Source: Nitrospirota bacterium | GTDB taxonomy: Bacteria; Nitrospirota; Nitrospiria; Nitrospirales; Nitrospiraceae | Direction of reading: 5' to 3' | Assembly: GCA_030645475.1 (NCBI GenBank) | Contig: JAUSMA010000017.1 | Span: 1 to 64,000 of the forward strand | DNA: 64,000 nucleotides | In this document: piece after piece, positions 1 to 64,000 of the stretch | How the letters are laid out: each line of letters starts with the position of its first letter | Numbering within the stretch: the stretch's first letter is position 1 | Translations under genes and position numbers: made by a program | The notes under the pieces: generated by a model | The model's database searches: none | What the model was told of the DNA's origin: nothing | The model's input: the letters and a program-made list of their open reading frames with translations, nothing else

Positions 1-141
1 GAGATGGTCATGCCGGGCGATAATGTGAGTGTGACGGGTGAGCTGATTAGCCCGATCGCGATGGATCAAGGGCTGCGGTTCGCGGTGCGCGAGGGCGGCA
101 AGACTGTCGGTTCTGGCGTCGTCACCGAAATTCTGGCGTAA
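1..141 (+). CDS. tuf: Elongation factor Tu, C-terminal end (partial)
   Basis: The first 46 codons of the window match the end of EF-Tu domain 3, including [17 protein letters not shown] and the final GVVTEIL, followed by TAA. EF-Tu delivers aminoacyl-tRNA to the ribosome. The gene is cut by the window edge, so its start is not visible. It sits 27 bp before rpsJ, the usual str-to-S10 junction. Confidence 0.95.
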
Positions 142-168
142 TGATTGGTCGGATGAATAGAGGAATGA

Positions 169-483
169 ATGGTTAAGGTTGAACAAAGAATCAGAATTCG
201 GTTGCGCGGGTTCGATTATCGCGTCCTGGACCAGTCCGTGGCGGAAATTGTCGAGACGGTTCGCCGAAGCGGAGCGAAGATCGTCGGACCAATTCCGCTC
301 CCTACGCGTATTGAGAAGTTTACGGTGCAAAGCGCGACGCATGCTGACAAGAAGGCTCGTGAGCAGTTTGAAATCAGGACGCACAAGCGTTTGATGGATA
401 TCATGGATGCGACGCCTGAGACCATGGACTCGCTGATGAAGTTGAATTTAGCTGCCGGCGTGGATGTCGAGATTAAGCTTTAA
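169..483 (+). CDS. rpsJ: 30S ribosomal protein S10
   Basis: The 104-residue product has the S10 core, including IRLRGFD near the start and GPIPLPTR in the middle. S10 is a head protein of the small subunit and also the NusE partner of NusB in antitermination. The ATG follows AGAGGA at a normal distance. It is the first gene of the S10 cluster and is of usual family length. Confidence 0.97.
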
Positions 484-512
484 TTGTAGTTGATTGACAA
501 GGAACGTCACAC

Positions 513-1133
513 ATGACGAACGGGTTATTGGGTAAAAAGCTGGGGATGACTCAGATATTTGATGAGACGAGGTTCACGCCTGTCACCGTCATCGAAGCTG
601 GTCCTTGCCGAGTGGTAACGATCAAGACGAAAGAGCGTGACGGGTATGAGTCGGTTCAGTTGTCTTTTGGGGAAGTCAAGGAGCGCAAGCTCTCGAAGGC
701 TGAGCTGGGACATCTGAAGAAGACGGAGGCGCCGGCTACGCGTGTACTGAGAGAGTTTCAGAAGGTTGGCGAGGTAGAGGTTGGGCAGTCCATTAAAGTC
801 GATATCTTTAAAAAAGGCGACTGGGTGGATGTCATCGGGATTTCCAAAGGGAAGGGATTTCAGGGTGTGGTGAAGCGGCATCATTATGCCGGCGGTCCTG
901 AATCTCACGGTTCGATGTTCCATCGTCATCCTGGTTCGATGGGCGCGAGTTCGTATCCTTCTCGTGTCTGGAAAGGCAAGACGTTGCCTGGGCACATGGG
1001 CGCTAAGCAGATTACGGTGCAGCGATTGAAAGTTATTGAATCCAGGCCTGATGAGAACTTGCTGTTTGTTCGGGGGGCGATCCCTGGTGCAGCAAATGGA
1101 CTGATCATGGTGAGAAAGTCGAAGAAGGGGTAG
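513..1133 (+). CDS. rplC: 50S ribosomal protein L3
   Basis: The 206-residue protein starts with GLLGKKLGMTQIF, typical of L3, and carries the conserved loop with HHYAGGPESHGS that reaches towards the peptidyl transferase centre. The glutamine methylated by PrmB in E. coli L3 (in GQNQTPG) is not present; the aligned stretch reads GASSYPS, as in many non-proteobacterial L3 proteins. A ribosome-binding site lies just upstream (AAGGA). Confidence 0.97.
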   Translation: MTNGLLGKKLGMTQIFDETRFTPVTVIEAGPCRVVTIKTKERDGYESVQLSFGEVKERKLSKAELGHLKKTEAPATRVLREFQKVGEVEVGQSIKVDIFKKGDWVDVIGISKGKGFQGVVKRHHYAGGPESHGSMFHRHPGSMGASSYPSRVWKGKTLPGHMGAKQITVQRLKVIESRPDENLLFVRGAIPGAANGLIMVRKSKKG

Positions 1134-1136
1134 GTC

Positions 1137-1760
1137 ATGCCCACGGTTGATGTCGTTGATTTGAAGAGACAAAAAGTTGGGTCCGTCGAACTTCCTGAGG
1201 AAGTGTTTGGCTGCAAGCTGCACACGGCCTTGGTTCATGAAGCGGTGGTGATGCAGCGTGCTTGTGAGCGTCAAGGTACGGCATCGACATTGCGGCGTGG
1301 CGAAGTGGCGGGATCAGGGAAGAAGCCATGGAAGCAGAAGCATACGGGGCGGGCTCGAGCCGGATCCATCCGTTCCCCTGTATGGCGCCACGGCGGATCG
1401 GTGTTTGGTCCGAAGCCGCGTGACTATTCGTATAGCATGCCGAAAAAGAAGTACCGCGCTGCGCTTCAGAGCGCGTTGTCTGCCAAGTTGGCAGATGGGC
1501 AAATCGTGATTGTGTCGAATCTGGCATTGGATCAGCCGAAGACGAAATTGCTGGCTCAAGTGCTGATGAATTTTGGGCCCGGGGCATATGCCTTAATTGT
1601 GGCTGGCGAAGGACATCCTGGATTGGCTCAAGCAGCAGGTAATTTGCCAAACGTGTGTGTGGTGGGTCCTGAAGGATTGAACGTCTACGACATTGTTCGG
1701 GCTGAGTTGATTCTGATTCCTGAGCGGGAATTGCCGCGGGTGAAGGAGGTCTGGTCATGA
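1137..1760 (+). CDS. rplD: 50S ribosomal protein L4
   Basis: The 207-residue protein has the L4 loop that lines the exit tunnel, with KPWKQKHTGRARAGS and SPVWRHGG. L4 is an early assembly protein of the large subunit. The ATG is 3 bases after the rplC stop, and the 3' end overlaps rplW in an ATGA, which suggests translational coupling. Confidence 0.97.
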   Translation: MPTVDVVDLKRQKVGSVELPEEVFGCKLHTALVHEAVVMQRACERQGTASTLRRGEVAGSGKKPWKQKHTGRARAGSIRSPVWRHGGSVFGPKPRDYSYSMPKKKYRAALQSALSAKLADGQIVIVSNLALDQPKTKLLAQVLMNFGPGAYALIVAGEGHPGLAQAAGNLPNVCVVGPEGLNVYDIVRAELILIPERELPRVKEVWS

Positions 1761-2050
1761 AGGCAGGTCTCCATAGCATTCTGTTGCAGCCCTTGTTGAC
1801 GGAAAAAATTACGGCCATGCGGGAAGCCAATAACACCGTGGCCTTCCTCGTTCACCCGGATGCTAACCGTGTCCAGATCAAGCAAGCGGTCGAAACGCTC
1901 TTGAAGGTAAAGGTTGAGCGGGTGAATGTGATGAACGTGCGCGGGAAGGTGAAGCGCTTAGGGCGTTTCTCAGGTAAGAGATCAGACTGGAAGAAGGCCT
2001 TCGTCAAGCTCAAGCAAGGCGAAAAATTGGAGCTCTACGAGAGCGCATAG
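1757..2050 (+). CDS. rplW: 50S ribosomal protein L23
   Basis: The 97-residue product has LLQPLLTEKITAM near the start and VNVMNVRGKVKR, both typical of L23, the docking site at the tunnel exit for trigger factor and SRP. The start overlaps the rplD stop by 4 bases and follows the GGAGG at the end of rplD. Confidence 0.97.
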   Translation: MKAGLHSILLQPLLTEKITAMREANNTVAFLVHPDANRVQIKQAVETLLKVKVERVNVMNVRGKVKRLGRFSGKRSDWKKAFVKLKQGEKLELYESA

Positions 2051-2100
2051 CGTGACGCTGCACCGGGATTAACTCGGTGTATTGGAAGGACGACTGTAGC

Positions 2101-2925
2101 ATGGGAATCAAAGTATTCAAGCCGAGAACCCCGGGGCGCCGCGGAATGACCGCGGTGACGACCGAGGATCTCTCGAAGAAGCGGCCAGAGAAATCGCTGA
2201 CCTCGTTCCGTCGCAGCACCGGTGCGCGAAACAACGAGGGGCGGACAACCGTGCGATTCCGTGGGGGTGGACATAAGCGCCTCTATCGGAAGATTGATTT
2301 TCGTCGTGATAAGAGCGGGATCCCAGGCACCATTGCCGCGCTTGAATACGACCCTAATCGTTCGGCCCGTATTGCTTTGGTGCATTACAAGGACGGAGAG
2401 AAGCGGTATATCCTGGCGCCTGTCGGACTGAAGGTCGGGGATGTTGTGCAGGCCGGTCTCGGCACTGAGGTTCGTGTTGGAAATGCCTTGCCATTGTCCA
2501 GCATGCCCTTGGGTACCACGATCCATAATATCGAGTTGAAGCCTGGCAAGGGCGGACAGCTGATTCGTAGTGCGGGTGGTTCTGCTCAAGTCATGGGCCG
2601 CGATGGCGAGTATATTCAGGTGCGACTCAGGTCCGGCGAAATGCGTCGAATCCTTGCGACTTGCATGGCGACGGTCGGGCAGGTTGGCAATACGGACCAT
2701 GAGAATGTTAGTGTTGGCAAGGCCGGTCGGACGAGATGGAAGGGACGACGCCCTCATGTACGCGGTGTCGTCATGAATCCTGTCGACCACCCGCATGGTG
2801 GCGGTGAAGGAAAGTCTGGACAGGGTAATCCCCATCCAGTCTCCCCATGGGGTCTCCCGACCAAGGGATATAAGACCAGGAACAATAAGGCGACGGACAA
2901 GTTCATTATTTCCCGCCGCAAGTAG
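2101..2925 (+). CDS. rplB: 50S ribosomal protein L2
   Basis: The 274-residue product has the L2 features [15 protein letters not shown] at the N-terminus and [15 protein letters not shown] near the C-terminus, with the histidine region implicated in peptidyl transferase function. The frame is open upstream to 2077, but the ATG at 2101 matches the family start and follows GGAAGGA at a suitable distance. Confidence 0.97.
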
Positions 2926-2934
2926 GAGTACGCG

Positions 2935-3222
2935 ATGCCGAGGTCTGTAAGTAAGGGCGCATTCGTCGACGATCATCTGCTTGAAAAAGTAGAGCGGATG
3001 AATCAGAACAAGGATCGGAAGATCATTAAAACCTGGTCACGACGCTCTACCGTCATTCCAGATATGATCGGACATACCTTTGCGGTTCATAACGGGAAGA
3101 AGTTTATTCCTGTGTTTGTGACGGAAAACATGGTGGGACACAAACTTGGAGAGTTTGCTCCGACCAGATTTTTCAAAGGGCATGGGCATGCCAGAACAGA
3201 GAAATCAGTCGCCCTTAAATAG
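2935..3222 (+). CDS. rpsS: 30S ribosomal protein S19
   Basis: The 95-residue product begins [14 protein letters not shown] and contains [14 protein letters not shown] and HNGKKFIPV, all standard S19. S19 lies in the head of the small subunit near the A-site finger. It follows rplB by 9 bases after an AGGAG. Confidence 0.97.
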
Positions 3223-3266
3223 GTGTCAGACCGCGGTCTCGGCAAACTCGATTGGATTGGAATGTT

Positions 3267-3620
3267 ATGGCTGAAGCACAAGCAGTTTTAAAATTTGTCC
3301 GTGTCTCTCCAAGAAAAGCTCGCCCGGTGATCGACTTGATCCGCGGGCAGCAGGTTCCGATGGCATTGGCCCTCCTCCGCAATACGCCGCGCCAGGCCTG
3401 CAAGGTCGTCGAAAAGCTTCTGCGGTCCGCCGTCGCCAATGCGGAGCAAAAGGAGATGGGCGACAGTGAGTCTATGGTCGTGTCGAGGGCGTTTGTCGAT
3501 TGCGGGCCGACGCTGAAACGCTTTCGTGCCCGCTCGCAAGGGCGTGCGAATGCCATTCAGAAACGCATGAGCCATATTACTGTCGTCGTATCGACGGTAG
3601 ATGTTAAAGAGAAGCAATAG
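3267..3620 (+). CDS. rplV: 50S ribosomal protein L22
   Basis: The 117-residue product has [17 protein letters not shown] and the C-terminal hairpin that lines the exit tunnel. The frame is open from a TTG at 3252, but the ATG at 3267 gives the family N-terminus ([10 protein letters not shown]) and is preferred. The ribosome-binding site is weak. Confidence 0.95.
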
Positions 3621-3676
3621 GTAGCGACGGCTAATGGAGCCGATTCATTTCCTGGCTGAGTGAGGCATAAGGAGTT

Positions 3677-4348
3677 ATGGGTCATAAAACACATCCAATC
3701 GGGTATCGACTGGGATACAACGTCAACTGGAGCTCTCGGTGGTACGCCAGCAAGGACTATGCAAAGCTGCTCCATCAGGATATCAAGATTCGCAAAATGG
3801 TCAAGCAGCGTCTCTTTCATGCTGGTGTGGCCAAGATCGAGATCGAGCGATCCGGAGACCAGACCCGTGTGATCATTTCTACCGCGCGTCCTGGTATCAT
3901 CATCGGTCGTAAGGGTGCTGAGGTTGACAAGCTCAAGGCTGAGTTGGAAAAGATGTACTCTGGGCAGGTCTACATTACCGTCAAAGAAATTAAGAAGCCT
4001 GAGTTGGATGCCCAGTTGGTTTGTGAGAATGTGGCCACCCAATTAGAGAAGCGTGTTGCCTTCCGTCGGGCGATGAAGCGTAGTGTGCAGTCCGCGCTTC
4101 GTCTTGGCGCTCAGGGTATCAAGATCATGGTTGGTGGTCGTCTCGGTGGAGCTGAAATTGCGCGATCTGAATGGTACCGCGAAGGCCGCGTGCCGCTTCA
4201 TACGCTCAGGGCTGACATCGATTACGGATTCGCTGAAGCTCACACGACGATGGGGCAGATCGGGATCAAGACTTGGATCTATAAGGGGGAAGTCCTTCCG
4301 CTACAGCCCATTAAAAAAGAATCGCCATTTGAACGCAGAATTGGCTAA
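3677..4348 (+). CDS. rpsC: 30S ribosomal protein S3
   Basis: The 223-residue product starts [14 protein letters not shown] and has the KH-domain motif [14 protein letters not shown], followed by [20 protein letters not shown] in the C-terminal domain. S3 forms the mRNA entry channel with S4 and S5. AAGGAG precedes the ATG. Confidence 0.97.
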
Positions 4349-4362
4349 TTGATGAGGGTATT

Positions 4363-4776
4363 GTGTTAGCACCAAAGAAAGTTAAGTTCCGCAAAATGAT
4401 GAAGGGGCGTATGACTGGCAAGGCCTATCGTGGCGGCCAAATTACGCTCGGGGAGTTCGGATTGAAGGCGCTCGAGCCGGGCTGGATCACCAGTCGGCAG
4501 ATTGAGGCGGCGCGTATCGCGATCACTCGTTGCGTGAAGCGCGGTGGTCAGGTGTGGACGAGAATATTCCCCGATAAGCCGATTACCAAGAAGCCGGCTG
4601 AAACTCGAATGGGTAAGGGAAAGGGTAATCCGGAGTATTGGGTTGCCGTCGTGAAGCCCGGCAGAATTATGTATGAGATGGACGGTGTGACGCCGGAAGT
4701 TGCCAAGGAGGCCTTCCGCTTGGCTTCTCATAAGTTGCCAATTGCCACGAAATACGTAGTTCGCGGCGAGTTTTAA
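4363..4776 (+). CDS. rplP: 50S ribosomal protein L16
   Basis: The 137-residue product begins [17 protein letters not shown] and has [12 protein letters not shown]-type residues (here [12 protein letters not shown]) that are standard for L16. The start is a GTG at 4363; the next in-frame methionine would delete the conserved N-terminus. L16 organises the A-site side of the large subunit. Confidence 0.96.
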
Positions 4777-4818
4777 TATCGAGTGAATCGGACACAAGGG
4801 TAGGGAGCGAGCGCATCC

Positions 4819-5040
4819 ATGGATCTGAAGGAATTACGTCAACTAACGGCACTTGAGCTTGCGGAGAAGTCGCAGCAGCTTACGCAGGAGCTTTTCAATC
4901 TTCGTTTTCAAATGGGGACCGGGCGATTGGAAAACCCCATGCAGCTGCGAAAGACAAAGCGGTCCATCGCGCAGGTCAAGACGATTCAGCGTGAGCTCGC
5001 GCAGGTCGAATCAACTTCTACCACGGCGAAAGGGGCCTGA
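4819..5040 (+). CDS. rpmC: 50S ribosomal protein L29
   Basis: The 73-residue helical product has [15 protein letters not shown] and [16 protein letters not shown], the L29 signature. L29 sits beside L23 at the tunnel exit. The stop is immediately followed by rpsQ. Confidence 0.96.
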
Positions 5041-5042
5041 GG

Positions 5043-5309
5043 ATGGCGGAGTCAGCAAACAAGCGGCGTGAGTGGGTTGGCCGTGTGGTCAGCAATAAAA
5101 TGGATAAGACCGTCGTAGTCGAGATTGAACGGTCGGTCATACACCCACTCTATCGGAAGGTGCTGCGTCGGGTCACGAAGTTCAAGGCCCACGATGAAGA
5201 GAACGCATGTAAGGTCGGCGATCGTGTACGCATGATTGAGACGCGCCCTATCAGTAAAGATAAACATATGCGTGTGATCGAGGTCGTGGAAAAGGGACAG
5301 GGCAGCTAG
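5043..5309 (+). CDS. rpsQ: 30S ribosomal protein S17
   Basis: The 88-residue OB-fold protein contains [18 protein letters not shown] and [20 protein letters not shown], both diagnostic of S17, a primary 16S rRNA-binding protein. It starts 2 bases after rpmC. Confidence 0.97.
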
Positions 5310-5345
5310 GCTGAGATCGTTTGAAGGGTAGAGGGAACAGGCACT

Positions 5346-5714
5346 ATGATTCAAAGTTATACATACATGGACGTGGCCGACAACTCTGGCGCGAAGCAGG
5401 CCATGTGTTTTCATGTGCTCGGTGGCACCAGGCGCCGATATGCGTCTCTCGGAGACATTGTCGTGGTGGCGGTCAAGGAGGCCATCCCTGCGGCAACGGT
5501 GAAGAAGGGCGATGTCAGCCGCGCGGTGGTCGTCAGGACGACGAAAGAAGTGCGCCGTGAGGATGGTTCCTATATCAAGTTCGATCGGAATGCTTGCGTA
5601 CTGATCAACAAAGATGGGGATCCGGTTGGCACGCGTATCTTCGGGCCGATCGCGCGTGAGCTGCGCTGGAAGAAGTTCATGAAGATTATTTCTCTTGCTC
5701 CTGAAGTGCTTTAA
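5346..5714 (+). CDS. rplN: 50S ribosomal protein L14
   Basis: The 122-residue product begins [17 protein letters not shown] and ends [19 protein letters not shown], full L14. L14 contacts the small subunit and is the binding site of the silencing factor RsfS. GGGAACAGG lies upstream of the ATG. Confidence 0.97.
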
Positions 5715-5733
5715 CGAGGGTGGTGACGGCCGG

Positions 5734-6069
5734 ATGAATAAGCAGGCGTTGGCAAAAAGTCGAATTCGTAAGGGCGATGTGGTCGTCGTGATCTCTGGGC
5801 GCGACCGCGGCAAGTCCGGCAAGGTGCTCTCGGTCGATCCTGGAGTGGGCAAGGTCGTGGTTGAGAAGCTCAACATGATCAAGCGTCACACCAAGCCGAA
5901 TCAGAAAGTCAAGCAAGGTGGCATTCTCGAGCGGGAAGCGCCTCTTGCGATCTCCAATGTGATGTATCTGTGTCCTGTGACACAGAAACCAACCCGACTG
6001 GGCGTGCGTACGCTCGAAGATGGCAAGCGGGTCCGGTTCAGCAAAAAATCGAACGACTCAGTCGAGTAG
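5734..6069 (+). CDS. rplX: 50S ribosomal protein L24
   Basis: The 111-residue product has the KOW motif (IRKGDVVVVISGRDRGKSGK) and the L24 tail. The frame opens at 5695 inside rplN, but the ATG at 5734 behind GAGGGTGGTG gives the family N-terminus. L24 starts large-subunit assembly. Confidence 0.96.
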   Translation: MNKQALAKSRIRKGDVVVVISGRDRGKSGKVLSVDPGVGKVVVEKLNMIKRHTKPNQKVKQGGILEREAPLAISNVMYLCPVTQKPTRLGVRTLEDGKRVRFSKKSNDSVE

Positions 6070-6084
6070 GAGTGAGGACGCCAG

Positions 6085-6741
6085 ATGGCGAAGGTTGAAT
6101 CAGGAAAAGGCAGTAAGACGTCAGAGAAGCGGCCACCCAAGAAAAAAGAAGGGTCGGCGGCCCCTCAGGTGATGGACGAGGGCAGCGAAGAGTCCAAGTT
6201 TAACCCGCGGATGCGCGAGGCGTACTTGCAGAAAGTTGTACCCGCACTCATGAAAGAGTTCGGTTACAAAAACATCATGCAGGTGCCGAAGGTTGAACGG
6301 ATTGTGCTGAACGTCGGAATGGGTGAAGCCATTCAGAACGTGAAGCTCTTAGAGAGTGCCGCTGCCGAGTTAGGCTTGATCACCGGTCAGAAGGCTCTTA
6401 TTACGAAGGCGAAGAAAGCCATTGCAACTTTCAAGCTGCGTCAGGGGATGCCGATCGGCACCAAAGTGACGCTGCGAAGCCGACGGATGTGGGAGTTCCT
6501 TGATCGGCTTGTCACCCTCTCGTTGCCGAGAATCAGGGATTTCAGGGGTGTGTCGCCCAAGTCCTTCGACGGACGGGGCAATTACACCCTTGGGCTGAAA
6601 GAACAGCTCATATTCCCCGAGATTCAGTATGACGAGGTCGCGTCGATCCACGGGATGGACATCACGATCGTCACGACCGCCAAGACGAATGATGAGGGTC
6701 GGGCACTATTGAAGCATTTGGGGATGCCATTCCGGACGTAA
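6085..6741 (+). CDS. rplE: 50S ribosomal protein L5 with an N-terminal extension
   Basis: From residue 43 this is a standard L5 ([20 protein letters not shown], then [20 protein letters not shown]), which binds 5S rRNA. The first 42 residues are an added segment rich in Lys, Glu and Ser, with KRPPKKKEG, giving 218 residues against about 180 for the family. AGGAGTGAGG just before the ATG at 6085 supports that start. An internal start at the MREAYLQ methionine is possible but has no comparable ribosome-binding site. Confidence 0.95.
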
Positions 6742-6762
6742 CGTCAAACGAAGGAGCTGTAG

Positions 6763-6948
6763 GTGTCGAGATTAGCGCTGAGAAATAAATCGTCCGTCAA
6801 GGCGAAATTCCCCGTCAGGGACTATCACCGGTGCGGGATCTGCGGCCGCGTACGAGGGTTTTTGCGCCGGTTTAGCATGTGCAGAATTTGTTTTCGATTA
6901 CTGAGCCTGAAGGGTGAGATTCCTGGGGTTCGGAAGTCGAGTTGGTAG
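6763..6948 (+). CDS. rpsN: 30S ribosomal protein S14, zinc-binding short form
   Basis: The 61-residue product has the zinc-ribbon pairs CGIC and CRIC around RGFLRRFSM, so it is the type Z form of S14. It starts with GTG behind AAGGAG. The short length is normal for this form. Confidence 0.95.
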
Positions 6949-7022
6949 ATTATCTGCCTTCCGTGTCACTGGGCGGTTGATAGCCGTCTCGTTGCACGAA
7001 GAGCGTTGGTGAAAGGGTTGGT

Positions 7023-7415
7023 ATGGTTACAGATCCCATTAGTGATCTATTGGTTAGAATTCAAAACGGACTTCGGCGTCGGCACGAGTCTGTGAGCATG
7101 CCGGCTTCCCGTCTCAAGCGGGAGCTCCTTCGTGTACTCCAGAACGAAGGCTATATTCAGAGCGTCCAGGCTGATATGGCTGATGGCCATCCTGTCCTGA
7201 AGGTGCAGCTGCGGTATGTCGATGAAGTGCCTGTCGTCACCGGTATGCAACGAGTCAGCAAGCCTGGCCGCCGTGTCTACGTGGGAATCAAGGATATCCC
7301 GCGAGTTAAGAACGGCATCGGTGTGGCCATCTTGTCGACGTCCAAGGGGCTGATGACGGATCAGGAGTCTCGCCGCGCCGGTCTTGGCGGTGAAGTATTG
7401 TGCTCGGTGTGGTAA
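7023..7415 (+). CDS. rpsH: 30S ribosomal protein S8
   Basis: The 130-residue product starts MVTDPISDLLVRIQNG and ends SRRAGLGGEVLCSVW, both S8 signatures. In E. coli S8 binds 16S rRNA and is the spc operon repressor. It lies 74 bp after rpsN. Confidence 0.97.
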   Translation: MVTDPISDLLVRIQNGLRRRHESVSMPASRLKRELLRVLQNEGYIQSVQADMADGHPVLKVQLRYVDEVPVVTGMQRVSKPGRRVYVGIKDIPRVKNGIGVAILSTSKGLMTDQESRRAGLGGEVLCSVW

Positions 7416-7471
7416 TGATGAGCGCCAATCAGATTGTCATTGTAGCCGGTTGCTAGAATAACGAGGAATCG

Positions 7472-8008
7472 ATGTCACGCATAGGAATAAAACCAATCCA
7501 GATTCCAGCAGGAGTGGATGTTAAAGTTGCCGGTCCTGTCATCTCCGTCAAGGGGCCACTCGGGAAGCTCGATTGGTCGTTGTCTCCAGGTCTTGGGGTC
7601 ACGATTCTGGACGGAGTGCTTACGGTCAATCGCCAAAACGAAGACCGCCATGTCCGTGCGATGCATGGACTGACCCGCGCAGAACTGAGTAACATCGTCC
7701 AGGGTGTGACGAAGGGTTATGAGCGTAATCTGGAAATCACGGGAGTCGGTTACAAGGTTGCCGTGCAGGGACGGACGATGAGCTTCAACGTCGGCTATAT
7801 CAACCCGGTCACATATCCGATTCCCGTAGGCATCGATGTGAAGGTGGATAAGCAGACGCTGATCAATGTGAAGGGAACCGATAAGCGATTGGTGGGCCAG
7901 GTTGCTGCAAACTTGAGAGCGATCAAGCCGCCAGACGTCTACAAGCAAAAGGGCGTTCGCTATGCCGGGGAAGTGTTACGTAAGAAGGCTGGAAAGACAG
8001 GGAAGTAA
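7472..8008 (+). CDS. rplF: 50S ribosomal protein L6
   Basis: The 178-residue product has SRIGIKPIQIPAGVDVKV at the N-terminus and KPPDVYKQKGVRYAGEVL at the C-terminus, standard L6. It sits near the sarcin-ricin loop. Position in the spc cluster is canonical. Confidence 0.97.
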   Translation: MSRIGIKPIQIPAGVDVKVAGPVISVKGPLGKLDWSLSPGLGVTILDGVLTVNRQNEDRHVRAMHGLTRAELSNIVQGVTKGYERNLEITGVGYKVAVQGRTMSFNVGYINPVTYPIPVGIDVKVDKQTLINVKGTDKRLVGQVAANLRAIKPPDVYKQKGVRYAGEVLRKKAGKTGK

Positions 8009-8016
8009 GGTGATTC

Positions 8017-8382
8017 ATGAATAGTGCAGATAAAGCAGATCAGTTAACACGCCGGAAGCAGCGGGTTCGCAAGCGTGTCGTTGGAACGGCCGAGAGGCCT
8101 CGACTCAACGTATTTCGTAGCAGCTCACATATCTATGCCCAGATCATTGACGATCTTAAGGGAGCCACATTGGCCGCGGCATCTTCCTTGGATAAGTCTC
8201 TGCGCACGTCGGTGAAATCCACCGGCAGCATTGATGGGGCAAAAGCAGTTGGAAAGTTGTTGGCCGAACGGGCGAAGGCTGCCAAGGTTCAGGCGGTGGT
8301 GTTCGATCGTGGTGGTCGAATGTACCACGGACGTGTGAAGGCATTGGCTGAAGCATCGCGCGAAGGCGGTCTGCAGTTCTAG
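8017..8382 (+). CDS. rplR: 50S ribosomal protein L18
   Basis: The 121-residue product has [18 protein letters not shown] and the final [13 protein letters not shown] of L18, a 5S rRNA-binding protein. It follows rplF by 8 bases. Confidence 0.97.
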
Positions 8383-8441
8383 GTCGTACCTCGATTCCAT
8401 GACGGTGCCGGAGCGAGGGGAACAAAGAGGAGAGACGTTAC

Positions 8442-8951
8442 GTGCGAGTTAATCCAGATGAATTAAGCCTGAAAGATAAAGTCGTCTTTATCAACCGCGT
8501 CGCGAAAGTCGTCAAGGGTGGAAAGCGATTTAACTTTTGCGCACTGGTTGTTGTCGGAGATGGACAGGGGTGGGTCGGCATCGGGAAAGGGAAAGCGGCT
8601 GAAGTGCCTGTCGCGATTGCGAAGGCGGTTGAGCAGGCCAAGAAGAACCTGGTGCATGTCGCCCTTACGTCTGGAACGATCGCGCATGAGGTGCATGGGC
8701 TCTTCGGCGCCGAACATGTTCTCTTGAAGCCCGCAAAGAAGGGGACGGGGATCATTGCCGGTGGCGCAGTGCGAGCGGTGGTTGAGGTGGTCGGCGTGCA
8801 TAACGTCATCGCCAAGACACTTGGCCGTGGAAATCCATTTAATACGGTTCGTGCCACCCTCAACGGCCTCTGTCAGCTGAGAAATGCTGAAGACGTGTTG
8901 AAGCTGCGCCGAGGTGCGGTGAGTGATGCACAGAACAGAGTGAGTGCCTAA
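8442..8951 (+). CDS. rpsE: 30S ribosomal protein S5
   Basis: The 169-residue product has [20 protein letters not shown] and [20 protein letters not shown], the S5 core. The start is GTG behind AGAGGAGAG. S5 contributes to decoding accuracy. Its stop overlaps the rpmD ATG by one base. Confidence 0.97.
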
Positions 8952-9160
8952 TGCCTACACCGAAGATTCCCAAGGTCACGAAAAAAGGGTTTGTGATTAC
9001 CTTGCGGCGAAGCCCAATCGGTACCCCGCAAAAGCATCGACTTGTGTTGAGCGGCCTCGGCTTGAGGAAGATTAGACAGACCGTTACTCGTCCCAATACG
9101 CCACAAGTACGAGGGATGATTGACAAAGTTGGATATCTATTGGAAGTGCAGCCACAATGA
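8951..9160 (+). CDS. rpmD: 50S ribosomal protein L30
   Basis: The product of 69 residues has LRRSPIGTPQKHRLVLSGLG, the L30 signature with a slightly long N-terminus. It overlaps rpsE by one base and rplO by four, so the three are probably translationally coupled. Confidence 0.95.
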   Translation: MPTPKIPKVTKKGFVITLRRSPIGTPQKHRLVLSGLGLRKIRQTVTRPNTPQVRGMIDKVGYLLEVQPQ

Positions 9161-9612
9161 ACTTACATGAGCTCGGTCCTGCAAAAGGATCAAGAAAAAA
9201 ACGCAAGCGTATTGGACGTGGTCCCGGTTCAGGTCATGGGAAAACGGCAGGTAAAGGCCACAAGGGTCTGTTAGCCAGGTCTGGTGGTCGTGGTCGGCAA
9301 GCAGTTGGGTTTGAGGGCGGTCAGATGTCCTTGATCCGCCGGGTGCCGAAGCATGGCTTTACCAACATCTTCCGTAAAGAATTTTCAATTGTTAATCTCA
9401 AGAGTTTGGGTGAGATGACGGTGTCCGGCACCATCACTCCGCAAGCGCTGGTCGATGCCGGATTAGTCAAGCGTAAGTCGTTGCCAATCAAGATTCTTGG
9501 AAACGGCGACCTCACGAAAGCGATTGTCGTGCAGGCGCATAAGTTCAGTAAGTCCGCAGAGGCAAAGATTCAAGCAGCTGGAGGGAGAGTCGAGGTCATC
9601 CCCGGTGTTTGA
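9157..9612 (+). CDS. rplO: 50S ribosomal protein L15
   Basis: The 151-residue product begins MNLHELGPAKGSRKKRKRIG and has the GSGHGKTAGKGHKG segment, standard L15. The start overlaps the rpmD stop, and its last codons overlap the secY start. Confidence 0.97.
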   Translation: MNLHELGPAKGSRKKRKRIGRGPGSGHGKTAGKGHKGLLARSGGRGRQAVGFEGGQMSLIRRVPKHGFTNIFRKEFSIVNLKSLGEMTVSGTITPQALVDAGLVKRKSLPIKILGNGDLTKAIVVQAHKFSKSAEAKIQAAGGRVEVIPGV

Positions 9613-10924
9613 GAGACTCCTGACCAGTTTTCAGAATATCTTCAAAATTCCCGAGCTGCGCACCCGGATCCTCTTTACCATGGGGATGTTGGTGGTGTAT
9701 CGGATCGGGGCGCATATCCCTACGCCTGGAATTAACGGCGACGCACTCGCTGACTTTCTGCAAAAGCAAGGCGGCGCGTTGCTCGGATTTTTGGATATTT
9801 TCTCCGGTGGTTCTCTTTCACGTCTCACGATCCTCGCTTTGGGCATCATGCCCTACATCAGCGCATCGATTATTCTCCAGCTATTGACGGTGGTCGTCCC
9901 GCACCTCTCGAAGTTAGCGAAAGAGGGCGAGCGCGGGCGTAAAAAGATTATTCAATACACTCGATTCGGCACAATCGGCATTGCGGTGATTCAGGGCTTC
10001 GGAATCGCCGTGGGGCTCGAGCAGATGAATCAAGGCGCATTTGTGATGACCGCTGGGTGGGGGTTCCGCCTGATGACCGTCATCACCTTGACCGCGGGTA
10101 CGGGTTTCCTGATGTGGCTTGGTGAGCAGATTACCGAGCGTGGTATCGGAAACGGTATCTCATTGATTATTTTTGCTGGCATCGTCGCACGGTTGCCGGC
10201 GGCCGTCGCTCAGACATTTGATTTATATAAGGTCGGTCAGTTAAGCTTCGTCCTCCTGGTTGCCCTTGCACTCTTGATGGTTGTGGTGGTCGCGGCGATT
10301 GTCTTTCTGGAGAGTGGACGGCGAAAAGTTCCGGTTCAGTATGCGAAACGTGTCATTGGGCGAAGGGTTTTTGGCGGGCAGAGTACGCACATTCCTCTGA
10401 AAATCAACACGGCAGGGGTTATCCCTCCTATTTTCGCGTCATCGATCATTGCGTTTCCAGCAACTATTGCTGGGTTTTTTGAGACACCATGGGTGAAAGC
10501 ATTTGGAGCGCAACTTGCGCCTGGGTCTTTGCTCTATACGTTAATGTATGTCGGACTTATCTTGTTTTTCTGCTTCTTTTATACTGCCGTCGTTTTGAAT
10601 CCTGTGGATATGGCAGATAACATGAAGAAGTATGGTGGATTTATTCCAGGAATTCGCCCAGGAACGAGGACGTCAGATTATATTTATAAGGTGCTGACTC
10701 GTATCACATTTGCGGGATCAATTTACCTCGCGATTGTATGTGTCATCCCCGAGTTTCTGATCTACAAGCTGAATGTGCCATTCTACTTTGGCGGTACGTC
10801 GCTGCTTATTGTCATTGGTGTCGGCCTGGATACGGCACAACAGATTGAGTCTCATATGTTGATGCGGAATTACGATGGGTTTCTCGGTAAGGGTATGGCC
10901 CCTCTCCGTGGACGGAATGGTTAA
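9605..10924 (+). CDS. secY: Protein translocase subunit SecY
   Basis: The 439-residue membrane protein is the channel subunit of the Sec translocon. It has about ten hydrophobic segments, the plug-region motif GSLSRLTILALGIMPYI and the cytoplasmic loop with ESGRRKVPVQYAKR. The frame is open far upstream inside rplO, but the GTG at 9605 gives the family N-terminus (FERLLTSFQNIFKIPELR) and follows GAGGT at the end of rplO. It overlaps rplO by 8 bases. Confidence 0.96.
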   Translation: MFERLLTSFQNIFKIPELRTRILFTMGMLVVYRIGAHIPTPGINGDALADFLQKQGGALLGFLDIFSGGSLSRLTILALGIMPYISASIILQLLTVVVPHLSKLAKEGERGRKKIIQYTRFGTIGIAVIQGFGIAVGLEQMNQGAFVMTAGWGFRLMTVITLTAGTGFLMWLGEQITERGIGNGISLIIFAGIVARLPAAVAQTFDLYKVGQLSFVLLVALALLMVVVVAAIVFLESGRRKVPVQYAKRVIGRRVFGGQSTHIPLKINTAGVIPPIFASSIIAFPATIAGFFETPWVKAFGAQLAPGSLLYTLMYVGLILFFCFFYTAVVLNPVDMADNMKKYGGFIPGIRPGTRTSDYIYKVLTRITFAGSIYLAIVCVIPEFLIYKLNVPFYFGGTSLLIVIGVGLDTAQQIESHMLMRNYDGFLGKGMAPLRGRNG

Positions 10925-10933
10925 GGGGAAGTG

Positions 10934-11590
10934 ATGAGGGTCGTGTTTCTCGGTGCGCCTGGCGTAGGTAAAGGGACTCAGGCTGAGCGTATCGCATCGC
11001 AATACCGGTTGGCGAAAATATCGACAGGGGATCTACTCCGGGAAGCCGTTCGTAATCAGACGACGCTGGGTCTTGAAGCGAAGAGCTTTATGGATCAGGG
11101 TCAATTGGTTCCTGATTCTGTCGTGATCGGGCTAGTCAGGGAAAAGCTAGGCGATTCAAGCTGTGCAAACGGATTTGTCCTAGATGGGTTTCCCCGAACT
11201 GTCCCGCAAGCGGAAGAGTTGGGTAAGGCGCTTGCTTCGAAATCCACTGCGCTCGACCTAGTTGTGAATTTCAAGGTTTCTCGTGAAGATGTGGTTCGTC
11301 GGCTGAGCGGTCGCCGGAGCTGTCCAAAGTGCCAAGCAACGTTCCATATTGACTTTGCAAAGCCGAAAGTTGATGAGGTGTGTGATCGTTGTGGGGAGTC
11401 ACTCGTGCAGCGCAACGATGACCGCAGAGATGCGATTGAGACGCGTCTGAAAGTGTACGACGAGCAGACGGCCCCACTTGTCCGCTATTACGATGAACGG
11501 CGTCTGTTGTCATCCGTCGATGCGTCTGGCTCGGTTGACGTTGTCTTTCAGCATCTCGCAAAGGTGCTGACGCCTTTTCTGGCGCGATGA
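10934..11590 (+). CDS. adk: Adenylate kinase
   Basis: The 218-residue enzyme interconverts ATP, ADP and AMP. It has the P-loop GAPGVGKGTQ at the N-terminus, DGFPRT in the core, and a lid with four cysteines (CPKC and CDRC), so it is the zinc-type long-lid form. A GTG at 10931 directly precedes the chosen ATG. The secY-adk-map order is common. Confidence 0.97.
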   Translation: MRVVFLGAPGVGKGTQAERIASQYRLAKISTGDLLREAVRNQTTLGLEAKSFMDQGQLVPDSVVIGLVREKLGDSSCANGFVLDGFPRTVPQAEELGKALASKSTALDLVVNFKVSREDVVRRLSGRRSCPKCQATFHIDFAKPKVDEVCDRCGESLVQRNDDRRDAIETRLKVYDEQTAPLVRYYDERRLLSSVDASGSVDVVFQHLAKVLTPFLAR

Positions 11591-12336
11591 TCATCCTCAA
11601 GACGCAGGATGAGATTGCCGTGATGGCTCAGGCGTCACGCGTGGTGGCTGAGGTACTCGCGGTTCTGAAAAAAGTAGTTAGGCCCGGCATCACGACCGAT
11701 GAACTGGACCGGTTGGCTGAAGACGAGATTCGATCGCGTGGTGCGCGCCCGGCGTTTAAAGGGTATCGGAGTTATCCCAAGACCCTTTGTGCTTCAGTGA
11801 ATGAGCAGGTTGTTCACGGGATCCCCTCCAAGCGAGTGCTGAAGGAGGGGGACATTATCGGGCTGGATCTTGGGGCGATCGTTGACGGGTTTTACGGTGA
11901 CTCTGCGGTCACAGTTGCGGTGGGTCAGACGAATGAACGAATCGCCCACTTGGTTCGAGTGACCGAAGAGGCGATGTACCTCGGAATCAAGCAAGCGGTA
12001 GTGGGGCATCGGCTGTCAGAAATTTCGCATGTGATCCAGCAGCATGTGGAATCATCTGGCTTCTCGGTCGTCACAGAGTTCGTCGGTCATGGCATCGGTC
12101 GACAGTTGCATGAAGAACCGCAGGTGCCGAACTACGGGAAGCCAGGACAGGGCCCGCGGTTGCAGGCAGGAATGGTTCTGGCGATCGAACCGATGGTCAA
12201 CATGGGTAAGGCCGCCGTCAAGGTGCTTGAGGATCGATGGACAGCGGTGACGGTTGATGGAAGTCTCTCGGCGCATTTTGAGCATACCATTGCGATTCAG
12301 CCGAGCGGTCCTCCTCGCATTTTAAGTCAGTTATGA
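11587..12336 (+). CDS. map: Methionine aminopeptidase, type I
   Basis: The 249-residue enzyme removes the initiator methionine. It shows the metal-binding residues in GLDLGAIVDGFYGD, GHGIGRQLHEEP, AIEPM and FEHT. It overlaps the adk stop by 4 bases (ATGA). Confidence 0.97.
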   Translation: MIILKTQDEIAVMAQASRVVAEVLAVLKKVVRPGITTDELDRLAEDEIRSRGARPAFKGYRSYPKTLCASVNEQVVHGIPSKRVLKEGDIIGLDLGAIVDGFYGDSAVTVAVGQTNERIAHLVRVTEEAMYLGIKQAVVGHRLSEISHVIQQHVESSGFSVVTEFVGHGIGRQLHEEPQVPNYGKPGQGPRLQAGMVLAIEPMVNMGKAAVKVLEDRWTAVTVDGSLSAHFEHTIAIQPSGPPRILSQL

Positions 12337-12366
12337 TTCCGGTTTGGGCAGAAAGGATAGAGGTAC

Positions 12367-12585
12367 GTGCCGAAAGAAGATGTTATTGAAATACAAGGCA
12401 CGGTGAACGAAACGTTACCGAACGCGATGTTTCGAGTGTCGTTAGATAATGGCCATAAAATTCTTGCACATATATCAGGAAAAATGCGCATGCATTTTAT
12501 CCGTATTCTTCCTGGCGATAAGGTGACTGTCGAACTCTCGCCGTACGACCTGACGCGCGGGCGCATCACCTATCGGTTTAAGTAG
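12367..12585 (+). CDS. infA: Translation initiation factor IF-1
   Basis: The 72-residue S1-like OB-fold protein has [18 protein letters not shown] and [13 protein letters not shown], diagnostic of IF-1. The start is GTG behind AAAGGATAGAGG. IF-1 blocks the A site during initiation. Confidence 0.97.
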
Positions 12586-12600
12586 GAGCGTGTAACAGAC

Positions 12601-12714
12601 ATGAAAGTGAAATCATCCGTCAAGCCGATTTGTGCCAAATGTAAGGTGGTTCGACGCAAGGGTGTGGTGAGAATTCTCTGTGAGAATCCACGTCACAAGC
12701 AGCGACAAGGGTAA
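12601..12714 (+). CDS. rpmJ: 50S ribosomal protein L36
   Basis: This 37-codon gene reads [19 protein letters not shown], then [14 protein letters not shown]. It has the zinc-ribbon residues CAKC, C and H of the short L36 form. It lies 15 bp after infA with AGGAG upstream. Confidence 0.96.
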
Positions 12715-12851
12715 GGAGCGCCGCAGGAGGACTGGACCGGCCACCTGCTCGCGTCGCGTGGGCCTGTAGGGCTTTCGCAGGGCGCGCGCAACAGAGCTTG
12801 GTCAGGCACTCAGCGACGAAGAGTTGAAAGCAGTAATCGTAAGGGGGACGT
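12715..12851 (+). other. Intergenic leader between rpmJ and rpsM
   Basis: A 137-base GC-rich spacer in an otherwise tightly packed operon. No open frame of interest is seen. It could hold a promoter, or an RNA structure for feedback control of the alpha cluster, but I could not define one by eye. Confidence 0.4.
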
Positions 12852-13232
12852 ATGGCACGTATTGCCGGAGTAGATTTACCAAAAGACAAGCGGGCGGACA
12901 TCGGCCTGACCTATGTCTATGGCATCGGGCGGGCGGCCGCAGTCGATATCCTGGGTAAGGCGGGGATCGATGGATCGATAAGGGTTAAGGATTTGAGCGA
13001 AGAGCATATCGTCAAGATTCGTGAAATCATTCAGGAGAGTTATCAAGTCGAAGGCGACTTGAGGAAAACCTTCTCGATGAACATCAAGCGATTGATTGAT
13101 AGCGGTACATACCGGGGGCTGCGCCATCGCAAAGGGTTGCCTGTCCGTGGCCAGCGGACCAAGACGAATGCGCGGACGAGAAAAGGCCGTCGCTCCGGTG
13201 TGGGAAGCAAACCGAAACCGCCTACGCGTTAG
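12852..13232 (+). CDS. rpsM: 30S ribosomal protein S13
   Basis: The 126-residue product starts [20 protein letters not shown] and has [20 protein letters not shown], standard S13. S13 forms intersubunit bridges in the head. GGGGG precedes the ATG. Confidence 0.97.
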
Positions 13233-13269
13233 GCGTAGCGCGTGACCGTTACCTGAGTAGGGAGCCTGT

Positions 13270-13653
13270 ATGAGCGTTAAAAAAGGGAAGAAGAAAGAGC
13301 GGCGGATCGTGACGAGCGGAGTGGCCCATGTCCAGGCCTCGTTCAATAACACGATCGTCACCATCACCGACATGAGCGGAAACACCATCGTGTGGGCCAG
13401 CTCAGGAAACCAAGGCTTCAAGGGGTCGCGCAAGAGCACGCCATTTGCGGCTCAGCGGGCTGGCGAGGCTGCTGCACGTAAGGCGATGGAGTGCGGAATG
13501 CGGCAAGTGGACGTCTATGTGAATGGGCCTGGGTCCGGACGTGAATCGGCGATTCGGTCCATTCAAGCGGCTGGAATGCGGATCAATATGATTCGTGATG
13601 TGACCCCGATTCCTCACAACGGCTGCCGTCCTCCTAAGCGGCGGCGCGTCTAG
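13270..13653 (+). CDS. rpsK: 30S ribosomal protein S11
   Basis: The 127-residue product has [20 protein letters not shown] and the C-terminal [19 protein letters not shown], diagnostic of S11, a platform protein near the mRNA exit. Confidence 0.97.
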
Positions 13654-13734
13654 CGAGGAATGTCGGGAGAGTCGAATACACGAGAATTCTTGGGCGCACC
13701 CACGTGGTGATGTCCGGTAACCGGAGGTAGAGCA

Positions 13735-14361
13735 GTGGCAAAGTATCGCGGTCCCGTCTGTCGGTTGTGTCGTCGAGAGGGTGAGAAGCTGTTTCTGAAA
13801 GGCTCACGCTGTATGACGGAAAAATGCGCCATTGAGCGTCGCGCCTATCCTCCAGGACAACATGGGCAAAAGCGTCCGAGGAACTCGGAGTATAGCACCC
13901 AGCTCAGAGAAAAACAGAAGTTGCGCAGAATTTATGGTCTGATGGAATGCCAATTCCGCGGTGTCTTTGAGAAGGCGGAACGCCAAACTGGCATTACCGG
14001 CGAAGTGCTTTTACGATTGTTGGAATGTCGCTTGGACAATGTAGCTTATCGATTAGGGTTCGGCGCCTCGAGAAAGGAAGCCAGACAACTCGTGAGCCAC
14101 GGGCATTTAACCATGAATGGCCGGAAAATCAATGTGCCAGGCGCTCAGGTAAAGGCTGGTGATATCATCAGCATTCGTGAGCGAAGCCGCACGCTGATCT
14201 CGATCCAAGCTGCCTTAGAGGCGGTAGATGGTCGAGGCATTCCAGAGTGGTTAGAGCTAGACAAGACGGCATTTAAAGGTGTGGTCCGTGCGTTGCCGTC
14301 CAAGGATCAGATTACACTGCCGGTCAACGAACAGATGGTGGTGGAGTTGTATTCCAGGTAG
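13735..14361 (+). CDS. rpsD: 30S ribosomal protein S4
   Basis: The 208-residue product has an N-terminal cysteine-containing segment (CRLCRREG) and the S4 RNA-binding domain (LECRLDNVAYRLGFGASRKE). It starts with GTG behind GGAGGTAGAG. S4 nucleates small-subunit assembly and represses the alpha operon in E. coli. Confidence 0.97.
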   Translation: MAKYRGPVCRLCRREGEKLFLKGSRCMTEKCAIERRAYPPGQHGQKRPRNSEYSTQLREKQKLRRIYGLMECQFRGVFEKAERQTGITGEVLLRLLECRLDNVAYRLGFGASRKEARQLVSHGHLTMNGRKINVPGAQVKAGDIISIRERSRTLISIQAALEAVDGRGIPEWLELDKTAFKGVVRALPSKDQITLPVNEQMVVELYSR

Positions 14362-14447
14362 GTGCGGATTTGTGGACGGGGTTTAGCTTTCTGCGGTGCG
14401 CTGGTGCCGTTCAGTGGCTGTCTACTCGATGAGATGAAGGGGGAGTC

Positions 14448-15449
14448 ATGATTAAAGCGATGAAGGACTTTCAGATCCCGATGCGGGTGGAAGTCGACAA
14501 GGATACACAGACCCAAACGTTCGGCAGGTTTACGACTGAAGCCTATGAGCGTGGGTTTGGCACGACGGTTGGTAATGCCTTGCGACGTGTGCTGTTATCG
14601 TCGCTGACCGGCGCGGCGGTAACCACTGTGAAGATCGAAGGGGTTTTGCACGAGTTCTCCACGATCCCTGGTATTACAGAGGATGTGACCTCTATTATTC
14701 TAAACGTCAAAGGGTTGCGACTTGCGGTTCATACCGATAAGCCTAAGACATTGCGTCTCAAGAAGAAGGGCCCAGGAGAAGCCAAGGGGTCCGACATTAT
14801 TCATGATGCAGACGTGACCATCTTGACTCCGAACCTGCATATTGCGACCCTGGACAAAGACGCTGTGTTCGATATGGAGATGACGGTCAAGCATGGCCGA
14901 GGCTACGTGCCAGCTGAGCGAAACAAGGAAGAGGGATTGCCCATTGGTGTAATCGCCATTGACTCCGTATTTTCTCCCATCAAACGCGTGAACTTTCATG
15001 TGGAAAATGCTCGTGTCGGTCGCATGACCGATTATGATAAGCTCACCCTGGAAATCTGGACGGATGGAACGATCTCTCCTCGTGATGCGTTGTCCACGGC
15101 GGCTGGCATCATGCGCGATCACGTCGATATCTTTATCAATCCCGATGAGCGAGTCGAAGGGCGCGCTGATTTAGGGAGCGATGAAGCTCAACGCGAAGTG
15201 AACAAGCATCTCTTCCGCAGTGTGAACGAGCTGGAGTTGTCGGTTCGTGCCGCGAATTGCTTGAAGAACGCGAACATCAAGACCATCGCCGATTTGGTCC
15301 AGAAGAGCGAAGGGGAGATGTTGCGCACGAAGAACTTCGGCAAGAAGTCACTCAATGAAATTAAGGAAATCTTGACGGAAATGGGCTTGGGGCTCGGCGT
15401 CAAGCTGGATGCGGTGCAGCCCATTAGCGGTAATCCGAAGAGCGAGTAA
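14448..15449 (+). CDS. rpoA: RNA polymerase subunit alpha
   Basis: The 333-residue product has the assembly domain ([20 protein letters not shown]) and a C-terminal domain ([17 protein letters not shown], then [15 protein letters not shown]) that binds UP elements and activators. The ATG at 14448 follows GGGGGAG. Confidence 0.97.
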
Positions 15450-15467
15450 CGAAACAAGAGGCAACCC

Positions 15468-15890
15468 GTGCGTCATAGAAAAAATGGCAGACAGCTCGGA
15501 CGTAAAACGAAACATCGATGGGCCCTGTTCCGGAGTCTTGTAACGTCGCTCCTTGAACATGAACGTATCGAGACGACCGAGGCGAAGGCGAAAGAAATTC
15601 GAGGGTTCACGGACCGGATGATTACCCTCGGCAAGGAAGGGTCGTTGCCGGCTCGTCGGCAAGCGCTTGCCTTTATCCGCAGCAAGGATGTCGTGTCAAA
15701 ATTGTTCAGCGATGTTGCGGTTCGGTTTAAGGACCGTACAGGCGGCTATACGAGGACGATCAAGACGAGACGGCGAATCGGCGATGCGGCTAAGATGGTT
15801 GCGATCGAACTCGTCACACGTCTAGAGGTATCGACAGTGAAGAGCGAAGTGCCTGCAGTTGCAGCTCATGCGAGTCCCACTGCCGACTAG
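15468..15890 (+). CDS. rplQ: 50S ribosomal protein L17
   Basis: The 140-residue product starts [17 protein letters not shown] and has [19 protein letters not shown]. The last 20 or so residues are a variable tail. The start is GTG behind AAGAGG. It is the last gene of the ribosomal cluster. Confidence 0.96.
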
Positions 15891-15973
15891 GTCTCCAGTC
15901 AAGGAGATCTAGTCGCGCGTGCGACGTCGCCCTGTTGTTTCAACGAATCTCCTATCCCACTACCCTCATCTTC

Positions 15974-16022
15974 ACCAAGTGAACTTATGCCGCGGTGCCG
16001 GCATGAGTTTACTTGGTTTTTC
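15974..16022 (+). terminator. Rho-independent terminator of the ribosomal cluster
   Basis: An 18-base arm at 15974-15991 pairs with 16000-16017, with two G-T type mismatches, and is followed by a run of T. It lies 84 bp after rplQ and fits the end of the long operon. Confidence 0.9.
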
Positions 16023-16081
16023 TCCCATGCTACTATCGTGCCAGTCTAATCTTCGTTAGTTGAGAAGGAAGCACATAAAAA

Positions 16082-16654
16082 GTGTGGCAACGTGTAATAC
16101 GGCGCGGTTTGTTAGCGCTGAGTGGGGTGCTGGCCTGTTTCCTGGTCTATCTGCTCATAACGCATTCGACCGCAGTATCCACTCCGACGGCAACGGTGCC
16201 TGGCTCCATGGACGCTGCGGATGCAACGATCTCCAACTTTACCTTTACCCAAACAAAGGGCGATGCGGTGCAGTGGCAGGTGCAGGCGCACGAGGCTCGG
16301 CTTTTTGAGCGAGACAGGCGGGCGATGCTTCAGGTTGTTGCCGTCACTCTATTTGGCCAGCAGGGGAAGGAATTGACGGTGACGGGAGATGAAGGGGTTC
16401 TGAATACGGAGACGAAGAATTTTCTCCTCTCTAACCGCTCAGAGCCACTTGTGATTCATACCGAGAGCGGGTATGTGATCTATACCAATCATCTTGCTTG
16501 GACGGATGAGACCAGAGAAATACGTACGCAGGACGCGGTTCGTATCGTGGGGCACGGCTTAGAGGTAACTGGACGAGGGTTGATTGGACATTTGGACAGA
16601 GAAGAGTTTGACGTACTTGAGGACGTACATGTGGATTTGGCTCCTGCTTCTTAA
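16082..16654 (+). CDS. lptC: LPS export protein LptC
   Basis: The 190-residue product has one N-terminal membrane segment (LLALSGVLACFLVYLLI) and a periplasmic beta-jellyroll with ISNFTFTQTKGDAVQWQVQA and LTVTGDEGVLNTETKNF, as in LptC. It would bridge the inner-membrane LptB2FG pump and LptA. The start is GTG at 16082 behind GAAGGAAG. It overlaps lptA and heads the lptC-lptA-lptB-rpoN block. Confidence 0.85.
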   Translation: MWQRVIRRGLLALSGVLACFLVYLLITHSTAVSTPTATVPGSMDAADATISNFTFTQTKGDAVQWQVQAHEARLFERDRRAMLQVVAVTLFGQQGKELTVTGDEGVLNTETKNFLLSNRSEPLVIHTESGYVIYTNHLAWTDETREIRTQDAVRIVGHGLEVTGRGLIGHLDREEFDVLEDVHVDLAPAS

Positions 16655-17210
16655 TTTGTGCCTGTTTGGATTCGCCTCATTGCGAGGATCGGCTGATGCG
16701 GCCCTGCCTCAAGGCGGCGCCGAGCAAGCGGTCAGTACGACCATTACGGCCAAGAAAATGACCGTGAAAAATCAGGATAGCCAAGCGGTCTTTGAGGGAT
16801 CGGTTGTGCTGACTCGTGGGTCGCTGGTTGTCTATTCCGATCGTATGGTGGTGATGTTTCGCGCGCAGGAGGCTCCCGCGAGTGATGACCGGAAGGGGCG
16901 TGAGGCGGTGAAGGGCGCTGTGCCTTCAAAAGGGCCTGATGCTGTACCGGCGGTGTCGAATCGTTCGGTCAATCAGATTGAGGCGACCGGACGGGTGAAA
17001 ATCGAGAAGGATTCAGGGAGTGCGACCTGTGAGAAAGCCATCTACTATCATGATGGAGATAAGATCGTGTTGACCGGCAACCCGGTGGCTTGGGATAAGG
17101 GGACGCGAGTCAGTGGTAAGCAAATCACGATGTTTTTAGCGGAAGATCGGAGTGTGGTGGAGGGCGGGTCGCATGTGCGGATCGAGCCGGATGAGGGGGG
17201 CGCCAAGTGA
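16629..17210 (+). CDS. lptA: LPS transport periplasmic protein LptA
   Basis: The 193-residue product has a signal peptide ([17 protein letters not shown]) and an OstA/LptA fold with [29 protein letters not shown] and [11 protein letters not shown] linker of about 35 residues interrupts the core. The frame is open from 16584, but the ATG at 16629 behind GAGGA puts the signal peptide at the N-terminus. It overlaps lptC by 26 bases. Confidence 0.87.
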
Positions 17211-17989
17211 TGGGGTTGGCTCAGGGGAATGCGGCATCAGCCGGCTCATCGGTGAGTGGCATGAACATTATGGGTTTGCGCGCAGCAGGGCTGGTGAAAA
17301 GCTTTCGGGCCCGCAAAGTCGTGAAAGGTGTCTCGATTGAAGTGCTTGCAGGGGAAGTTGTGGGGTTACTTGGTCCTAACGGAGCCGGCAAGACGACCAT
17401 TTTCGATATGATTGTGGGTTTGGGGCAGCCAGATGAAGGAACGATTTCACTTGGCGATGAGGTGATCACCGACCTGCCCATGTACAGACGTGCCAGAAAG
17501 GGAATCGGGTACCTTCCTCAAGAGTCCTCGGTGTTCCGGCGCTTGTCGGTTGAGGATAATATTCTGGCAATTCTTGAGATGCTGGACTACTCTCGGGCAG
17601 AGCGTCGTGAACGGGTCGATGCCCTACTGAAAGAATTGGACCTGAGCCATATCAGAACCAGCATGGCCTATGCCTTGTCCGGTGGAGAACGGCGACGGTT
17701 AGAAATTACCAGGGCGCTTGCGACGAACCCGTTATTTATGCTGCTGGACGAGCCCTTTGCAGGGATCGACCCGATTGCCGTGGCAGACATCCAACAGATT
17801 ATTACCCGCTTGAAAGAAAAAGGCATCGGTATTTTGATTACCGACCATAATGTCCAAGAGACGCTGTCTATTACTGATCGGGCCTACATCATCAACGAGG
17901 GGCTGATCCTCGAAGCCGGGTCTCCAGAGTCTATTGTGAAAAGTGAGAGGGCGCGGGCCATCTATTTAGGTGATCGGTTCAAGTTGTAA
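17210..17989 (+). CDS. lptB: LPS export ABC transporter ATP-binding protein LptB
   Basis: This ABC ATPase has Walker [10 protein letters not shown], the signature [11 protein letters not shown], Walker [15 protein letters not shown] and the switch histidine in ITDHN. It powers LPS export with LptFG. The ATG shares its first base with the lptA stop. About 20 extra N-terminal residues precede the family start, so an ATG at 17261 or 17270 is possible, although neither has a clear ribosome-binding site. Confidence 0.92.
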
Positions 17990-18008
17990 CGCGTGAGAGT
18001 GTGTTTCT

Positions 18009-19520
18009 ATGAAGCTTAGGCTCGATCTCAGGCTTAGTCAAAAGCTCATCATGACCCCGCAGTTGCAGCAAGCCATTAAACTGCTGCAACTGTCTCGTCT
18101 TGAGCTCCAGCAGAGCTTGACCCAGCATTTGATGGAAAATCCTCTTCTGGAGGAGCTCCCAACCGAGGCGGATGACAGCGAGGCTGGAAGCGCTGAGGAA
18201 AAGACGGAAGATGCGGCGGTGGCAGCAAATAGCGAATCGCCGGATGCGGAGCAGTCGACCGTAGAGGAGCGCGATACGCCGGATGAGGCCTCGGCAGCGG
18301 GGTGGGAAGAATACTTTGGCAGCGATCGTAGGATCGGAGGGTCTGAGTCCCGGTCGCCCTCTCAGGATGAGTTCCCATCCTATGAGCAAACCATGGCGAA
18401 AGCGACTTCCTTGGAGGACCATCTCCTGTGGCAGCTTTCGTTTTCAGGGTTGTCGGATCGTGACAAGGCGATCGGACGGTTGATCATCGGGAATCTTGAC
18501 GATGATGGCTACTTGCGTATGTCGCTGGACGAAATGGTCAGCGGGACCGACTTCACTCCGGTCGAAGCTGAATCAGTCCTGAAAGATATTCAGAGTTTCG
18601 ATCCGACTGGTGTGGCAGCCAGAGATCTGTCGGAATGTCTACTCTTGCAAATTGGACATTTAGGAAAGAGTCCCATGGGATCGTTGGGGGCTCGGCCTGG
18701 CGCACTGAAGGGGTCGATTGTTGAAGCTATTGTCCAGCACCATCTCAAAGACCTGGAGAAAAGGCAGTATGCGAGGATCGCAAAGGCGTTAGACGTCACG
18801 GTGGAAGAGGTCTTTCAGGCGACGAAGGTAATCGAAGTACTTGAGCCGAAGCCGGGGCGACCGTTTATCAATACCCAAAATTATGTGATTGTCCCGGATG
18901 TATTCGTCGTCAAAAATGAAGGGGAGTGGGTGGTGGTCCTCAATGATGATGGATTGCCGCGCATGCGGATCAGTCCCTACTATAAGCAATTGATGGGGGC
19001 GGGAGAGAGCGGATCGGCGGAGACGAAGGCCTATCTGGATGAGAAGCTGCGAGCGGCACAATGGGTCATTCGGAGTATCGAACAGCGGAATAAGACGATT
19101 GTGAAGGTCGTGTCGAGTATCGTAAAGTTTCAGGAGCAATTCTTTGAAAAAGGCGTGCAGTATCTTAAGCCGCTGGTACTGAAGCAGGTGGCTGAGGATA
19201 TTGGGATGCACGAATCGACGATCAGCCGTGTGACGGCGAACAAATATATGTATTGTCCTCAGGGCATGCTGGAGCTGAAGTTTTTCTTCAATGCGGGCCT
19301 GCAGCGAGCGGATCAGCCGTCCGATATGATGTCGTCCGTCACGGTGAGAGAGATGATCAGGGTCATGGTGGCGGAGGAAGATCCTGGTCACCCCCTCAAA
19401 GATGAAGAGATTGCGGCCCAGCTGCTTACGAAGCAAGTGGTGATCGCACGACGGACGGTGGCGAAGTACCGGGCGGAAGAACATATTCCCTCGGCAACCC
19501 AGCGTAAGCGGTTTTTTTAA
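18009..19520 (+). CDS. rpoN: RNA polymerase sigma-54 factor
   Basis: The 503-residue product has glutamine-rich region I (LSQKLIMTPQLQQAIKLLQL), an acidic linker at roughly residues 50-120, the core-binding domain, the helix-turn-helix with MHESTISRVTANKY, and the RpoN box ARRTVAKYR. Sigma-54 directs transcription of activator-dependent genes, often for nitrogen metabolism and pili. It is 19 bp after lptB. Confidence 0.97.
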   Translation: MKLRLDLRLSQKLIMTPQLQQAIKLLQLSRLELQQSLTQHLMENPLLEELPTEADDSEAGSAEEKTEDAAVAANSESPDAEQSTVEERDTPDEASAAGWEEYFGSDRRIGGSESRSPSQDEFPSYEQTMAKATSLEDHLLWQLSFSGLSDRDKAIGRLIIGNLDDDGYLRMSLDEMVSGTDFTPVEAESVLKDIQSFDPTGVAARDLSECLLLQIGHLGKSPMGSLGARPGALKGSIVEAIVQHHLKDLEKRQYARIAKALDVTVEEVFQATKVIEVLEPKPGRPFINTQNYVIVPDVFVVKNEGEWVVVLNDDGLPRMRISPYYKQLMGAGESGSAETKAYLDEKLRAAQWVIRSIEQRNKTIVKVVSSIVKFQEQFFEKGVQYLKPLVLKQVAEDIGMHESTISRVTANKYMYCPQGMLELKFFFNAGLQRADQPSDMMSSVTVREMIRVMVAEEDPGHPLKDEEIAAQLLTKQVVIARRTVAKYRAEEHIPSATQRKRFF

Positions 19521-19656
19521 GCCTATTGTGTTCAGCCTCAAGCGCGTTCCCACCGCGTATCTGTTATTCCCTCTGATGTGATGGCGGTTTGCGTTCGTCC
19601 ATATCTTTGAGTGTCAGCGCTGGCCGAGGCCAGTGAGTATGAAAGGATACATGCCG

Positions 19657-20175
19657 ATGAAAATTACAGGTCGACATCTCGTGGTGACGGCAGCTCTCAG
19701 GGCGCATGTAGAAAGCCGGTTTGAGCGGCTGGTGCGATATGACCTGAAGCTGAGCCATCTGGAAGTGATTCTGAGTGTGAGCAAGCTTCAGCATGCAGCG
19801 GAGGTGGTCTGTACCGTGCAGGGGCGGCGGATTCAGGCAAAAGCTTCGACGTCAGAAATGTATGCAACGATCGATCAGTTGGTGGATCGACTGGATGTGC
19901 AGCTTCGAAAGCTCAAGGAACGTCAGGTCGATCATAAGGCACCGATCAAGAAGTCGGCGCGGAAGATTCTACGGCTGGCTCTGCCTAAGGAAGAGCCGGG
20001 GCCTGAAATTGAGGTGGTTCGTCCGGCTCGGATTGTGATCACCTTGAAAGAGGCGACGCATCGGCTGGATTCTCTGCCTGGTTCGTTGCTGGTGTTCACC
20101 GAACGATCCTCAGGGAAATTACAGATTCTTCAGCGTGTCGATCGCGATCAAGTCGTTCTCATCGATCTTTCGTAA
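19657..20175 (+). CDS. hpf: Ribosome hibernation promoting factor, long form
   Basis: The 172-residue product has the N-terminal HPF/RaiA domain (MKITGRHLVVTAALRAHVES) and a C-terminal domain ending with DRDQVVLIDLS that drives 100S dimer formation in long forms. Upstream in-frame ATGs exist at 19639 and 19651, but GAAAGGA lies 9 bases before 19657, which also gives the family N-terminus. It is encoded between rpoN and rapZ, as in many bacteria. Confidence 0.9.
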   Translation: MKITGRHLVVTAALRAHVESRFERLVRYDLKLSHLEVILSVSKLQHAAEVVCTVQGRRIQAKASTSEMYATIDQLVDRLDVQLRKLKERQVDHKAPIKKSARKILRLALPKEEPGPEIEVVRPARIVITLKEATHRLDSLPGSLLVFTERSSGKLQILQRVDRDQVVLIDLS

Positions 20176-20188
20176 AGGGTAGGTCTGT

Positions 20189-21055
20189 ATGGCCGGACTC
20201 AAGTTGGTGGTGGTCAGCGGTCTTTCTGGATCAGGGAAGTCGCACGCCCTCAAGTGTTTCGAAGATGTCGGGTACTTTTGCGTCGACAATTTACCGCCGG
20301 CGCTTCTGCCGACGTTTGTCGAGTTGTGCCATCAGCAGGGGGGGGAGATTAAGAACGTCGCGCTCGGCATCGATGTCAGGGAACGCGTGTTTTTCTCTGA
20401 TCTTGTCGGTATCCTTGAGCGGGTCAAGGTGCTTGGCCATTCGGTTGAGCTCATGTTTTTTGAGGCGCGCGAAGAAGTGCTGGTTCGGCGCTTTTCGGAG
20501 TCTCGGCGGCCCCATCCACTCCTGCCGCATCTTCCGGTGTTGGAAGGTGTCCGTTTTGAGAAAGAACGACTCGCGGAGCTGCGACGCCATGCCGACCGTA
20601 TTATTGATACCTCCGATTTGACGGTGCATGAATTGCGAGAATTACTGGCCCGGCGGTTCGGACAGGAAGGGACGCCGCGCCGGCTGACGATTTCACTGGT
20701 GACGTTCGGCTTCAAGTTCGGTGTGCCCTACGACATTGATCTTTTGTTCGATGTCCGGTTCTTGCGGAATCCGTTTTTTGTCCCTGACCTCAAGCCATTG
20801 ACCGGGGAAGATCCTCGAGTGCGGAACTATGTGCTGACCGATCCGGACGCTGTCGCATTCATCGGGCAGCTTGAAGGCCTCTTTAAGTTTCTGATCCCCC
20901 TCTTCGAGCGAGAACGTCGCAGCTATGTGAACGTTGGGATTGGCTGCACTGGCGGACGTCATCGGTCTGTGGCTATTGCCGGGCGGCTCCAGGAAAGCTT
21001 TGCCGCATTTGGATATCAAGTGACCATTGCCCACCGCGATCTCAATAAGCAGTAA
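20189..21055 (+). CDS. rapZ: RNase adapter protein RapZ / P-loop nucleotide-binding protein
   Basis: The 288-residue product has Walker A GLSGSGKSHALK, CVDNLPPALLP, and the C-terminal GIGCTGGRHRSVAIAGRL characteristic of RapZ/YvcJ. In E. coli it senses glucosamine-6-phosphate and steers RNase E to GlmZ; the RNA partner here is unknown. ptsN, often found between hpf and rapZ, is absent. Confidence 0.93.
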   Translation: MAGLKLVVVSGLSGSGKSHALKCFEDVGYFCVDNLPPALLPTFVELCHQQGGEIKNVALGIDVRERVFFSDLVGILERVKVLGHSVELMFFEAREEVLVRRFSESRRPHPLLPHLPVLEGVRFEKERLAELRRHADRIIDTSDLTVHELRELLARRFGQEGTPRRLTISLVTFGFKFGVPYDIDLLFDVRFLRNPFFVPDLKPLTGEDPRVRNYVLTDPDAVAFIGQLEGLFKFLIPLFERERRSYVNVGIGCTGGRHRSVAIAGRLQESFAAFGYQVTIAHRDLNKQ

Positions 21056-21126
21056 CCCTCGCCAACATTGTTGGGTCTCACTTCCAAGCTTCCACGGGTG
21101 CTTTTTCTGTTCTTGTGTATCTAAAA

Positions 21127-21163
21127 GTCATTTGCTTGACAGGTAGAGCATATGGACTATACT
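21127..21163 (+). promoter_or_regulatory. Sigma-70-type promoter candidate in the pilM leader
   Basis: TTGACA at 21136-21141 and TATACT at 21158-21163 are separated by 16 bases. The 15 bases ending in TTGACA (from 21127) recur at 21271-21285 with two changes, again ending in TTGACA. The second copy has no clear -10 box. The promoter fits transcription of pilMNOPQ. Confidence 0.6.
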
Positions 21164-21411
21164 TAGCCTGTGCCTGAAGAGAATCACCAGTAGGCAAGCC
21201 CGGATCGAACGTCAGGTGAAGAGGTCGTTGCTGTTCAGTTCTCCCAGTGAAGTCGCGTTAACGTGCAAATGTCATATGTTTGACAATACCTATTGCGAGA
21301 GGGTCACGGCATGCAATGTCTGGAGCCATGCTCGAATATGAATGATGGTCGATACGATCCCCACACGATTATGTGCTCTTCAGGGGTAGCCCTATACATT
21401 CAGAGGCATCA

Positions 21412-22530
21412 ATGTTGAGTTCATTTACTTCGTTCAAGGGTCTTGCGGAAACCGATCTGTTCACGATGTTCACCCCCAAGCGGCAGCTTGTGGGGCTGGA
21501 TATTGGATCGAGCGGTATCAAGCTCGTTCAATTGAAGGAAAGCCGCGGGCGCTTCATTCTCCAGAAGTTTGGGTTTAAAGCGCTCGAACCGGAAGTGATT
21601 GTCGATGGTACGGTGATGGACGAGGGGCGGGTGGTATCGGCGATCAAGGAATTGTTTGAGGAAACGAATGTCAAGGTAAAGCAGGTCGCGGTGTCGATTT
21701 CCGGCCATGCCGTAATTATTAAAAAGATTAGTCTGCCGCCAATGCCCGATGAGGAGCTGGAGGGACAGGTGAGACTGGCTGCAGAACAATATATTCCTTT
21801 CGATATCAATGAGGTGAACATCGATTTCAGTGTGTTGCTCTCTCCTGAGGCTTCGGGCGATGCACAGGGAGATATGTCGATCATTCTTGTTGCGGCCAAG
21901 AAGGATAAGATCAATGAGCTGACCGAACTTGTCAAAGGGGCCGGGTTGTTTCCGCTCGTCATGGATGTGGATGCTTTTGCGATTGAAAACATGCACGGGG
22001 TCAACTATCCCGTTTCGCAGGAGGATACGACGGCGCTCGTGAATATTGGCGCGAGTGTCATGAATATCAACATTGTTCGAGGCGGTACGTCGTTGTTTAC
22101 ACGTGATATTCCCATCGGAGGGAATCGCTATACGGAAGCGATTCAACGAGAAATGGGTATGTCCTACGAAGAGGCAGAAGAAACAAAAAAAGGCGAGCGC
22201 TCGGCTGGGAGCAATCAGGCTGCAGTGACCACGGTTATCGACAGTGTGAATGCTGAGGTTGCATCTGAGATCGCCCGAACCATCGACTATTTCAAGTCCA
22301 CCTTGGCAGATGCGGATGTTCAGCATGTCCTCTTGTGTGGAGGGGGCGCTCAGGTCAAGGGCTTGGTCGTACAACTGAAAGATCGCATGCAGGCCGATGT
22401 CGAGGTCGCCAATCCGTTTAGTGAAATCGATACATCGGGGAGTGATTTTGATCAGGACGCGTTAGCCGCGCTAGCTCCCTTGGCTGCCGTAGGGGTTGGC
22501 TTAGCCCTTAGATCGGTAGGCGATCGATGA
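21412..22530 (+). CDS. pilM: Type IV pilus assembly protein PilM
   Basis: The 372-residue actin-like ATPase has phosphate-1 motif LVGLDIGSSGIKLVQLK, SISGHAVIIKKISLP and a C-terminal CGGGAQVKGL. PilM forms the cytoplasmic ring that binds the PilN N-terminus. The frame is open from 21373; the ATG at 21412 follows AGAGG. An ATG at 21466 just before the first motif is the alternative. It overlaps pilN by 4 bases. Confidence 0.93.
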   Translation: MLSSFTSFKGLAETDLFTMFTPKRQLVGLDIGSSGIKLVQLKESRGRFILQKFGFKALEPEVIVDGTVMDEGRVVSAIKELFEETNVKVKQVAVSISGHAVIIKKISLPPMPDEELEGQVRLAAEQYIPFDINEVNIDFSVLLSPEASGDAQGDMSIILVAAKKDKINELTELVKGAGLFPLVMDVDAFAIENMHGVNYPVSQEDTTALVNIGASVMNINIVRGGTSLFTRDIPIGGNRYTEAIQREMGMSYEEAEETKKGERSAGSNQAAVTTVIDSVNAEVASEIARTIDYFKSTLADADVQHVLLCGGGAQVKGLVVQLKDRMQADVEVANPFSEIDTSGSDFDQDALAALAPLAAVGVGLALRSVGDR

Positions 22531-23078
22531 TTCGTATTAACTTATTGCCGGAGCCGAAGGGGCGCAAGGCCAAACCGCAGTATGATGTCAGAGCGCAGGC
22601 GTTGTTGGGTGTGGGGTTGGTGCTGATTACGTTGACCGGCTGTTGGTGGTATTCGGCGTCGCTTGACGAAGAAATAAGCGAGCAGCAGACCAAAAAGATG
22701 GAGATGGAGAAGCAGGTTGCGCAGTTGAAAGAACAAGTCAAGCAGGTTTCCGACTTTGAAAGCCGGAAGAAGGTGTTGGAAGACAAAAACCGTATTATTG
22801 ACGAGCTTGAGAAGTCACGAGTTGGCCCTGTCAGGGTGCTCGACCATGTCAGTCAGAGCTTGGAGCCGCTCAAGGTATGGCTGGTAAGAGTCGCGGTCAC
22901 GGGGAAAGAGATCGATCTTGAAGGACGAGCGGCGACCAATGACGATGTGGTGGAATTCGTCAATAATCTGCGCCGCACCGACTACTTTACGAATATCAAC
23001 CTTCAGGAGAGCCGAGCTGCGGTGGAGAGCCAACTCAACATCTATCAGTTCAAACTGGGGTTCCGTCTCAAAGGCTAA
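22527..23078 (+). CDS. pilN: Type IV pilus assembly protein PilN
   Basis: The 183-residue product starts MIRINLLPEPKGRK, the motif that inserts into PilM. It continues with one membrane segment (ALLGVGLVLITLTGCWWY), a coiled coil and a periplasmic ferredoxin-like domain. It is the second gene of pilMNOPQ. Confidence 0.93.
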   Translation: MIRINLLPEPKGRKAKPQYDVRAQALLGVGLVLITLTGCWWYSASLDEEISEQQTKKMEMEKQVAQLKEQVKQVSDFESRKKVLEDKNRIIDELEKSRVGPVRVLDHVSQSLEPLKVWLVRVAVTGKEIDLEGRAATNDDVVEFVNNLRRTDYFTNINLQESRAAVESQLNIYQFKLGFRLKG

Positions 23079-23083
23079 AATCT

Positions 23084-23710
23084 ATGAACCTGCCGTCTAT
23101 TAATCTTGATGTATTGCGGTCAATCCCACTGATTCAGAAGGCAGGGCTGCTTCTGATGGTTCTTGCGGGGATTATCGTTGGCTTCTACTACTATGTGGCG
23201 GAGCCAAAGTCGACCGAAATTGCAGGGCTTCAAGGCGCGATTGGCACCCTTGATGGTGAGATTCGAACGTTGACGATTAAGGTTAAGCATCTTGACGAAC
23301 TCATTGCCGCGAGTAAGCAACTTGAGATTGAGCTTGCAAAGAAGAAGGAGCGACTGCCACCTGAAGACGAGGCGGTGATGTTGCTGAAGCAGGTATCCGA
23401 TTTAGGCGTCCGGCTTGGTCTCGATATCAAATTGTGGAAGCCAAGTCCCAGGACGGAAGATGCCTCGAAACTCTTTGTGCGAATGCCGGTGAACGTAGAG
23501 GTTTCAGGCGGCTACCATACGGCCGCCTTATTTTTCGATCGTATCAATGCGCTACCTCGGATTGTGACCGTATCCGGACTCAAGATGGGCGCCCCTAAGT
23601 TTGAGAAGGGGCGGGTTGTCACACAGACCGTATTTGACCTAGTCGCCTATGCGGCAACTCCTGAATCCAAACCGGTTATAGCGGTTCAGCCGGTTCCTCC
23701 GAAGAAATAG
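23084..23710 (+). CDS. pilO: Type IV pilus assembly protein PilO
   Basis: The 208-residue product has one membrane segment (KAGLLLMVLAGIIVGFYYY), a coiled coil, and a periplasmic domain with VEVSGGYHTAALFFDRINAL, the PilO signature. It pairs with PilN in the alignment complex. Confidence 0.92.
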   Translation: MNLPSINLDVLRSIPLIQKAGLLLMVLAGIIVGFYYYVAEPKSTEIAGLQGAIGTLDGEIRTLTIKVKHLDELIAASKQLEIELAKKKERLPPEDEAVMLLKQVSDLGVRLGLDIKLWKPSPRTEDASKLFVRMPVNVEVSGGYHTAALFFDRINALPRIVTVSGLKMGAPKFEKGRVVTQTVFDLVAYAATPESKPVIAVQPVPPKK

Positions 23711-23779
23711 GTGACAGAGCTTTTGATGTGTATGAGGCAATGCGTGATGAATGCTATCTGTGAACACTGGCGGTCGACT

Positions 23780-24373
23780 ATGAAGACAGCACCACTCACT
23801 CTCATTGGATGGGTCTGTCTGCTTATCTCAGTTGGACTGGTGTTTGCGGATACAGGTCTGAGCTCTCATGCCAGACAAATTAGCCCGATGCGTCAGGATG
23901 CCTTGAAAGTTCCCTCTCTCAATGACGTATCGAGACACGCGCCGTTTCCATCCGTGGCTGCGGCAGCCACTGAGGAGAATGCTCAACCCGGCATGCCCAA
24001 TTCAGTGCTGGAGCCAGCAGGGGCACATTCGTATGATCCTTCAGGGCGGCGAGATCCGTTCGCTCCAGTTCTGCAACAGTTAGGGCTTGGACCGATTGAT
24101 CCGACCTTGCCTCCTCTTCAACGAGTAGGGCTCACTGAGATGAACCTGATCGCTGTAGTGTGGGGGGCCTATGGCTATACCGCTATGGTGCAGACGCCAG
24201 ATGGGAATGGATATACGGTGCGTCGCGGAACGCGTATCGGTCCCAATAATGGCGTAGTCAGTGCAGTGACGGAGAAAGGCATTGTGGTGCAAGAAAGGTT
24301 TACAGATGTGTATGGGAGCAAACAGGAGCGGGAGTACGTCAAGCTCCTTCACCCGAAAGAGGGCGCAGAATGA
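23780..24373 (+). CDS. pilP: Type IV pilus assembly protein PilP
   Basis: The product of about 197 residues has a signal sequence (LTLIGWVCLLISVGLVFA), a linker, then YDPSGRRDPFAPVL and the beta domain with GLTEMNLIAVVWGAYGYTAM, as in PilP. No lipobox cysteine is seen at the signal end, unlike many PilP lipoproteins. The frame is open from 23711; 23780 is chosen to place the signal peptide first. It overlaps pilQ by 4 bases. Confidence 0.85.
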   Translation: MKTAPLTLIGWVCLLISVGLVFADTGLSSHARQISPMRQDALKVPSLNDVSRHAPFPSVAAAATEENAQPGMPNSVLEPAGAHSYDPSGRRDPFAPVLQQLGLGPIDPTLPPLQRVGLTEMNLIAVVWGAYGYTAMVQTPDGNGYTVRRGTRIGPNNGVVSAVTEKGIVVQERFTDVYGSKQEREYVKLLHPKEGAE

Positions 24374-26313
24374 TACCTAAGCTGACCGTGACCACTACAT
24401 CATTTGTCCGTGTGCTCTCAGCCGTGGGAGCGCTCAGTATTCCGATGGCTGTGCCATCGATGGGGGCATCAACCGATTGGCCCGCTGTCGATTCACATCT
24501 GCCCTCGAGTACTGAAGGCGAACTGGCGCAGACCCTGACTCGCATCGACATTCAGCGTGGGTCTCACGATATTCGTGTTGTCATCTCGGGCGACGGCAGG
24601 TTGGCACATGAGGTGACGCGTCTCGACGAGCGGCGTCTGATCATCGATATCCCACACATTGCATCAGCCATACGTCAGCCGGTCTTGTCGGTGAATCACC
24701 AGTTTTTGAAGCAAGTTCGCTTGGGTTATCATGCCGATAAAGTACGAGTGGTATTGGATCTTGCCGGTCAGGCAGACTACTCGGTTGAACCTCAAGGGGC
24801 GAATCTCATCGTTACACTCCGACATGATGCCGCTGCGGACATGCGCGCGGTTGCTGATTATTCCCGTGGTGCAGAGGCCGAAACGATCAAGCTGGAGAAA
24901 TCGGCAAGACAGCCGTCTCAAGTGGGTGTGAACTCTCGTGGGGTTCAGCGTGCAATAACTGCTGTTCGGCAATCGGCACTGAAGTATTATGTGCGACCGG
25001 TTCAGATGACTTCTGAGTCCGATGGTGGAGAAAAGAGCACGCCCAAGGAAGATTTGGTCGTGGGGGAAACGCGCTACGTCGGCCGGCGCATCTCACTCGA
25101 CTTCCAGCAGGCGGATATCAGTAATGTGCTGCGCCTCATTGCCGAAGTGAGCGGCTTTAATATGGTGGTTGGTGAAGGGGTCAAGAGCAAGGTCACGATG
25201 AAACTCGTGAGTGTGCCATGGGATCAGGCGCTCGATATGATTTTGAAGATGAATGGGTTAGGCAAGATCCGGCAGGGTAATATTCTCTGGATCGATTCTT
25301 TGTCGAATATTGCGAAACAGCAAAATGAGGAATCGCAGGCCAAGGATGCCAAGACGAAAGCTGAAGATCTGGTCGACAGGGTGTTTTACATTAGGAACCT
25401 CCAGGCTTCAGAAATCATGACAGCTCTTCGATCGTATTTAAGTCCACGGGGGTTGATGCAAACTAGTCAGGGAACGAATGCCTTAATCGTTCGGGATACT
25501 GAAAGTAAGATCGGGGTGATGAAGCAGTTGGTCGATGGCCTTGACCTCGAAGTGCCTCAAGTCCAAATCGAAGCCAGAATCGTGCAGGCTGATACGACCT
25601 ATTCCCGTTCGCTGGGTGTTCAGTGGGGCGTGCAGAATGTGAACCAGCTTGGGGGCGGTGGGGTGGCCAATTTCAAGACAGGTAACGTCGGGTCATTTGG
25701 GAATCAAACATCTGACTTTCTGGTCAATCTTCCCGCGACAGTTGGCGGGTTGGTGGCAACTCCTGGTGTTGGGTTTACGATTGGAAGAACAGATGGCGCA
25801 AAGTTGGACATGCGGTTGTCGGCAGGTGAGTTGCTCGGTTTGAGTAAGGTCATCGCTTCGCCGAAGATCACGACCTTGGACAAGCGAGAGGCCAAGATTT
25901 CACAGGGAGAATCGATCCCGTTTCAGACGACCTCTCTCCAGGGGACTCAGACAACTTTTGTGGATGCGAATTTGGAACTGAACGTGACTCCTCAGATTAC
26001 GTCTCGCGATCCGAAGGAATCGGGCAAGACCATTCAGCTAAAAGTTCGTGCAACCAGAAATGCCGTTGGCGCGCGAAGCAATCCGGCCGGTCCGAGTATC
26101 GACCGCCGGGAAGCCAATACCCTGGTCAATATCCGCGATGGCGAGACCATGGTGATCGGCGGAGTCTTTATCGACTCGCAGAACAACAGTGTGGCCGGAA
26201 TTCCATATCTCTCCCGCATTCCTTTGCTGGGATGGCTTTTCAAGCAGAAAACCGAGTCTGTCGCCAAGCAGGAACTGCTCATTTTCTTAACGCCCAGCAT
26301 TGTGAAGAGCTAA
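24370..26313 (+). CDS. pilQ: Type IV pilus secretin PilQ
   Basis: The 647-residue product has a signal peptide, an AMIN domain (about residues 55-150), a secretin/TonB short domain (ISLDFQQADISNVLRLIAEV), an NHN domain and the C-terminal secretin with VIASPKITTLDKREAKISQG and GIPYLSRIPLLGWLFK. It forms the outer-membrane pore for the pilus. Confidence 0.95.
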   Translation: MIPKLTVTTTSFVRVLSAVGALSIPMAVPSMGASTDWPAVDSHLPSSTEGELAQTLTRIDIQRGSHDIRVVISGDGRLAHEVTRLDERRLIIDIPHIASAIRQPVLSVNHQFLKQVRLGYHADKVRVVLDLAGQADYSVEPQGANLIVTLRHDAAADMRAVADYSRGAEAETIKLEKSARQPSQVGVNSRGVQRAITAVRQSALKYYVRPVQMTSESDGGEKSTPKEDLVVGETRYVGRRISLDFQQADISNVLRLIAEVSGFNMVVGEGVKSKVTMKLVSVPWDQALDMILKMNGLGKIRQGNILWIDSLSNIAKQQNEESQAKDAKTKAEDLVDRVFYIRNLQASEIMTALRSYLSPRGLMQTSQGTNALIVRDTESKIGVMKQLVDGLDLEVPQVQIEARIVQADTTYSRSLGVQWGVQNVNQLGGGGVANFKTGNVGSFGNQTSDFLVNLPATVGGLVATPGVGFTIGRTDGAKLDMRLSAGELLGLSKVIASPKITTLDKREAKISQGESIPFQTTSLQGTQTTFVDANLELNVTPQITSRDPKESGKTIQLKVRATRNAVGARSNPAGPSIDRREANTLVNIRDGETMVIGGVFIDSQNNSVAGIPYLSRIPLLGWLFKQKTESVAKQELLIFLTPSIVKS

Positions 26314-26326
26314 ACGCAAATCCCTT

Positions 26327-26363
26327 GCCCTGCACCGGCATGATCGAATGTCGGCTGCAGGGC
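26327..26363 (+). terminator. Terminator candidate after pilQ
   Basis: GCCCTGCA at 26327-26334 pairs with TGCAGGGC at 26356-26363, and CCG/CGG inside adds to the stem. The following TTCTCCC is only moderately T-rich. It lies 14 bp after the pilQ stop. Confidence 0.55.
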
Positions 26364-26423
26364 TTCTCCCTGGTTTGTTTCCTCATTTCCTAAGCGATCT
26401 ATTTCAACCCACCGATCATTCCT

Positions 26424-26455
26424 GATTGCCAAAGCCGTTGGCAATCTTCTAGTTT
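26424..26455 (+). terminator. Second terminator candidate between pilQ and aroB
   Basis: GATTGCCAA at 26424-26432 pairs perfectly with TTGGCAATC at 26438-26446 around a five-base loop, followed by TTCTAGTTT. It may be a backup to the stem at 26327. The rest of the 289-base gap shows no gene. Confidence 0.6.
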
Positions 26456-26602
26456 CCATGCCATTGTGATACCATCCCTCAGAATTCAGCCCTCGCAGTT
26501 CATCATTCCTGCAGTTGAAATGTGCATTGAGTCCACGTCCGTTCATTTTAAAGGGATTGGACCGGGGGCTTGTATGTTGAGGTAGGGGAGAATGCCTAGA
26601 GC

Positions 26603-27772
26603 ATGCCTAAGGTAGCAGAACAGATCGTACCCGTGGTCTTGGGGGAGCGGAGTTATGACATTGTGCTCCAGCCAGGGCTATTGGCCACGGTTGGTAACAG
26701 GATCAGGGGCTTTACAACTTCTCCAAAGATAGGGGTTGTGACAGATCGGCATGTCGCAAGCCATTATCTTCAAGGGACGCTCCGTTCGCTTCGCAAGGCC
26801 GGGTACGATCCCACTCCGATTATCTTATCGCCTGGAGAGCCGACTAAAACGCTTGGGACAATCAGCAAGATCCTCGATGTATTAGCCAAACACAAATTTG
26901 AACGTCAGTCTCTGCTGCTGGCACTCGGCGGTGGGGTCGTCGGTGATATCACCGGATTTGCTGCCGCGATTTATCAACGAGGAATCCCGTTCCTCCAGGT
27001 GCCGACGACGCTTGTGGCGCAAGTCGATTCCAGTGTCGGGGGTAAGACTGGCGTGGACCACCGATTGGGTAAAAATCTCATCGGGGCCTTTTACCAACCA
27101 CGGGCCGTCCTGATCGATCCACTCACATTGCGTACCTTGCCTCGCCGCGAATGGGTCGCTGGCCTAGCGGAAGTCATCAAATACGGCATTATCGCCGATG
27201 AAGAGTTCTTCTCGTTTCTGGAACATGAAATCCCCGCATTGTTGAAGCTGAAAGCAGCGCCTGTTATCCGTGTCATTACACGATCGTGCGAGATCAAAGC
27301 GCAGGTAGTCGCAGCAGACGAGCGAGAATCGGATCGCCGGCGCATTCTCAATTATGGCCACACGATTGGGCATGCACTGGAGTCACTTGGTGGCTATCGT
27401 GGATTGATTCATGGTGAAGCGGTTGGGGTCGGGTTGGTGCAGGAGGCAGATCTGGCTCGTCATATGGGCTTGTGCGGGGATGAGGTGGTTGAACGGATTA
27501 GGAGTCTCGTGCAGCGGGCCGGTTTGTCCGAACAGGTGAGAGAGACCTCCTTCAAGTCCATCTGGAGCGCCATGCAACATGACAAGAAAGTGATTGGAGG
27601 GCAAGTCATCGGGGTATGGCCGATGCGGATTGGCGAGGTGGTCATTCGTCCGATTGAGCAGCAGGTCTGCGCCGAGTGGTTTCACGCGAAGCATGGTCGT
27701 GGGAGCCGACTAACGAGTGGTCGCCAGTCAGGCAAGGGCTCCGCTCGCCGAAAATCTTCAACGCGAAGGTAG
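26603..27772 (+). CDS. aroB: 3-dehydroquinate synthase
   Basis: The 389-residue enzyme makes 3-dehydroquinate from DAHP in the shikimate pathway. It has LGGGVVGDITGFAAAIYQRG, PTTLVAQVDSSVGGKTGVDH and the zinc ligand region LNYGHTIGHALE. About 25 extra basic residues end the protein (RQSGKGSARRKSSTRR). It ends 7 bases before the ANTAR gene. Confidence 0.96.
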   Translation: MPKVAEQIVPVVLGERSYDIVLQPGLLATVGNRIRGFTTSPKIGVVTDRHVASHYLQGTLRSLRKAGYDPTPIILSPGEPTKTLGTISKILDVLAKHKFERQSLLLALGGGVVGDITGFAAAIYQRGIPFLQVPTTLVAQVDSSVGGKTGVDHRLGKNLIGAFYQPRAVLIDPLTLRTLPRREWVAGLAEVIKYGIIADEEFFSFLEHEIPALLKLKAAPVIRVITRSCEIKAQVVAADERESDRRRILNYGHTIGHALESLGGYRGLIHGEAVGVGLVQEADLARHMGLCGDEVVERIRSLVQRAGLSEQVRETSFKSIWSAMQHDKKVIGGQVIGVWPMRIGEVVIRPIEQQVCAEWFHAKHGRGSRLTSGRQSGKGSARRKSSTRR

Positions 27773-27779
27773 ATCCATC

Positions 27780-29045
27780 ATGACGACCGCACGCACTCCA
27801 TCCGTGGCCCAGCTCCAACAGTCGTTGCGGGAAAAGACACGCGAAGTCGATGTGCTCCACCGTATTTCCGACTCGATCAGCAACCAACTAGACCTCGAAG
27901 CAGTTCTCAAGCATATCGTCGAAGTGGTCGTCGAAGTCACCAAGGCCGACGCCTGCCTCCTGTATCTCCTGTCAGATGGCCAGGATGAGCTCATTCTGAG
28001 AGCCTCGAAAAACCCTCACCCGAAATTGATTGGGCGGATTACGATCGGGTTGGGAGAGGGTATCACCGGGTGGGTCGCCCAGGAACGAACGCGCGTCGTG
28101 ATTCCGAGCAACGCAAGCGACGACTCGCGGTTTAAATTTTTCCACAACCTTCCGGAAGACCGCCATCAAGCCTTCGTCTCCGTGCCGATCATGGCGAAGA
28201 AGGAAGTGGTCGGTGTGATCAATGTCCAACATAAGCGGCCGAAACGCTATCGGCCTGATGAGATCGCGCTGCTCTCGACCATCGCGAATCAGGTCGGCGG
28301 CGCTATCGAGAACGCGCGACTCTACGATCAGATGAAACGCAAAGCCCTTCAAGTGGAAACCTTGTCGCTGGTCTCCGAAACGGTGGCTTCCAATCGATTG
28401 ATCGAAGACGTGTTGCAGCTCCTGGTGACCATGACCGCCCAAATGATGAGTTCCAAGATCTGCTCGATCATGTTATTGGACGAAACCAGCGGAGAGCTGC
28501 GGATCGAGGCGACACAAAGCCTCAGCGAGCAATATCGCCGCAAGCCGAACCTCAAGGTCGGCCAGAGCATCAGCGGTCGTGCGGTGAAAGACCGTCGGCC
28601 GATTATCGTGGCTGATGTCACCAAAGAGCAGGACTATATGTACCCGGACATGGCCAAGAAAGAAGGGTTATGCTCCATGGTCTCGGTGCCCATGATGGTG
28701 CGGGAGAAGGCGGTGGGTGTGATCAATAGCTATACGTCTGTCCCGCACGTGTTTACCAGTGAAGAGGTGAAGCTGCTCCAGGCTATCGCCAATCAAGCCG
28801 CCATCGCCATCGAGCATACGACCCTGATTGAGAAGTCTTTTGAGATGCAGGAAGCGCTGGCGGTTCGAAAGCTGATGGAGCGGGCTAAGGGCTACCTGAT
28901 GCGCTCGAAGAAGCTGACCGAAGAAGAGGCTTTCAAACTCATTCAGCGGCAAAGTATGGATCTGCGGAAGTCGATGCGCGAGATCGCCGAGGCCGTGTTG
29001 CTGGCTGGGGAAATCGACGGACGGGTGGATAGGCAGCGGGGCTAA
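27780..29045 (+). CDS. GAF-GAF-ANTAR transcription antitermination regulator
   Basis: The 421-residue soluble protein has two GAF sensor domains (about residues 25-175 and 190-345, with EGITGWVAQERTRVVIP and SISGRAVKDRRPIIVADV) and a C-terminal ANTAR domain (about 360-412; AKGYLMRSKKLTEEEAFKLI, then SMREIAEAVLLA). ANTAR domains bind paired hairpins with six-base loops in nascent RNA and prevent terminator formation. No receiver domain is present, so the signal is probably a small molecule or redox state read by a GAF domain. The ATG at 27780 follows AAGGTAG. Matching RNA elements occur at 32107, 41213, 41373 and 45098, which makes this a likely cognate regulator (inference). Confidence 0.93.
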   Translation: MTTARTPSVAQLQQSLREKTREVDVLHRISDSISNQLDLEAVLKHIVEVVVEVTKADACLLYLLSDGQDELILRASKNPHPKLIGRITIGLGEGITGWVAQERTRVVIPSNASDDSRFKFFHNLPEDRHQAFVSVPIMAKKEVVGVINVQHKRPKRYRPDEIALLSTIANQVGGAIENARLYDQMKRKALQVETLSLVSETVASNRLIEDVLQLLVTMTAQMMSSKICSIMLLDETSGELRIEATQSLSEQYRRKPNLKVGQSISGRAVKDRRPIIVADVTKEQDYMYPDMAKKEGLCSMVSVPMMVREKAVGVINSYTSVPHVFTSEEVKLLQAIANQAAIAIEHTTLIEKSFEMQEALAVRKLMERAKGYLMRSKKLTEEEAFKLIQRQSMDLRKSMREIAEAVLLAGEIDGRVDRQRG

Positions 29046-29153
29046 CAGGATGTTGAAACGTCTGTCTTTCTCACCCGCCTAATCCGGGCACGCTAATCCC
29101 GCAGTGTTGCCCTCGCATGTTGCTGTAACTGTGAAATGTCGTTGGTGGTCGCT

Positions 29154-30932
29154 ATGCGAACGTTTCGAATCGCCATGGTGCAGATGAATCCGACGGTCGG
29201 GGATCTGGACGGGAATGTCCGCCGGATTACTGGCTGGTTGCGCGAGGCGAGGAAGGCGAAGGCCGATTTGGTGGCCTTCCCGGAGCTGGCGATCACCGGC
29301 TACCCACCAGAAGATCTTTTATTGAAACCACGTTTTATTGCGGACAATCGCCGTGCGCTTCAAGAAATAGTCCGTCATTGCCGGGGCCTTGCCGCAGTGG
29401 TGGGCTACGTCAGCCAGAGCGATGGCCCCGATCCAAAGCCAGCTCGCTCGTCGGTCGTACCGGCCGGTGCTCACGAGCTCTACAATGCGGCGGCGGTCAT
29501 TGCCGATCAGACACTCGTCACGACCTATTGTAAGTGGTACTTGCCGAACTACGGGGTGTTCGACGAGAGCCGGTATTTCTATCCTGGCAGGCGGCTTCCG
29601 CTCATTCGCCTGCGCGGCACGGTGGTCGGGGTCAATATTTGCGAAGATGTCTGGTTGCCGGAAGGGCCCACTCGTTTCCAGGCGGCGGCGGGCGCCGAAG
29701 TGATCGTGAATATCAATGCGTCGCCGTTTCATTTGGGCAAGAGCCGGATACGCGAGCAGATGCTGGCAACCCGCGCGCGGGAAAACGGGGTGGTGCTCAC
29801 CTATACCAATATCGTTGGCGGGCAAGATGAACTGGTGTTTGACGGGAATAGTGTGATCCTCGATCACCGGGGCGAGGTCATCGCGCGGGGGAAAGCGTTT
29901 GAAGAAGACTTGATCGTTGCTGACCTCAACATGGAGGCGGTCGCGCGAGAGCGGCGCACTCAGGGGAGGAAAAAAGTTTTGCCGAAACAGGTGGCCGCTG
30001 CGGTGGAGATGTGCAACGCCGCGCTTCCTATCCTTTCAAAGACTCGGGTGCGTGCAGTTCCCGATATGGTAGCAGCCATGGATCCGCTGGAGGAGGTCTA
30101 CCTGGCACTCACGTTGGGGGTGCGAGATTACGTGAGGAAGAATGGATTTGCCCGAGCTGTGATCGGCTTGAGCGGGGGAGTGGACTCGGCGTTGACCGCC
30201 GTGCTTGCCGTGGATGCGCTCGGCGCCGAGAACGTCTGGGGTCTATTCATGCCGTCGCCCTATACGTCACAAGATAGTTATGAAGATGTCGCAGAGCTGG
30301 GGGCACGACTCGGGATCTCTGTCCGGACTCTCCCCATCACGAAGCTGTTCGATACATACCGGGATGCGCTTGTGAAGACGTTTGAGGGGCGGGCACCCGA
30401 TACGACGGAGGAGAATCTCCAAGCCCGCATTCGGGGCAATCTCCTCATGGCCTTCTCCAATAAGTTCGGCCATCTGGTGCTCACCACGGGCAACAAGAGC
30501 GAGATGAGTGTCGGGTATGCCACGTTGTACGGCGATATGGCCGGCGGATTTGCCGTGATCAAAGATGTTCCCAAGACGATGGTGTATGATTTGGCGCGGC
30601 TTCGCAATCTCAGAGGCTCGGCCCCGGTCATTCCCAAACGGACGTTAAGCCGGTCCCCGACCGCCGAATTGAGGCCCGATCAGAAGGATGAAGATTCGTT
30701 GCCGCCTTATGAGGTCCTCGATCCCATTCTTCAGGCCTATGTGGAAGAAGACCGGTCCCTCGAAGAAATCGTCGTCGCAGGGTACGACCGCGCGACGGTG
30801 GCACGGGTGATGGCGATGGTCGATGGCAGCGAGTACAAGCGCCGGCAGGCGCCGATCGGCATCAAAATTACGCACCGGGCCTTGGGTAAGGACCGGCGGA
30901 TGCCGATTACGAACGGCTATCGTAATCGATAG
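29154..30932 (+). CDS. nadE: Glutamine-dependent NAD+ synthetase
   Basis: The protein of about 592 residues joins an N-terminal nitrilase-type glutaminase (catalytic Glu in AFPELAITGYPPEDLL, Lys in YCKWYLPNYGVFDE, Cys in VNICEDVW) to a C-terminal synthetase with the P-loop GLSGGVDSALT and TTGNKSEMSVGYATLYGD. It converts deamido-NAD to NAD with glutamine as nitrogen donor. An ATG at 29136 is in frame; 29154 is preferred because GGTGGT precedes it. It follows the ANTAR gene by 108 bases. Confidence 0.95.
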   Translation: MRTFRIAMVQMNPTVGDLDGNVRRITGWLREARKAKADLVAFPELAITGYPPEDLLLKPRFIADNRRALQEIVRHCRGLAAVVGYVSQSDGPDPKPARSSVVPAGAHELYNAAAVIADQTLVTTYCKWYLPNYGVFDESRYFYPGRRLPLIRLRGTVVGVNICEDVWLPEGPTRFQAAAGAEVIVNINASPFHLGKSRIREQMLATRARENGVVLTYTNIVGGQDELVFDGNSVILDHRGEVIARGKAFEEDLIVADLNMEAVARERRTQGRKKVLPKQVAAAVEMCNAALPILSKTRVRAVPDMVAAMDPLEEVYLALTLGVRDYVRKNGFARAVIGLSGGVDSALTAVLAVDALGAENVWGLFMPSPYTSQDSYEDVAELGARLGISVRTLPITKLFDTYRDALVKTFEGRAPDTTEENLQARIRGNLLMAFSNKFGHLVLTTGNKSEMSVGYATLYGDMAGGFAVIKDVPKTMVYDLARLRNLRGSAPVIPKRTLSRSPTAELRPDQKDEDSLPPYEVLDPILQAYVEEDRSLEEIVVAGYDRATVARVMAMVDGSEYKRRQAPIGIKITHRALGKDRRMPITNGYRNR

Positions 30933-30947
30933 GCCGCGATATGCTGG

Positions 30948-31934
30948 TTACGGGGCTGTTTGCTGTGGTTTTGAGGGGAGCGCGGGTTTTCGCTTCTGGC
31001 TGTCGGGCTTGGCCGTTTGGCTGTCGAGTTGTTTCCGAACCGATTGCAGTTCCTTCCTGAGAACTTCCAACTCCAAGTCTTTCTTGATGACGAGATCCTT
31101 CAACGTATGGATTTCTGCTTCGCGTTGAGCAAGCGATTCTGACTGGTTCTCGGATCGTTTGGCTCCTGCGAGGGGCTCTCGATTCGACGTAGCCTCTTGT
31201 TGGACCAAGGGCAAAGCCTGCTCAATGGCTGCTATCGATGGCGATGCATGCTGAAGCAGCTGATAATCGATGGCGAGAAACCTGTCGGTGGAGCTTCCCC
31301 CTGCCGGATAGTGAAAACTATCGGACCGTTGGGCCGCGCTCGGTGTGAAGAGCAGGGTTCGGTTCGAGAGGCCAGAGGGATCTGGTAGGCGCCGGTGGGC
31401 TGGGTCGTTGGTGTGAGGCTGGCCCGGTGCATATCGGTATTGCGAGAGTGTGACATACAGCGAGAGCCCATAGGCGTAGAGGGAGCCGGCTGTAGTCTCT
31501 GTAACGGAGTGCTCCAAGCGCCCCGTGCCTTGGCGAGGACTAGTGACCTGAAATGACACAGCCTCTCCCGTTCCCGCGGTCGTCAGGGCTTTGGCAATTC
31601 TGGGAGTGAGGAACTGAACTTCTTCCGGCGAAAAAACCGGGACAGGAGAAGCTGATCCTGCCAGTAGGTCTTGGAGTCCTCTCTGCTGTTCCTGGACCCG
31701 CATCCCGCTCAAGACTCGGGCGATGAGGGCTGGTTCCATGTGGATCGGGTGACTGGCCTGAATCGACCGGTCAGATAGGGCCTGAAGGGATACGGTTCCT
31801 CGGGGATCTTCAGAAAGAACTCGACCTGTCTGGCCGGTTGCGCTACAGGCTGTGCCGCTTAAGCAGGCTAGCGCGAGTAATAACAATGCCTTGCGAAGGC
31901 GACTAAATGTCGAAGAGAGGAATAAGAGAGCCAT
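30948..31934 (-). CDS. Putative lipoprotein with C-terminal coiled coil
   Basis: The 328-residue product has a signal sequence with a lipobox-like end (LLLLALACLSGTAC), a middle domain that I do not recognise, and a C-terminal helix rich in Leu, Glu and Lys (LKDLVIKKDLELEVLRKEL) with a Lys/Pro/Ser tail. It is transcribed towards nadE and ends 15 bp from it. Its role is unknown; an envelope location is likely. Confidence 0.75.
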   Translation of the reverse strand: MALLFLSSTFSRLRKALLLLALACLSGTACSATGQTGRVLSEDPRGTVSLQALSDRSIQASHPIHMEPALIARVLSGMRVQEQQRGLQDLLAGSASPVPVFSPEEVQFLTPRIAKALTTAGTGEAVSFQVTSPRQGTGRLEHSVTETTAGSLYAYGLSLYVTLSQYRYAPGQPHTNDPAHRRLPDPSGLSNRTLLFTPSAAQRSDSFHYPAGGSSTDRFLAIDYQLLQHASPSIAAIEQALPLVQQEATSNREPLAGAKRSENQSESLAQREAEIHTLKDLVIKKDLELEVLRKELQSVRKQLDSQTAKPDSQKRKPALPSKPQQTAP

Positions 31935-32061
31935 AGGTGCGGCAAATCTAGCATAGATGGCAGATCACCGCCAGGATGGAGAGGTCGTGCGGTCGTTCAC
32001 TGAGGGTGCCAGTCTCGTGAGATGTGCCATTCCCCTCTTTCGTATAGGGCGCGCAAAGGCG

Positions 32062-32091
32062 TTGACAGATTTTCCGGGAGCATGTTACAAG
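32062..32091 (+). promoter_or_regulatory. Promoter candidate for the porin-amt-gln operon
   Basis: TTGACA at 32062-32067 is followed 18 bases later by TACAAG with TG one base before it (extended -10 pattern). Transcription would start close to 32098, just before the first ANTAR-type hairpin at 32107. The cyanate operon leader has a similar arrangement at 41166. Confidence 0.5.
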
Positions 32092-32106
32092 AGTCCCCAT
32101 CGGACA

Positions 32107-32198
32107 GGGGAACAACGGCGTTTCCCACCGGCCTCAAGATAGTACGGCATGGACAATGGCGTCCTCCGGCCCAAACGGGCTAGAGGGCGTTTTTTTTT
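32107..32198 (+). promoter_or_regulatory. ANTAR-type dual-hairpin antitermination element, porin-amt leader
   Basis: Hairpin P1 (32107-32126) has a 7-pair stem closing the loop AACGGC. After a 24-base linker, P2 (32151-32164) has stem GGAC/GTCC and loop AATGGC. Both loops have A at position 1 and G at position 4, the pattern recognised by ANTAR proteins. The 3' arm of P2 lies inside the left arm of the terminator at 32160, so P2 and terminator exclude each other. P2 is short (4 pairs). Binding by an ANTAR protein would allow read-through into the porin and nitrogen genes. Confidence 0.8.
32160..32198 (+). terminator. Regulated intrinsic terminator in the porin-amt leader
   Basis: Thirteen bases at 32160-32172 pair with 32177-32189 with one mismatch and two wobble pairs, around a four-base loop, followed by nine T. 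It lies 210 bp before the porin start, so it is an attenuator rather than the end of an upstream gene. Confidence 0.88.
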
Positions 32199-32312
32199 GA
32201 CCGCATTCGAGCAGTCTGAGTGGCGAGGAACATGAGAAGCGAGATGTATGTATTGGCTGGTGGGAATCAATGTGGAGCTGAAAATCGAATGGGCTTGGAG
32301 GGGCTGGAGGTT

Positions 32313-32346
32313 GCGCACAATGGCGTGCGTGGCGACAACGTCGTCG
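32313..32346 (+). promoter_or_regulatory. Second pair of hexaloop hairpins in the porin leader (tentative)
   Basis: A 6-pair stem (32313-32318 with 32325-32330) closes AATGGC, and two bases later a 4-pair stem (32333-32336 with 32343-32346) closes AACGTC. Both loops have A1 and G4. No terminator follows, so it may be chance, a binding relic, or a translational control site upstream of the ATG at 32409. Confidence 0.35.
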
Positions 32347-32408
32347 AGGTGAACGAGAGAAGGTTTGTGAGTCACAACATCACCAATCGGACGAGGGAGG
32401 CCGTCATT

Positions 32409-33722
32409 ATGTCAGTACGCAGTCTTATCGGGATAGGAATCTGCGCGTTGGTTTCGCTGCTGGGTAGCCAGGCTGCCTTGGCTCAAGTGGCTCCACCGAC
32501 GCCTGCGCCGACCGTGCAAGAGCGGTTGGAGGCGTTGGAGAAGAAGTCGGATGCGCCGTCGTTGTGGAAGACTCTGGGGTTCAAGGCCTCTGGGTTTCTG
32601 GATGTGGCTTATACGCAGAACTTCAACAATCCGAACACCAACCTCAATCAACTGCATATCTTCGACACGAATGCCAACGGCTTCATGCCGCACCTGGCCC
32701 AGCTCATGCTGGAGCGGCCGGCCGATGCCGCCGGCAGCGGCATGGATCGGGCCGGTTTTCGCGCGCGGCTGAATTTCGGGTCCGATGCCCGAGTCACCAG
32801 GGCCCGGACCAACTTTCAACCGGGCACCAGCAACAACGAGATGGATTTCCAAGAACTCTATGCCGAGTACATCCTCCCGGTCGGCAATGGGCTGAAAATT
32901 CAAGCTGGCAAGATCAACACCTTGATCGGCTATGAAGTGATCAACAGTTATGAAAACCCGAACTTCTCGCGCAGCTTCATGTTCGGCTTGGGCCAAGCCT
33001 TTACGACGACGGGCGTGCGCATGACGTATACCTTCAATCCGCTCGTGACCGCGTCGATCGGCGTGATCAACGGCTGGGACAACATCGACGACAACAACAA
33101 GGGGAAATCGTTTGAATGGTTGGTGGCCCTTACCCCCCACGAGAAGATCGGCGTGAGCTTCTACGGGTCCTATGGCGCGGAGCAATCGAACAGCCAAGGG
33201 GCGGCTGCCTTCACCACCCAGGCCGATCCGACGGCTAAGCGGACGGTGGTGGGGTCGATCATCACGTTGAAGCCCACCGACAAGGATACCGTGATCCTGG
33301 AACCCTATTACGGCAATGAGGGCAATGCCAGCACGGTCAAGGGCGCGAAGAATGCCCGTTGGAACGGATTTGCTGGCTACTTAATCCATGATTTCACCGA
33401 TCAATGGAGCGCCAGATTCCGTGGAGAGATCTTCGAAGATGCCGGGGGCGCCCGGACCTGTACGGGCGGTGTGAATTTCGCTGGAGGTGCCAATACCTGT
33501 GCCAGCGGCAGTTCGGGTGCTGGCGTGATCACGGCGGGAGCCGGTGGGATTCCCCAAACCCTCTGGGAGAATACCTTCACATTGCAATACAAGCCCTTTC
33601 CGTCTCTGATCACGCGGACCGAGTTCCGGTACGACAAATCAGATAAGAACGTCTTCTTGTACGGCAGCCGGCCTGTCAACAACCAAGAAACCCTGTCATT
33701 CCAAGTCATTTACCTGTTCTGA
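32409..33722 (+). CDS. Outer-membrane porin, beta-barrel family
   Basis: The 437-residue product has a signal peptide ending SQAALAQ, a short predicted coiled coil (VQERLEALEKKSD), and a barrel with many alternating strands, LQIQAGKINT-like residues (LKIQAGKINTLIGYEVINSY) and a C-terminal phenylalanine (FQVIYLF). It resembles the proteobacterial BBP2/OprB-like putative porins. The frame is open from 32220, but the ATG at 32409 behind GAGGGAGG places the signal peptide first. It heads the operon with two amt genes, so it probably admits small nitrogen compounds (inference). Confidence 0.85.
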   Translation: MSVRSLIGIGICALVSLLGSQAALAQVAPPTPAPTVQERLEALEKKSDAPSLWKTLGFKASGFLDVAYTQNFNNPNTNLNQLHIFDTNANGFMPHLAQLMLERPADAAGSGMDRAGFRARLNFGSDARVTRARTNFQPGTSNNEMDFQELYAEYILPVGNGLKIQAGKINTLIGYEVINSYENPNFSRSFMFGLGQAFTTTGVRMTYTFNPLVTASIGVINGWDNIDDNNKGKSFEWLVALTPHEKIGVSFYGSYGAEQSNSQGAAAFTTQADPTAKRTVVGSIITLKPTDKDTVILEPYYGNEGNASTVKGAKNARWNGFAGYLIHDFTDQWSARFRGEIFEDAGGARTCTGGVNFAGGANTCASGSSGAGVITAGAGGIPQTLWENTFTLQYKPFPSLITRTEFRYDKSDKNVFLYGSRPVNNQETLSFQVIYLF

Positions 33723-33745
33723 ACAGGAGAGGAAAGGACCTCATC

Positions 33746-35128
33746 ATGAACCGATATCTTCGTATCATGACATCGATGCTTCCCGTCCTAGCCTGCGCCA
33801 TCTTGGTGGGGACGACGGGTCTCTATGCACAAGACGCGGGGGCACCAGCTCCCGCAGCCCCGGTTGTCGCAGCTCCGGAAGCGGCGGCCGTGCCAGCTGC
33901 ACCGAAGATCGACACCGGAGACACCACCTGGGTCTTGGTCTCCACGGCGCTGGTGCTCGCGATGACGGCGCCGGGCCTTGCGCTGTTCTATGGAGGCATG
34001 GTGCGTTCGAAAAATGCGCTGGGGACGATCATGCAGAGTTTTGTGATTCTCTGTCTGATCAGCATCCAGTGGGTCTTGTGGGGCTACAGTTTGGCCTTCG
34101 GGCCGGATAAGGGGCACCTGATCGGGGGGCTCGAATGGATCGGACTTAATGGGGTTGGCTTGGAGCCGAATGCCGATTATGCGGCGACGATTCCGCATCA
34201 AGCCTTCATGATTTTTCAGATGATGTTTGCGGTCATCACGCCCGCGCTCATCACGGGGGCGGTGGCGGAACGGATGAAGTTCAGCGCCTTTCTGGTGTTT
34301 ACCCTGCTTTGGGCAACCTTCATCTACGATCCCTTGGCCCATTGGGTGTGGGCGGTCGGGGGCTGGGTCCGAAACCTTGGAGCCCTGGACTTCGCCGGTG
34401 GAACGGTTGTCCACATTAGTTCCGGTGCCGCTGCCTTGGCCTGTGCCATCGTGTTGAGGAAGCGGTTGGGTTACGGCAGGGAACATATGGTCCCGCATAA
34501 TTTGCCGATGACGGTCTTGGGTGCTTCCTTGCTCTGGTTCGGGTGGTTCGGGTTTAACTCTGGCAGCGCCGTCGCTTCCGGGGCGCTAGCGGTCAGTGCC
34601 TTTGTCGTCACCAATACGGCAGCCGCCGCCGCGGCCTTGGCCTGGATGATCGTGGAGTGGATGTATCGAGGCAAACCGACGGTGTTGGGCGCCGCGAGTG
34701 GTGCCGTTGCGGGGTTGGTGGCGATCACGCCGGCCTCCGGATTCGTCGGCCCAGTGGCGTCGATTGTGATCGGGCTAGTGGCGGGAGTCCTCTGTTATTT
34801 AGCGGTGTTGTGGAAGACCAAGTTGGGCTATGATGACGCCCTCGATGTGGTCGGCATTCATGGAGTCGGAGGTATCTGGGGTGCGCTGGCAACCGGCCTC
34901 TTCGCGTCGAAGGCGATCAATGCCGCAGGCGCAGACGGTCTGTTTTATGGCAATCCGGCACAGTTGGGCATCCAGGCGATGGCCGTCCTGGTCTCGGTCG
35001 TGTTTGCGTTTGTCGGGACCTTTGTGATTCTGAAGTTGGTCGATGGAGTGATCGGGTTGCGTGTGAGTGAAGAAGATGAGCGAAAGGGCCTCGATCTCAG
35101 TCAACATGATGAACGGGCCTATTCGTAA
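33746..35128 (+). CDS. amt: Ammonium transporter (first copy)
   Basis: The 460-residue Amt/MEP/Rh protein has a cleavable signal sequence and Ala/Pro-rich leader, then eleven membrane segments. The pore histidines are in GGTVVHISSGAAAL and VVGIHGVGGIWGAL. The C-terminal tail (LRVSEEDERKGLDLSQHDER) is the PII-responsive region. It is 23 bp after the porin gene and closely similar to the next gene. Confidence 0.95.
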   Translation: MNRYLRIMTSMLPVLACAILVGTTGLYAQDAGAPAPAAPVVAAPEAAAVPAAPKIDTGDTTWVLVSTALVLAMTAPGLALFYGGMVRSKNALGTIMQSFVILCLISIQWVLWGYSLAFGPDKGHLIGGLEWIGLNGVGLEPNADYAATIPHQAFMIFQMMFAVITPALITGAVAERMKFSAFLVFTLLWATFIYDPLAHWVWAVGGWVRNLGALDFAGGTVVHISSGAAALACAIVLRKRLGYGREHMVPHNLPMTVLGASLLWFGWFGFNSGSAVASGALAVSAFVVTNTAAAAAALAWMIVEWMYRGKPTVLGAASGAVAGLVAITPASGFVGPVASIVIGLVAGVLCYLAVLWKTKLGYDDALDVVGIHGVGGIWGALATGLFASKAINAAGADGLFYGNPAQLGIQAMAVLVSVVFAFVGTFVILKLVDGVIGLRVSEEDERKGLDLSQHDERAYS

Positions 35129-35158
35129 GGCAACGGGTGACCGAAGGCAAGGAGGACG

Positions 35159-36559
35159 ATGGTGATTGACCCTGCACGAATCGACAGTCGCAAGCGTAGG
35201 CGCCAAGGGGCGCTCAGTGTCATAGGCCTGACTATCGCGGTCGTGATGCTGGGAACCTTGGCGGTCTTCACAGGGTCAGTCGCGGCGCAGGATACAGCGG
35301 CCGCATCGGCTCAAGCCGTCGCCGCAATTCCTGTGCTGAAGATCGATACGGGGGACACGGCCTGGGTCCTCACCTCCACGGCGCTGGTGCTGGCGATGAC
35401 GATGCCGGGCTTAGCGCTGTTCTACGGAGGACTTGTCCGGGGCAAAAACGTCCTGGGGACGATCATGCAGAGCATCGTCATTCTCTGTCTGGTCAGCCTC
35501 CTCTGGATTCTTGTCGGCTATAGCCTGGCGTTCGGCCCCGACAAGGGCGGTCTCATCGGGGGCCTTGAATGGATCGGGTTGAGCGGGGTGGGGAGCGAGC
35601 CCCATCCAGTGTATGGCCCTACGATTCCTCACCAAGTGTTCATGTTATTCCAGCTCATGTTTGCGGCCATTACGCCGGCCTTGATTACGGGGGCGGTGGC
35701 TGAGCGGATGAAGTTTTCCGCGCTGCTGCTGTTCGCGGCCTTGTGGTCCCTGGTGATTTATACGCCGGTGGCCCATTGGATCTGGGGAGGCGGATGGTTG
35801 GGGAAGATGGGCGCGTTAGATTTCGCCGGAGGCGCGGTGGTGCATATCAGCTCCGGTGTGAGTGCCTTGGTCTGTGCCATCGTGCTAGGCAAACGGAAGG
35901 GGCATGGAGCCGATTACATGGCTCCGCATAACCTGCCGTTCACGTTGTTGGGGACCGGTCTTTTGTGGTTTGGCTGGTTCGGATTCAACGCAGGCAGTGC
36001 GTTGGGTGCGAATGGGCTGGCCGCGAGTACCTTCTTGGCGACCCATGCGGCAGCGGCCGCAGCGGCGTTGGTCTGGATGGGGGTCGAGTGGGCGCATCGC
36101 GGGAAACCCACCGTCCTTGGTCTGGCCAGTGGCGCGGTAGCCGGTCTGGCCACCGTGACCCCGGCCTCCGGGTATATCGGACCGTTCTCCGCGATCATAA
36201 TTGGTGTTTTTGCTGGGATTCTGTGCTATTTCGCCGTTGTGTGGAAGGGGAGGATGGGCTATGATGACTCGCTCGATGTCGTGGGAATCCACGGTGTGGG
36301 CGGCGTCTTCGGCATCCTCGCGACGGGGGTCTTCGCCTCCAAGGCCATCAATGCCGCCGGGGCAGACGGGCTCTTGTTCGGAAATGCAGGGCAACTTGGG
36401 ATTCAGGCGATCATGGTCGCGGCGGTGGCGCTGTTTTCCGTGATCGGGACCTGGGTTATCTTGAAGGTCGTTGATGCAGCAGTTGGGCTGCGGGTCGCCC
36501 CGGAAGACGAATCGACGGGGTTGGACCTCAGTCAACACAACGAGCGGGCCTATTCATAA
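35159..36559 (+). CDS. amt: Ammonium transporter (second copy)
   Basis: The 466-residue paralogue of the preceding gene keeps the pore histidines (GGAVVHISSGVSAL and VVGIHGVGGVFGIL) and the tail LRVAPEDESTGLDLSQHNER. The leader peptide differs. The ATG follows AAGGAGGA. It precedes glnB, the usual Amt regulator, by 97 bp, which supports PII gating of both transporters. Confidence 0.95.
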   Translation: MVIDPARIDSRKRRRQGALSVIGLTIAVVMLGTLAVFTGSVAAQDTAAASAQAVAAIPVLKIDTGDTAWVLTSTALVLAMTMPGLALFYGGLVRGKNVLGTIMQSIVILCLVSLLWILVGYSLAFGPDKGGLIGGLEWIGLSGVGSEPHPVYGPTIPHQVFMLFQLMFAAITPALITGAVAERMKFSALLLFAALWSLVIYTPVAHWIWGGGWLGKMGALDFAGGAVVHISSGVSALVCAIVLGKRKGHGADYMAPHNLPFTLLGTGLLWFGWFGFNAGSALGANGLAASTFLATHAAAAAAALVWMGVEWAHRGKPTVLGLASGAVAGLATVTPASGYIGPFSAIIIGVFAGILCYFAVVWKGRMGYDDSLDVVGIHGVGGVFGILATGVFASKAINAAGADGLLFGNAGQLGIQAIMVAAVALFSVIGTWVILKVVDAAVGLRVAPEDESTGLDLSQHNERAYS

Positions 36560-36644
36560 ACAGACCATGACACTATTGACCATGCAATCATGCCGGCGAT
36601 CCTCGCGACGATGAATGATCAGCGTCCTCGGGTCAGCCAGGTAA

Positions 36645-36995
<351 letters not shown>

Positions 36996-36997
36996 CG

Positions 36998-39682
36998 ATG
37001 AGTGCCAAACAAGACGTGGTCGACCTGACTGTGCGGGATGGCGATGCGGCGCAGCTTGGCCTCTTTCTGGCCGAGCAGCGCCGTATCATCGGTCAGCGTG
37101 TCATGGGTGGCGCATCGGGCGCCGAGACCCTCGCCGCCATGACCGAGCTCGTCGATGGGTTGATCCTCGGGCGTTATCGCGAGGCGATCCGGCATGGCGG
37201 TGATGCGTTAGCGAACGCGGGTCTTCGCCAATGTTGCGTCATCGCCTTGGGTGGATACGGCCGCCGTGAGTTGGCGCCCCATTCGGATGTCGATCTCATG
37301 TTTCTGTTCCTCCCCGAGGCGAAGTCACAGGTCGAGATGCTGGTGCGTGCGGTCTTGCATCCCTTGTGGGACTCTGGATTTCAGGTCGGACATAGCGTAC
37401 GGACGATTGCCGACTGCATCGAGCTGGCGGAGGCCGATGCGACCGTGAAGACCTCGATGATGGAGTCCCGGTTTCTTGCGGGAAGCCCCGAGTTATTCGA
37501 GCAGTTTCACAGCCGGTATATGCGGAAGGTCGTGGTCAAGAACCCGGATACCTACTTGGATCAGAAACTGGATGAGCGCCGGCGGGAGTACCAGAAGTTC
37601 GGCGAGACGGTATATTTGCTTGAGCCGAATGTCAAGAAAAGCACCGGTGGTCTTCGCGACTTGCACCTGTTGCAATGGGCCGGTATGGCCCGGTATCAGG
37701 CGCCGACGATCCGTGAACTCTCCGATCGCGGCATCCTGTCCAGGGCCGATTCCATCGCCCTCACAGAGGCACGGGATTTCTTGTGGCGAGTCCGGGCGCT
37801 CCTCCATGTCCATGCCGGCACGGCCCAGGAGATTTTGTCGTTCGATGAGCAGATCTGGCTGGCCCAACATTTCGGATTTCAGGACCAGCCGCATTTGTTG
37901 GCCGTCGAACAGTTCATGCAGCAGTATTACCGGCACACGACGGGCTTGCATGAAAGTTGTATGCGGTTTGTCGAGCGTTGTCGGAGCGTGCCGTTTTGGC
38001 GCAGAATCGCGCGGTTCTTGCCGGCGCCCCGCGTCGATGAATACTTCGTAGTCCGGGGCGGGGTGTTGACGGTTGCGGATGAATATCGCGCCAAGGTATT
38101 GGAAAGCCCGGCGTTGCTCCTCCGCCTGTTCGATGTCGCGCGAGCGCGGCGGCTGACCATCGTGCCGCCATTACTCGAAGACATCCACCGCCATGTCGAT
38201 ACGGTCTCGGCGGAGGCCTATCGGACGCCGGAGGTCAATCGCACCTTTCTCGCGATTCTCTCGGGGCCTGGCACCGCCAAGACGCTGGAGGCCATGCATC
38301 GGGCCTCGGTGCTGGAGAAATTGGTTCCCTCGATGAAACGCGTGCGTGGCCTCATGCAGTTCAATCAGTACCATAAGTATACGGTCGACGAGCACAGTTT
38401 GCTTGCGGTGACGCGGGCGGAAGACTTGGCACAGGATCAGGGGGTGATGGGGGACGTCTATCGCAGTATTAAGCGAAAAGATCTGCTCCATCTCGCCGTG
38501 TTGTTCCATGATCTGGGCAAGGGCCAGGAAGAAGATCACAGTGAAGCGGGGAAGCGATTGGTTGAAGAGGCAGCGGTTCGGCTTGGATTCGACGAGCAGG
38601 ACAAGCGCACCCTTGCATTCCTCGTGCAGAAACATTTGCTCATGGCTCACACGGCGTTTCGACGAGACCCGAACGACGTGAAGGTGGTGCTGCCCTTTGC
38701 CCGCGAAGTCGGGACGCCCGAAGTCTTGAAGAAGCTCTTGGTGCTCACGGCCGCGGATATCGCGGCCGTCGGTCCCGGTGTCTTGACCAAGTGGAAAGAA
38801 TCGCTGCTGATCGAACTCTACCAGCGCACGATGTCGGAGGTGTCCGGAGAGCGGAACGGCGTCGGGGCGCCAGAACGGGTTCGCCAGATTGCCGAAGAGG
38901 TGAGCCGGCATCCGCTCATGGCAGGACAATCCGATGGAACATTGGCCTGGGTCGAACAGCAACTGAGCCAATTCCCCGAGCGCTATATCTACGGCACGGT
39001 ATCGTCTCGTATGGCAGCGCATTTGGCGGCCGTGCGGCGATTGCATGTCGGTGAAGTGCTGGTGGAGACGGAGTTCAACGGGGAACTGGGGACCTGCGAA
39101 TATACCGTCGTGGCCCACAATGACGTGACGCCGGGCATGTTCTCGAAGATCGCCGGTGTCATGGCAGGCAGCGGGGTGCAGATTCTCGATGCGCAGATTC
39201 TTACCAGAGCCGACGGGATTGTGGTCGATACGTTCCAGGTGATGGATCCGGACTATCAGGGCGCACCTCCGGCCGAGCGGCTCCGGACGGTGGGCGACCG
39301 GATCGCGTCGGTCCTCAAGGGGTGGGAGCATGTCGATGATGTGCTGCGACGGGGCGCGCGGTTGAAGCTGACGCGATCGCTGCCGAAAGCTCCTGAAGCG
39401 ACGGAGGTGCGGGTCGACAATGAAACGTCGGACGCCTATACGATCATCGATGTCTTTGCCGATGACCGCCAGGGTTTATTGTATGTGATCACGAACACCA
39501 TTTTTCAGCTTGGGTTATCCATCCATGCCGCGCGCATCTCGACGCGCCTGGATCAGGTGGCCGACGTGTTCTACGTCGCCGATCAGCAGGGGAAGAAGCT
39601 GGAGGACCACGGGCAATTGGAGCGGTTACGAACGGGAGTCGAAACGGCCATCGAGAATTTTCTCGAGGCGAAAGCGGCCTAG
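36998..39682 (+). CDS. glnD: PII uridylyltransferase / uridylyl-removing enzyme
   Basis: The protein of about 894 residues has the nucleotidyltransferase motif GGYGRRELAPHSDVDLMF, the GlnD-linker, an HD hydrolase domain (FHDLGKGQEEDHSEAG) and two C-terminal ACT domains (about residues 700-780 and 810-890; second: IIDVFADDRQGLLYVITNTI). It modifies PII according to glutamine. A GTG at 36992 is an alternative start. It follows glnB by 2 bases. Confidence 0.95.
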   Translation: MSAKQDVVDLTVRDGDAAQLGLFLAEQRRIIGQRVMGGASGAETLAAMTELVDGLILGRYREAIRHGGDALANAGLRQCCVIALGGYGRRELAPHSDVDLMFLFLPEAKSQVEMLVRAVLHPLWDSGFQVGHSVRTIADCIELAEADATVKTSMMESRFLAGSPELFEQFHSRYMRKVVVKNPDTYLDQKLDERRREYQKFGETVYLLEPNVKKSTGGLRDLHLLQWAGMARYQAPTIRELSDRGILSRADSIALTEARDFLWRVRALLHVHAGTAQEILSFDEQIWLAQHFGFQDQPHLLAVEQFMQQYYRHTTGLHESCMRFVERCRSVPFWRRIARFLPAPRVDEYFVVRGGVLTVADEYRAKVLESPALLLRLFDVARARRLTIVPPLLEDIHRHVDTVSAEAYRTPEVNRTFLAILSGPGTAKTLEAMHRASVLEKLVPSMKRVRGLMQFNQYHKYTVDEHSLLAVTRAEDLAQDQGVMGDVYRSIKRKDLLHLAVLFHDLGKGQEEDHSEAGKRLVEEAAVRLGFDEQDKRTLAFLVQKHLLMAHTAFRRDPNDVKVVLPFAREVGTPEVLKKLLVLTAADIAAVGPGVLTKWKESLLIELYQRTMSEVSGERNGVGAPERVRQIAEEVSRHPLMAGQSDGTLAWVEQQLSQFPERYIYGTVSSRMAAHLAAVRRLHVGEVLVETEFNGELGTCEYTVVAHNDVTPGMFSKIAGVMAGSGVQILDAQILTRADGIVVDTFQVMDPDYQGAPPAERLRTVGDRIASVLKGWEHVDDVLRRGARLKLTRSLPKAPEATEVRVDNETSDAYTIIDVFADDRQGLLYVITNTIFQLGLSIHAARISTRLDQVADVFYVADQQGKKLEDHGQLERLRTGVETAIENFLEAKAA

Positions 39683-39729
39683 CAGAGGCGGCGCAGTCTC
39701 ATTCAGGGGTCATTTGAAAGGAGAAGGGG

Positions 39730-41139
39730 ATGAACGTACGTGAAGTGTTGGAGTATGTGAAGAAACATAAAGTCCAGATCGTCGACTTGAAGTTTGTCGA
39801 TCTCATCGGGACCTGGCAGCATTTCAGTATCCCGACGAATGAATTGACGGAGGACCTCTTCAAGGACGGGTCCGGACTGGACGGCTCCTCCATTCGCGGC
39901 TGGAAGGCCATCAACAACAGCGACATGTTGGTCGTGCCGGATCCGTCGACGGCTTGTCTCGATCCGTTCTGTGCGGTCCCGACGCTGAGCCTCATCGGCA
40001 ACGTGGTCGATCCGATCACGCGCGAGACCTACGATCGCGATCCGCGCTATGTCGCCCAGAAGGCGGAGAAATACCTCCAGAGCACGAAGATCGGCGATAC
40101 CTCCTACTGGGGTCCCGAGGCCGAGTTCTTCATTTTCGATCAAGCCCGGTACGATCAGAATGGTCACAGCGGTTACTACTTCATCGACTCCGAAGAAGGC
40201 GTGTGGAACATGGGGCAGGAAGGCCACAACCTGGGCGGCAAAATCCGCCAGAAGGAAGGCTATTTCCCCGTCGCTCCGACCGATACGCAACAGGACATCC
40301 GCAGCGAGATGATTCTGGAGATGGAGAAAGCCGGTATCCAGATCGAGAAGCATCACCACGAAGTCGCCACGGCCGGTCAGGCGGAAATCGATATCCGCTT
40401 CGACTCGCTGGTCAGGACAGCAGACAAAATGATGATGTACAAGTACATCGTCAAGAACGTGGCTCGCCGACATGGCAAGACTGCGACCTTCATGCCGAAG
40501 CCGATTTTCGGCGATAACGGATCGGGCATGCATAGCCACCAGAGCATCTGGAAGGACGGCAAGCCCCTGTTCGCCGGGAAGGAATATGCGGGCGTGTCGC
40601 AGATGTGCCTGCATTACATCGGCGGCATTCTGAAACATGCGCCGGCGCTGGCGGCCTTTACCAATCCCACGACGAACTCCTACAAGCGCTTGACGCCAGG
40701 GTTCGAAGCTCCGGTGTTGTTGGCCTATTCCAGCCGGAATCGGTCGGCCGGCATCCGGATTCCCATGTATTCACCGAGCCCCAAGGCGAAGCGGATCGAG
40801 GTGCGGTTCCCAGACCCGGCCGCGAATCCCTATCTCGCCTTCTCCGCCATGCTCATGGCCGGGTTGGACGGTATCCAGAACAAGATCAACCCCGGTGAAC
40901 CGGCTGAGCAGGATCTCTACGATCTCGAGGCGAAGGCAGCGGCGAAGATTCGAACCATGCCGGGCAGCCTCGACGAAGCGTTGAACAACCTTGAGAAGGA
41001 CCATGAGTTCCTGCTCAAAGGCGGGGTCTTCAGCAAGGACCTGATCGAAGCCTGGATCGGGTACAAGCGGACCAAGGAAGTCGATACCATGCGGTTGCGT
41101 CCGCATCCGTATGAGTTCTACCTCTATTACGACGTCTAG
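39730..41139 (+). CDS. glnA: Glutamine synthetase type I
   Basis: The 469-residue enzyme makes glutamine from glutamate, ammonia and ATP. It has the beta-Grasp start ([14 protein letters not shown]), [11 protein letters not shown], the ATP site [20 protein letters not shown] and the adenylylation tyrosine in [10 protein letters not shown], as expected where GlnE is present. GAAAGGAGAAGGGG precedes the ATG. It ends the porin-amt-gln run. Confidence 0.96.
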
Positions 41140-41165
41140 AGTACAGGACCCATCTTAGGTATGGG

Positions 41166-41194
41166 TTGACCTGGTCGGGGAGGCATGGTACATA
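41166..41194 (+). promoter_or_regulatory. Promoter candidate for the ABC transporter-cynS operon
   Basis: TTGACC at 41166-41171 and TACATA at 41189-41194 are 17 bases apart, with TGG just before the -10 (extended type). The start of transcription would be near 41201, shortly before the hairpin at 41213. A 6-base inverted repeat (41148-41153 with 41161-41166) overlaps the -35 and could be an operator or weak terminator after glnA. Confidence 0.5.
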
Positions 41195-41212
41195 TCTCCC
41201 TATGAGCGGAGT

Positions 41213-41306
41213 CGAGGCAACGGCGCCTCGGTAAGGCTCTCGACATACGGCAAACGGACAACGGCGTCCGTCATTCTGGAAAGAGTGGCGGACGCCGTTT
41301 TGTTTT
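41213..41306 (+). promoter_or_regulatory. ANTAR-type dual-hairpin antitermination element 1, cyanate operon leader
   Basis: P1 (41213-41230) is a perfect CGAGGC/GCCTCG stem with loop AACGGC. After 23 bases, P2 (41254-41271) is a perfect ACGGAC/GTCCGT stem with the same loop. The P2 loop and 3' arm are the left arm of the terminator at 41260, so only one of the two can form. It is the clearest example in the window. Confidence 0.88.
41260..41306 (+). terminator. Regulated terminator 1 in the cyanate operon leader
   Basis: Eleven bases at 41260-41270 pair perfectly with 41289-41299, followed by a T-rich tail (TTTTGTTTT). It lies 190 bp upstream of the first gene and 120 bp after glnA, with a promoter between, so it works as an attenuator. 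Confidence 0.9.
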
Positions 41307-41372
41307 CGGCACAGGTCGTCGGAGATCGGTGCCAACGTACACAGTGGATAGGCCGGTGCCGACCTATCAATG

Positions 41373-41423
41373 CGGACAATGGCGTCCGTCTCTCACGACT
41401 GGGAGGCGGACGCTTTTTATTTT
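41373..41423 (+). promoter_or_regulatory. ANTAR-type element 2 in the cyanate operon leader, with terminator
   Basis: A hairpin at 41373-41388 (CGGAC/GTCCG, loop AATGGC) has the A1/G4 pattern. Its loop end and 3' arm overlap a 13-pair terminator stem (41382-41394 with 41401-41413, two wobble pairs, six-base loop) followed by TTTTTATTTT. A partner P1 is not clear; the upstream stem GATAGG/CCTATC (41346-41367) does not have a hexaloop of the right type. This is the second attenuator in tandem. Confidence 0.78.
41382..41423 (+). terminator. Regulated terminator 2 in the cyanate operon leader
   Basis: The 13-pair stem and T-rich tail end 72 bp before the first gene of the operon. The stem uses the 3' half of the hairpin at 41373. 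Confidence 0.88.
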
Positions 41424-41495
41424 CAGCATGTTCAGTGATCGGATCTTGGGACTCGGTAAACAAACAGTTGCCGAAACACACAGAAGGAGGCGGTC

Positions 41496-42827
41496 ATGAG
41501 CGAAGGAGATGGGGCCAGTAAGCGGACGATGACAGCGAATCCAAAAGCTGTCGTGAAAGCCGAATCCTCCGAGGAGTATTTTGAGCGCAACGTCGAGCAA
41601 GCTGTGGTGTCGGCTGTTATCCAAGCTGCCGTTCCATCACGCCGGAGGTTTCTCGCATCCATGGGAGCCGCAGCGCTAACGGCGCTTGTCGCTGAATTAC
41701 TCCCGTTGAAAGAGTTCGCCGCATTCGCGGCCGATCCGGTCGGGAAGCCGGAAAAGACAGACCTCAGTATCGGCTTTATTCCCATTACCTGTGCCACGCC
41801 GATTATCATGGCGGAGCCGCTGGGGTTCTATAGCAAGCATGGCCTGAATGCCAAGGTCAAACGTGCAGCCGGCTGGGCCATGGTGCGGGATTGGGCCATC
41901 AACAAAGATGTCGACGCGGCGCATATGTTGTCGCCCATGCCACTGGCGATCACCCTGGGGGCCGGTTCCGTCCCCGTGCCGTTTTACATGCCGGCGGTGG
42001 AGAATATTAACGGCCAAGCGATCACGCTGCATAACAAGCACAAGGGCGTCAAAACTGCCGCCGACATGAAGGGGTTTCGGTTCTGTGTGCCGTTCGACTA
42101 TTCGATGCATAACTATCTTCTGCGCTATTTCTTGGCGGAAGGTGGCGTGCATCCTGACAAAGATGTGCAAATCCGTGTCGTGCCGCCACCGGAGATGGTG
42201 GCCAATCTGAAAGCTGGCAACGTCGATGGATATCTGGCTCCCGATCCTTTCAACCAACGGGCGGTCTACGAAAACGCAGGGTTCATCTTCAAACTCTCCA
42301 AGGAAATCTGGGATAAGCATCCCTGTTGCGGTTTCGCGATTTCCAAGGACTTTGCCACGCAGTACCCGAATACGTTTCTGGCGCTCTTCCGGTCTATCGT
42401 GGATGCCACACACTACGCGTCGAACCCGGCTCATCGGAAAGAGATTGCCGAGGCGATTGCACCGACGAATTATTTGAATCAGCCGGTGACGGTCTTGGAA
42501 CAGGTGCTGACGGGAACCTACGCGGACGGATTGGGCGCAATCAAGAAGGATCCGAGCCGTATCGATTTCGATCCCTTTCCCTGGCACTCGATGGCGATTT
42601 GGATCATGACCCAAATGAAACGGTGGGGTCATTTAAAGGGCGAGGTCAATTACAGCGCCGTGGCCGAGCAAGTGTATCGAGCGGCCGACTGCGATCGGAT
42701 CGCCAAGGAGCTTGGTTATCCAACGCATCAGGGAGTGATGGCCAAACATACGATCATGGGCCGGGAGTTCGATGCAACCCAACCGGATGCCTATGTTCGC
42801 AGCTTTAAAATCCACAGTATGGCGTAA
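41496..42827 (+). CDS. ABC transporter substrate-binding protein, NrtA/CynA type
   Basis: The 443-residue product has a long N-region with a Tat-like signal (SRRRFLASMGAAALTALVAE), then the NrtA/CmpA fold (IGFIPITCATPIIMAEPLGF and HMLSPMPLAITLGAG). This family binds nitrate, nitrite, cyanate or bicarbonate. The operon also encodes cyanase, FNT and nitrite reductase, so cyanate or nitrite is the likely ligand (inference). AAGGAGG precedes the ATG. Confidence 0.9.
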   Translation: MSEGDGASKRTMTANPKAVVKAESSEEYFERNVEQAVVSAVIQAAVPSRRRFLASMGAAALTALVAELLPLKEFAAFAADPVGKPEKTDLSIGFIPITCATPIIMAEPLGFYSKHGLNAKVKRAAGWAMVRDWAINKDVDAAHMLSPMPLAITLGAGSVPVPFYMPAVENINGQAITLHNKHKGVKTAADMKGFRFCVPFDYSMHNYLLRYFLAEGGVHPDKDVQIRVVPPPEMVANLKAGNVDGYLAPDPFNQRAVYENAGFIFKLSKEIWDKHPCCGFAISKDFATQYPNTFLALFRSIVDATHYASNPAHRKEIAEAIAPTNYLNQPVTVLEQVLTGTYADGLGAIKKDPSRIDFDPFPWHSMAIWIMTQMKRWGHLKGEVNYSAVAEQVYRAADCDRIAKELGYPTHQGVMAKHTIMGREFDATQPDAYVRSFKIHSMA

Positions 42828-42848
42828 TAGTCGAAAAGGCCTGGAACT

Positions 42849-43730
42849 ATGAAAACAAATGGAAATGGCAGTCCGTGGATGATTTCGGTGTTTATCCTCG
42901 TGATTTTTCTCGGCGGGTGGCATTTGCTGACGCTGCGGTCGTCTTTTGACGCGAAGGGCAAGACGGACGAACAACTACAGATGATGGAGTTCAACGGAGA
43001 CATCGTTCGAGCTGGAGCGGGAGGCTACGTCTGGAACCCTGAGAAGATGAAGGGTGTGCCGGGTCCTCTCGCAGTGGTGGAGAAAGCGAGAACTGAATTG
43101 AGCGAGGCCTTCGTCATCAAGGGAACCAACGACCACGGCATCGGCTACCTGGTTCTCTACACCGTCTCGAGATTCGCGGGAGGGTTCCTTGCGGCATCGG
43201 TCGTAGCGATCATCTTCGGTGTCCTCCTGGGGCTGAACCGCGTCCTGTTCCGAGCCGTCAACCCGTTCATTCAGGTCTTAAAACCGATCTCGCCGCTGGC
43301 CTGGATGCCCTTGCTGCTGTACACGGTCAAGGACCCCAAATGGACAGCCGTCTTGGTCGTGTTTATGGCAGCCGTTTGGCCGACTCTGGCGACGACGGCG
43401 TTCGGAGTAAGTTCGCTCAAGAAGGAATATTTACACGTCGCGGCGATTCTGCAGCTGTCTTGGTTCAAGCGGCTCTATCGGGTGATTTTGCCAGGGGCAG
43501 CCCCGACCATCGTGAACGGTCTGAGAATCGCGTTCGGGAGCGCATTGGTGGCCGTGGTGCCGGCAGAGATGCTGCTGGGTGAGTTGGGCGTCGGCTACCT
43601 AAGTTGGATCGAATGGAACAATCTCGACATTGCCGGGGTCATTTTCGCGATTTTGGTGGTCGGGGTCGTCGGCGTCATTCTGGATTCAGGATTCAATAAA
43701 CTTGCCGGTCTCGTAACCTATCAGGAGTAA
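42849..43730 (+). CDS. ABC transporter permease, NrtB/CynB type
   Basis: The 293-residue product has an N-terminal membrane segment, a periplasmic insertion of about 70 residues, then a permease domain with the EAA-type loop ILQLSWFKRLYRVILPGAAP. It forms the membrane channel for the preceding binding protein. It ends 2 bases before the ATPase gene. Confidence 0.92.
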   Translation: MKTNGNGSPWMISVFILVIFLGGWHLLTLRSSFDAKGKTDEQLQMMEFNGDIVRAGAGGYVWNPEKMKGVPGPLAVVEKARTELSEAFVIKGTNDHGIGYLVLYTVSRFAGGFLAASVVAIIFGVLLGLNRVLFRAVNPFIQVLKPISPLAWMPLLLYTVKDPKWTAVLVVFMAAVWPTLATTAFGVSSLKKEYLHVAAILQLSWFKRLYRVILPGAAPTIVNGLRIAFGSALVAVVPAEMLLGELGVGYLSWIEWNNLDIAGVIFAILVVGVVGVILDSGFNKLAGLVTYQE

Positions 43731-43732
43731 CC

Positions 43733-44581
43733 ATGTCATTTCTCGTTGTCGATCATGTGAGCAAGTTTTTCCCCGGTCATGCCGGAGGTGGAGACGTGTG
43801 TATCTTCAAAGACGTGACCTTGAAAGTCGACAAGGGCGAGTTTGTCACCGTGATCGGCCATTCGGGATGCGGCAAGAGCACCTTGCTCAACATCATCGCC
43901 GGGTTGGAAACCCTGTCGGAAGGCGGCGTGATCTTGAATGGGCGCGAGGTGTCCGGCCCTGGATTGGACCGGATGGTGGTGTTCCAGAATTTTGCTCTCA
44001 TGCCCTGGATGACGGTGTTCGAGAACATCTCGCTGGCCGTCCGGTCGGCCTACCCGGATTGGGAACACGGACAGGTGGTGGCGCATGTGCATAAGTACAT
44101 TGCGTTGGTCGGACTGAAGGGAGCTGAAGATAAGCGGCCGATCGCCTTATCAGGAGGCATGAAGCAGCGAGTCGGTCTCGCCAGGGCCTTTTCAATTGAG
44201 CCCAAGGTGTTGCTGCTCGATGAGCCCTTCGCTCAGATCGATGCGCTGACCAGAGGAGTCATTCAAGAGGAATTAGTTCAGATGTGGAACGCCACGCGCA
44301 ACACGGTATTCATGGTCACACACGATGTGGACGAGGCCATTCTCTTGTCTGACCGCATCATGCTCATGACGAACGGGCCATCATCGCGCATTGCGGAGAT
44401 TGTGGATGTGACGATCCCGCGTCCCAGATCGAGAGATTCGGTCATTGAACATCCCCATTACTACAAGATCAGGAACCATGTGATTCATTTTCTCGTCCGT
44501 CATGCGTCGCATGGAGTGGTGGGTGAGGGGGCGGTGCCAGGAGAATCGTCGGAGGCCGTTCCGCTCGTCGTGAGGTTCTGA
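43733..44581 (+). CDS. ABC transporter ATP-binding protein, NrtD/CynD type
   Basis: The 282-residue ATPase has Walker A GHSGCGKST, the Q-loop VVFQNFALMPWM, signature LSGGMKQRVGLA, Walker B VLLLDEPFAQID and MVTHDVDEAI. It lacks the extra regulatory C-terminal domain of NrtC. It completes the three-gene transporter. Confidence 0.93.
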   Translation: MSFLVVDHVSKFFPGHAGGGDVCIFKDVTLKVDKGEFVTVIGHSGCGKSTLLNIIAGLETLSEGGVILNGREVSGPGLDRMVVFQNFALMPWMTVFENISLAVRSAYPDWEHGQVVAHVHKYIALVGLKGAEDKRPIALSGGMKQRVGLARAFSIEPKVLLLDEPFAQIDALTRGVIQEELVQMWNATRNTVFMVTHDVDEAILLSDRIMLMTNGPSSRIAEIVDVTIPRPRSRDSVIEHPHYYKIRNHVIHFLVRHASHGVVGEGAVPGESSEAVPLVVRF

Positions 44582-44632
44582 AGGAACGGGAGTGCGCCTG
44601 TGCCAGAGGCATTAACAAAGGAGGAATATGCG

Positions 44633-45073
44633 ATGGAAGTGAAGAAAGCGAAAGACGCGATTAAAGCAAAGCGGATGGAGAAAAAGGTAACGATCGCTGA
44701 GGTGGCCAAAGCGGTCGGGAGAAATCCAACCTTTGTTGCAGCGGTGTTGCAGGGGACACACAAGTTGCCGGCTGAGGAGGCGAAGAAGGTCGGCGACTTG
44801 TTGGGCCTCGATGCAGACCTGACCGCGTCGTTGAGTAAATTCCCGGTTCGCACCGATTACCCGATTACGACTGATCCGTTCAAGTATCGCTTGATGGAGA
44901 TCATCGGGGTCTATGGCGATTCGATGCGCGAACAGGCCAACGAGATGTTCGGCGACGGCATCATGAGCGCGATTGACTTCACGCTCGACATGGAAAAGGT
45001 GACCGGCAGCCAGGGCGAGGCCCGGTGCAAGATTACGCTGAACGGGAAGTGGCTCGAGTATAAGACGTTTTAG
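44633..45073 (+). CDS. cynS: Cyanase (cyanate hydratase)
   Basis: The 146-residue enzyme converts cyanate and bicarbonate to ammonia and CO2. It has an N-terminal helix-turn-helix-like half (VTIAEVAKAVGRNPTFVAAV) and a C-terminal catalytic half; the catalytic Arg, Glu and Ser are seen as R86 and E89 (KYRLMEI) and S112 (IMSAIDF). A GTG at 44600 is in frame, but AAAGGAGGA seven bases before 44633 and the family N-terminus favour the ATG. The released ammonia could feed glnA and ammonia oxidisers. Confidence 0.95.
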   Translation: MEVKKAKDAIKAKRMEKKVTIAEVAKAVGRNPTFVAAVLQGTHKLPAEEAKKVGDLLGLDADLTASLSKFPVRTDYPITTDPFKYRLMEIIGVYGDSMREQANEMFGDGIMSAIDFTLDMEKVTGSQGEARCKITLNGKWLEYKTF

Positions 45074-45097
45074 CGACCATCCGAGAGTGGGTCTGGT

Positions 45098-45199
45098 GCG
45101 GGAACAAAGGCGTTCCTGCCGCGTAACGACAGAGCGAGATGCGAAGCGGACAACGGCGTCCGTCTCCTATGCGGGAAGACGGACGCCGTTGTGCTTTTT
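45098..45199 (+). promoter_or_regulatory. ANTAR-type dual-hairpin antitermination element between cynS and the FNT gene
   Basis: P1 (45098-45119) has an 8-pair stem with one wobble and loop AAAGGC. After a 27-base spacing, P2 (45147-45162) has CGGAC/GTCCG and loop AACGGC. Both loops show A1 and G4. The P2 loop and 3' arm form the left arm of the terminator at 45152. It begins 25 bp after cynS, so it controls read-through from cynS to the FNT-nirA genes. Confidence 0.86.
45152..45199 (+). terminator. Regulated terminator between cynS and the FNT gene
   Basis: Thirteen bases at 45152-45164 pair perfectly with 45178-45190, followed by GTGC and TTTTT. By default it would end the transporter-cynS transcript. 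Confidence 0.9.
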
Positions 45200-45224
45200 G
45201 AATGTGATGATAAAGGAGGCCTCG

Positions 45225-46052
45225 ATGTATACGACGGATCACGAGCGGATTGCATCGTTGGCGGCGAAGAAACATCGGTTCCTGGAGGTCTCGCTGTCAC
45301 GCTACCTCATACTGTCGGCCCTGGCAGGCGTCTATGTGGGATTCGGCATCGCGTTGATTTTCAGCCTCGGTGGGCCGCTGGCCGCGGTCGGATCGCCGAT
45401 GGTCAAGCTGGTGATGGGTCTGTCCTTCGGGATCGCCCTGACATTGGTGATCTTTGCCGGATCGGAATTGTTCACCGGGAATAACATGACCGGAGTGATC
45501 GGCGGGCTGTCGCGCAGTCTCACCTGGACTCAAGTGGCGCAGCTCAACGTATGGTCCTGGGTCGGTAATCTCATCGGCTCGCTGGTGCTGGCCTGGCTGG
45601 TCGTCCAATCGGGCGTCCTGTCCAAGGGCCCGCAGGCCGACCTGATCGGAAATGTGGCGGCTATGAAAATGTCGCTGCCGGCGTGGGAGCTGTTCCTTCG
45701 GGGTCTTTTGTGTAACTGGCTCGTCTGCCTGGCGGTCTGGACCTCCGGGAGGACGACGAACGATGCGGCCAAGATCATGCTGATCTTCTGGTGTCTGTTC
45801 GCGTTTATCGGGACCGGGTTTGAACATAGCGTTGCCAATCAATCGTTTCTCGGCATGGCGTTGTTTCTCCCCCATGGGGACGCAGTCAGTTGGACAGGTT
45901 ATTGGTACAACCAGTTCTATGTCGTCTTGGGAAACATCGTCGGCGGCGGGCTGTTCGTCGGTGGTCTGTATTGGCTCGCGAGTCCCTATACCGTCGCCTG
46001 TATTGAGCCAAAGGAATTGCCGCGTGTCATTCCGGCACGGGAGGCCTGCTGA
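45225..46052 (+). CDS. Formate/nitrite transporter family channel
   Basis: The 275-residue product has six membrane segments, the motif ELFTGNNMTGVIGG, and the central-pore histidine in GFEHSVANQ, as in FocA and NirC. The ATG at 45225 follows AAAGGAGG; the frame is open further upstream across the terminator, which is not translated. Beside nirA, nitrite uptake is the likely role. Confidence 0.92.
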   Translation: MYTTDHERIASLAAKKHRFLEVSLSRYLILSALAGVYVGFGIALIFSLGGPLAAVGSPMVKLVMGLSFGIALTLVIFAGSELFTGNNMTGVIGGLSRSLTWTQVAQLNVWSWVGNLIGSLVLAWLVVQSGVLSKGPQADLIGNVAAMKMSLPAWELFLRGLLCNWLVCLAVWTSGRTTNDAAKIMLIFWCLFAFIGTGFEHSVANQSFLGMALFLPHGDAVSWTGYWYNQFYVVLGNIVGGGLFVGGLYWLASPYTVACIEPKELPRVIPAREAC

Positions 46053-46082
46053 ATCCAGGATTCAACAAGAGAGGAGGGAGCC

Positions 46083-46301
46083 ATGGCGACTTCTATTGAT
46101 CGTGCCGTGATGTCGAATGAAGATTGTGTGGTACAACGGCTGCGTGAATGCGGCGCAAGTTCGTTCGAAGACCTGGCCCGGTTGCCCGGGCTTGATTGGG
46201 TCACGGTGTTCTCAGTTGTCGACCGGCTCAATCGTGCCGGCCTCGTGGTGCTCGAACGAACCGGGGCCGATTACCGTGTGTCATTGGAGAAGGGAACATG
46301 A
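46083..46301 (+). CDS. Small winged-helix-like protein
   Basis: The 72-residue product (VVQRLRECGASSFEDLARLP, then VFSVVDRLNRAGLVVLERTG) reads like one winged-helix unit in which helix, turn and recognition helix precede a beta wing. AGGAGGGAG precedes the ATG, and the stop overlaps the nirA start by 4 bases, so it is probably translated with nirA. The function is unknown; it could be a small regulator or a NirA partner. Confidence 0.7.
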   Translation: MATSIDRAVMSNEDCVVQRLRECGASSFEDLARLPGLDWVTVFSVVDRLNRAGLVVLERTGADYRVSLEKGT

Positions 46302-47857
46302 ATAAAATCGAGGTCATCAAGACGGAGCGCGACGGGTTGGCGGTGAAGGAGATGATTGCTCAGTACGCCAAAACGGGATGGGAATCGATCCCGGAGGACG
46401 ATGTCCAGCGCCTCAAATGGTATGGCCTCTTTCTGCGGAACCCTACGCCTGGTTTTTTCATGATTCGGGTGCGGATCCCGGGCGGCAAGAGCAGCTCGTA
46501 TCAACTGCGGGCCCTGGCCGAGATCGCCGGGACCTACGGCAACGGGGTGTTGGACTTGACGACACGGCAACAGATACAGCTTCGGCAGATCCGGATCGAA
46601 GATGTACCGGTGGTCTTTGCCAAGATGGATGAGGTCGGGCTGACCTCCCTCCAAACCGGCATGGACAACGTGCGAGGCGTGATGACCTGTCCGGTGGCTG
46701 GGTTGAGTCCTGAGGAACTATCGGATGCGACGCCTATCGTGCGCGCCATCAACGAAGAGATCCTGGGCAATCCGGCCTATTCGAACCTGCCGCGGAAGTT
46801 CAACGTAGCGGTGACAGGCTGCCCGGATAACTGCGTGCACATGGAAACCCAAGATCTGGCCCTTGTGCCGGCCTATCACGACGGCGCCAACGGTAAGAGT
46901 CTCGGGTACAACCTCTTGGCCGGCGGCAAGCTCGGGTCCGGCGGATATCGGATCGCGACGCCGCTCGACATCTTTGTGACTGAGGGCGAAGCCTTGGCCG
47001 TGTGCCGCGCGATCATTCACATCTTTCGAGACCATGGATCGAGGGAGAATCGTACGCAGGTCCGACTGGCCTTCCTGCTGGAGGAATGGGGCGAAGACCG
47101 GTTCCGTGAGGAAGTGGAAACGCGTATGGGCAAGAAATTGTCGCAGGCCGGCATCGATGCGCGAAAAGCAGTCGAGAAGAGCCATGTCGGGATCTATCGG
47201 CAAAAACAACCGGGCATGAACTATGTGGGATTAAAAGTCCTAGTGGGCCGTATCAAACACGATGACCTGTCCAAGATCGCAGCCTTGGCAGAGAAATATG
47301 GAACGGGGGAGATTAGGATTTCCCCGGCGCAAGCCCTGATCGTTCCGAACGTGTCCGATCGGAAAATCGGCGACCTCGACCAAGAGTCGTTGGTGAAGCA
47401 ATTCGCTTATAACCCCTCACCAGTCTACAAGGGGCTGGTCAGTTGTGTCGGGAGCGACTACTGCAATCTCGCGGTCATCGAAACGAAGAGCCGGGCAGTA
47501 GAAACAGCGAAGGCGCTGGAGGCTCGTCTGGGGAGCACGCTCAAGCCGATCACCATGCATTGGTCCGGCTGTCCTGCTGCCTGCGGCAATCATCTCGTGG
47601 CGGATATCGGGTTCTTGGGGAAGAAGGCCAAGATCGATGGGAAAGTCGTCGATGCAGTCGATATCTACGTGGGAGGTCGCTCGGGGCCCGACCCCAAGTT
47701 GGCGGTCAAGATTATGGAAGATGTGCCCTGTGACAGACTGCCGATGGTGCTGGAAGGACTGGTGCCCTACCATTCGCGTGAGAAGATGCATCGGGTGAGA
47801 GGCGGGGCAGTGAAGAAGGCTGCAGTCAGCAAAGAGGTGTTGAGCGCAAGGGCGTGA
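46298..47857 (+). CDS. nirA: Ferredoxin-dependent assimilatory nitrite reductase (siroheme protein)
   Basis: The 519-residue enzyme has the two half-repeats of the sulfite/nitrite reductase family and the siroheme/[4Fe-4S] ligands in CVGSDYC and SGCPAAC. It reduces nitrite to ammonia with six electrons from ferredoxin. The ATG at 46298 follows GAAGGGAA; the frame is open from 46196. NirA versus a sulfite reductase rests on the FNT and nitrogen context. Confidence 0.92.
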   Translation: MNKIEVIKTERDGLAVKEMIAQYAKTGWESIPEDDVQRLKWYGLFLRNPTPGFFMIRVRIPGGKSSSYQLRALAEIAGTYGNGVLDLTTRQQIQLRQIRIEDVPVVFAKMDEVGLTSLQTGMDNVRGVMTCPVAGLSPEELSDATPIVRAINEEILGNPAYSNLPRKFNVAVTGCPDNCVHMETQDLALVPAYHDGANGKSLGYNLLAGGKLGSGGYRIATPLDIFVTEGEALAVCRAIIHIFRDHGSRENRTQVRLAFLLEEWGEDRFREEVETRMGKKLSQAGIDARKAVEKSHVGIYRQKQPGMNYVGLKVLVGRIKHDDLSKIAALAEKYGTGEIRISPAQALIVPNVSDRKIGDLDQESLVKQFAYNPSPVYKGLVSCVGSDYCNLAVIETKSRAVETAKALEARLGSTLKPITMHWSGCPAACGNHLVADIGFLGKKAKIDGKVVDAVDIYVGGRSGPDPKLAVKIMEDVPCDRLPMVLEGLVPYHSREKMHRVRGGAVKKAAVSKEVLSARA

Positions 47858-48242
47858 GGAGCGTTCTTTGCTCCCGGAGCAGGGGAGGGGCTGGGGGCTG
47901 ATGATCTTCTGTGCTCGCGCAACGCGCGGCCTCAGAAGGATGAGGAGGGAGCGGCCAGGTGCCCTCGTTGCTCGCGGAACGCGCACGATCAGAATGTGCT
48001 CGTCCGCCGCGCGCAGTCGAAGGCAACCTTGGCCACTCCCCCTCTGGGGCGATGTAGCAAGAGGGAGGGAGGCCCTCGTTGGACGCGCGCAATGGAAGAC
48101 CACTCAGCCCCCATCCCTGAAGAGAAACCGAGCGAGCTTGGAGGGATCATCCGTAGCACCGTTCGCCGCGCGCCGTGAAACGGGGTGGTCAGGATTGCAT
48201 TTCGCCGTGCGATCAGGAAAGACGCTCGATTTTTTGTTTTTT
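47858..48242. other. Intergenic region after nirA with degenerate repeat sequence
   Basis: No credible gene is seen in 385 bases. It contains scattered pieces of the interspersed repeat described at 47911 and 48074. A short GGAGC/GCTCC stem just after nirA (47859-47876) may contribute to termination. Confidence 0.5.
47911..48102 (-). repeat. Interspersed intergenic repeat, family B (expanded copy)
   Basis: 47911-47935 and 48074-48102 are, in reverse complement, near-identical to 56468-56492 and 56434-56462. The second pair differs at about 2 of 29 positions. Between the two blocks lies related GC-rich sequence. The copy is inverted relative to the one at 56434. Confidence 0.65.
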
Positions 48243-49286
48243 TCATCCTCGCTCTTCTCGTCTGCCCAGGTTCCAGATCGTCTCGGCTTTGCTGCCGATG
48301 TACCAGAAGCTGAGCCCCAGCAGCGCGAAGAAGATGGCCTTGTGCAGGCCGTTCCAGAATAATTCGAAGAATCGCGTATACAAGTTGATGCCGAGAAATG
48401 TCAGACCGAACCCTTTCGTGATGTCGTTGTCGTGCCTCAATCCATGGTAGACGGCCCAGCCTGCGACTGCGCCGAAGAGGAGCGACCAATGGAACAGTTC
48501 GATCTGTTTTACCCGCTCCCAGGCATGGATATCCCCATAGTTGCCGAAGATCGACATGATCCAAAGCGCGATGAAGAGATACAGTAATCCCATCACCAGC
48601 GTGCTGCGGAAGAAGCGTTGTCCGCTCGGGTGAGTTTCCAGCGCCAAAGCGCAGCCGGTCAGGAGCCCGCCGAAGAGGACAAAGCGCAGGGGATAGTTCA
48701 TCCCAAGGTAATAGGCGCCCCAGCCGGACATGTAGCCCGTTTCCGTACCCATCCAGCCGCCCAACGAGGCCAGGGAGAAGACCCAGATCAAATTCGATTC
48801 GAGCATCGCGCCGAGGACGGCATAGACCAGAAACGAGAGCAAGAGCAGAATCGCGAAATGCCCGCTGCCTGTGTCGAGTGCGATGCCTAGTTGGGAAATC
48901 GCTCCGGCTGTGGCCAGCACGCCAAGAAAGAAAATGGCTTCGTTGCGATAGGCCTTGTCGGGGGCCTGCTGTCGTTTGGTGAGTCCCCATCGGTAGAGCC
49001 CGGCCGCCACGAGTGAGAGGGCCGCGCACTTGACCGTCGCGGGGGCCTTGAAGAGTACGTCGAGCATGTCCCGGAGCATCCGGTCGGAGAGCGCGGCGCT
49101 CACGGAGGAGACGATCGAAACGAGCGCGATCCAGAAGGAATACTTCGCCAGCTTTCGCCAGTCGAAATATTGGACTTCGATCGTCGCAGCCAGCGATGCC
49201 GCCTGTGTGTCGGGAATCACGCCATCGTGTTTCCAACGCTCGATGGCTTCGCGGACCACGATGGCGTGTTTACGTGGGAGTTTCAT
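48243..49286 (-). CDS. Polytopic membrane protein, DUF2157-like
   Basis: The 347-residue product has a soluble N-terminus (ERWKHDGVIPDTQAASLAAT) resembling the DUF2157 start, then about ten hydrophobic segments. An AAGAGG precedes the ATG on the minus strand. Its function is unknown. It is transcribed towards nirA. Confidence 0.75.
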   Translation of the reverse strand: MKLPRKHAIVVREAIERWKHDGVIPDTQAASLAATIEVQYFDWRKLAKYSFWIALVSIVSSVSAALSDRMLRDMLDVLFKAPATVKCAALSLVAAGLYRWGLTKRQQAPDKAYRNEAIFFLGVLATAGAISQLGIALDTGSGHFAILLLLSFLVYAVLGAMLESNLIWVFSLASLGGWMGTETGYMSGWGAYYLGMNYPLRFVLFGGLLTGCALALETHPSGQRFFRSTLVMGLLYLFIALWIMSIFGNYGDIHAWERVKQIELFHWSLLFGAVAGWAVYHGLRHDNDITKGFGLTFLGINLYTRFFELFWNGLHKAIFFALLGLSFWYIGSKAETIWNLGRREERG

Positions 49287-49639
49287 GCAGGCCTCTTACG
49301 GGTAGGACTGAACACGTTTTCTTCACGCTGAATTATATGGCGGAAAGGGGAGGCAGGCTATTCAGAAAGGCAAACGTACCAAGGGGGGAACGGCGAAGAT
49401 AAACGAAGGTAATCGTGGGACGCCGCTCGCAGCAAAGTGGGGAGGGGAATTGGGTGGCTGGTAGATCTGTCGGAGCATTGTGGAATATCTCCGTATGTTC
49501 GTTCTATCCCATTCTTTCTCCTCTCTGAGAAAGACCGGTGCTCGTTCTGTTGTTAGGCCAAGACTTCGGAGTAGAATGGACCGGCCGCTAGAAACGGGAG
49601 AGCGGTGTCGAAGGCGGTCTCATTTTTCGAGCCGTGAAC
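49287..49639. other. Divergent intergenic region before the two-component system
   Basis: The 353 bases separate the membrane protein gene from the histidine kinase gene and should hold promoters for both. I see no gene and no clear -35/-10 pair. Confidence 0.5.
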
Positions 49640-50839
49640 ATGAAGCCAACCAAGAAAAACAAGCCGGGGGCCAAGCGAGTCGCAGTGAGCCGCTCCGGTC
49701 TTGTGGATAAGACAGGTACGGAGAAGTCTGGTACAGCGACGCGGCGGGCATTCATGCCGAAGCACGGAGGACTGGCCCATCGGCTGGGCGAGCGGGTGAA
49801 GGAGTTGAGCGCCCTCCATCGCGCAGTTCATCTCCTGCAAGACAGTCTCAAACCGGTATCGACCGTATTGATGGAGATCGCCTCGTTCATGCCTCCCGCC
49901 TGGCAGTATCCTGAGGTGACGGAAGCCTGCATCACCTTCGACGGGAGGCAGTTTCCCACGCCTGGTTTCAAGGAGACGCCCTGGATACAGCGGGCTGCCT
50001 TTGCGACGCCGGACGGACGCCGGGGGATGCTCGAGGTGGTCTACACGGAAAAAAATCCGCCGGAAGTCGAAGGGCCGTTTCTGGCCGAAGAACGGGATCT
50101 GATCAATTCATTGGCCGACAGTTGTGCCTCCTATCTCACGCGAAAACAGGCAGAAGAGAAGCTACTGGCGGCCCATGGACGGTTACAGGCTCTCTCCAAG
50201 CAGTCGATGCATCTGCAAGAGCAGGAGCGTCGACAACTGGCGCATGATCTCCACGATGAAATCGGACAAGCGTTTACGACGCTGAAAGTGAATTTACAGG
50301 CGATCCAGAGAACCACGGACCCGAACCGCCGGATTGCGTCCTTGAACGACAGTTTCAGTATCATCGATCAGACGGTACAGCGGGTGCGCGACATGGCCCT
50401 CGATTTACGCCCATCGATGCTCGATGACCTGGGGCTGGTCTCTGCCGTGCGTTGGTATGTGGAGAAGCAGGGGGAGCGGGCTGGGATTCGCACGAAGGTG
50501 GATTCCAAGGGTATTCCCCCGGGACTGTCCCCCGATGCCTTGGTGGCCTGCTTCAGGATTGTTCAAGAGGGGGTGACCAACATCTTGAGGCATGCCGAGG
50601 CCAGTCGAATGGCCGTGAAGCTCCGGGCTGTGAAAGAGGGAGTCGAGGTGGTCATCGAAGACGATGGCGCCGGTTTTTCCGTCAAAGAGGCCATGGCCGC
50701 CTCCGGTGAACGGCCGCATTTGGGATTGATCGGCATTCAAGAGCGAGTCAGAACCTTCAATGGACAATTCCAGATCAGTTCAACGAGAAGAAAGGGCACG
50801 AGGCTATCGGTGATGATTCCGTTCGACAAGCCTGTGTGA
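49640..50839 (+). CDS. Soluble sensor histidine kinase, NarX/DegS type
   Basis: The product of about 399 residues has a basic N-terminal tail, a central sensor-like region (about residues 50-165), a coiled coil, a HisKA_3 phosphoacceptor (RRQLAHDLHDEIGQAFTTLK) and an ATPase domain (VTNILRHAEAS, VIEDDGAGF, GLIGIQERV). No membrane segment is present, so it senses a cytoplasmic signal. An adjacent GTG at 49634 is a possible start. The response regulator gene follows by 15 bp. Confidence 0.9.
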   Translation: MKPTKKNKPGAKRVAVSRSGLVDKTGTEKSGTATRRAFMPKHGGLAHRLGERVKELSALHRAVHLLQDSLKPVSTVLMEIASFMPPAWQYPEVTEACITFDGRQFPTPGFKETPWIQRAAFATPDGRRGMLEVVYTEKNPPEVEGPFLAEERDLINSLADSCASYLTRKQAEEKLLAAHGRLQALSKQSMHLQEQERRQLAHDLHDEIGQAFTTLKVNLQAIQRTTDPNRRIASLNDSFSIIDQTVQRVRDMALDLRPSMLDDLGLVSAVRWYVEKQGERAGIRTKVDSKGIPPGLSPDALVACFRIVQEGVTNILRHAEASRMAVKLRAVKEGVEVVIEDDGAGFSVKEAMAASGERPHLGLIGIQERVRTFNGQFQISSTRRKGTRLSVMIPFDKPV

Positions 50840-50854
50840 AGTGGGGGAGGCCGT

Positions 50855-51517
50855 ATGCACGTCAAAGCGAAGACCCTACGGGTTCTGCTGGCCGATGACC
50901 ATGCGCTCTTTCGCGCCGGACTTCGTGTCTTGCTGCACAGTCTCGATGGAATTCAGGTCGTCGCCGAAACAGGAAACGGACAGGATGCGATCCAGCTGGT
51001 CGAGCGAGAGAGGCCCAGCCTCGTGTTGATGGACATTGCGCTACCAGGCCTCACGGGCCTCGAAGCGACCGCCCGTATCACCAAGTCCTGGCCGCAGGTG
51101 CGGGTCATCATCCTCTCCATGCATGCGAACGAAGAATACGTCCGCCAAGCCCTTCGGGCCGGCGCCTCGGGGTATCTGTTGAAAGGAGCCGAGCCGTCCG
51201 AATTGGAATTGGCCCTCAAGGCAGTCATGCGAGGGGAGACGTATTTGACGCCCAGCGTATCCAAAAAGGTAGTGGATGAGTATCTCAGGCAGGGCTCGGC
51301 CTCCACGAAAGGCGGAGCCCTCACGCCACGGCAATGTGAGGTGTTAAAACGTATTGCCGAGGGCCGTTCCACCAAGGAGATTGCCGGAACGCTTGAACTC
51401 AGCGCCAAGACCGTGGAGGGTCACCGGGCCGAATTGATGAGGCGCTTGGAAATCCATGACGTAGCGGGTCTCGTGCGTTATGCCATTCGCATAGGATTGG
51501 TGCCGGTAGACTCCTAG
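50855..51517 (+). CDS. NarL/FixJ-family response regulator
   Basis: The 220-residue product has a receiver domain (RVLLADDHALFRAGLRV, phosphoacceptor Asp in LVLMDIALPG, Lys in GYLLKGA) and a LuxR-type DNA-binding domain (LTPRQCEVLKRIAEGRSTKE). It is the partner of the preceding kinase. GGGGAGG precedes the ATG. Confidence 0.93.
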   Translation: MHVKAKTLRVLLADDHALFRAGLRVLLHSLDGIQVVAETGNGQDAIQLVERERPSLVLMDIALPGLTGLEATARITKSWPQVRVIILSMHANEEYVRQALRAGASGYLLKGAEPSELELALKAVMRGETYLTPSVSKKVVDEYLRQGSASTKGGALTPRQCEVLKRIAEGRSTKEIAGTLELSAKTVEGHRAELMRRLEIHDVAGLVRYAIRIGLVPVDS

Positions 51518-51561
51518 TCCGTCCTCGGTTCCGTCCATCCCGATCGTGTGTCCAATCGAGC

Positions 51562-51584
51562 GAACCAAGGAAATCCCTTGGTTC
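51562..51584 (+). terminator. Hairpin after the response regulator gene
   Basis: GAACCAAGG (51562-51570) pairs perfectly with CCTTGGTTC (51576-51584) around five bases. No T run follows, so it could be a weak terminator or an mRNA-end stabiliser. A further CCCAAGG copy follows. Confidence 0.45.
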
Positions 51585-51714
51585 AACCCAAGGAACTCTC
51601 TCCCTCCCAGCGAGGTATCTACCTTCTAGCGGCACAACGCCTTCCGGACTATCGTATGTGCAAGGAAGTCACGGATGGTCGGATGTCGTGAGCCTATGGC
51701 TCAAGGAGGTATCG

Positions 51715-52077
51715 ATGAGACAGCTCGCATCACGAGGCAAGGGACCTGGTGCTATCATTGGCAGCATCGTTCTGTTGTGTGTGGGAATGGTCGGTTGTTC
51801 AGAATTCCCGCACCAGTCATCGCCAGTTATTCAGGGAACGCTGGGAGTACAAGAGCGTTCCGCCGCCGCGCAGTCGTATCGCCGGCAGGCTGAGGCGGCA
51901 CGTGCCGAAGCCGAAGCATACGAACGGCGAGCCGAGTCGTTGGGTGAATATACCGACACGAAAGGGTTCGTCCGGAGCGGACTCACCACGGCCGCACAAG
52001 CGCATCGCGCGAAGGCCGTGACGCTAGAGGAACTGGCTGCCATCCATGCAGAGCAGCCGAATACGGCAAACCGATAA
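51715..52077 (+). CDS. Small lipoprotein with Ala/Glu/Arg-rich helix
   Basis: The 120-residue product has a lipoprotein signal (IIGSIVLLCVGMVGC) and a helical part with alternating Ala, Glu and Arg (RQAEAARAEAEAYERRAESL). The ATG at 51715 follows AAGGAGG; the frame is open from 51658. Its role is unknown. Confidence 0.75.
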   Translation: MRQLASRGKGPGAIIGSIVLLCVGMVGCSEFPHQSSPVIQGTLGVQERSAAAQSYRRQAEAARAEAEAYERRAESLGEYTDTKGFVRSGLTTAAQAHRAKAVTLEELAAIHAEQPNTANR

Positions 52078-52151
52078 GTCCCGTGCGTGGGGGGCCGTTT
52101 CCGGGAATTTCCTGCTGTGGTTCGATGCGTCTGCGCGTGGCAGCGGCGTAG

Positions 52152-52297
52152 CCGCTCCCGCGCCTCCCGGGGCGACCCGTCGGGTTCCCCTGAGCGGCAG
52201 CCTTCGGATATTCCCTCGCGGACTCGGTCAGTTTTTGCTTTCCTCCTCAGCGGACTCTCGACGGGATTCGCTCATCCGGCGATGTCCGCTCTGAGCC
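52152..52297 (+). repeat. Interspersed intergenic repeat, family A, copy 1
   Basis: About 146 bases run in parallel with 54291-54439. Shared blocks include CCGCTCCCGCGCCTC, CTGAGCGGCAGCCTTCGG, ATTCCCTCGCG, CTTTCCTCCTCAGC and CTCTGAGCC in the same order. No gene is seen in the 255-base gap that contains it. Confidence 0.75.
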
Positions 52298-52332
52298 CCA
52301 TCCCCTTTTCTATTGGCCCGTCTTAATGGGAA

Positions 52333-53406
52333 TCAGCCTGCGGCCAGGGCCGGATAGTCGCTGTAGCCGTCTGGTCCACCTCCATAGAGCCGATCGTAGT
52401 TGACCTCGTTGAGCGGGGTCTGTTTCGCGAAGCGTTCGACCAGGTCCGGGTTGGCGATGTATGGCCGTCCGTACACGATCGCATCGGCCGCTCCGCGTGC
52501 CACCGTCGATTCGCCGCTTTCACGCGTATAACTCCCGTTGCTCATCAGGGCACCATGGAAATGTCGGCGGGCGATCGTCAGGATGGCTTGCTCCTCAGGC
52601 AAGGCGTGGCTCTCGTGCCGTATTTCGAGGAACGCGATCATTCGTCGGCTCAATTCCTGCGCCACATAGGTCACCAGCGCGTCGGGCTGGCTATCGACCA
52701 TGTCATTGAACGGGACCAGGGGCGAGATTCGTACCGCGACGCGCCCGGCGCCCCAGACGCCGATGGCGGCATCGGTCACCTCCAGCAGAAACCGAGCACG
52801 GTTGGGAACAGAGCCGCCATAGGCATCCGTGCGTGCGTTGACGCCGTCGCGTAGAAAATTATCGACCAAATAGCCGTGCGCACCGTGGATTTGCACCCCG
52901 TCGAAGCCGGCCCGTTGAGCGTTCTGCGCGGCGCGTCGGAACATGTCCACATACCGCGGGATTTCCTCAGTGCGGAGCGCGCGCGGGACTTCGTAGGGTG
53001 TGGCGCCCTCCGGGGTATGGGTCACGCCATTGCGAATCGCGGTGGCGCTGCTGGAGACCGGTTGCTCGCCCTCGTTCAACAACGAGTGCGCGGCACGGCC
53101 GGGATGCCAGATCTGCATGAAGATGCGGCCGCCTCTGTCATGCACGGCGTCCGTCACTCGTGTCCAGCCGGCCACGTGCGCGGGGCTGTAAATGCCGCCT
53201 TCACCGATGAAGGCGCAGGCATGGGCATCGACCATGGTGCATTCCGTCATGATGAGCCCGCTCGATGCCCGTTGGGAGTAGTAGTCCACCATCATGTCGT
53301 TGGGAATGTGTGTGGCCCCGGCCCGCACACGGGTCAGGGGCGACATGACGATGCGGTTGGGTAAGCGGATGTCCCCGGCCTGCAGCGGGGTAAACAACGT
53401 GGTCAT
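52333..53406 (-). CDS. Old yellow enzyme family alkene reductase
   Basis: The 357-residue FMN flavoprotein starts LFTPLQAGDIRLPNRIVMSP and has LMTECTMVDAHACAFIGEGG, IWHPGRA, GFDGVQIHGAHGYLVDNFLR and DAIVYGRPYIANPDL, as in NemA and related ene-reductases. It would reduce activated double bonds or nitro groups with NAD(P)H. Its neighbours give no pathway clue. Confidence 0.93.
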   Translation of the reverse strand: MTTLFTPLQAGDIRLPNRIVMSPLTRVRAGATHIPNDMMVDYYSQRASSGLIMTECTMVDAHACAFIGEGGIYSPAHVAGWTRVTDAVHDRGGRIFMQIWHPGRAAHSLLNEGEQPVSSSATAIRNGVTHTPEGATPYEVPRALRTEEIPRYVDMFRRAAQNAQRAGFDGVQIHGAHGYLVDNFLRDGVNARTDAYGGSVPNRARFLLEVTDAAIGVWGAGRVAVRISPLVPFNDMVDSQPDALVTYVAQELSRRMIAFLEIRHESHALPEEQAILTIARRHFHGALMSNGSYTRESGESTVARGAADAIVYGRPYIANPDLVERFAKQTPLNEVNYDRLYGGGPDGYSDYPALAAG

Positions 53407-53639
53407 TGGACGTTCCTTTGCATAAGAGGTAGATCGTGGGTGAGAGAACCTATAAGCGAGAGGGTGCGGGAGTCAAGGCAACAGAGTGAGCCGCATGGGC
53501 AGACGGGCTGTCGCTGCTGCCGGGAACGGTGGTTGTAGGTGAGTCACAGGGATGGAGGAACGCCTATGGTGTATTCCCGGAGCGAGAAAAGACTCCCGAC
53601 TGTTGCTTCCCCTAGCGAGGCGTGAGCCTATACGCTGTG

Positions 53640-53876
53640 TTATGCCGCCTTCAGGATGGCTTTGCGAAGAGACTGGGGGACGGTAATGGGCAGGAACAAG
53701 ACTTTCGGATAGAGATAGTCTTCACCCGATTCGTCGATCACGCGCACCTGACCGTGCTTGAGGGCTATTGCATCGGGGAGAGCGATATAGATCTTTCGTT
53801 TTTCGAGAGAGACCACATATCCCTTATTCTCTACACAGATCACAAATCGTGAAGCAGCAGACTTTAGTTTTGGCAT
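53640..53876 (-). CDS. Small conserved-looking protein of unknown function
   Basis: The 78-residue product (RFVICVENKGYVVSLEKRKI, then GQVRVIDESGEDYLYPKVLF) is rich in beta strands. GAGGT precedes the ATG on the minus strand; the frame is open to 53939. It lies 10 bp after the gene at 53887, so the two form a short operon. I do not recognise the family. Confidence 0.65.
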   Translation of the reverse strand: MPKLKSAASRFVICVENKGYVVSLEKRKIYIALPDAIALKHGQVRVIDESGEDYLYPKVLFLPITVPQSLRKAILKAA

Positions 53877-53886
53877 TGTGGTGACC

Positions 53887-54117
53887 TCAGAGCAATCGTT
53901 TAATCTTGTATTCTTTCCGGCCCATACCCGTCGCCTCATACCAATGAATTTCAGCGAGATGAACGGATCCGTCAGAGAGTCGAACCTTCACGATGCCTTT
54001 CCGTTTGCGCCAGCGACCCTTGCCATAGAACTTTCGAAGACGAGCAATCTCTCGAATTCCAGACCCAACCGCGAATGTTTCAATCTGCGTGATGGGGCCA
54101 AGCAACTTGAAATACAC
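53887..54117 (-). CDS. Small basic protein of unknown function
   Basis: The 76-residue product is strongly basic (ARLRKFYGKGRWRKRKGIVK) and ends HWYEATGMGRKEYKIKRLL. It starts with GTG and has a weak ribosome-binding site. Size, charge and pairing with the downstream small gene would suit a toxin-antitoxin or nucleic-acid-binding pair, but no motif proves this. Confidence 0.6.
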   Translation of the reverse strand: MYFKLLGPITQIETFAVGSGIREIARLRKFYGKGRWRKRKGIVKVRLSDGSVHLAEIHWYEATGMGRKEYKIKRLL

Positions 54118-54646
54118 AACATCATGATCCCAAAATTACACCGCGGTCGTCAACGGGAAAGATAGGAGGTGAGGAAAGGCCTCCACGCGCCGAGAAGCCT
54201 GGAGGGATGGTATCACGCCGGGCTATCAGGAAAGCTCCCGATCCCTTCCGTTCTTTAGCGCCGGCTCGTCTGCGCGGGGCTGAGGTTCAACCGCTCCCGC
54301 GCCTCACTGAGCGACCCGTTCCGGCTCCGCTGAGCGGCAGCCTTCGGGCATTCCCTCGCGAATCCTGGTCAGCTTCCGCTTTCCTCCTCAGCAGACCCTC
54401 GACGAGTCCCCGCTCCTCCGGCAACGTCAGCTCTGAGCCTCAGCTTCGCGCCAAGAAATGTAGAATGTCCCCGTTGTTTGGCCCATTGGCGGATAAATAG
54501 CCCTTTTTCTTTCTCGGGATTGCATCACACTGTGCGGATCAGAAAAACTCCCGATTCCCTTATTTTTCCGATTATCATCTCTTAAATCGGCCCTTGCGCC
54601 TTCCTTTGCCTCGCCCCTACAATACGCCTCCCCCTGGGAGGCTCTC
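54118..54646. other. Intergenic region with repeat copy, no gene
   Basis: The 529 bases hold family A repeat copy 2 and the leader of the protease gene. No convincing gene is seen. Confidence 0.5.
54291..54439 (+). repeat. Interspersed intergenic repeat, family A, copy 2
   Basis: This is the partner of 52152-52297, with shared blocks in the same order and about one substitution or small gap per six to eight bases. The copies are about 2 kb apart in direct orientation, flanking the ene-reductase and the two small genes. Confidence 0.75.
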
Positions 54647-55675
54647 ATGCCCTTCTCGATTCGTCCCTGCTGTCGTTTTCCTGTGCAATCCTTCGCCGCA
54701 TACAACGATGGCCCCTTTCTCAATCAGCCGCCGGCCTACTTTTGGGGGTTGGGGTCTCCAGTAAGACGCCTAGGTCTAAAACTACTTCTGCTCCTCATAA
54801 TTTATTCCTGTTTTGTTGTGGGAGCACACGCTCAGTCCATCGCTGAGATTGCAGAGACTGTTGGAAACTCAGTCGCAATGATTATTACTTACGATGTAAC
54901 AGGTTCCCCCACTGCCCAAGGGAGCGGTGTATTCATAACTGAAACAGGAATCATTCTTACGAATGCGCATGTGGTCGAAAATGCATACTCAGCAGAGGTT
55001 ATTTCGAGTCTTGGAACATTCGACAAAGTGAGAATACTTACTCGGGATAGCAAGCGTGATCTCGCTCTAATTGCAATACCAACAGACAAATCAAGCCCAC
55101 CGAGTTTTGCCAAAGATACTAACTTTAAGCCTGGAGAGCGTGTAATAGCCATTGGCAATCCGTTAGGTCTTGAGAGAACGATTTCGGACGGCCTAATAAG
55201 TGGTATCAGACACAAGGGCGACGGAGTTGAGTTGATTCAGACAACAGTTCCGATTTCGCACGGAAGTAGCGGCGGGGTTTTGCTCAACACTTCAGGAGAG
55301 TTGATTGGGATAACCTCGTCATCATTTGAAGGTGGTCAAAATATAAATTTCGCAATCAGTCTCAACACGATTTACGCCTTTATCGAAGGCTATCAAAATG
55401 ATGATCCGCAGGGCGTAAAGCACCAAGAGCTAAGGTTAGCCAAGGAAAGTGTCTGGTACCGAATTGTTCTCAAATGGATTGGTTACATAGTGTTTGGGGT
55501 TTTCGCCCTAGTTTTCAGCGATAGGTTTGGGTGGGCGCTTCCACTTATCTTTGTCACATTCTACCTTCTTTATTTGGCTTTCAAGGGAATACACTGGCTC
55601 ATAACTTATCCTTTTCGTAGGTTCAAACAGAGGCCTCAAGCCATCTCTTCTGATGGTAATGACAAGCTTGGATAG
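54647..55675 (+). CDS. Membrane-anchored trypsin-like serine protease
   Basis: The 342-residue product has an N-terminal hydrophobic segment (LKLLLLLIIYSCFVVGAHA), a trypsin-like domain of the DegP/HtrA kind with H108 (TNAHVV), D138 (RDLALI) and S208 (HGSSGG), and two hydrophobic segments near residues 265-310. There is no PDZ domain. GGGAGG precedes the ATG at 54647, but the 40 residues before the membrane segment are unusual and a later start is possible. Codon use is clearly more AT-rich than its neighbours, which suggests transfer. Confidence 0.82.
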   Translation: MPFSIRPCCRFPVQSFAAYNDGPFLNQPPAYFWGLGSPVRRLGLKLLLLLIIYSCFVVGAHAQSIAEIAETVGNSVAMIITYDVTGSPTAQGSGVFITETGIILTNAHVVENAYSAEVISSLGTFDKVRILTRDSKRDLALIAIPTDKSSPPSFAKDTNFKPGERVIAIGNPLGLERTISDGLISGIRHKGDGVELIQTTVPISHGSSGGVLLNTSGELIGITSSSFEGGQNINFAISLNTIYAFIEGYQNDDPQGVKHQELRLAKESVWYRIVLKWIGYIVFGVFALVFSDRFGWALPLIFVTFYLLYLAFKGIHWLITYPFRRFKQRPQAISSDGNDKLG

Positions 55676-55701
55676 ATCTGTCGTGACCCCTTTGTTTTCG
55701 C

Positions 55702-56343
55702 CTAGTCCCACAATCTTTTAGTATCCCTGTATGCAACAAGGACTATGTCTATTGCTTCAAGGGCTGCGGATAGCGCAGCTGTTTTTCCCAGGGTCTTCTC
55801 CAAGTGGCTTTCCCAATTTGCAGTAGGAACATCTCGAAGCAAGATTTGTCCGACTAACTGGCTTGCAAACTGATAGTGAGATTCCGAGATTACTGGCCCT
55901 AGCTCAATCAAGCCGTTGCTATCCATGTCCATAGTTGTGAGCGCTTCTTGTACAGCTTGAAGCTTTACGTGGCCACTGATTTCGTTTCGAATATCTTTAA
56001 GGAGTTCATGTGCAGTCCGTATTTTTTGGACCAGTTCGTTGAATGCTTCTTGGAAATGTCTTGGTTGGGCTAAGAGAGAAGAGCGGAAGCCTTCATCTCC
56101 CTGCAAAGCCTCAAGAGCGCTTCGTATTTCGAACAGGGTTCTGACGGAATTCCTCCAGAAGTACATCAGCCTCCAGGGTGGCGAATTCTTGTCGAGAGAA
56201 GGAATACTTTCCTCCATAAGTGCCATTGTTTCTAAATATAGGTCCTCTCTTAGAATGCAAAGTCTTGCTACTGAAGCAGCAATTGGATCATCACTTGGGA
56301 ACCATTTCCAGAAAAAGATGTGCCGAATGTGTCGTCTACTCAT
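55702..56343 (-). CDS. Hypothetical alpha-helical protein
   Basis: The 213-residue product is mostly helical (SVARLCILREDLYLETMALM, then FWRNSVRTLFEIRSALEALQ). No known family is recognised. The frame is open to 56502, but that part lies in the family B repeat, so the ATG at 56343 is preferred. It converges on the protease gene with a 26-base gap and shares its AT-richer composition, so the two may have arrived together. Confidence 0.6.
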   Translation of the reverse strand: MSRRHIRHIFFWKWFPSDDPIAASVARLCILREDLYLETMALMEESIPSLDKNSPPWRLMYFWRNSVRTLFEIRSALEALQGDEGFRSSLLAQPRHFQEAFNELVQKIRTAHELLKDIRNEISGHVKLQAVQEALTTMDMDSNGLIELGPVISESHYQFASQLVGQILLRDVPTANWESHLEKTLGKTAALSAALEAIDIVLVAYRDTKRLWD

Positions 56344-56433
56344 TCTGGTTGAGGGGTAAGTAGAAGTGGGAGGGAGTCTGTTCGCACTGCTGTATTCATG
56401 CGTTTTCACCGTTTCTCTAGAGGGCGGGCTAGA

Positions 56434-56492
56434 TGGTCTCCCATTGCGCGTGTCCAACGAGGGGATTCTTAGACCGCGCGTTGCACGAGCAC
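56434..56492 (+). repeat. Interspersed intergenic repeat, family B (compact copy)
   Basis: Two blocks, 56434-56462 and 56468-56492, match in reverse complement the blocks at 48074-48102 and 47911-47935. Here they are adjacent. It lies between the hypothetical gene and the glnE-like gene. Confidence 0.65.
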
Positions 56493-56513
56493 AGGAGCCC
56501 ATCTAGTCTGTCC

Positions 56514-58784
56514 TCACACCTTTCCAAACGTCCTCTCAAAAAACTCCCTCGTCTTTCCCATATGCTGCTCGATATCCGACTGCAAATGCCTCGCTCCTGC
56601 CTGCCAATCATCTGTAGCATAGCCGACACGGCGGGCGAGGAAGATGAACTCCTCTGAGTCGGGCGGAGGGAGTACCAGATCCTTGGCGTTGCCGCGGACC
56701 ATGCGCAATCCGTCGATCAAGGTTCGGGTGAAGACGTAGGCTTTCCGGAGGCTTTCCCCATCGGCACGTGTGACCAATCCTGCCTCCACCAGGGCTGCGA
56801 GGGCCTGCAGGGTATTCGGGGTGCGGAGGCTTGGGCGCCCGTGCCCATGCATCACTTGGAGATACTGCACCGCATATTCGATATCGATGACCCCGCCCTG
56901 GCTGTATTTCACGTTGACCTGGCCCGGTTTGACCAGTTGTTGGAGCTGTTGCTTCCGGAGGTCCAGTGCCGTGGGGATGTCCCAGGGGGCTCCGCCATAG
57001 ACGAACGAATCCCGGTAGGCTTCCAGTCGATGTCCTAATGCAGCATCGCCCGCGATATGCCGTAGCTTGATGAGGGCTTGCCGTTCGTAGGGGGCGGCGA
57101 GTCCTGTTGGACTATAGTAGCGGCAGACTTCCTCGAAGGCATTGGCCAATGAGCCCTTGCCTCCATGCGGGCGCAATCGCACGTCGAGATGAAAGATGCC
57201 TTCCTGCTTGGCTTCGATCCAACCCAGGAGTTCCTGCGTCAGCCGTTCGAAGAATTCGCTGTTCTCAATTCCATTTTTCCCGCTGGTCTTGCCCGATCCT
57301 TCATAGATGAACAGCACTTCGATATCTGAGGCATAGCCGAGCTCCCGCCCTCCTAATTTCCCCAGGCCGAGGACGGCAAAGGGGCAGGGCTTCTTATCGG
57401 CGAGTCGCGGCTTTCCATAGGTCTTCTCCAGCTTGGCTCGGCAATCGGTAACGCTCCGTTCCATGATGACCTCGGCCAGTTCCGTAAGCGCGAGCGAAAA
57501 GTCGGGGAGATTGCTTGAGGGTTCGACGATATGTTTCATGTCGATCCGGAAGAGTTCGCGATCCTTAAACTGGTTCAGCGCTTCCTTGCGCGCCTCGTCC
57601 GTTTTGGTGCGAGCGACTAGCCGGTCGAGTTCCTTCCGGAGGGTGGCTCGCGGCTTGATGAGGGGCGCATCCCGGTATTCCGCGAGCAGGGGCAGGAGGT
57701 TGCCATGTTGGCGGCGCAGAAAGTCTTCCCACAAGTAGTCGCTGGCACCGAGGAGCCGTGCGAGGAGGGGAAAGGTTTTCTTGTCGCTGATGACGTCGAG
57801 CGCCTGCTGTTTTCCCTTCTTGCCCGTTTCGGCGACGATGAGATCCAGGAATTGGTCGAACGATTCGAGCGCCTTGCCCGGATCGGGAGCCCAGGTCAGG
57901 GCATGGGTGAATTGTTTGATGAGCACGGCGGTCAGGCGCAGTTGCTGCTGATCGGCCGGGTCGAGGAGCTTTTGCCCATAACGGTTCCTGACGTGGAAAC
58001 GGTCGTGGAGTTTGGTCCCGTCGTTTTCGAACTGGGCCTTGGTGATGTAGATGTTGCGCATGGCCAGGGCATTGGCAAAGGCATAGAGGAAGGCCGGGGT
58101 GTCATCCGACCGGATGTCCATGATCGTGTCCGTCTGCGACTGACTGTTGTCGAAGGTGATCTGGACGGTGTGGAGGAGCCCCGTGAAGGCGCTCCGCTGT
58201 TTTCCCAATCGTTCGACCAGGCGTCGGTTCACTTGTTGGCGGGCCTCTTCGAATTGTCCGGCATCGAGGAGCTGGATCATGTGGGTGAGCGCCTCTGCAA
58301 GGGCGGTCCGCTCGGGCGCGGAGAAGCGCTCGCCACTCACCGGATGCACGAGGAAGACATCGACGATCTTCTTGCGGCTCAGGCCCGGGCGGCCTGTGGG
58401 ACGTTTCGAGGGCCAGGCTGTAGCAGGCCGAGCCGGCGGGGCTGCAACATCGGCAAAGGTATAGATGCGGCCCTCTTCGATATTCAGGCCGAAGGCGGAG
58501 AGGAGGCCGCAGATCGTGGCGAACTCGGAGAAGTAGTCGTAGGCGACAAGGCTGATTTCCGATTGCCCTGCTTGCCGGTCGAGCACCGAGAGTTCGCAGG
58601 GGTGTTCCGGGGTGAGTCTGTCGGCAAGCTTGATATGGTGGGCGATGGCGTTCGGTTGAAACCGCTCGAAGTACTCGGGGTCCATCCGTGACACGAAGTC
58701 CCGCAGCACCTCATCTTCGACATCAGGACAGAGGGGGGCCAAGGTCTTGATCAGGGACTCGCGTGCTCCCGATTCATCCGTCAT
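56514..58784 (-). CDS. GlnE-family nucleotidyltransferase with N-terminal tandem ACT-like domains
   Basis: The product of about 756 residues ends with a GlnE-type catalytic domain (about 340-756; motif GLGKLGGRELGYASDIEVLF at about 473-492, then HLDVRLRPHGGKGSLA). The N-terminal 270 residues look like two ACT domains: SLVAYDYFSEFATICGLLSA (about 79-98) and MDIRSDDTPAFLYAFANALA (about 222-241). The second aligns by eye with the last ACT domain of GlnD at 39430-39670. Normal GlnE has two catalytic halves and no ACT domain. The start could also be ATG 58814; 58784 is chosen because TATACT (58792-58797 on the minus strand) sits just before it. Role: adenylylation or deadenylylation of glutamine synthetase (inference). 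Confidence 0.88.
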   Translation of the reverse strand: MTDESGARESLIKTLAPLCPDVEDEVLRDFVSRMDPEYFERFQPNAIAHHIKLADRLTPEHPCELSVLDRQAGQSEISLVAYDYFSEFATICGLLSAFGLNIEEGRIYTFADVAAPPARPATAWPSKRPTGRPGLSRKKIVDVFLVHPVSGERFSAPERTALAEALTHMIQLLDAGQFEEARQQVNRRLVERLGKQRSAFTGLLHTVQITFDNSQSQTDTIMDIRSDDTPAFLYAFANALAMRNIYITKAQFENDGTKLHDRFHVRNRYGQKLLDPADQQQLRLTAVLIKQFTHALTWAPDPGKALESFDQFLDLIVAETGKKGKQQALDVISDKKTFPLLARLLGASDYLWEDFLRRQHGNLLPLLAEYRDAPLIKPRATLRKELDRLVARTKTDEARKEALNQFKDRELFRIDMKHIVEPSSNLPDFSLALTELAEVIMERSVTDCRAKLEKTYGKPRLADKKPCPFAVLGLGKLGGRELGYASDIEVLFIYEGSGKTSGKNGIENSEFFERLTQELLGWIEAKQEGIFHLDVRLRPHGGKGSLANAFEEVCRYYSPTGLAAPYERQALIKLRHIAGDAALGHRLEAYRDSFVYGGAPWDIPTALDLRKQQLQQLVKPGQVNVKYSQGGVIDIEYAVQYLQVMHGHGRPSLRTPNTLQALAALVEAGLVTRADGESLRKAYVFTRTLIDGLRMVRGNAKDLVLPPPDSEEFIFLARRVGYATDDWQAGARHLQSDIEQHMGKTREFFERTFGKV

Positions 58785-58791
58785 GGCCACG

Positions 58792-58797
58792 AGTATA
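58792..58797 (-). promoter_or_regulatory. -10 box candidate for the ACT-GlnE gene
   Basis: TATACT on the minus strand lies eight bases before the ATG at 58784. There is no convincing -35 and no ribosome-binding site, so a leaderless transcript is possible. Confidence 0.4.
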
Positions 58798-58836
58798 GCC
58801 GAAGCTGGCTTCATTGTGTGAGTGGGGGATGGCCGG

Positions 58837-58842
58837 TATAAT
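58837..58842 (+). promoter_or_regulatory. -10 box candidate for the second GlnE-family gene
   Basis: A perfect TATAAT lies eight bases before the ATG at 58851, with a partial -35 (TTGTGT) 17 bases upstream. No ribosome-binding site is seen, so the mRNA may be leaderless. It mirrors the arrangement on the other strand. Confidence 0.55.
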
Positions 58843-58850
58843 GCCCGCCC

Positions 58851-60587
58851 ATGACTGATCGTCGCAAGAAGCCGGTGACGCGCGCTGCGCCAGTTCTTCC
58901 GGAACGAGAGCCGGTCGCGCGACCGGATCCCACCCCCATTATTTTAGCGTCAGGGCTGGACCAGGGCCAGGCTGAGGCGATCCTTCGATCCTACGGACTC
59001 AACCGGATTCAAGAAGCCGATGCGAATCTGCAGTCGATGGCCGGTGAGCCGCACCAGCGACATCAGTTGGCCGGCATCCTGCCCTTGTTGCTTGAGGCGA
59101 TTGGCCGGACCGCCGATCCGGATCAGGCCTTGAACCATTGGGAACGGTGGCTCGGCAGCGGGGTCAACCGGTCTGCCATTCTGGAATATCTGCGCAGCTC
59201 TCCCCGCATGTTGGACCTGGTCTGTTCGATTTTCGGGAACAGCGACTCGCTGGCCTTCACCCTCGTCCGCGATCCTCTGCTGATCTACTGGCTGGCCGAG
59301 CAGAATGTCTTGTCCACGGCTCCGACCAGGGTCGGGATGGAGCGAGCGGTCCGGCAACAGGTCGGGCTGGTGCTGGCGACGGAGCTCAAGTTGGATGCAC
59401 TCAGACGCTTCCGCCGCCGCGAGATGCTGCGGATCGGCGTGCGGGATCTGCTTCGCCTGGCGGATGTAGTGGAAACGACGGCGTCCCTTTCGGATTTGGC
59501 GTCGATCCTGATCGACGAGGCCTATCGCATTGTGGATGCTGATCTACGGGCCCGGTATGGCGTTCCCATGCATAAGAATCGGCAAGGGCGCTGGGTGGAG
59601 ACCGGCTTCACCGTCATCGGGATGGGGAAGCTGGGTGGGCATGAGCTGAACTACAGTTCCGATGTGGATGTGCTCTATGTCTGCGAATCCCATGAGGGGG
59701 AAACCAGGCCGGTTGTATCAGGCCGCACGAAATTGAAAAGCCCAGCGCAGGGCGGGATCTCCAACGAAGAATACTTTGAGCGTCTGGCGCGCGATCTGAC
59801 GAAGGTCCTGACCGAACAGACCCATGAAGGGTATGTTTATCGGGTGGACCTCCGCTTGCGGGGGGAAGGTTCGGTGGGACAGCTCACTCGCTCGCTGGAC
59901 GACTATGCCAAGTACTATCGGACCAGAGGGCAGGTCTGGGAGCGGCTGTCCCTGCTGAAGGCCTGGCCGGTAGCCGGGTCCATGACGGTCGGGAAGGCCT
60001 TCATCAAGATGGTGCAACCATTTGTGTTAGCGCCTTCATCGAAACGCCTGGACGTCGAGCAGGGGCTCGCGGTGGTGAACGAGGTGCGGTCGGTTAAGGA
60101 GAAGATCGATGCGAAGATGGCGGAGCGCGGGCATGAGCAGCGCAATGTGAAGCTCGGCGTCGGCGGCATTCGCGAGATCGAGTTCTTTGTGCAAACGATC
60201 CAGGTGCTGGCGGGGAGTCGGGTGCCGGCTCTCCTTGACCGCAGCACGCTCGATGCGCTCAAGCGATTTGTCCGCCTCAAGTTGATTTCCGGCAAGGAGC
60301 GGGATGCGCTGGCGGCTGCCTACGTCTTTCTTCGTGACGTGGAGCACAAACTACAGATGGTGCATGATCTGCAGACGCATTCGCTCCCGGATCAAGAAGA
60401 CGAACTCGAACGTTGTGCAATCCGAATGGGCTATGACGGGACCGATCGACCGGCTGCGCTCACAGAGTTTCAAGCCGACCATGCCGCCCATCGCACTCTC
60501 GTGCATGACATTTTCCGTTCGTTCTTCGACAGCCCCAAGACCTCTCCCCACTTCAAGGCGACGTTGCGCGCCGTGAGCGATCGCTAG
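58851..60587 (+). CDS. glnE: GlnE-family nucleotidyltransferase, single catalytic domain
   Basis: The 578-residue product has the GlnE N-terminal region (LEYLRSSPRMLDLVCSIFGN, then LAFTLVRDPLLIYWLAE) and one nucleotidyltransferase domain with GMGKLGGHELNYSSDVDVLY (D271 and D273) and VYRVDLRLRGEGSVGQL, followed by the helical domain (GGIREIEFFVQTIQVLAGSR). It corresponds to one half of a normal GlnE of about 950 residues. It is transcribed away from the ACT-containing homologue at 56514. Together they probably supply the adenylylating and deadenylylating activities (inference). Confidence 0.9.
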   Translation: MTDRRKKPVTRAAPVLPEREPVARPDPTPIILASGLDQGQAEAILRSYGLNRIQEADANLQSMAGEPHQRHQLAGILPLLLEAIGRTADPDQALNHWERWLGSGVNRSAILEYLRSSPRMLDLVCSIFGNSDSLAFTLVRDPLLIYWLAEQNVLSTAPTRVGMERAVRQQVGLVLATELKLDALRRFRRREMLRIGVRDLLRLADVVETTASLSDLASILIDEAYRIVDADLRARYGVPMHKNRQGRWVETGFTVIGMGKLGGHELNYSSDVDVLYVCESHEGETRPVVSGRTKLKSPAQGGISNEEYFERLARDLTKVLTEQTHEGYVYRVDLRLRGEGSVGQLTRSLDDYAKYYRTRGQVWERLSLLKAWPVAGSMTVGKAFIKMVQPFVLAPSSKRLDVEQGLAVVNEVRSVKEKIDAKMAERGHEQRNVKLGVGGIREIEFFVQTIQVLAGSRVPALLDRSTLDALKRFVRLKLISGKERDALAAAYVFLRDVEHKLQMVHDLQTHSLPDQEDELERCAIRMGYDGTDRPAALTEFQADHAAHRTLVHDIFRSFFDSPKTSPHFKATLRAVSDR

Positions 60588-61375
60588 CAAAACGTTCAGC
60601 TGGGAAACGGTACTCGGATTTGGTTACGGTGCAGGTTGCTGCTGCGAGTGAAGTACGCCCTGTATCTCTGGGCTCCGCGCCATGCATCCGCAACATCTGT
60701 TCCGGTTGTCCCGGCACCGAACGTTGTTCTTCAAGATCGCCTCACCGTGGGGTCGCGTTGCTTTCGCAGGCACGAGGGTTTGAGTGCGTCTAAAGGCTGG
60801 GGTGAGGCTATGGAAGAGGGACCGAGATCAACGATGTATCACCCGAAGTTGTGACTCCTAGCGATGCAACCATTTCAGAGCCGCTTGAGTTCATTAGGTA
60901 TGGGCTGGACTCAACATAATCCTTTTTCGCCACCGTTGCATGCTGACTCGTCGTCTGATCTAGTCCGGAATCGACTGATTCTGACCCGCTACATTGGCCT
61001 ATTGTGTGCCATCCGCATGCGTACTCTCCCGATAAAATAAGTTTCCTAGGACCCCCTCTTTAGGTGGGAGCGATGGTTTGTCATTGCCGGATGTGTGCTG
61101 CAGCACTAGAATGCCGCTGAGATTCTCGCGAGTGTCATCAAGTGCAGCGGGCCACAGTGCGATCGTCCCACATTCTTCAGGCTATACAATCATTATGGGT
61201 TGTCGAAGGCGTTTCAACCGAACGCCTTCGATCGCGTGCTCTCCAGGCAATGGCAGAATGAGCACCGACTGTTTGATGGCAACTAGCGATTGCTTCAGAT
61301 GCGGACGGCTTGACGTAAAACCTTCCGAGATCTATGATCGCCGCCATTCCAATATCGACAACTGGTGAGGGCCCG
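60588..61375. other. Long intergenic region without a convincing gene
   Basis: The 788 bases contain only short open frames without recognisable content or good ribosome-binding sites. An 11-base perfect inverted repeat (61203-61213 with 61221-61231) with a seven-base loop is the only clear structure. Confidence 0.5.
61203..61231 (+). repeat. Perfect 11-bp inverted repeat
   Basis: TCGAAGGCGTT pairs with AACGCCTTCGA around a seven-base loop. No T run follows, so it is not a standard terminator. Confidence 0.6.
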
Positions 61376-63448
61376 ATGGACTCGACCCGTTTCCGTCAAA
61401 AAGGAGCTTTGTGTGTGGTGGTGGTCTGTATGCTCGGCTTGACCGGGTGTACGGGTCTTTCACAAAACATGAAAGAGTCTTTTGGCAGCGACGACCCCTG
61501 CGCCAATACCTCTCGAAATTGGGGTGCGGTCATCGGCACGGTTGCAGGGGCGGCATTGGGTGCTGGGATCGAAAAGGTTGCCACGGGAAGGATCACCGGG
61601 AAGGGCTTGGCCCTAGGTGCGGTAGGGGGTGCGCTGGCGGGTGGCATTGTCGGCTATGAGATGGACCGACGGCGATGCGAGCTCTCGAAGATTGCCAAGA
61701 AACATGATCTGAAAGTGCAGATGTCTGAGGTGGTGGTTCCCCCGGCAGAGGAGGACCCTGCGCCCAAACCTAGCCAAAATGAATCGATCGTGCAGGTTGC
61801 AGAGGTGAAACCCAGTCAAGTCGGACCTTTGCTCCATTTGACAGAGGAAGATAGTCAGTCAAGATCTGGCCAGATCGAACAGGTGCTTCAGTCCGTCGAG
61901 TCGAGTGGCCAATCCATACCGGCTCAATCCGATCAGCCAGCGGTCATCGTCGAGCCGCCGGCACCAGCTACTCCAGCCCACTCCGAGCACAGCACGACAG
62001 TGTTGGAAGCGTCTTCTCCAGCAAAGCGGAGTCCTGTCGAACCCGTCGCGCAGGCTTCAACGCCGGACTCGTCGGCGAAGTCGAGTGAAACCACTAAAAA
62101 AGGAGACAGGGCTGGGTTGTCTGTGTCGCTGCAGGACACGGAGGGTGGTCATTTTTCTCGTGGGTCAGCCGACCTGTTGCCGAAGGCGCAAGTCTATTTC
62201 CGCGAAATCGCCGAGTTGTATGTCGTTGAGAAGCAGCTTCCCTTGTCGCCGAATGCCTCGGCCGAACAGAAGAAAGAGGCAGAGGAGTTGAAACAGAGAC
62301 GGGTGTTGTTGCTCGGTCATACGGACGATACAGGGAGTTCGCAGATCAACGCAGATTTGTCAGAGCGGCGCGCACGCGCGGTCGCGAAAGTGTTTATGGC
62401 TGCGAGGGTTCCCAACGGCCAGATTTTTTATCAGGGGGCAGGCGAGACGTTGCCCCTTGCCGACAATCGCACGGAAGAAGGACGAGCCAAGAACCGCAGG
62501 GTAGAGATTGTGGATCTTTCCAACGGCGACACGTTTCAACGTTATTTGAATTCGCGAAAACCACGAGTCGACTACTATCGCCCTGTGGCTTCCAAGCCTG
62601 AGCCCGCTGCCACAGTTTCTGTCCCTCGGGAGACGAATGCGCAGGAATCAAAAATCCGGGAGAGTAAAGCCTCGGAGAATACGACGCATGAGAAGATAGC
62701 TCAGGCGGACAAGCCTCAAGATCGAATAATCCCGGAAACGAAGAAGGCTTCTCCTCCGACAGTTCCTTTGAATCAGCCAACTGTGAAGGCCCCAATACCA
62801 GATTCCAGCGCCGTTGCTGCGCGGCCCACGTTGTCGAAGCCGCCTTCGTTAGTCGCGCTAGATTTCGGAGGAAAGTCCGCGCAATCACAGAATACCGTAG
62901 TCGCTATAGGGAAGATTGAAGTGCAACGGTCAATCTCAGATGTGATTATTCCCTCTGCCCATGCGGCAGAAGACGATGTCGTCACCACTTGCCGCAACGA
63001 CCGGCCGCGGGTTTCACATGGGGTCAAGTCGCTCCGTGACGACCGCGAGGTGTCGACCGGGGAGTACATGCCGAATCTCTACAATACTTCCTGGGTTGAT
63101 ACGGTGAACGGCCATCTTGTGGCCTTGACCCATGTCGCCGTGTTGCGCGATGGGGGCGCTCCAGCCAGAAATCCTGAGCTGTTGGTGTACGGCAACTTTG
63201 ACCCCATGGATGGAAAAGGGAACGCTCAGAGGAAGCCGGATTATCAGGCTCGTCCAGTGGTGAACACCTATCGTGGCGAGAACGCTTTGCTGTACCGCGT
63301 ATTCACTGATGGACCGATTCGCTGCCTGGATATGGTCATTCCTCACGCCAACCCGCGTGAGGCAAAGGGCTCTTGGCTCTATTACGACCGCACAGGTGGG
63401 GCATTCGTAACGGGATTCAACCCACATATCGCGAAAACGGACAGGTAA
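61376..63448 (+). CDS. Large lipoprotein with glycine zipper and OmpA-like domain
   Basis: The 690-residue product has a lipoprotein signal (VVVVCMLGLTGC), a glycine-zipper segment (LALGAVGGALAGGIVGYEMD), a Pro/Ser/Glu-rich linker, an OmpA peptidoglycan-binding domain (VLLLGHTDDTGSSQINADLS, then AKNRRVEIV), a second low-complexity linker, and a C-terminal domain of about 160 residues with cysteines that I do not recognise (SWVDTVNGHLVALTHVAVLR). The ATG at 61376 follows GGTGAGGG. It likely tethers an outer-membrane complex to peptidoglycan. Confidence 0.8.
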   Translation: MDSTRFRQKGALCVVVVCMLGLTGCTGLSQNMKESFGSDDPCANTSRNWGAVIGTVAGAALGAGIEKVATGRITGKGLALGAVGGALAGGIVGYEMDRRRCELSKIAKKHDLKVQMSEVVVPPAEEDPAPKPSQNESIVQVAEVKPSQVGPLLHLTEEDSQSRSGQIEQVLQSVESSGQSIPAQSDQPAVIVEPPAPATPAHSEHSTTVLEASSPAKRSPVEPVAQASTPDSSAKSSETTKKGDRAGLSVSLQDTEGGHFSRGSADLLPKAQVYFREIAELYVVEKQLPLSPNASAEQKKEAEELKQRRVLLLGHTDDTGSSQINADLSERRARAVAKVFMAARVPNGQIFYQGAGETLPLADNRTEEGRAKNRRVEIVDLSNGDTFQRYLNSRKPRVDYYRPVASKPEPAATVSVPRETNAQESKIRESKASENTTHEKIAQADKPQDRIIPETKKASPPTVPLNQPTVKAPIPDSSAVAARPTLSKPPSLVALDFGGKSAQSQNTVVAIGKIEVQRSISDVIIPSAHAAEDDVVTTCRNDRPRVSHGVKSLRDDREVSTGEYMPNLYNTSWVDTVNGHLVALTHVAVLRDGGAPARNPELLVYGNFDPMDGKGNAQRKPDYQARPVVNTYRGENALLYRVFTDGPIRCLDMVIPHANPREAKGSWLYYDRTGGAFVTGFNPHIAKTDR

Positions 63449-63470
63449 ATTCCCGGAGGAGGTTGCCATT

Positions 63471-64000
63471 ATGTCGTTGCTGAATCAGCTGAATCAGTAT
63501 CTCACTGCTATCCTGACGATGGTCGTTCTCGCCACCACGATCGTGCTGTATCTGTCGAGCTTCCGTGTGCGCTTTTGGTGGATGAACTTCTTGTACTCCT
63601 TGCCGGTTATCGGCAAGCTGGCGCGTTTATCTCAGGACAACACTCGCGCATCGCGTGACCAAAGTTGGACAAACGGGGAACGCGCGCTGTGTCATGACTA
63701 CAAGCAGTTTCTTCATCTGACCACTGAGTCGGAGTTTCGCAAGAGACTGGTCTATTTATCGAAGGCCCACGACCTAGGTCGGACACCCCTTCCGGGGTGG
63801 CTCATCCTTCTCCTGGCGACTCTCGTCATTGCGGAAGGTTTAGGCTTTTCCTATCTGCTTGGTTCCTGGATGGCCATGGAGGGTAGTGAGAACACTCGGC
63901 AACTACTGATGGTCGCCATTGTATTTGTGCTGTGCGTGATCCTTCTCTTTATCACCCATAGTGCCGGCCATCAGCTCTATCGAACCGGCCTGATTCGGCG
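63471..64000 (+). CDS. Membrane protein of unknown function (partial)
   Basis: The frame is open from the ATG to the window end (176 codons). It has an N-terminal membrane segment (YLTAILTMVVLATTIVLYLS), a soluble stretch of about 85 residues, and two more segments (WLILLLATLVIAEGLGFSYL and LLMVAIVFVLCVILLFI). GGAGGAGG precedes the ATG, 22 bases after the OmpA-domain gene, so the two are probably one operon. Confidence 0.8.
   Translation, partial: MSLLNQLNQYLTAILTMVVLATTIVLYLSSFRVRFWWMNFLYSLPVIGKLARLSQDNTRASRDQSWTNGERALCHDYKQFLHLTTESEFRKRLVYLSKAHDLGRTPLPGWLILLLATLVIAEGLGFSYLLGSWMAMEGSENTRQLLMVAIVFVLCVILLFITHSAGHQLYRTGLIR

Follow-up and report, generated by a model that had tools for sequence, protein, structure and literature searches.

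Genes and leader elements at the glnA-linked locus

Analysis of the window, the whole stretch of 64,000 nucleotides studied here, identified four ANTAR-type attenuators in three leaders, together with one ANTAR protein gene, in a segment of about 17.5 kb. The gene order glnA-[tandem]-SBP-permease-ATPase-cynS-[single]-nirC-nirA places two successive attenuators directly downstream of glnA, and a further single attenuator precedes a porin gene that heads amt-amt-glnB-glnD-glnA. Coordinates of all features are collected in Table 1.

Table 1. Genes and RNA elements of the glnA-linked locus and of its putative ANTAR partner
Feature	Position	Strand	Remarks
GAF-GAF-ANTAR protein gene	27717..29045	+	start likelier ATG at 27781
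Single ANTAR attenuator, porin leader	32099..32206	+	canonical; before porin gene (PF07642) heading amt-amt-glnB-glnD-glnA
glnA	39730..41139	+	directly upstream of the leader
Intergenic region, glnA to SBP gene			356 bases; holds promoter, P1a, P2a/T1, H1, H2, P2b/T2
Sigma-70-like promoter TTGACC-N17-TACATA	41166..41194	+	sole promoter before the SBP gene
P1a, CGAGGC-AACGGC-GCCTCG	41213..41230	+	canonical hexaloop hairpin, A1 and G4
P1a-P2a linker	41231..41253	+	23 nt
P2a, ACGGAC-AACGGC-GTCCGT	41254..41271	+	overlaps T1
Terminator T1	41260..41306	+	18-bp stem 41260-41299, -32.9 kcal/mol; U-tract 41300-41306
H1, GGCACaGGTC-GTCGGA-GATCgGTGCC	41308..41333	+	imperfect hexaloop hairpin, candidate degenerate P1b; G1, G4
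H2, GATAGGcC-GGTGCC-GaCCTATC	41347..41368	+	alternative P1b, or spacer hairpin drawing H1 near P2b
P2b, GCGGAC-AATGGC-GTCCGT	41372..41389	+	overlaps T2
Terminator T2	41381..41422	+	15-bp stem 41381-41414, -26.5 kcal/mol; U-tract 41415-41422
SBP gene	41496..42827	+	first gene after the leader; NMT1_2 (NrtA/CynA-like) substrate-binding protein, PF13379, 5.8e-82
Permease (NrtB-like), ATPase (NrtCD-like), cynS (cyanase)	42849..45073	+	
Single ANTAR attenuator, nirC leader	45091..45202	+	before nirC-nirA, between cynS and nirC

The tandem leader consists of two P2-terminator units (41254-41306 and 41372-41422) whose P2 hairpins start 118 nt apart, and about 257 bp separate the -35 box from the end of T2. 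A preliminary description of this DNA had placed two complete terminators behind one promoter within 260 bp, each overlapped by a hexaloop hairpin, and this arrangement was borne out to within a base or two. Two intrinsic terminators were observed in the leader compared with 0.2 expected from shuffled sequences, and both halves of the leader folded far more stably than their shuffles (z of -6.0 and -3.9). The first unit with its recruitment hairpin (41213-41306) has the two 6-nt loops with A1 and G4 that characterize ANTAR dual-hexaloop elements, and its P2 overlaps and excludes an intrinsic terminator. The second unit (41308-41422) likewise has an A1/G4 hexaloop P2 overlapping its terminator. 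The P1a-P2a linker falls within the 2-25 nt of an actinobacterial survey (PMC8164766) and beyond the 5-12 nt of eut leaders, and would shorten to about 14 nt if a lower stem (41204-41207/41236-41239) forms.

The promoter was not reported by a generic promoter scan of the window leader; a TTGAC-N16-19-TA element was nevertheless present at the matching place, ahead of P1a, in all 56 related tandem leaders. No second promoter was found downstream of T1 in any of these 56 leaders. An extra promoter between the two units was accordingly rejected, and a transcription start downstream of 41306, the objection raised in the preliminary description, finds no support in the sequence. A terminator between the glnA stop codon and P1a was absent from the window and from all 56 related leaders.

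Genome-wide searches placed these elements solely in the window. All four copies of the P2 core GGACAAYGGCGTCC in the genome lie on the + strand of the window, and the reversed control pattern has none. A covariance model of P1, P2 and terminator, whose training set included the three best elements but not the second unit of the tandem leader, recovered four forward elements in 3.7 Mb, again all within the window: the tandem leader at two places, with 102.7 and 44.1 bits, and the leaders of nirC, at 73.1 bits, and of porin-amt-amt-glnB-glnD-glnA, at 62.7 bits. Its other matches were antisense overlaps of the same four elements, and since it aligns the second-unit P1 by skipping the hexaloop it was not used as evidence for that hairpin. 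Rfam models at gathering score gave no match in the window. The best permissive match of the leader was RF00625 (P11, a Pseudomonas sRNA) at 41155-41296, with 23.9 bits against a gathering score of 70 and an E-value of 0.0022; a speculative possibility is that P11, too, is an ANTAR leader serving nitrogen genes.

An alignment of 18 elements of the first-unit type showed compensatory changes in P1 and in the terminator beyond all shuffles, and the P1a stem has changed on both sides at five of its six pairs among relatives. Position 3 of the P2 loop, the sole free position, covaries with its partner in the terminator stem (three double changes at columns 68-104). Such a paired change between the P2 loop and the terminator arm would be expected if the two folds exclude each other.

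Conservation and position of the tandem leader

The family to which the window belongs was taken to be the Nitrospira family, as the matches of the leader in the named collection are Nitrospira. Of 175 family genomes, 51 contained the spaced-pair pattern and none its reversed control, and six further tandems recognized by looser criteria brought the total to 57 of 61 glnA-linked leaders, a set that takes in genomes G132 and G133. The remaining four leaders (L009, L013, L014 and L203) have a single attenuator at this place. L013 reads as P1a fused to a terminator of the T2 kind and L009 as a T1-type unit with a T2 tail, and both look as deletions between two repeats would leave them. Among 395 genomes of the phylum the tandem pattern matched 37, all in the Nitrospira family. 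The cultured species N. moscoviensis and N. defluvii both carry the tandem. Of the 56 tandem leaders examined, 52 have an intact T1 and 55 an intact T2.

The tandem lay directly behind glnA, at 108-131 bases, in 55 of 56 leaders, the exception being at a contig end. The gene that follows it was nirC in 35, the SBP gene in 19 and cynS in two. A leader specific to the cyanate transporter, as initially described, was consequently rejected, the tandem being tied to its place behind glnA. Genome G146 (leader L111) has the order glnA-[tandem]-nirC-cynS-[single]-SBP, and its comparison with the window indicates that the leaders have held their places and order while the genes were swapped. Judged from the genomes compared, the tandem is an old and positional feature within the Nitrospira family.

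We also considered whether the tandem is widespread outside the family and rejected this, as the non-Nitrospira matches examined were interspersed GGACGAGGRCGTCC repeats or coding-like sequences, without U-tracts. The GGACGAGGRCGTCC palindromes (L109, L116, L122, L133, L146, L108, L123 and L143) occur in many copies, are unrelated to ANTAR leaders and include matches in the acidobacterial Centralia_MAG_134 and the verrucomicrobial RA.bin27 genomes. Separately, three loci of other genera (L016, L019 and L021) carry the SBP gene with no ANTAR leader, after a gene with a sigma-54-activator-like end, suggesting a different mode of control for the SBP gene.

The candidate second recruitment hairpin

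The preliminary description found a clear P1 in the first unit only and regarded the second as missing. The former holds for the window, where the second P1 (P1b) is imperfect, but the latter does not, since comparison of related leaders revealed the hidden hairpin. In 50 of 56 leaders the spacer between T1 and P2b held a hairpin whose stem was 5 bp or longer and whose loop had exactly six bases, compared with 11.4 in shuffles (sd 2.9, highest 18); this search placed no requirement on G4, and of these 50 leaders 49 had it nonetheless. When the stem had to reach 6 bp and G4 was required, 48 of 56 spacers retained a hairpin (shuffles 2.1, highest 6). Among 27 distinct P1b loops, position 4 was G in 26, position 1 was G in 18 and A in six, and the rest vary.

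These hairpins fall into two types. In H1-type P1b the closing pairs GAC/GTC, which are also those of P2, are near-invariant while the outer three pairs covary, with 35 double changes in the stems and 0/500 shuffles. As the covariation input for both types was hairpins already recognized, which favours pairing, it is the slid controls and double changes that carry weight. All 14 sequences of the H2 type (GGTC-NNNGNN-GACC) have G4, and covariation of their stems is weaker.

The window is among the six leaders lacking a perfect hexaloop hairpin in the spacer. Its H1 has an A-G mismatch and the loop GTCGGA, and its H2 a C-A mismatch and the loop GGTGCC; G4 is present in both and A1 in neither, so that the second unit has no P1 loop with A1. 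H1 matches in position the H1-type P1b of other genera, while relatives have H2 with an intact stem and G4, and H2 is the better kept of the two in the three nearest relatives. The linker between H2 and P2b is 3 nt, and eutP with a 3-nt linker showed strongly reduced induction (PMC3369931). Folding of H2 would leave 16 unpaired nucleotides between H1 and P2b, near the 14 of the first unit. On this comparison the second P1 is degenerate in the window and clear in relatives, rather than absent. The question of whether one protein dimer can serve both units becomes less pressing, given P1b hairpins in 50 of 56 leaders and two imperfect ones in the window.

The putative ANTAR partner

The sole ANTAR-domain protein detected in the genome is a GAF-GAF-ANTAR protein encoded near the leaders; the listed start at 27717 overlaps aroB, and the ATG at 27781 is the likelier start. 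The assignment of the leader as tandem ANTAR-type attenuators behind one promoter, with this single candidate partner encoded nearby, is supported. The protein lacks a receiver domain and its gene an adjoining kinase gene, being flanked by aroB and an NAD synthase gene. The GAF domain of PtsP is the nearest match to the first of the two GAF domains (PRK11061, below cut-off), a hint at most as to the signal.

Alignment to EutV (6WSH) showed that the RNA-contacting residues are largely retained or conservatively replaced, with Arg142 as R, Lys143 as K, Lys147 as R, Lys149 as K, Glu160 as E, Tyr164 as F, Met172 as M and Arg175 as R, while the window protein has Q, D and S in place of Arg168, Asn173 and Arg177. 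For residues such as Arg142, Lys149, Glu160, Tyr164 and Met172 a role in G4 contact or in positioning of the loop has been reported (PMC8934654).

Across the 175 family genomes an ANTAR gene was present in 59 of 61 with a glnA-linked attenuator compared with 45 of 114 without (Fisher 2e-15, a guide only and overstated, as the genomes are related). Within genus g16 the ANTAR-positive genomes had two to five P2 cores and the ANTAR-negative ones mostly none or one. Most genomes of this genus (G053-G131) have neither the ANTAR gene nor the P2 motif, an apparent joint loss. Genome G063, an assembly 87% complete, keeps the tandem leader with no ANTAR gene detected.

Comparison with known ANTAR systems

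ANTAR dual-hexaloop leaders are known from eutP, eutG, eutS and eutA with EutV (Enterococcus faecalis), nasF with NasR (Klebsiella) and amiE with AmiR (Pseudomonas) (PMC3369931, PMC8934654). The window resembles these systems in the A1/G4 hexaloops P1 and P2 of its first unit, in a P2 overlapping an intrinsic terminator, in the nitrogen genes downstream and in the encoded ANTAR protein. It departs from them in that its one promoter is followed by a single leader with two complete P2-terminator units, in a longer linker between P1 and P2 (23 nt), in the G4-only class of its second P1, and in an ANTAR protein that has two GAF domains and no receiver domain. Several terminators are found in the eut locus too, each of them at the start of a different gene. 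The NasS-NasT nas leaders of Azotobacter and Paracoccus likewise subject nitrate/nitrite assimilation genes to ANTAR antitermination (PMC3795266, PMC5424462). In those systems NasS, an NrtA-like sensor, holds the receiver-ANTAR protein NasT, whereas the window's sole ANTAR protein has two GAF domains and no NasS-like neighbour.

The ANTAR regulon of Desulfotomaculum acetoxidans, in which six transcription units account for at least 13 RNA hits (PMC3369931), is also a nitrogen regulon with more than one ANTAR element per transcription unit, and may be a precedent for two elements sharing one leader. In the literature covered, which was partial, we found no description of Nitrospira ANTAR elements or of two ANTAR attenuators per leader, allowing that the D. 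acetoxidans regulon may include such. As read from sequence and comparison, the tandem is a real and conserved variant form of ANTAR attenuation, and a new one.

Proposed function of the tandem leader

We consider it probable that the leader is a double ANTAR valve, in which two serial terminators are both under ANTAR control, each with its own hairpin pair and the second weaker. RNA polymerase starting at the local promoter, or reading on from glnA, as the terminator-free junction would permit, would meet two intrinsic terminators in series, and by default each terminator stem would form and transcription would stop. We infer that an active GAF-GAF-ANTAR dimer, presumably responding to nitrogen status, would bind the P1 hexaloop and then the P2 hexaloop, and that the folded P2 would capture the 5' arm of the terminator, so that neither T1 nor, further on, T2 would form and transcription would proceed into the scavenging genes. 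Each terminator would require its own P2 to be occupied, making the on-state a matter of two bindings. The recruitment hairpin of the second unit belongs to a degenerate class with G4 only (usually with G1), for which weaker binding would be expected. Leak in the off-state would be the product of two readthroughs and thus lower, and the response to active ANTAR protein would be steeper with two units.

Several observations weigh against a double valve. Neither P1b candidate in the window is intact or has A1, and in eutP an A1U change in either loop, or a 3-nt linker such as that between H2 and P2b, strongly cut induction (PMC3369931). The P1-P2 linker of 23 nt exceeds that of the eut leaders, and the four single-attenuator relatives imply that doubling is not essential.

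The constant place of the tandem behind glnA, with no other terminator there, suggests that it also terminates the glnA transcript, shielding the scavenging genes. Doubling might on this basis be mainly insulation, T1 and T2 together ending the glnA transcript and keeping readthrough from the scavenging genes, which would fit a tandem that stays behind glnA in 55 of 56 leaders whatever the next gene. We regard this as possible, at rather less than even chance. Against it, the conserved promoter between glnA and P1a in all 56 leaders indicates that the leader has its own transcripts too, and a single ANTAR-independent terminator would insulate equally. Insulation is compatible with the double valve, as the reason for it rather than as a separate mechanism.

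We think it unlikely, yet worth stating, that the second unit represents a separate class of ANTAR hairpin needing G4 only and that the leader acts as a two-step counter, possibly with handover of the same dimer in cis. Were this true, the second, weaker site would let the genes be expressed only where active dimer is abundant and polymerase has already got past the first stop.

Two further readings have little probability in our estimate. In the first, only T1 is regulated and T2 is a partly constitutive back-up arising from duplication, in which P2b persists as terminator-stem sequence; the imperfect P1b of the window, the single-attenuator relatives and the sharing of P2 sequence with the terminator arm would be in keeping with this, but P2b retains its 5' half (GGAC) and loop A1 and A2, needless for T2, G4 hexaloop hairpins are kept upstream of P2b in most leaders, and a strong terminator acting constitutively ahead of the operon's first gene would silence it. 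In the second, which we find just as doubtful, one dimer would serve both units in cis, loading at P1a and passing to P2a and P2b such that a full second P1 is unneeded. The EutV dimer contacts a single hexaloop each time and probably moves from P1 to P2 (PMC8934654), and P1b has lost A1 in most lineages besides being imperfect in the window; however, the near-invariant G4 and GAC/GTC closing pairs of P1b and its covarying outer pairs would be unneeded were P1b idle, and antitermination in eutP was lost once 20 nt were added to the linker (PMC8934654), while the starts of P2a and P2b lie 118 nt from each other.

The leaders of the Nitrospira family offer a conserved, naturally occurring experiment on which features an ANTAR protein has to recognize. 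In the EutV crystal structure G4 stacks on Tyr164 and base contacts fall on G4 and none on A1 (PMC8934654), whereas a change of A1 to U impairs eutP induction in either loop (PMC3369931); the second-unit hairpins of this family keep G4 and drop A1. Relatives with one and with two units provide matched templates for the effect of doubling an attenuator. The leaders are predicted to gate the scavenging of ammonium, cyanate and nitrite in nitrifiers of global importance.

Follow-up and report, generated by a model that had tools for sequence, protein, structure and literature searches.

Divergent GlnE-type half genes, one carrying a GlnD-type ACT pair, in the class Nitrospiria

Two divergent GlnE-type genes in a nitrogen-assimilation region

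In the stretch of Nitrospirota DNA analysed here (64,000 nucleotides, referred to as the window), which is part of a 132.5-kb contig in a 3.75-Mb genome, two genes, designated LARGE and SMALL, are located head to head (Table 1). Both open reading frames (ORFs) are free of internal stops, and Pfam profiles detected one PF03710 domain and one PF08335 domain in each protein. Judged by this domain content, neither is a two-half GlnE chain, and the curated GlnE models scored LARGE at 202 bits and SMALL at 336 bits, both far under the cut-offs of 487–724. The original prediction, that GlnE is split here into two divergent genes on opposite strands, was thereby borne out. Textbook GlnE holds two opposed activities in one chain under the control of PII, to which E. 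coli adds glutamine. As in the E. coli protein (b3053; PDB 1v4a and 3k7d), both catalytic halves, the helical domains and, with the exception given below for LARGE, the conserved motifs are present, and structure comparison of the catalytic part gave matches to 1v4a and 3k7d (E about 1e-18), indicating a GlnE fold. Unlike E. coli GlnE, these parts are distributed over two proteins encoded by two divergent genes, and in LARGE a GlnD-type ACT pair precedes the catalytic half. A check of the GxGKLGG..DxD and D.RLRP motifs showed that DxD is kept in SMALL, whereas LARGE reads D-I-E; 15/15 LARGE sequences have Glu as their second catalytic acid, against Asp in all 69 AR, AT and SMALL sequences compared. 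Glu is tolerated at this position in other nucleotidyltransferases.

Table 1. Coordinates of the features in the window
Feature	Position	Strand	Basis or remark
LARGE, 766-aa ACT-ACT-GlnE (AT-like) protein	56514..58814	-	Intact ORF and domain matches
GlnD C-terminal region of LARGE (post-HD helices, ACT1, ACT2), residues about 31-300	57915..58724	-	TIGR01693, 26-GlnD alignment, AF2
ACT1 of LARGE, residues about 85-184	58263..58562	-	AF2 secondary structure
ACT2 of LARGE, residues about 230-303	57906..58127	-	PF24931 at residues 218-293; AF2
ACT2 loop P240-A-F-L243 of LARGE	58086-58097	-	Gly to Ala
GlnE nucleotidyltransferase domain of LARGE	57021..57764	-	PF03710, E 4e-44
Catalytic D497-I-E499 of LARGE	57318-57326	-	Within the GlnE nucleotidyltransferase domain
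GlnD_UR_UTase helical domain of LARGE, residues 631-762	56529..56924	-	PF08335, E 3e-16
Gap between the divergent start codons	58815..58850		36 bp
SMALL, 578-aa lone GlnE half, AR (deadenylylase) type	58851..60587	+	Profile and tree
PF03710 domain of SMALL, residues 124-385	59220-60005	+	E 4e-59
PF08335 domain of SMALL, residues 414-559		+	E 3e-28
PII gene (glnB/glnK), T-loop Tyr in RGQEY	36657..36995	+	PF00543, E 3.8e-30
Complete glnD, encoding two ACT domains of its own	36992..39682	+	Pfam; ACT loops TPGMF and RQGLL
glnA, the genome's sole GS gene; adenylylation site Tyr397 within DLYDLE	39730..41139	+	

The window is a nitrogen-assimilation region. It contains genes for a glutamine-dependent NAD synthetase, a GAF-ANTAR regulator, a porin and two ammonium transporters, together with the PII gene, a complete glnD and the single glnA, and, further on and before the GlnE pair, genes for a nitrate-type ABC transporter, a formate/nitrite channel, an assimilatory nitrite reductase-like protein and a two-component system. 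A full-length GlnE elsewhere in the genome had been named beforehand as evidence that would speak against a split. A PF03710 profile search of the assembly, which is 99.9% complete, matched LARGE, SMALL and, weakly, glnD as the third match, so a full-length GlnE is absent from it. The expected adenylylatable tyrosine of GlnA is present as Tyr397. Since the genome has no other GlnE, LARGE is the sole candidate adenylyltransferase, if GlnA is adenylylated at all.

The two proteins were assigned to the adenylyl-removing (AR) or adenylyltransferase (AT) half by comparison with 27 two-domain GlnEs, one of them from E. coli and the other 26 from members of the phylum that lie outside the class, each cut into its AR and AT halves. 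SMALL clustered with the AR halves in the tree (support 100/98) and in a tree rooted on a GlnD outgroup (92/92), and the AR profile was ahead by 37–124 bits in 15/15 SMALL sequences. Trees, profiles and motifs thus strongly indicate that SMALL corresponds to the AR half of GlnE. For LARGE, clustering with the AT halves had support of 83/67 in the GlnD-rooted tree, on a long branch (1.27), and the AT profile was ahead in every one of 15 sequences, by 10–45 bits. LARGE and the AT halves share the motif DIE(Y/F)..QYL and, in most lineages, also RLRPxGxKG. At 15 columns diagnostic for AR or AT, LARGE agreed with AT at five and with AR at five, and structure gave no verdict on LARGE, the AR crystal structure 1v4a fitting as well as the AT structure. 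An AT identity of LARGE is favoured by these comparisons, short of proof. It is thus strongly indicated that the genome encodes an AR-type half and, with moderate confidence, that it also encodes an AT-type half.

The GlnD-type ACT module of LARGE

Residues 31–293 of LARGE matched positions 614–842 of NCBIfam TIGR01693 (E 1.9e-20), which correspond to the GlnD C-terminus, and the related PRK05092 model matched the GlnD-like region with an E-value of 1.7e-23. Alignment with 26 GlnDs showed that the GlnD-derived part, the C-terminal third of GlnD, begins at the helix after HD (RMDPEYF..F.P..IA.H), continues with ACT1 and ACT2 and stops where GlnD itself ends. The ACT-like region had originally been placed at residues 60–275; its GlnD-like character was upheld, but its extent proved to be wider. 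Of the GlnD architecture (NTase, HD and two ACT domains), LARGE has the post-HD part and the ACT pair alone. An AlphaFold2 (AF2) model of the N-terminal module, built with a 16-sequence alignment, contained two beta-alpha-beta-beta-alpha units (pLDDT 82, pTM 0.80), with which the model of full-length LARGE (pLDDT 82.5) agreed; a structure prediction lacking an ACT fold had been the other finding expected to count against the fusion. Among PDB folds, the top Foldseek match was the tandem-ACT region of the large glutamate dehydrogenase (E 1e-5), followed by IlvA, SerB2, a GcvR-like protein and ACT-like domains. Because the Foldseek matches after the first five had E > 0.001, the ACT assignment draws on the prediction, the sequence and the glutamate dehydrogenase matches taken together. 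AlphaFold2 and Foldseek support a predicted ACT fold in the LARGE N-terminus and, with the profile matches, a tandem GlnD-like ACT module fused to one GlnE half, as was proposed.

The conserved ligand-loop glycine between beta1 and alpha1 of ACT domains is absent from both ACT domains of LARGE. In ACT2, this glycine is present in 26/26 GlnDs and is replaced by Ala in the 12 LARGE sequences aligned alongside (12/12); across 107 loci the loop reads (T/S)PAFL, with P-A-F-L invariant. In ACT1, the position is Gly in 24 of the 26 GlnDs and Ser or Ala in LARGE, where D-Y-F-(S/A) replaces the P-G loop of GlnD across the 107 loci. Because the ACT1 glycine is also replaced, by Tyr, in the GlnD of E. 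coli, the ACT2 change alone is diagnostic. With the ACT2 glycine lost, ligand binding may be lost or changed, and LARGE may bind glutamine, a different amino acid or no ligand at all. The ACT domains of E. coli GlnD are held to sense glutamine (PMC3173338), and the original prediction extended this role to the fusion; with the ACT2 glycine replaced by Ala in every LARGE and Ser or Ala in ACT1, direct glutamine sensing goes beyond the evidence and is unsupported as stated.

LARGE differs from GlnD (the PII uridylyltransferase/uridylyl-removing enzyme) in further respects. In the AF2 model, a Pro/Arg-rich insert, predicted to be disordered, separates beta2 from beta3 in ACT1, and the alignment showed an extra conserved helix, EAR..VNRR, between the two ACT domains, which GlnD does not have. 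The same genome retains a complete GlnD whose ACT loops are intact, so the fused ACT pair adds to the GlnD sensor and does not replace it. In a tree of ACT sequences, every LARGE fell on one very long branch, and for this reason no donor of the ACT pair could be assigned, the GlnD of the class itself having been considered. A GlnD-like ACT pair outside GlnD is also found, free-standing, in the plant ACR family, whose member ACR11 shows co-expression with GLN2, the gene for chloroplast GS; ACR11 and ACR12 are not fused to a nucleotidyltransferase, and they keep the loop glycine that is lost in LARGE (PMC3173338).

Distribution and gene pairing in the class Nitrospiria

A survey of the fusion across genomes, as originally suggested, was carried out with an ACT-region profile in Nitrospirota; an independent ACT-GlnE fusion in another phylum is possible. 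The fusion was detected in 220/270 genomes of the class Nitrospiria (157/177 of the good ones). Among 396 genomes of the phylum, all 150 positives were inside the class, and the fusion was absent from every phylum genome searched outside it. In a set of 148 phylum genomes, class members had the fusion, whereas in the others, where GlnE was present, the match was confined to the catalytic part and usually lay in a frame of about 940–1060 aa, a length typical of two-domain GlnE; GlnE outside the class, where examined in the phylum, is thus the normal two-domain protein. Two frames of 1306 and 1311 aa outside the class (L048 and L071) were considered as longer fusions and rejected, as they had no ACT profile match; their extra N-terminus seems to be upstream sequence that was translated along with the gene in a frame taken from stop to stop. 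None of the 46 class genomes without the fusion had a full-length GlnE; a few had a SMALL-type frame or fragments and many had glnD only. The pair was probably lost several times within the class, and the split and the fusion most simply date to its base.

Contigs were scanned with search patterns specific to the ACT-GlnE family. In the best 80 of 174 relatives, all on named contigs, the partner gene adjoined on the opposite strand in the divergent orientation (80/80 loci), and the strands of LARGE and SMALL were opposite in 119/119 loci. In one lineage (L039), the genes are tail to tail. The best-matching named contigs were from Nitrospira and unclassified Nitrospirota MAGs, which places the genome of the window in the class Nitrospiria; by title, all but one of the 80 were Nitrospira or Nitrospirota, the exception being L134, which reads “Nitrosospira” and is probably mislabelled. 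In genomes of family f2 (G065, G081 and G125), glnA immediately adjoins the LARGE gene, and in most genomes of family f1 that were checked, glnD and glnA are about 10–20 kb away. Tyr397 of GlnA is kept, also in several class genomes that have lost both GlnE halves; since genomes without any GlnE retain it, this residue was uninformative as a test of co-evolution.

As a trait, the arrangement belongs to the class as a whole and is no single-genome oddity. That it should be an artefact of frameshift, misassembly or chance similarity is scarcely credible: nothing in the window itself points that way, although SMALL is broken over two frames in one relative (L043), and against it stand the same architecture in 220 genomes, the ORFs without internal stops, E-values down to 1e-141 and the presence of both genes on all 80 named Nitrospirota contigs of the best 80 relatives. 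Misassembly in one genome is ruled out by the class-wide conservation. No description of a split GlnE or an ACT-GlnE fusion, and nothing on glnE in Nitrospira, was found in the open-licence literature, although automatic annotation of LARGE- and SMALL-type proteins very likely exists in databases. The arrangement is a real, conserved and apparently undescribed variant of the GlnE/GlnD cascade.

Possible role of the split and the fused ACT pair

The reading that we prefer, with a probability of about 0.6, is that LARGE and SMALL are separately encoded GlnE halves, of which LARGE would adenylylate and SMALL would deadenylylate Tyr397 of GlnA, with the ACT pair regulating LARGE. SMALL would take AMP off the tyrosine and LARGE would put it on. 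In addition to PII and GlnD, the ACT pair would be a regulatory module through which a small molecule sets the level of AT activity; the likeliest such molecule is an amino acid, be it glutamine or a compound closely related to it. Ligand binding, the direction of control and dependence on PII are only inferred for this system, and LARGE and SMALL may or may not form a complex. Effector use by GlnE varies: the GlnE of Rhodospirillum rubrum is stimulated by unmodified PII to adenylylate GS (PMC3480911), and a title in the reference list of that paper states that R. rubrum GlnE responds to 2-oxoglutarate and unmodified PII, not to glutamine. We tentatively suggest, as a more specific and rather less probable version, that in Nitrospiria a GS-modifying enzyme with both activities was split in two, its AT half coming under the control of a GlnD-related ACT pair whose pocket has been re-shaped. 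The modifying enzyme would then itself read an amino-acid signal that switches GS off, in parallel to PII or bypassing it.

The altered loops also leave room for the ACT pair being a former sensor that now serves in protein binding or dimerisation, docking for instance to SMALL, PII or the ACT domains of GlnD and holding the former single chain together, which we regard as unlikely, though well worth considering. ACT domains often pair side by side, the ACT2 glycine is gone in every LARGE, the inter-ACT helix is missing from GlnD, and the LARGE and SMALL genes have remained neighbours at all loci examined. However, the loops are constrained at the 107 loci, which fits a pocket for a changed ligand as well, and the missing ACT1 glycine weighs less given its absence from E. 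coli GlnD. A different doubt concerns the catalytic part: the long branch of LARGE, its equal diagnostic counts and the DxE found in all LARGE would suit a fast-evolving enzyme with another target or reaction, such as modification of PII or another protein, instead of GS adenylylation, and residues 31–300 derive from the family of a PII-modifying enzyme. This is improbable, because the AT profile was preferred for all 15 LARGE sequences, glnA is next to LARGE in family f2, PII is already served by the retained GlnD, and an AR partner without any AT would have no substrate.

On the preferred reading of separately encoded halves, a class of ecologically central nitrifiers would keep the two GlnE activities in separate proteins, with a sensor-type module added to one of them. 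The pair would offer a natural system for assaying AR and AT apart, and through LARGE and SMALL the control of GS in Nitrospira becomes testable.

Sequences flanking the large GlnE-type gene

The gap between the divergent start codons of LARGE (the ACT-ACT-GlnE protein) and SMALL (the lone GlnE half) contains a TATAAT, for which the consensus scan gave no promoter call. Its distance from the SMALL start codon means that a transcript starting from it would be nearly leaderless. The ORF downstream of LARGE had no match in a Pfam search, and no relative of it was found among the relatives' loci examined; this orphan may share a transcript with LARGE.

Features of the window
Feature	Position	Strand	Remarks
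266-aa ORF	55702-56502	-	Same strand as LARGE; lies 11 bp downstream of it
TATAAT	within 58815-58850		8 bases upstream of SMALL start codon
Densely packed nitrogen-assimilation genes	29136-51517		nadE with glutaminase domain, GAF-ANTAR regulator, two amtB, PII, glnD, glnA, NMT1/permease/ATPase transporter, FNT channel, nitrite reductase-like protein, two-component system

PII-family matches in the genome

Beyond the PII gene of the window, the same genome contains three PII-family matches, on contigs C6, C29 and C61, two of which lie within longer frames (205 and 215 aa).

Variation among relatives

At locus L039 (genome G119), LARGE and SMALL are arranged tail to tail rather than head to head. 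At L043 (G018), SMALL is split between two reading frames, and the LARGE match in that genome falls into two pieces, reflecting either an assembly error or decay. Several members of the class Nitrospiria, including G276, G300, G305, G307 and G313, lack both GlnE halves and retain glnD; in the members lacking them, the adenylylation tyrosine of GlnA (Tyr397) is kept wherever the residue could be read.
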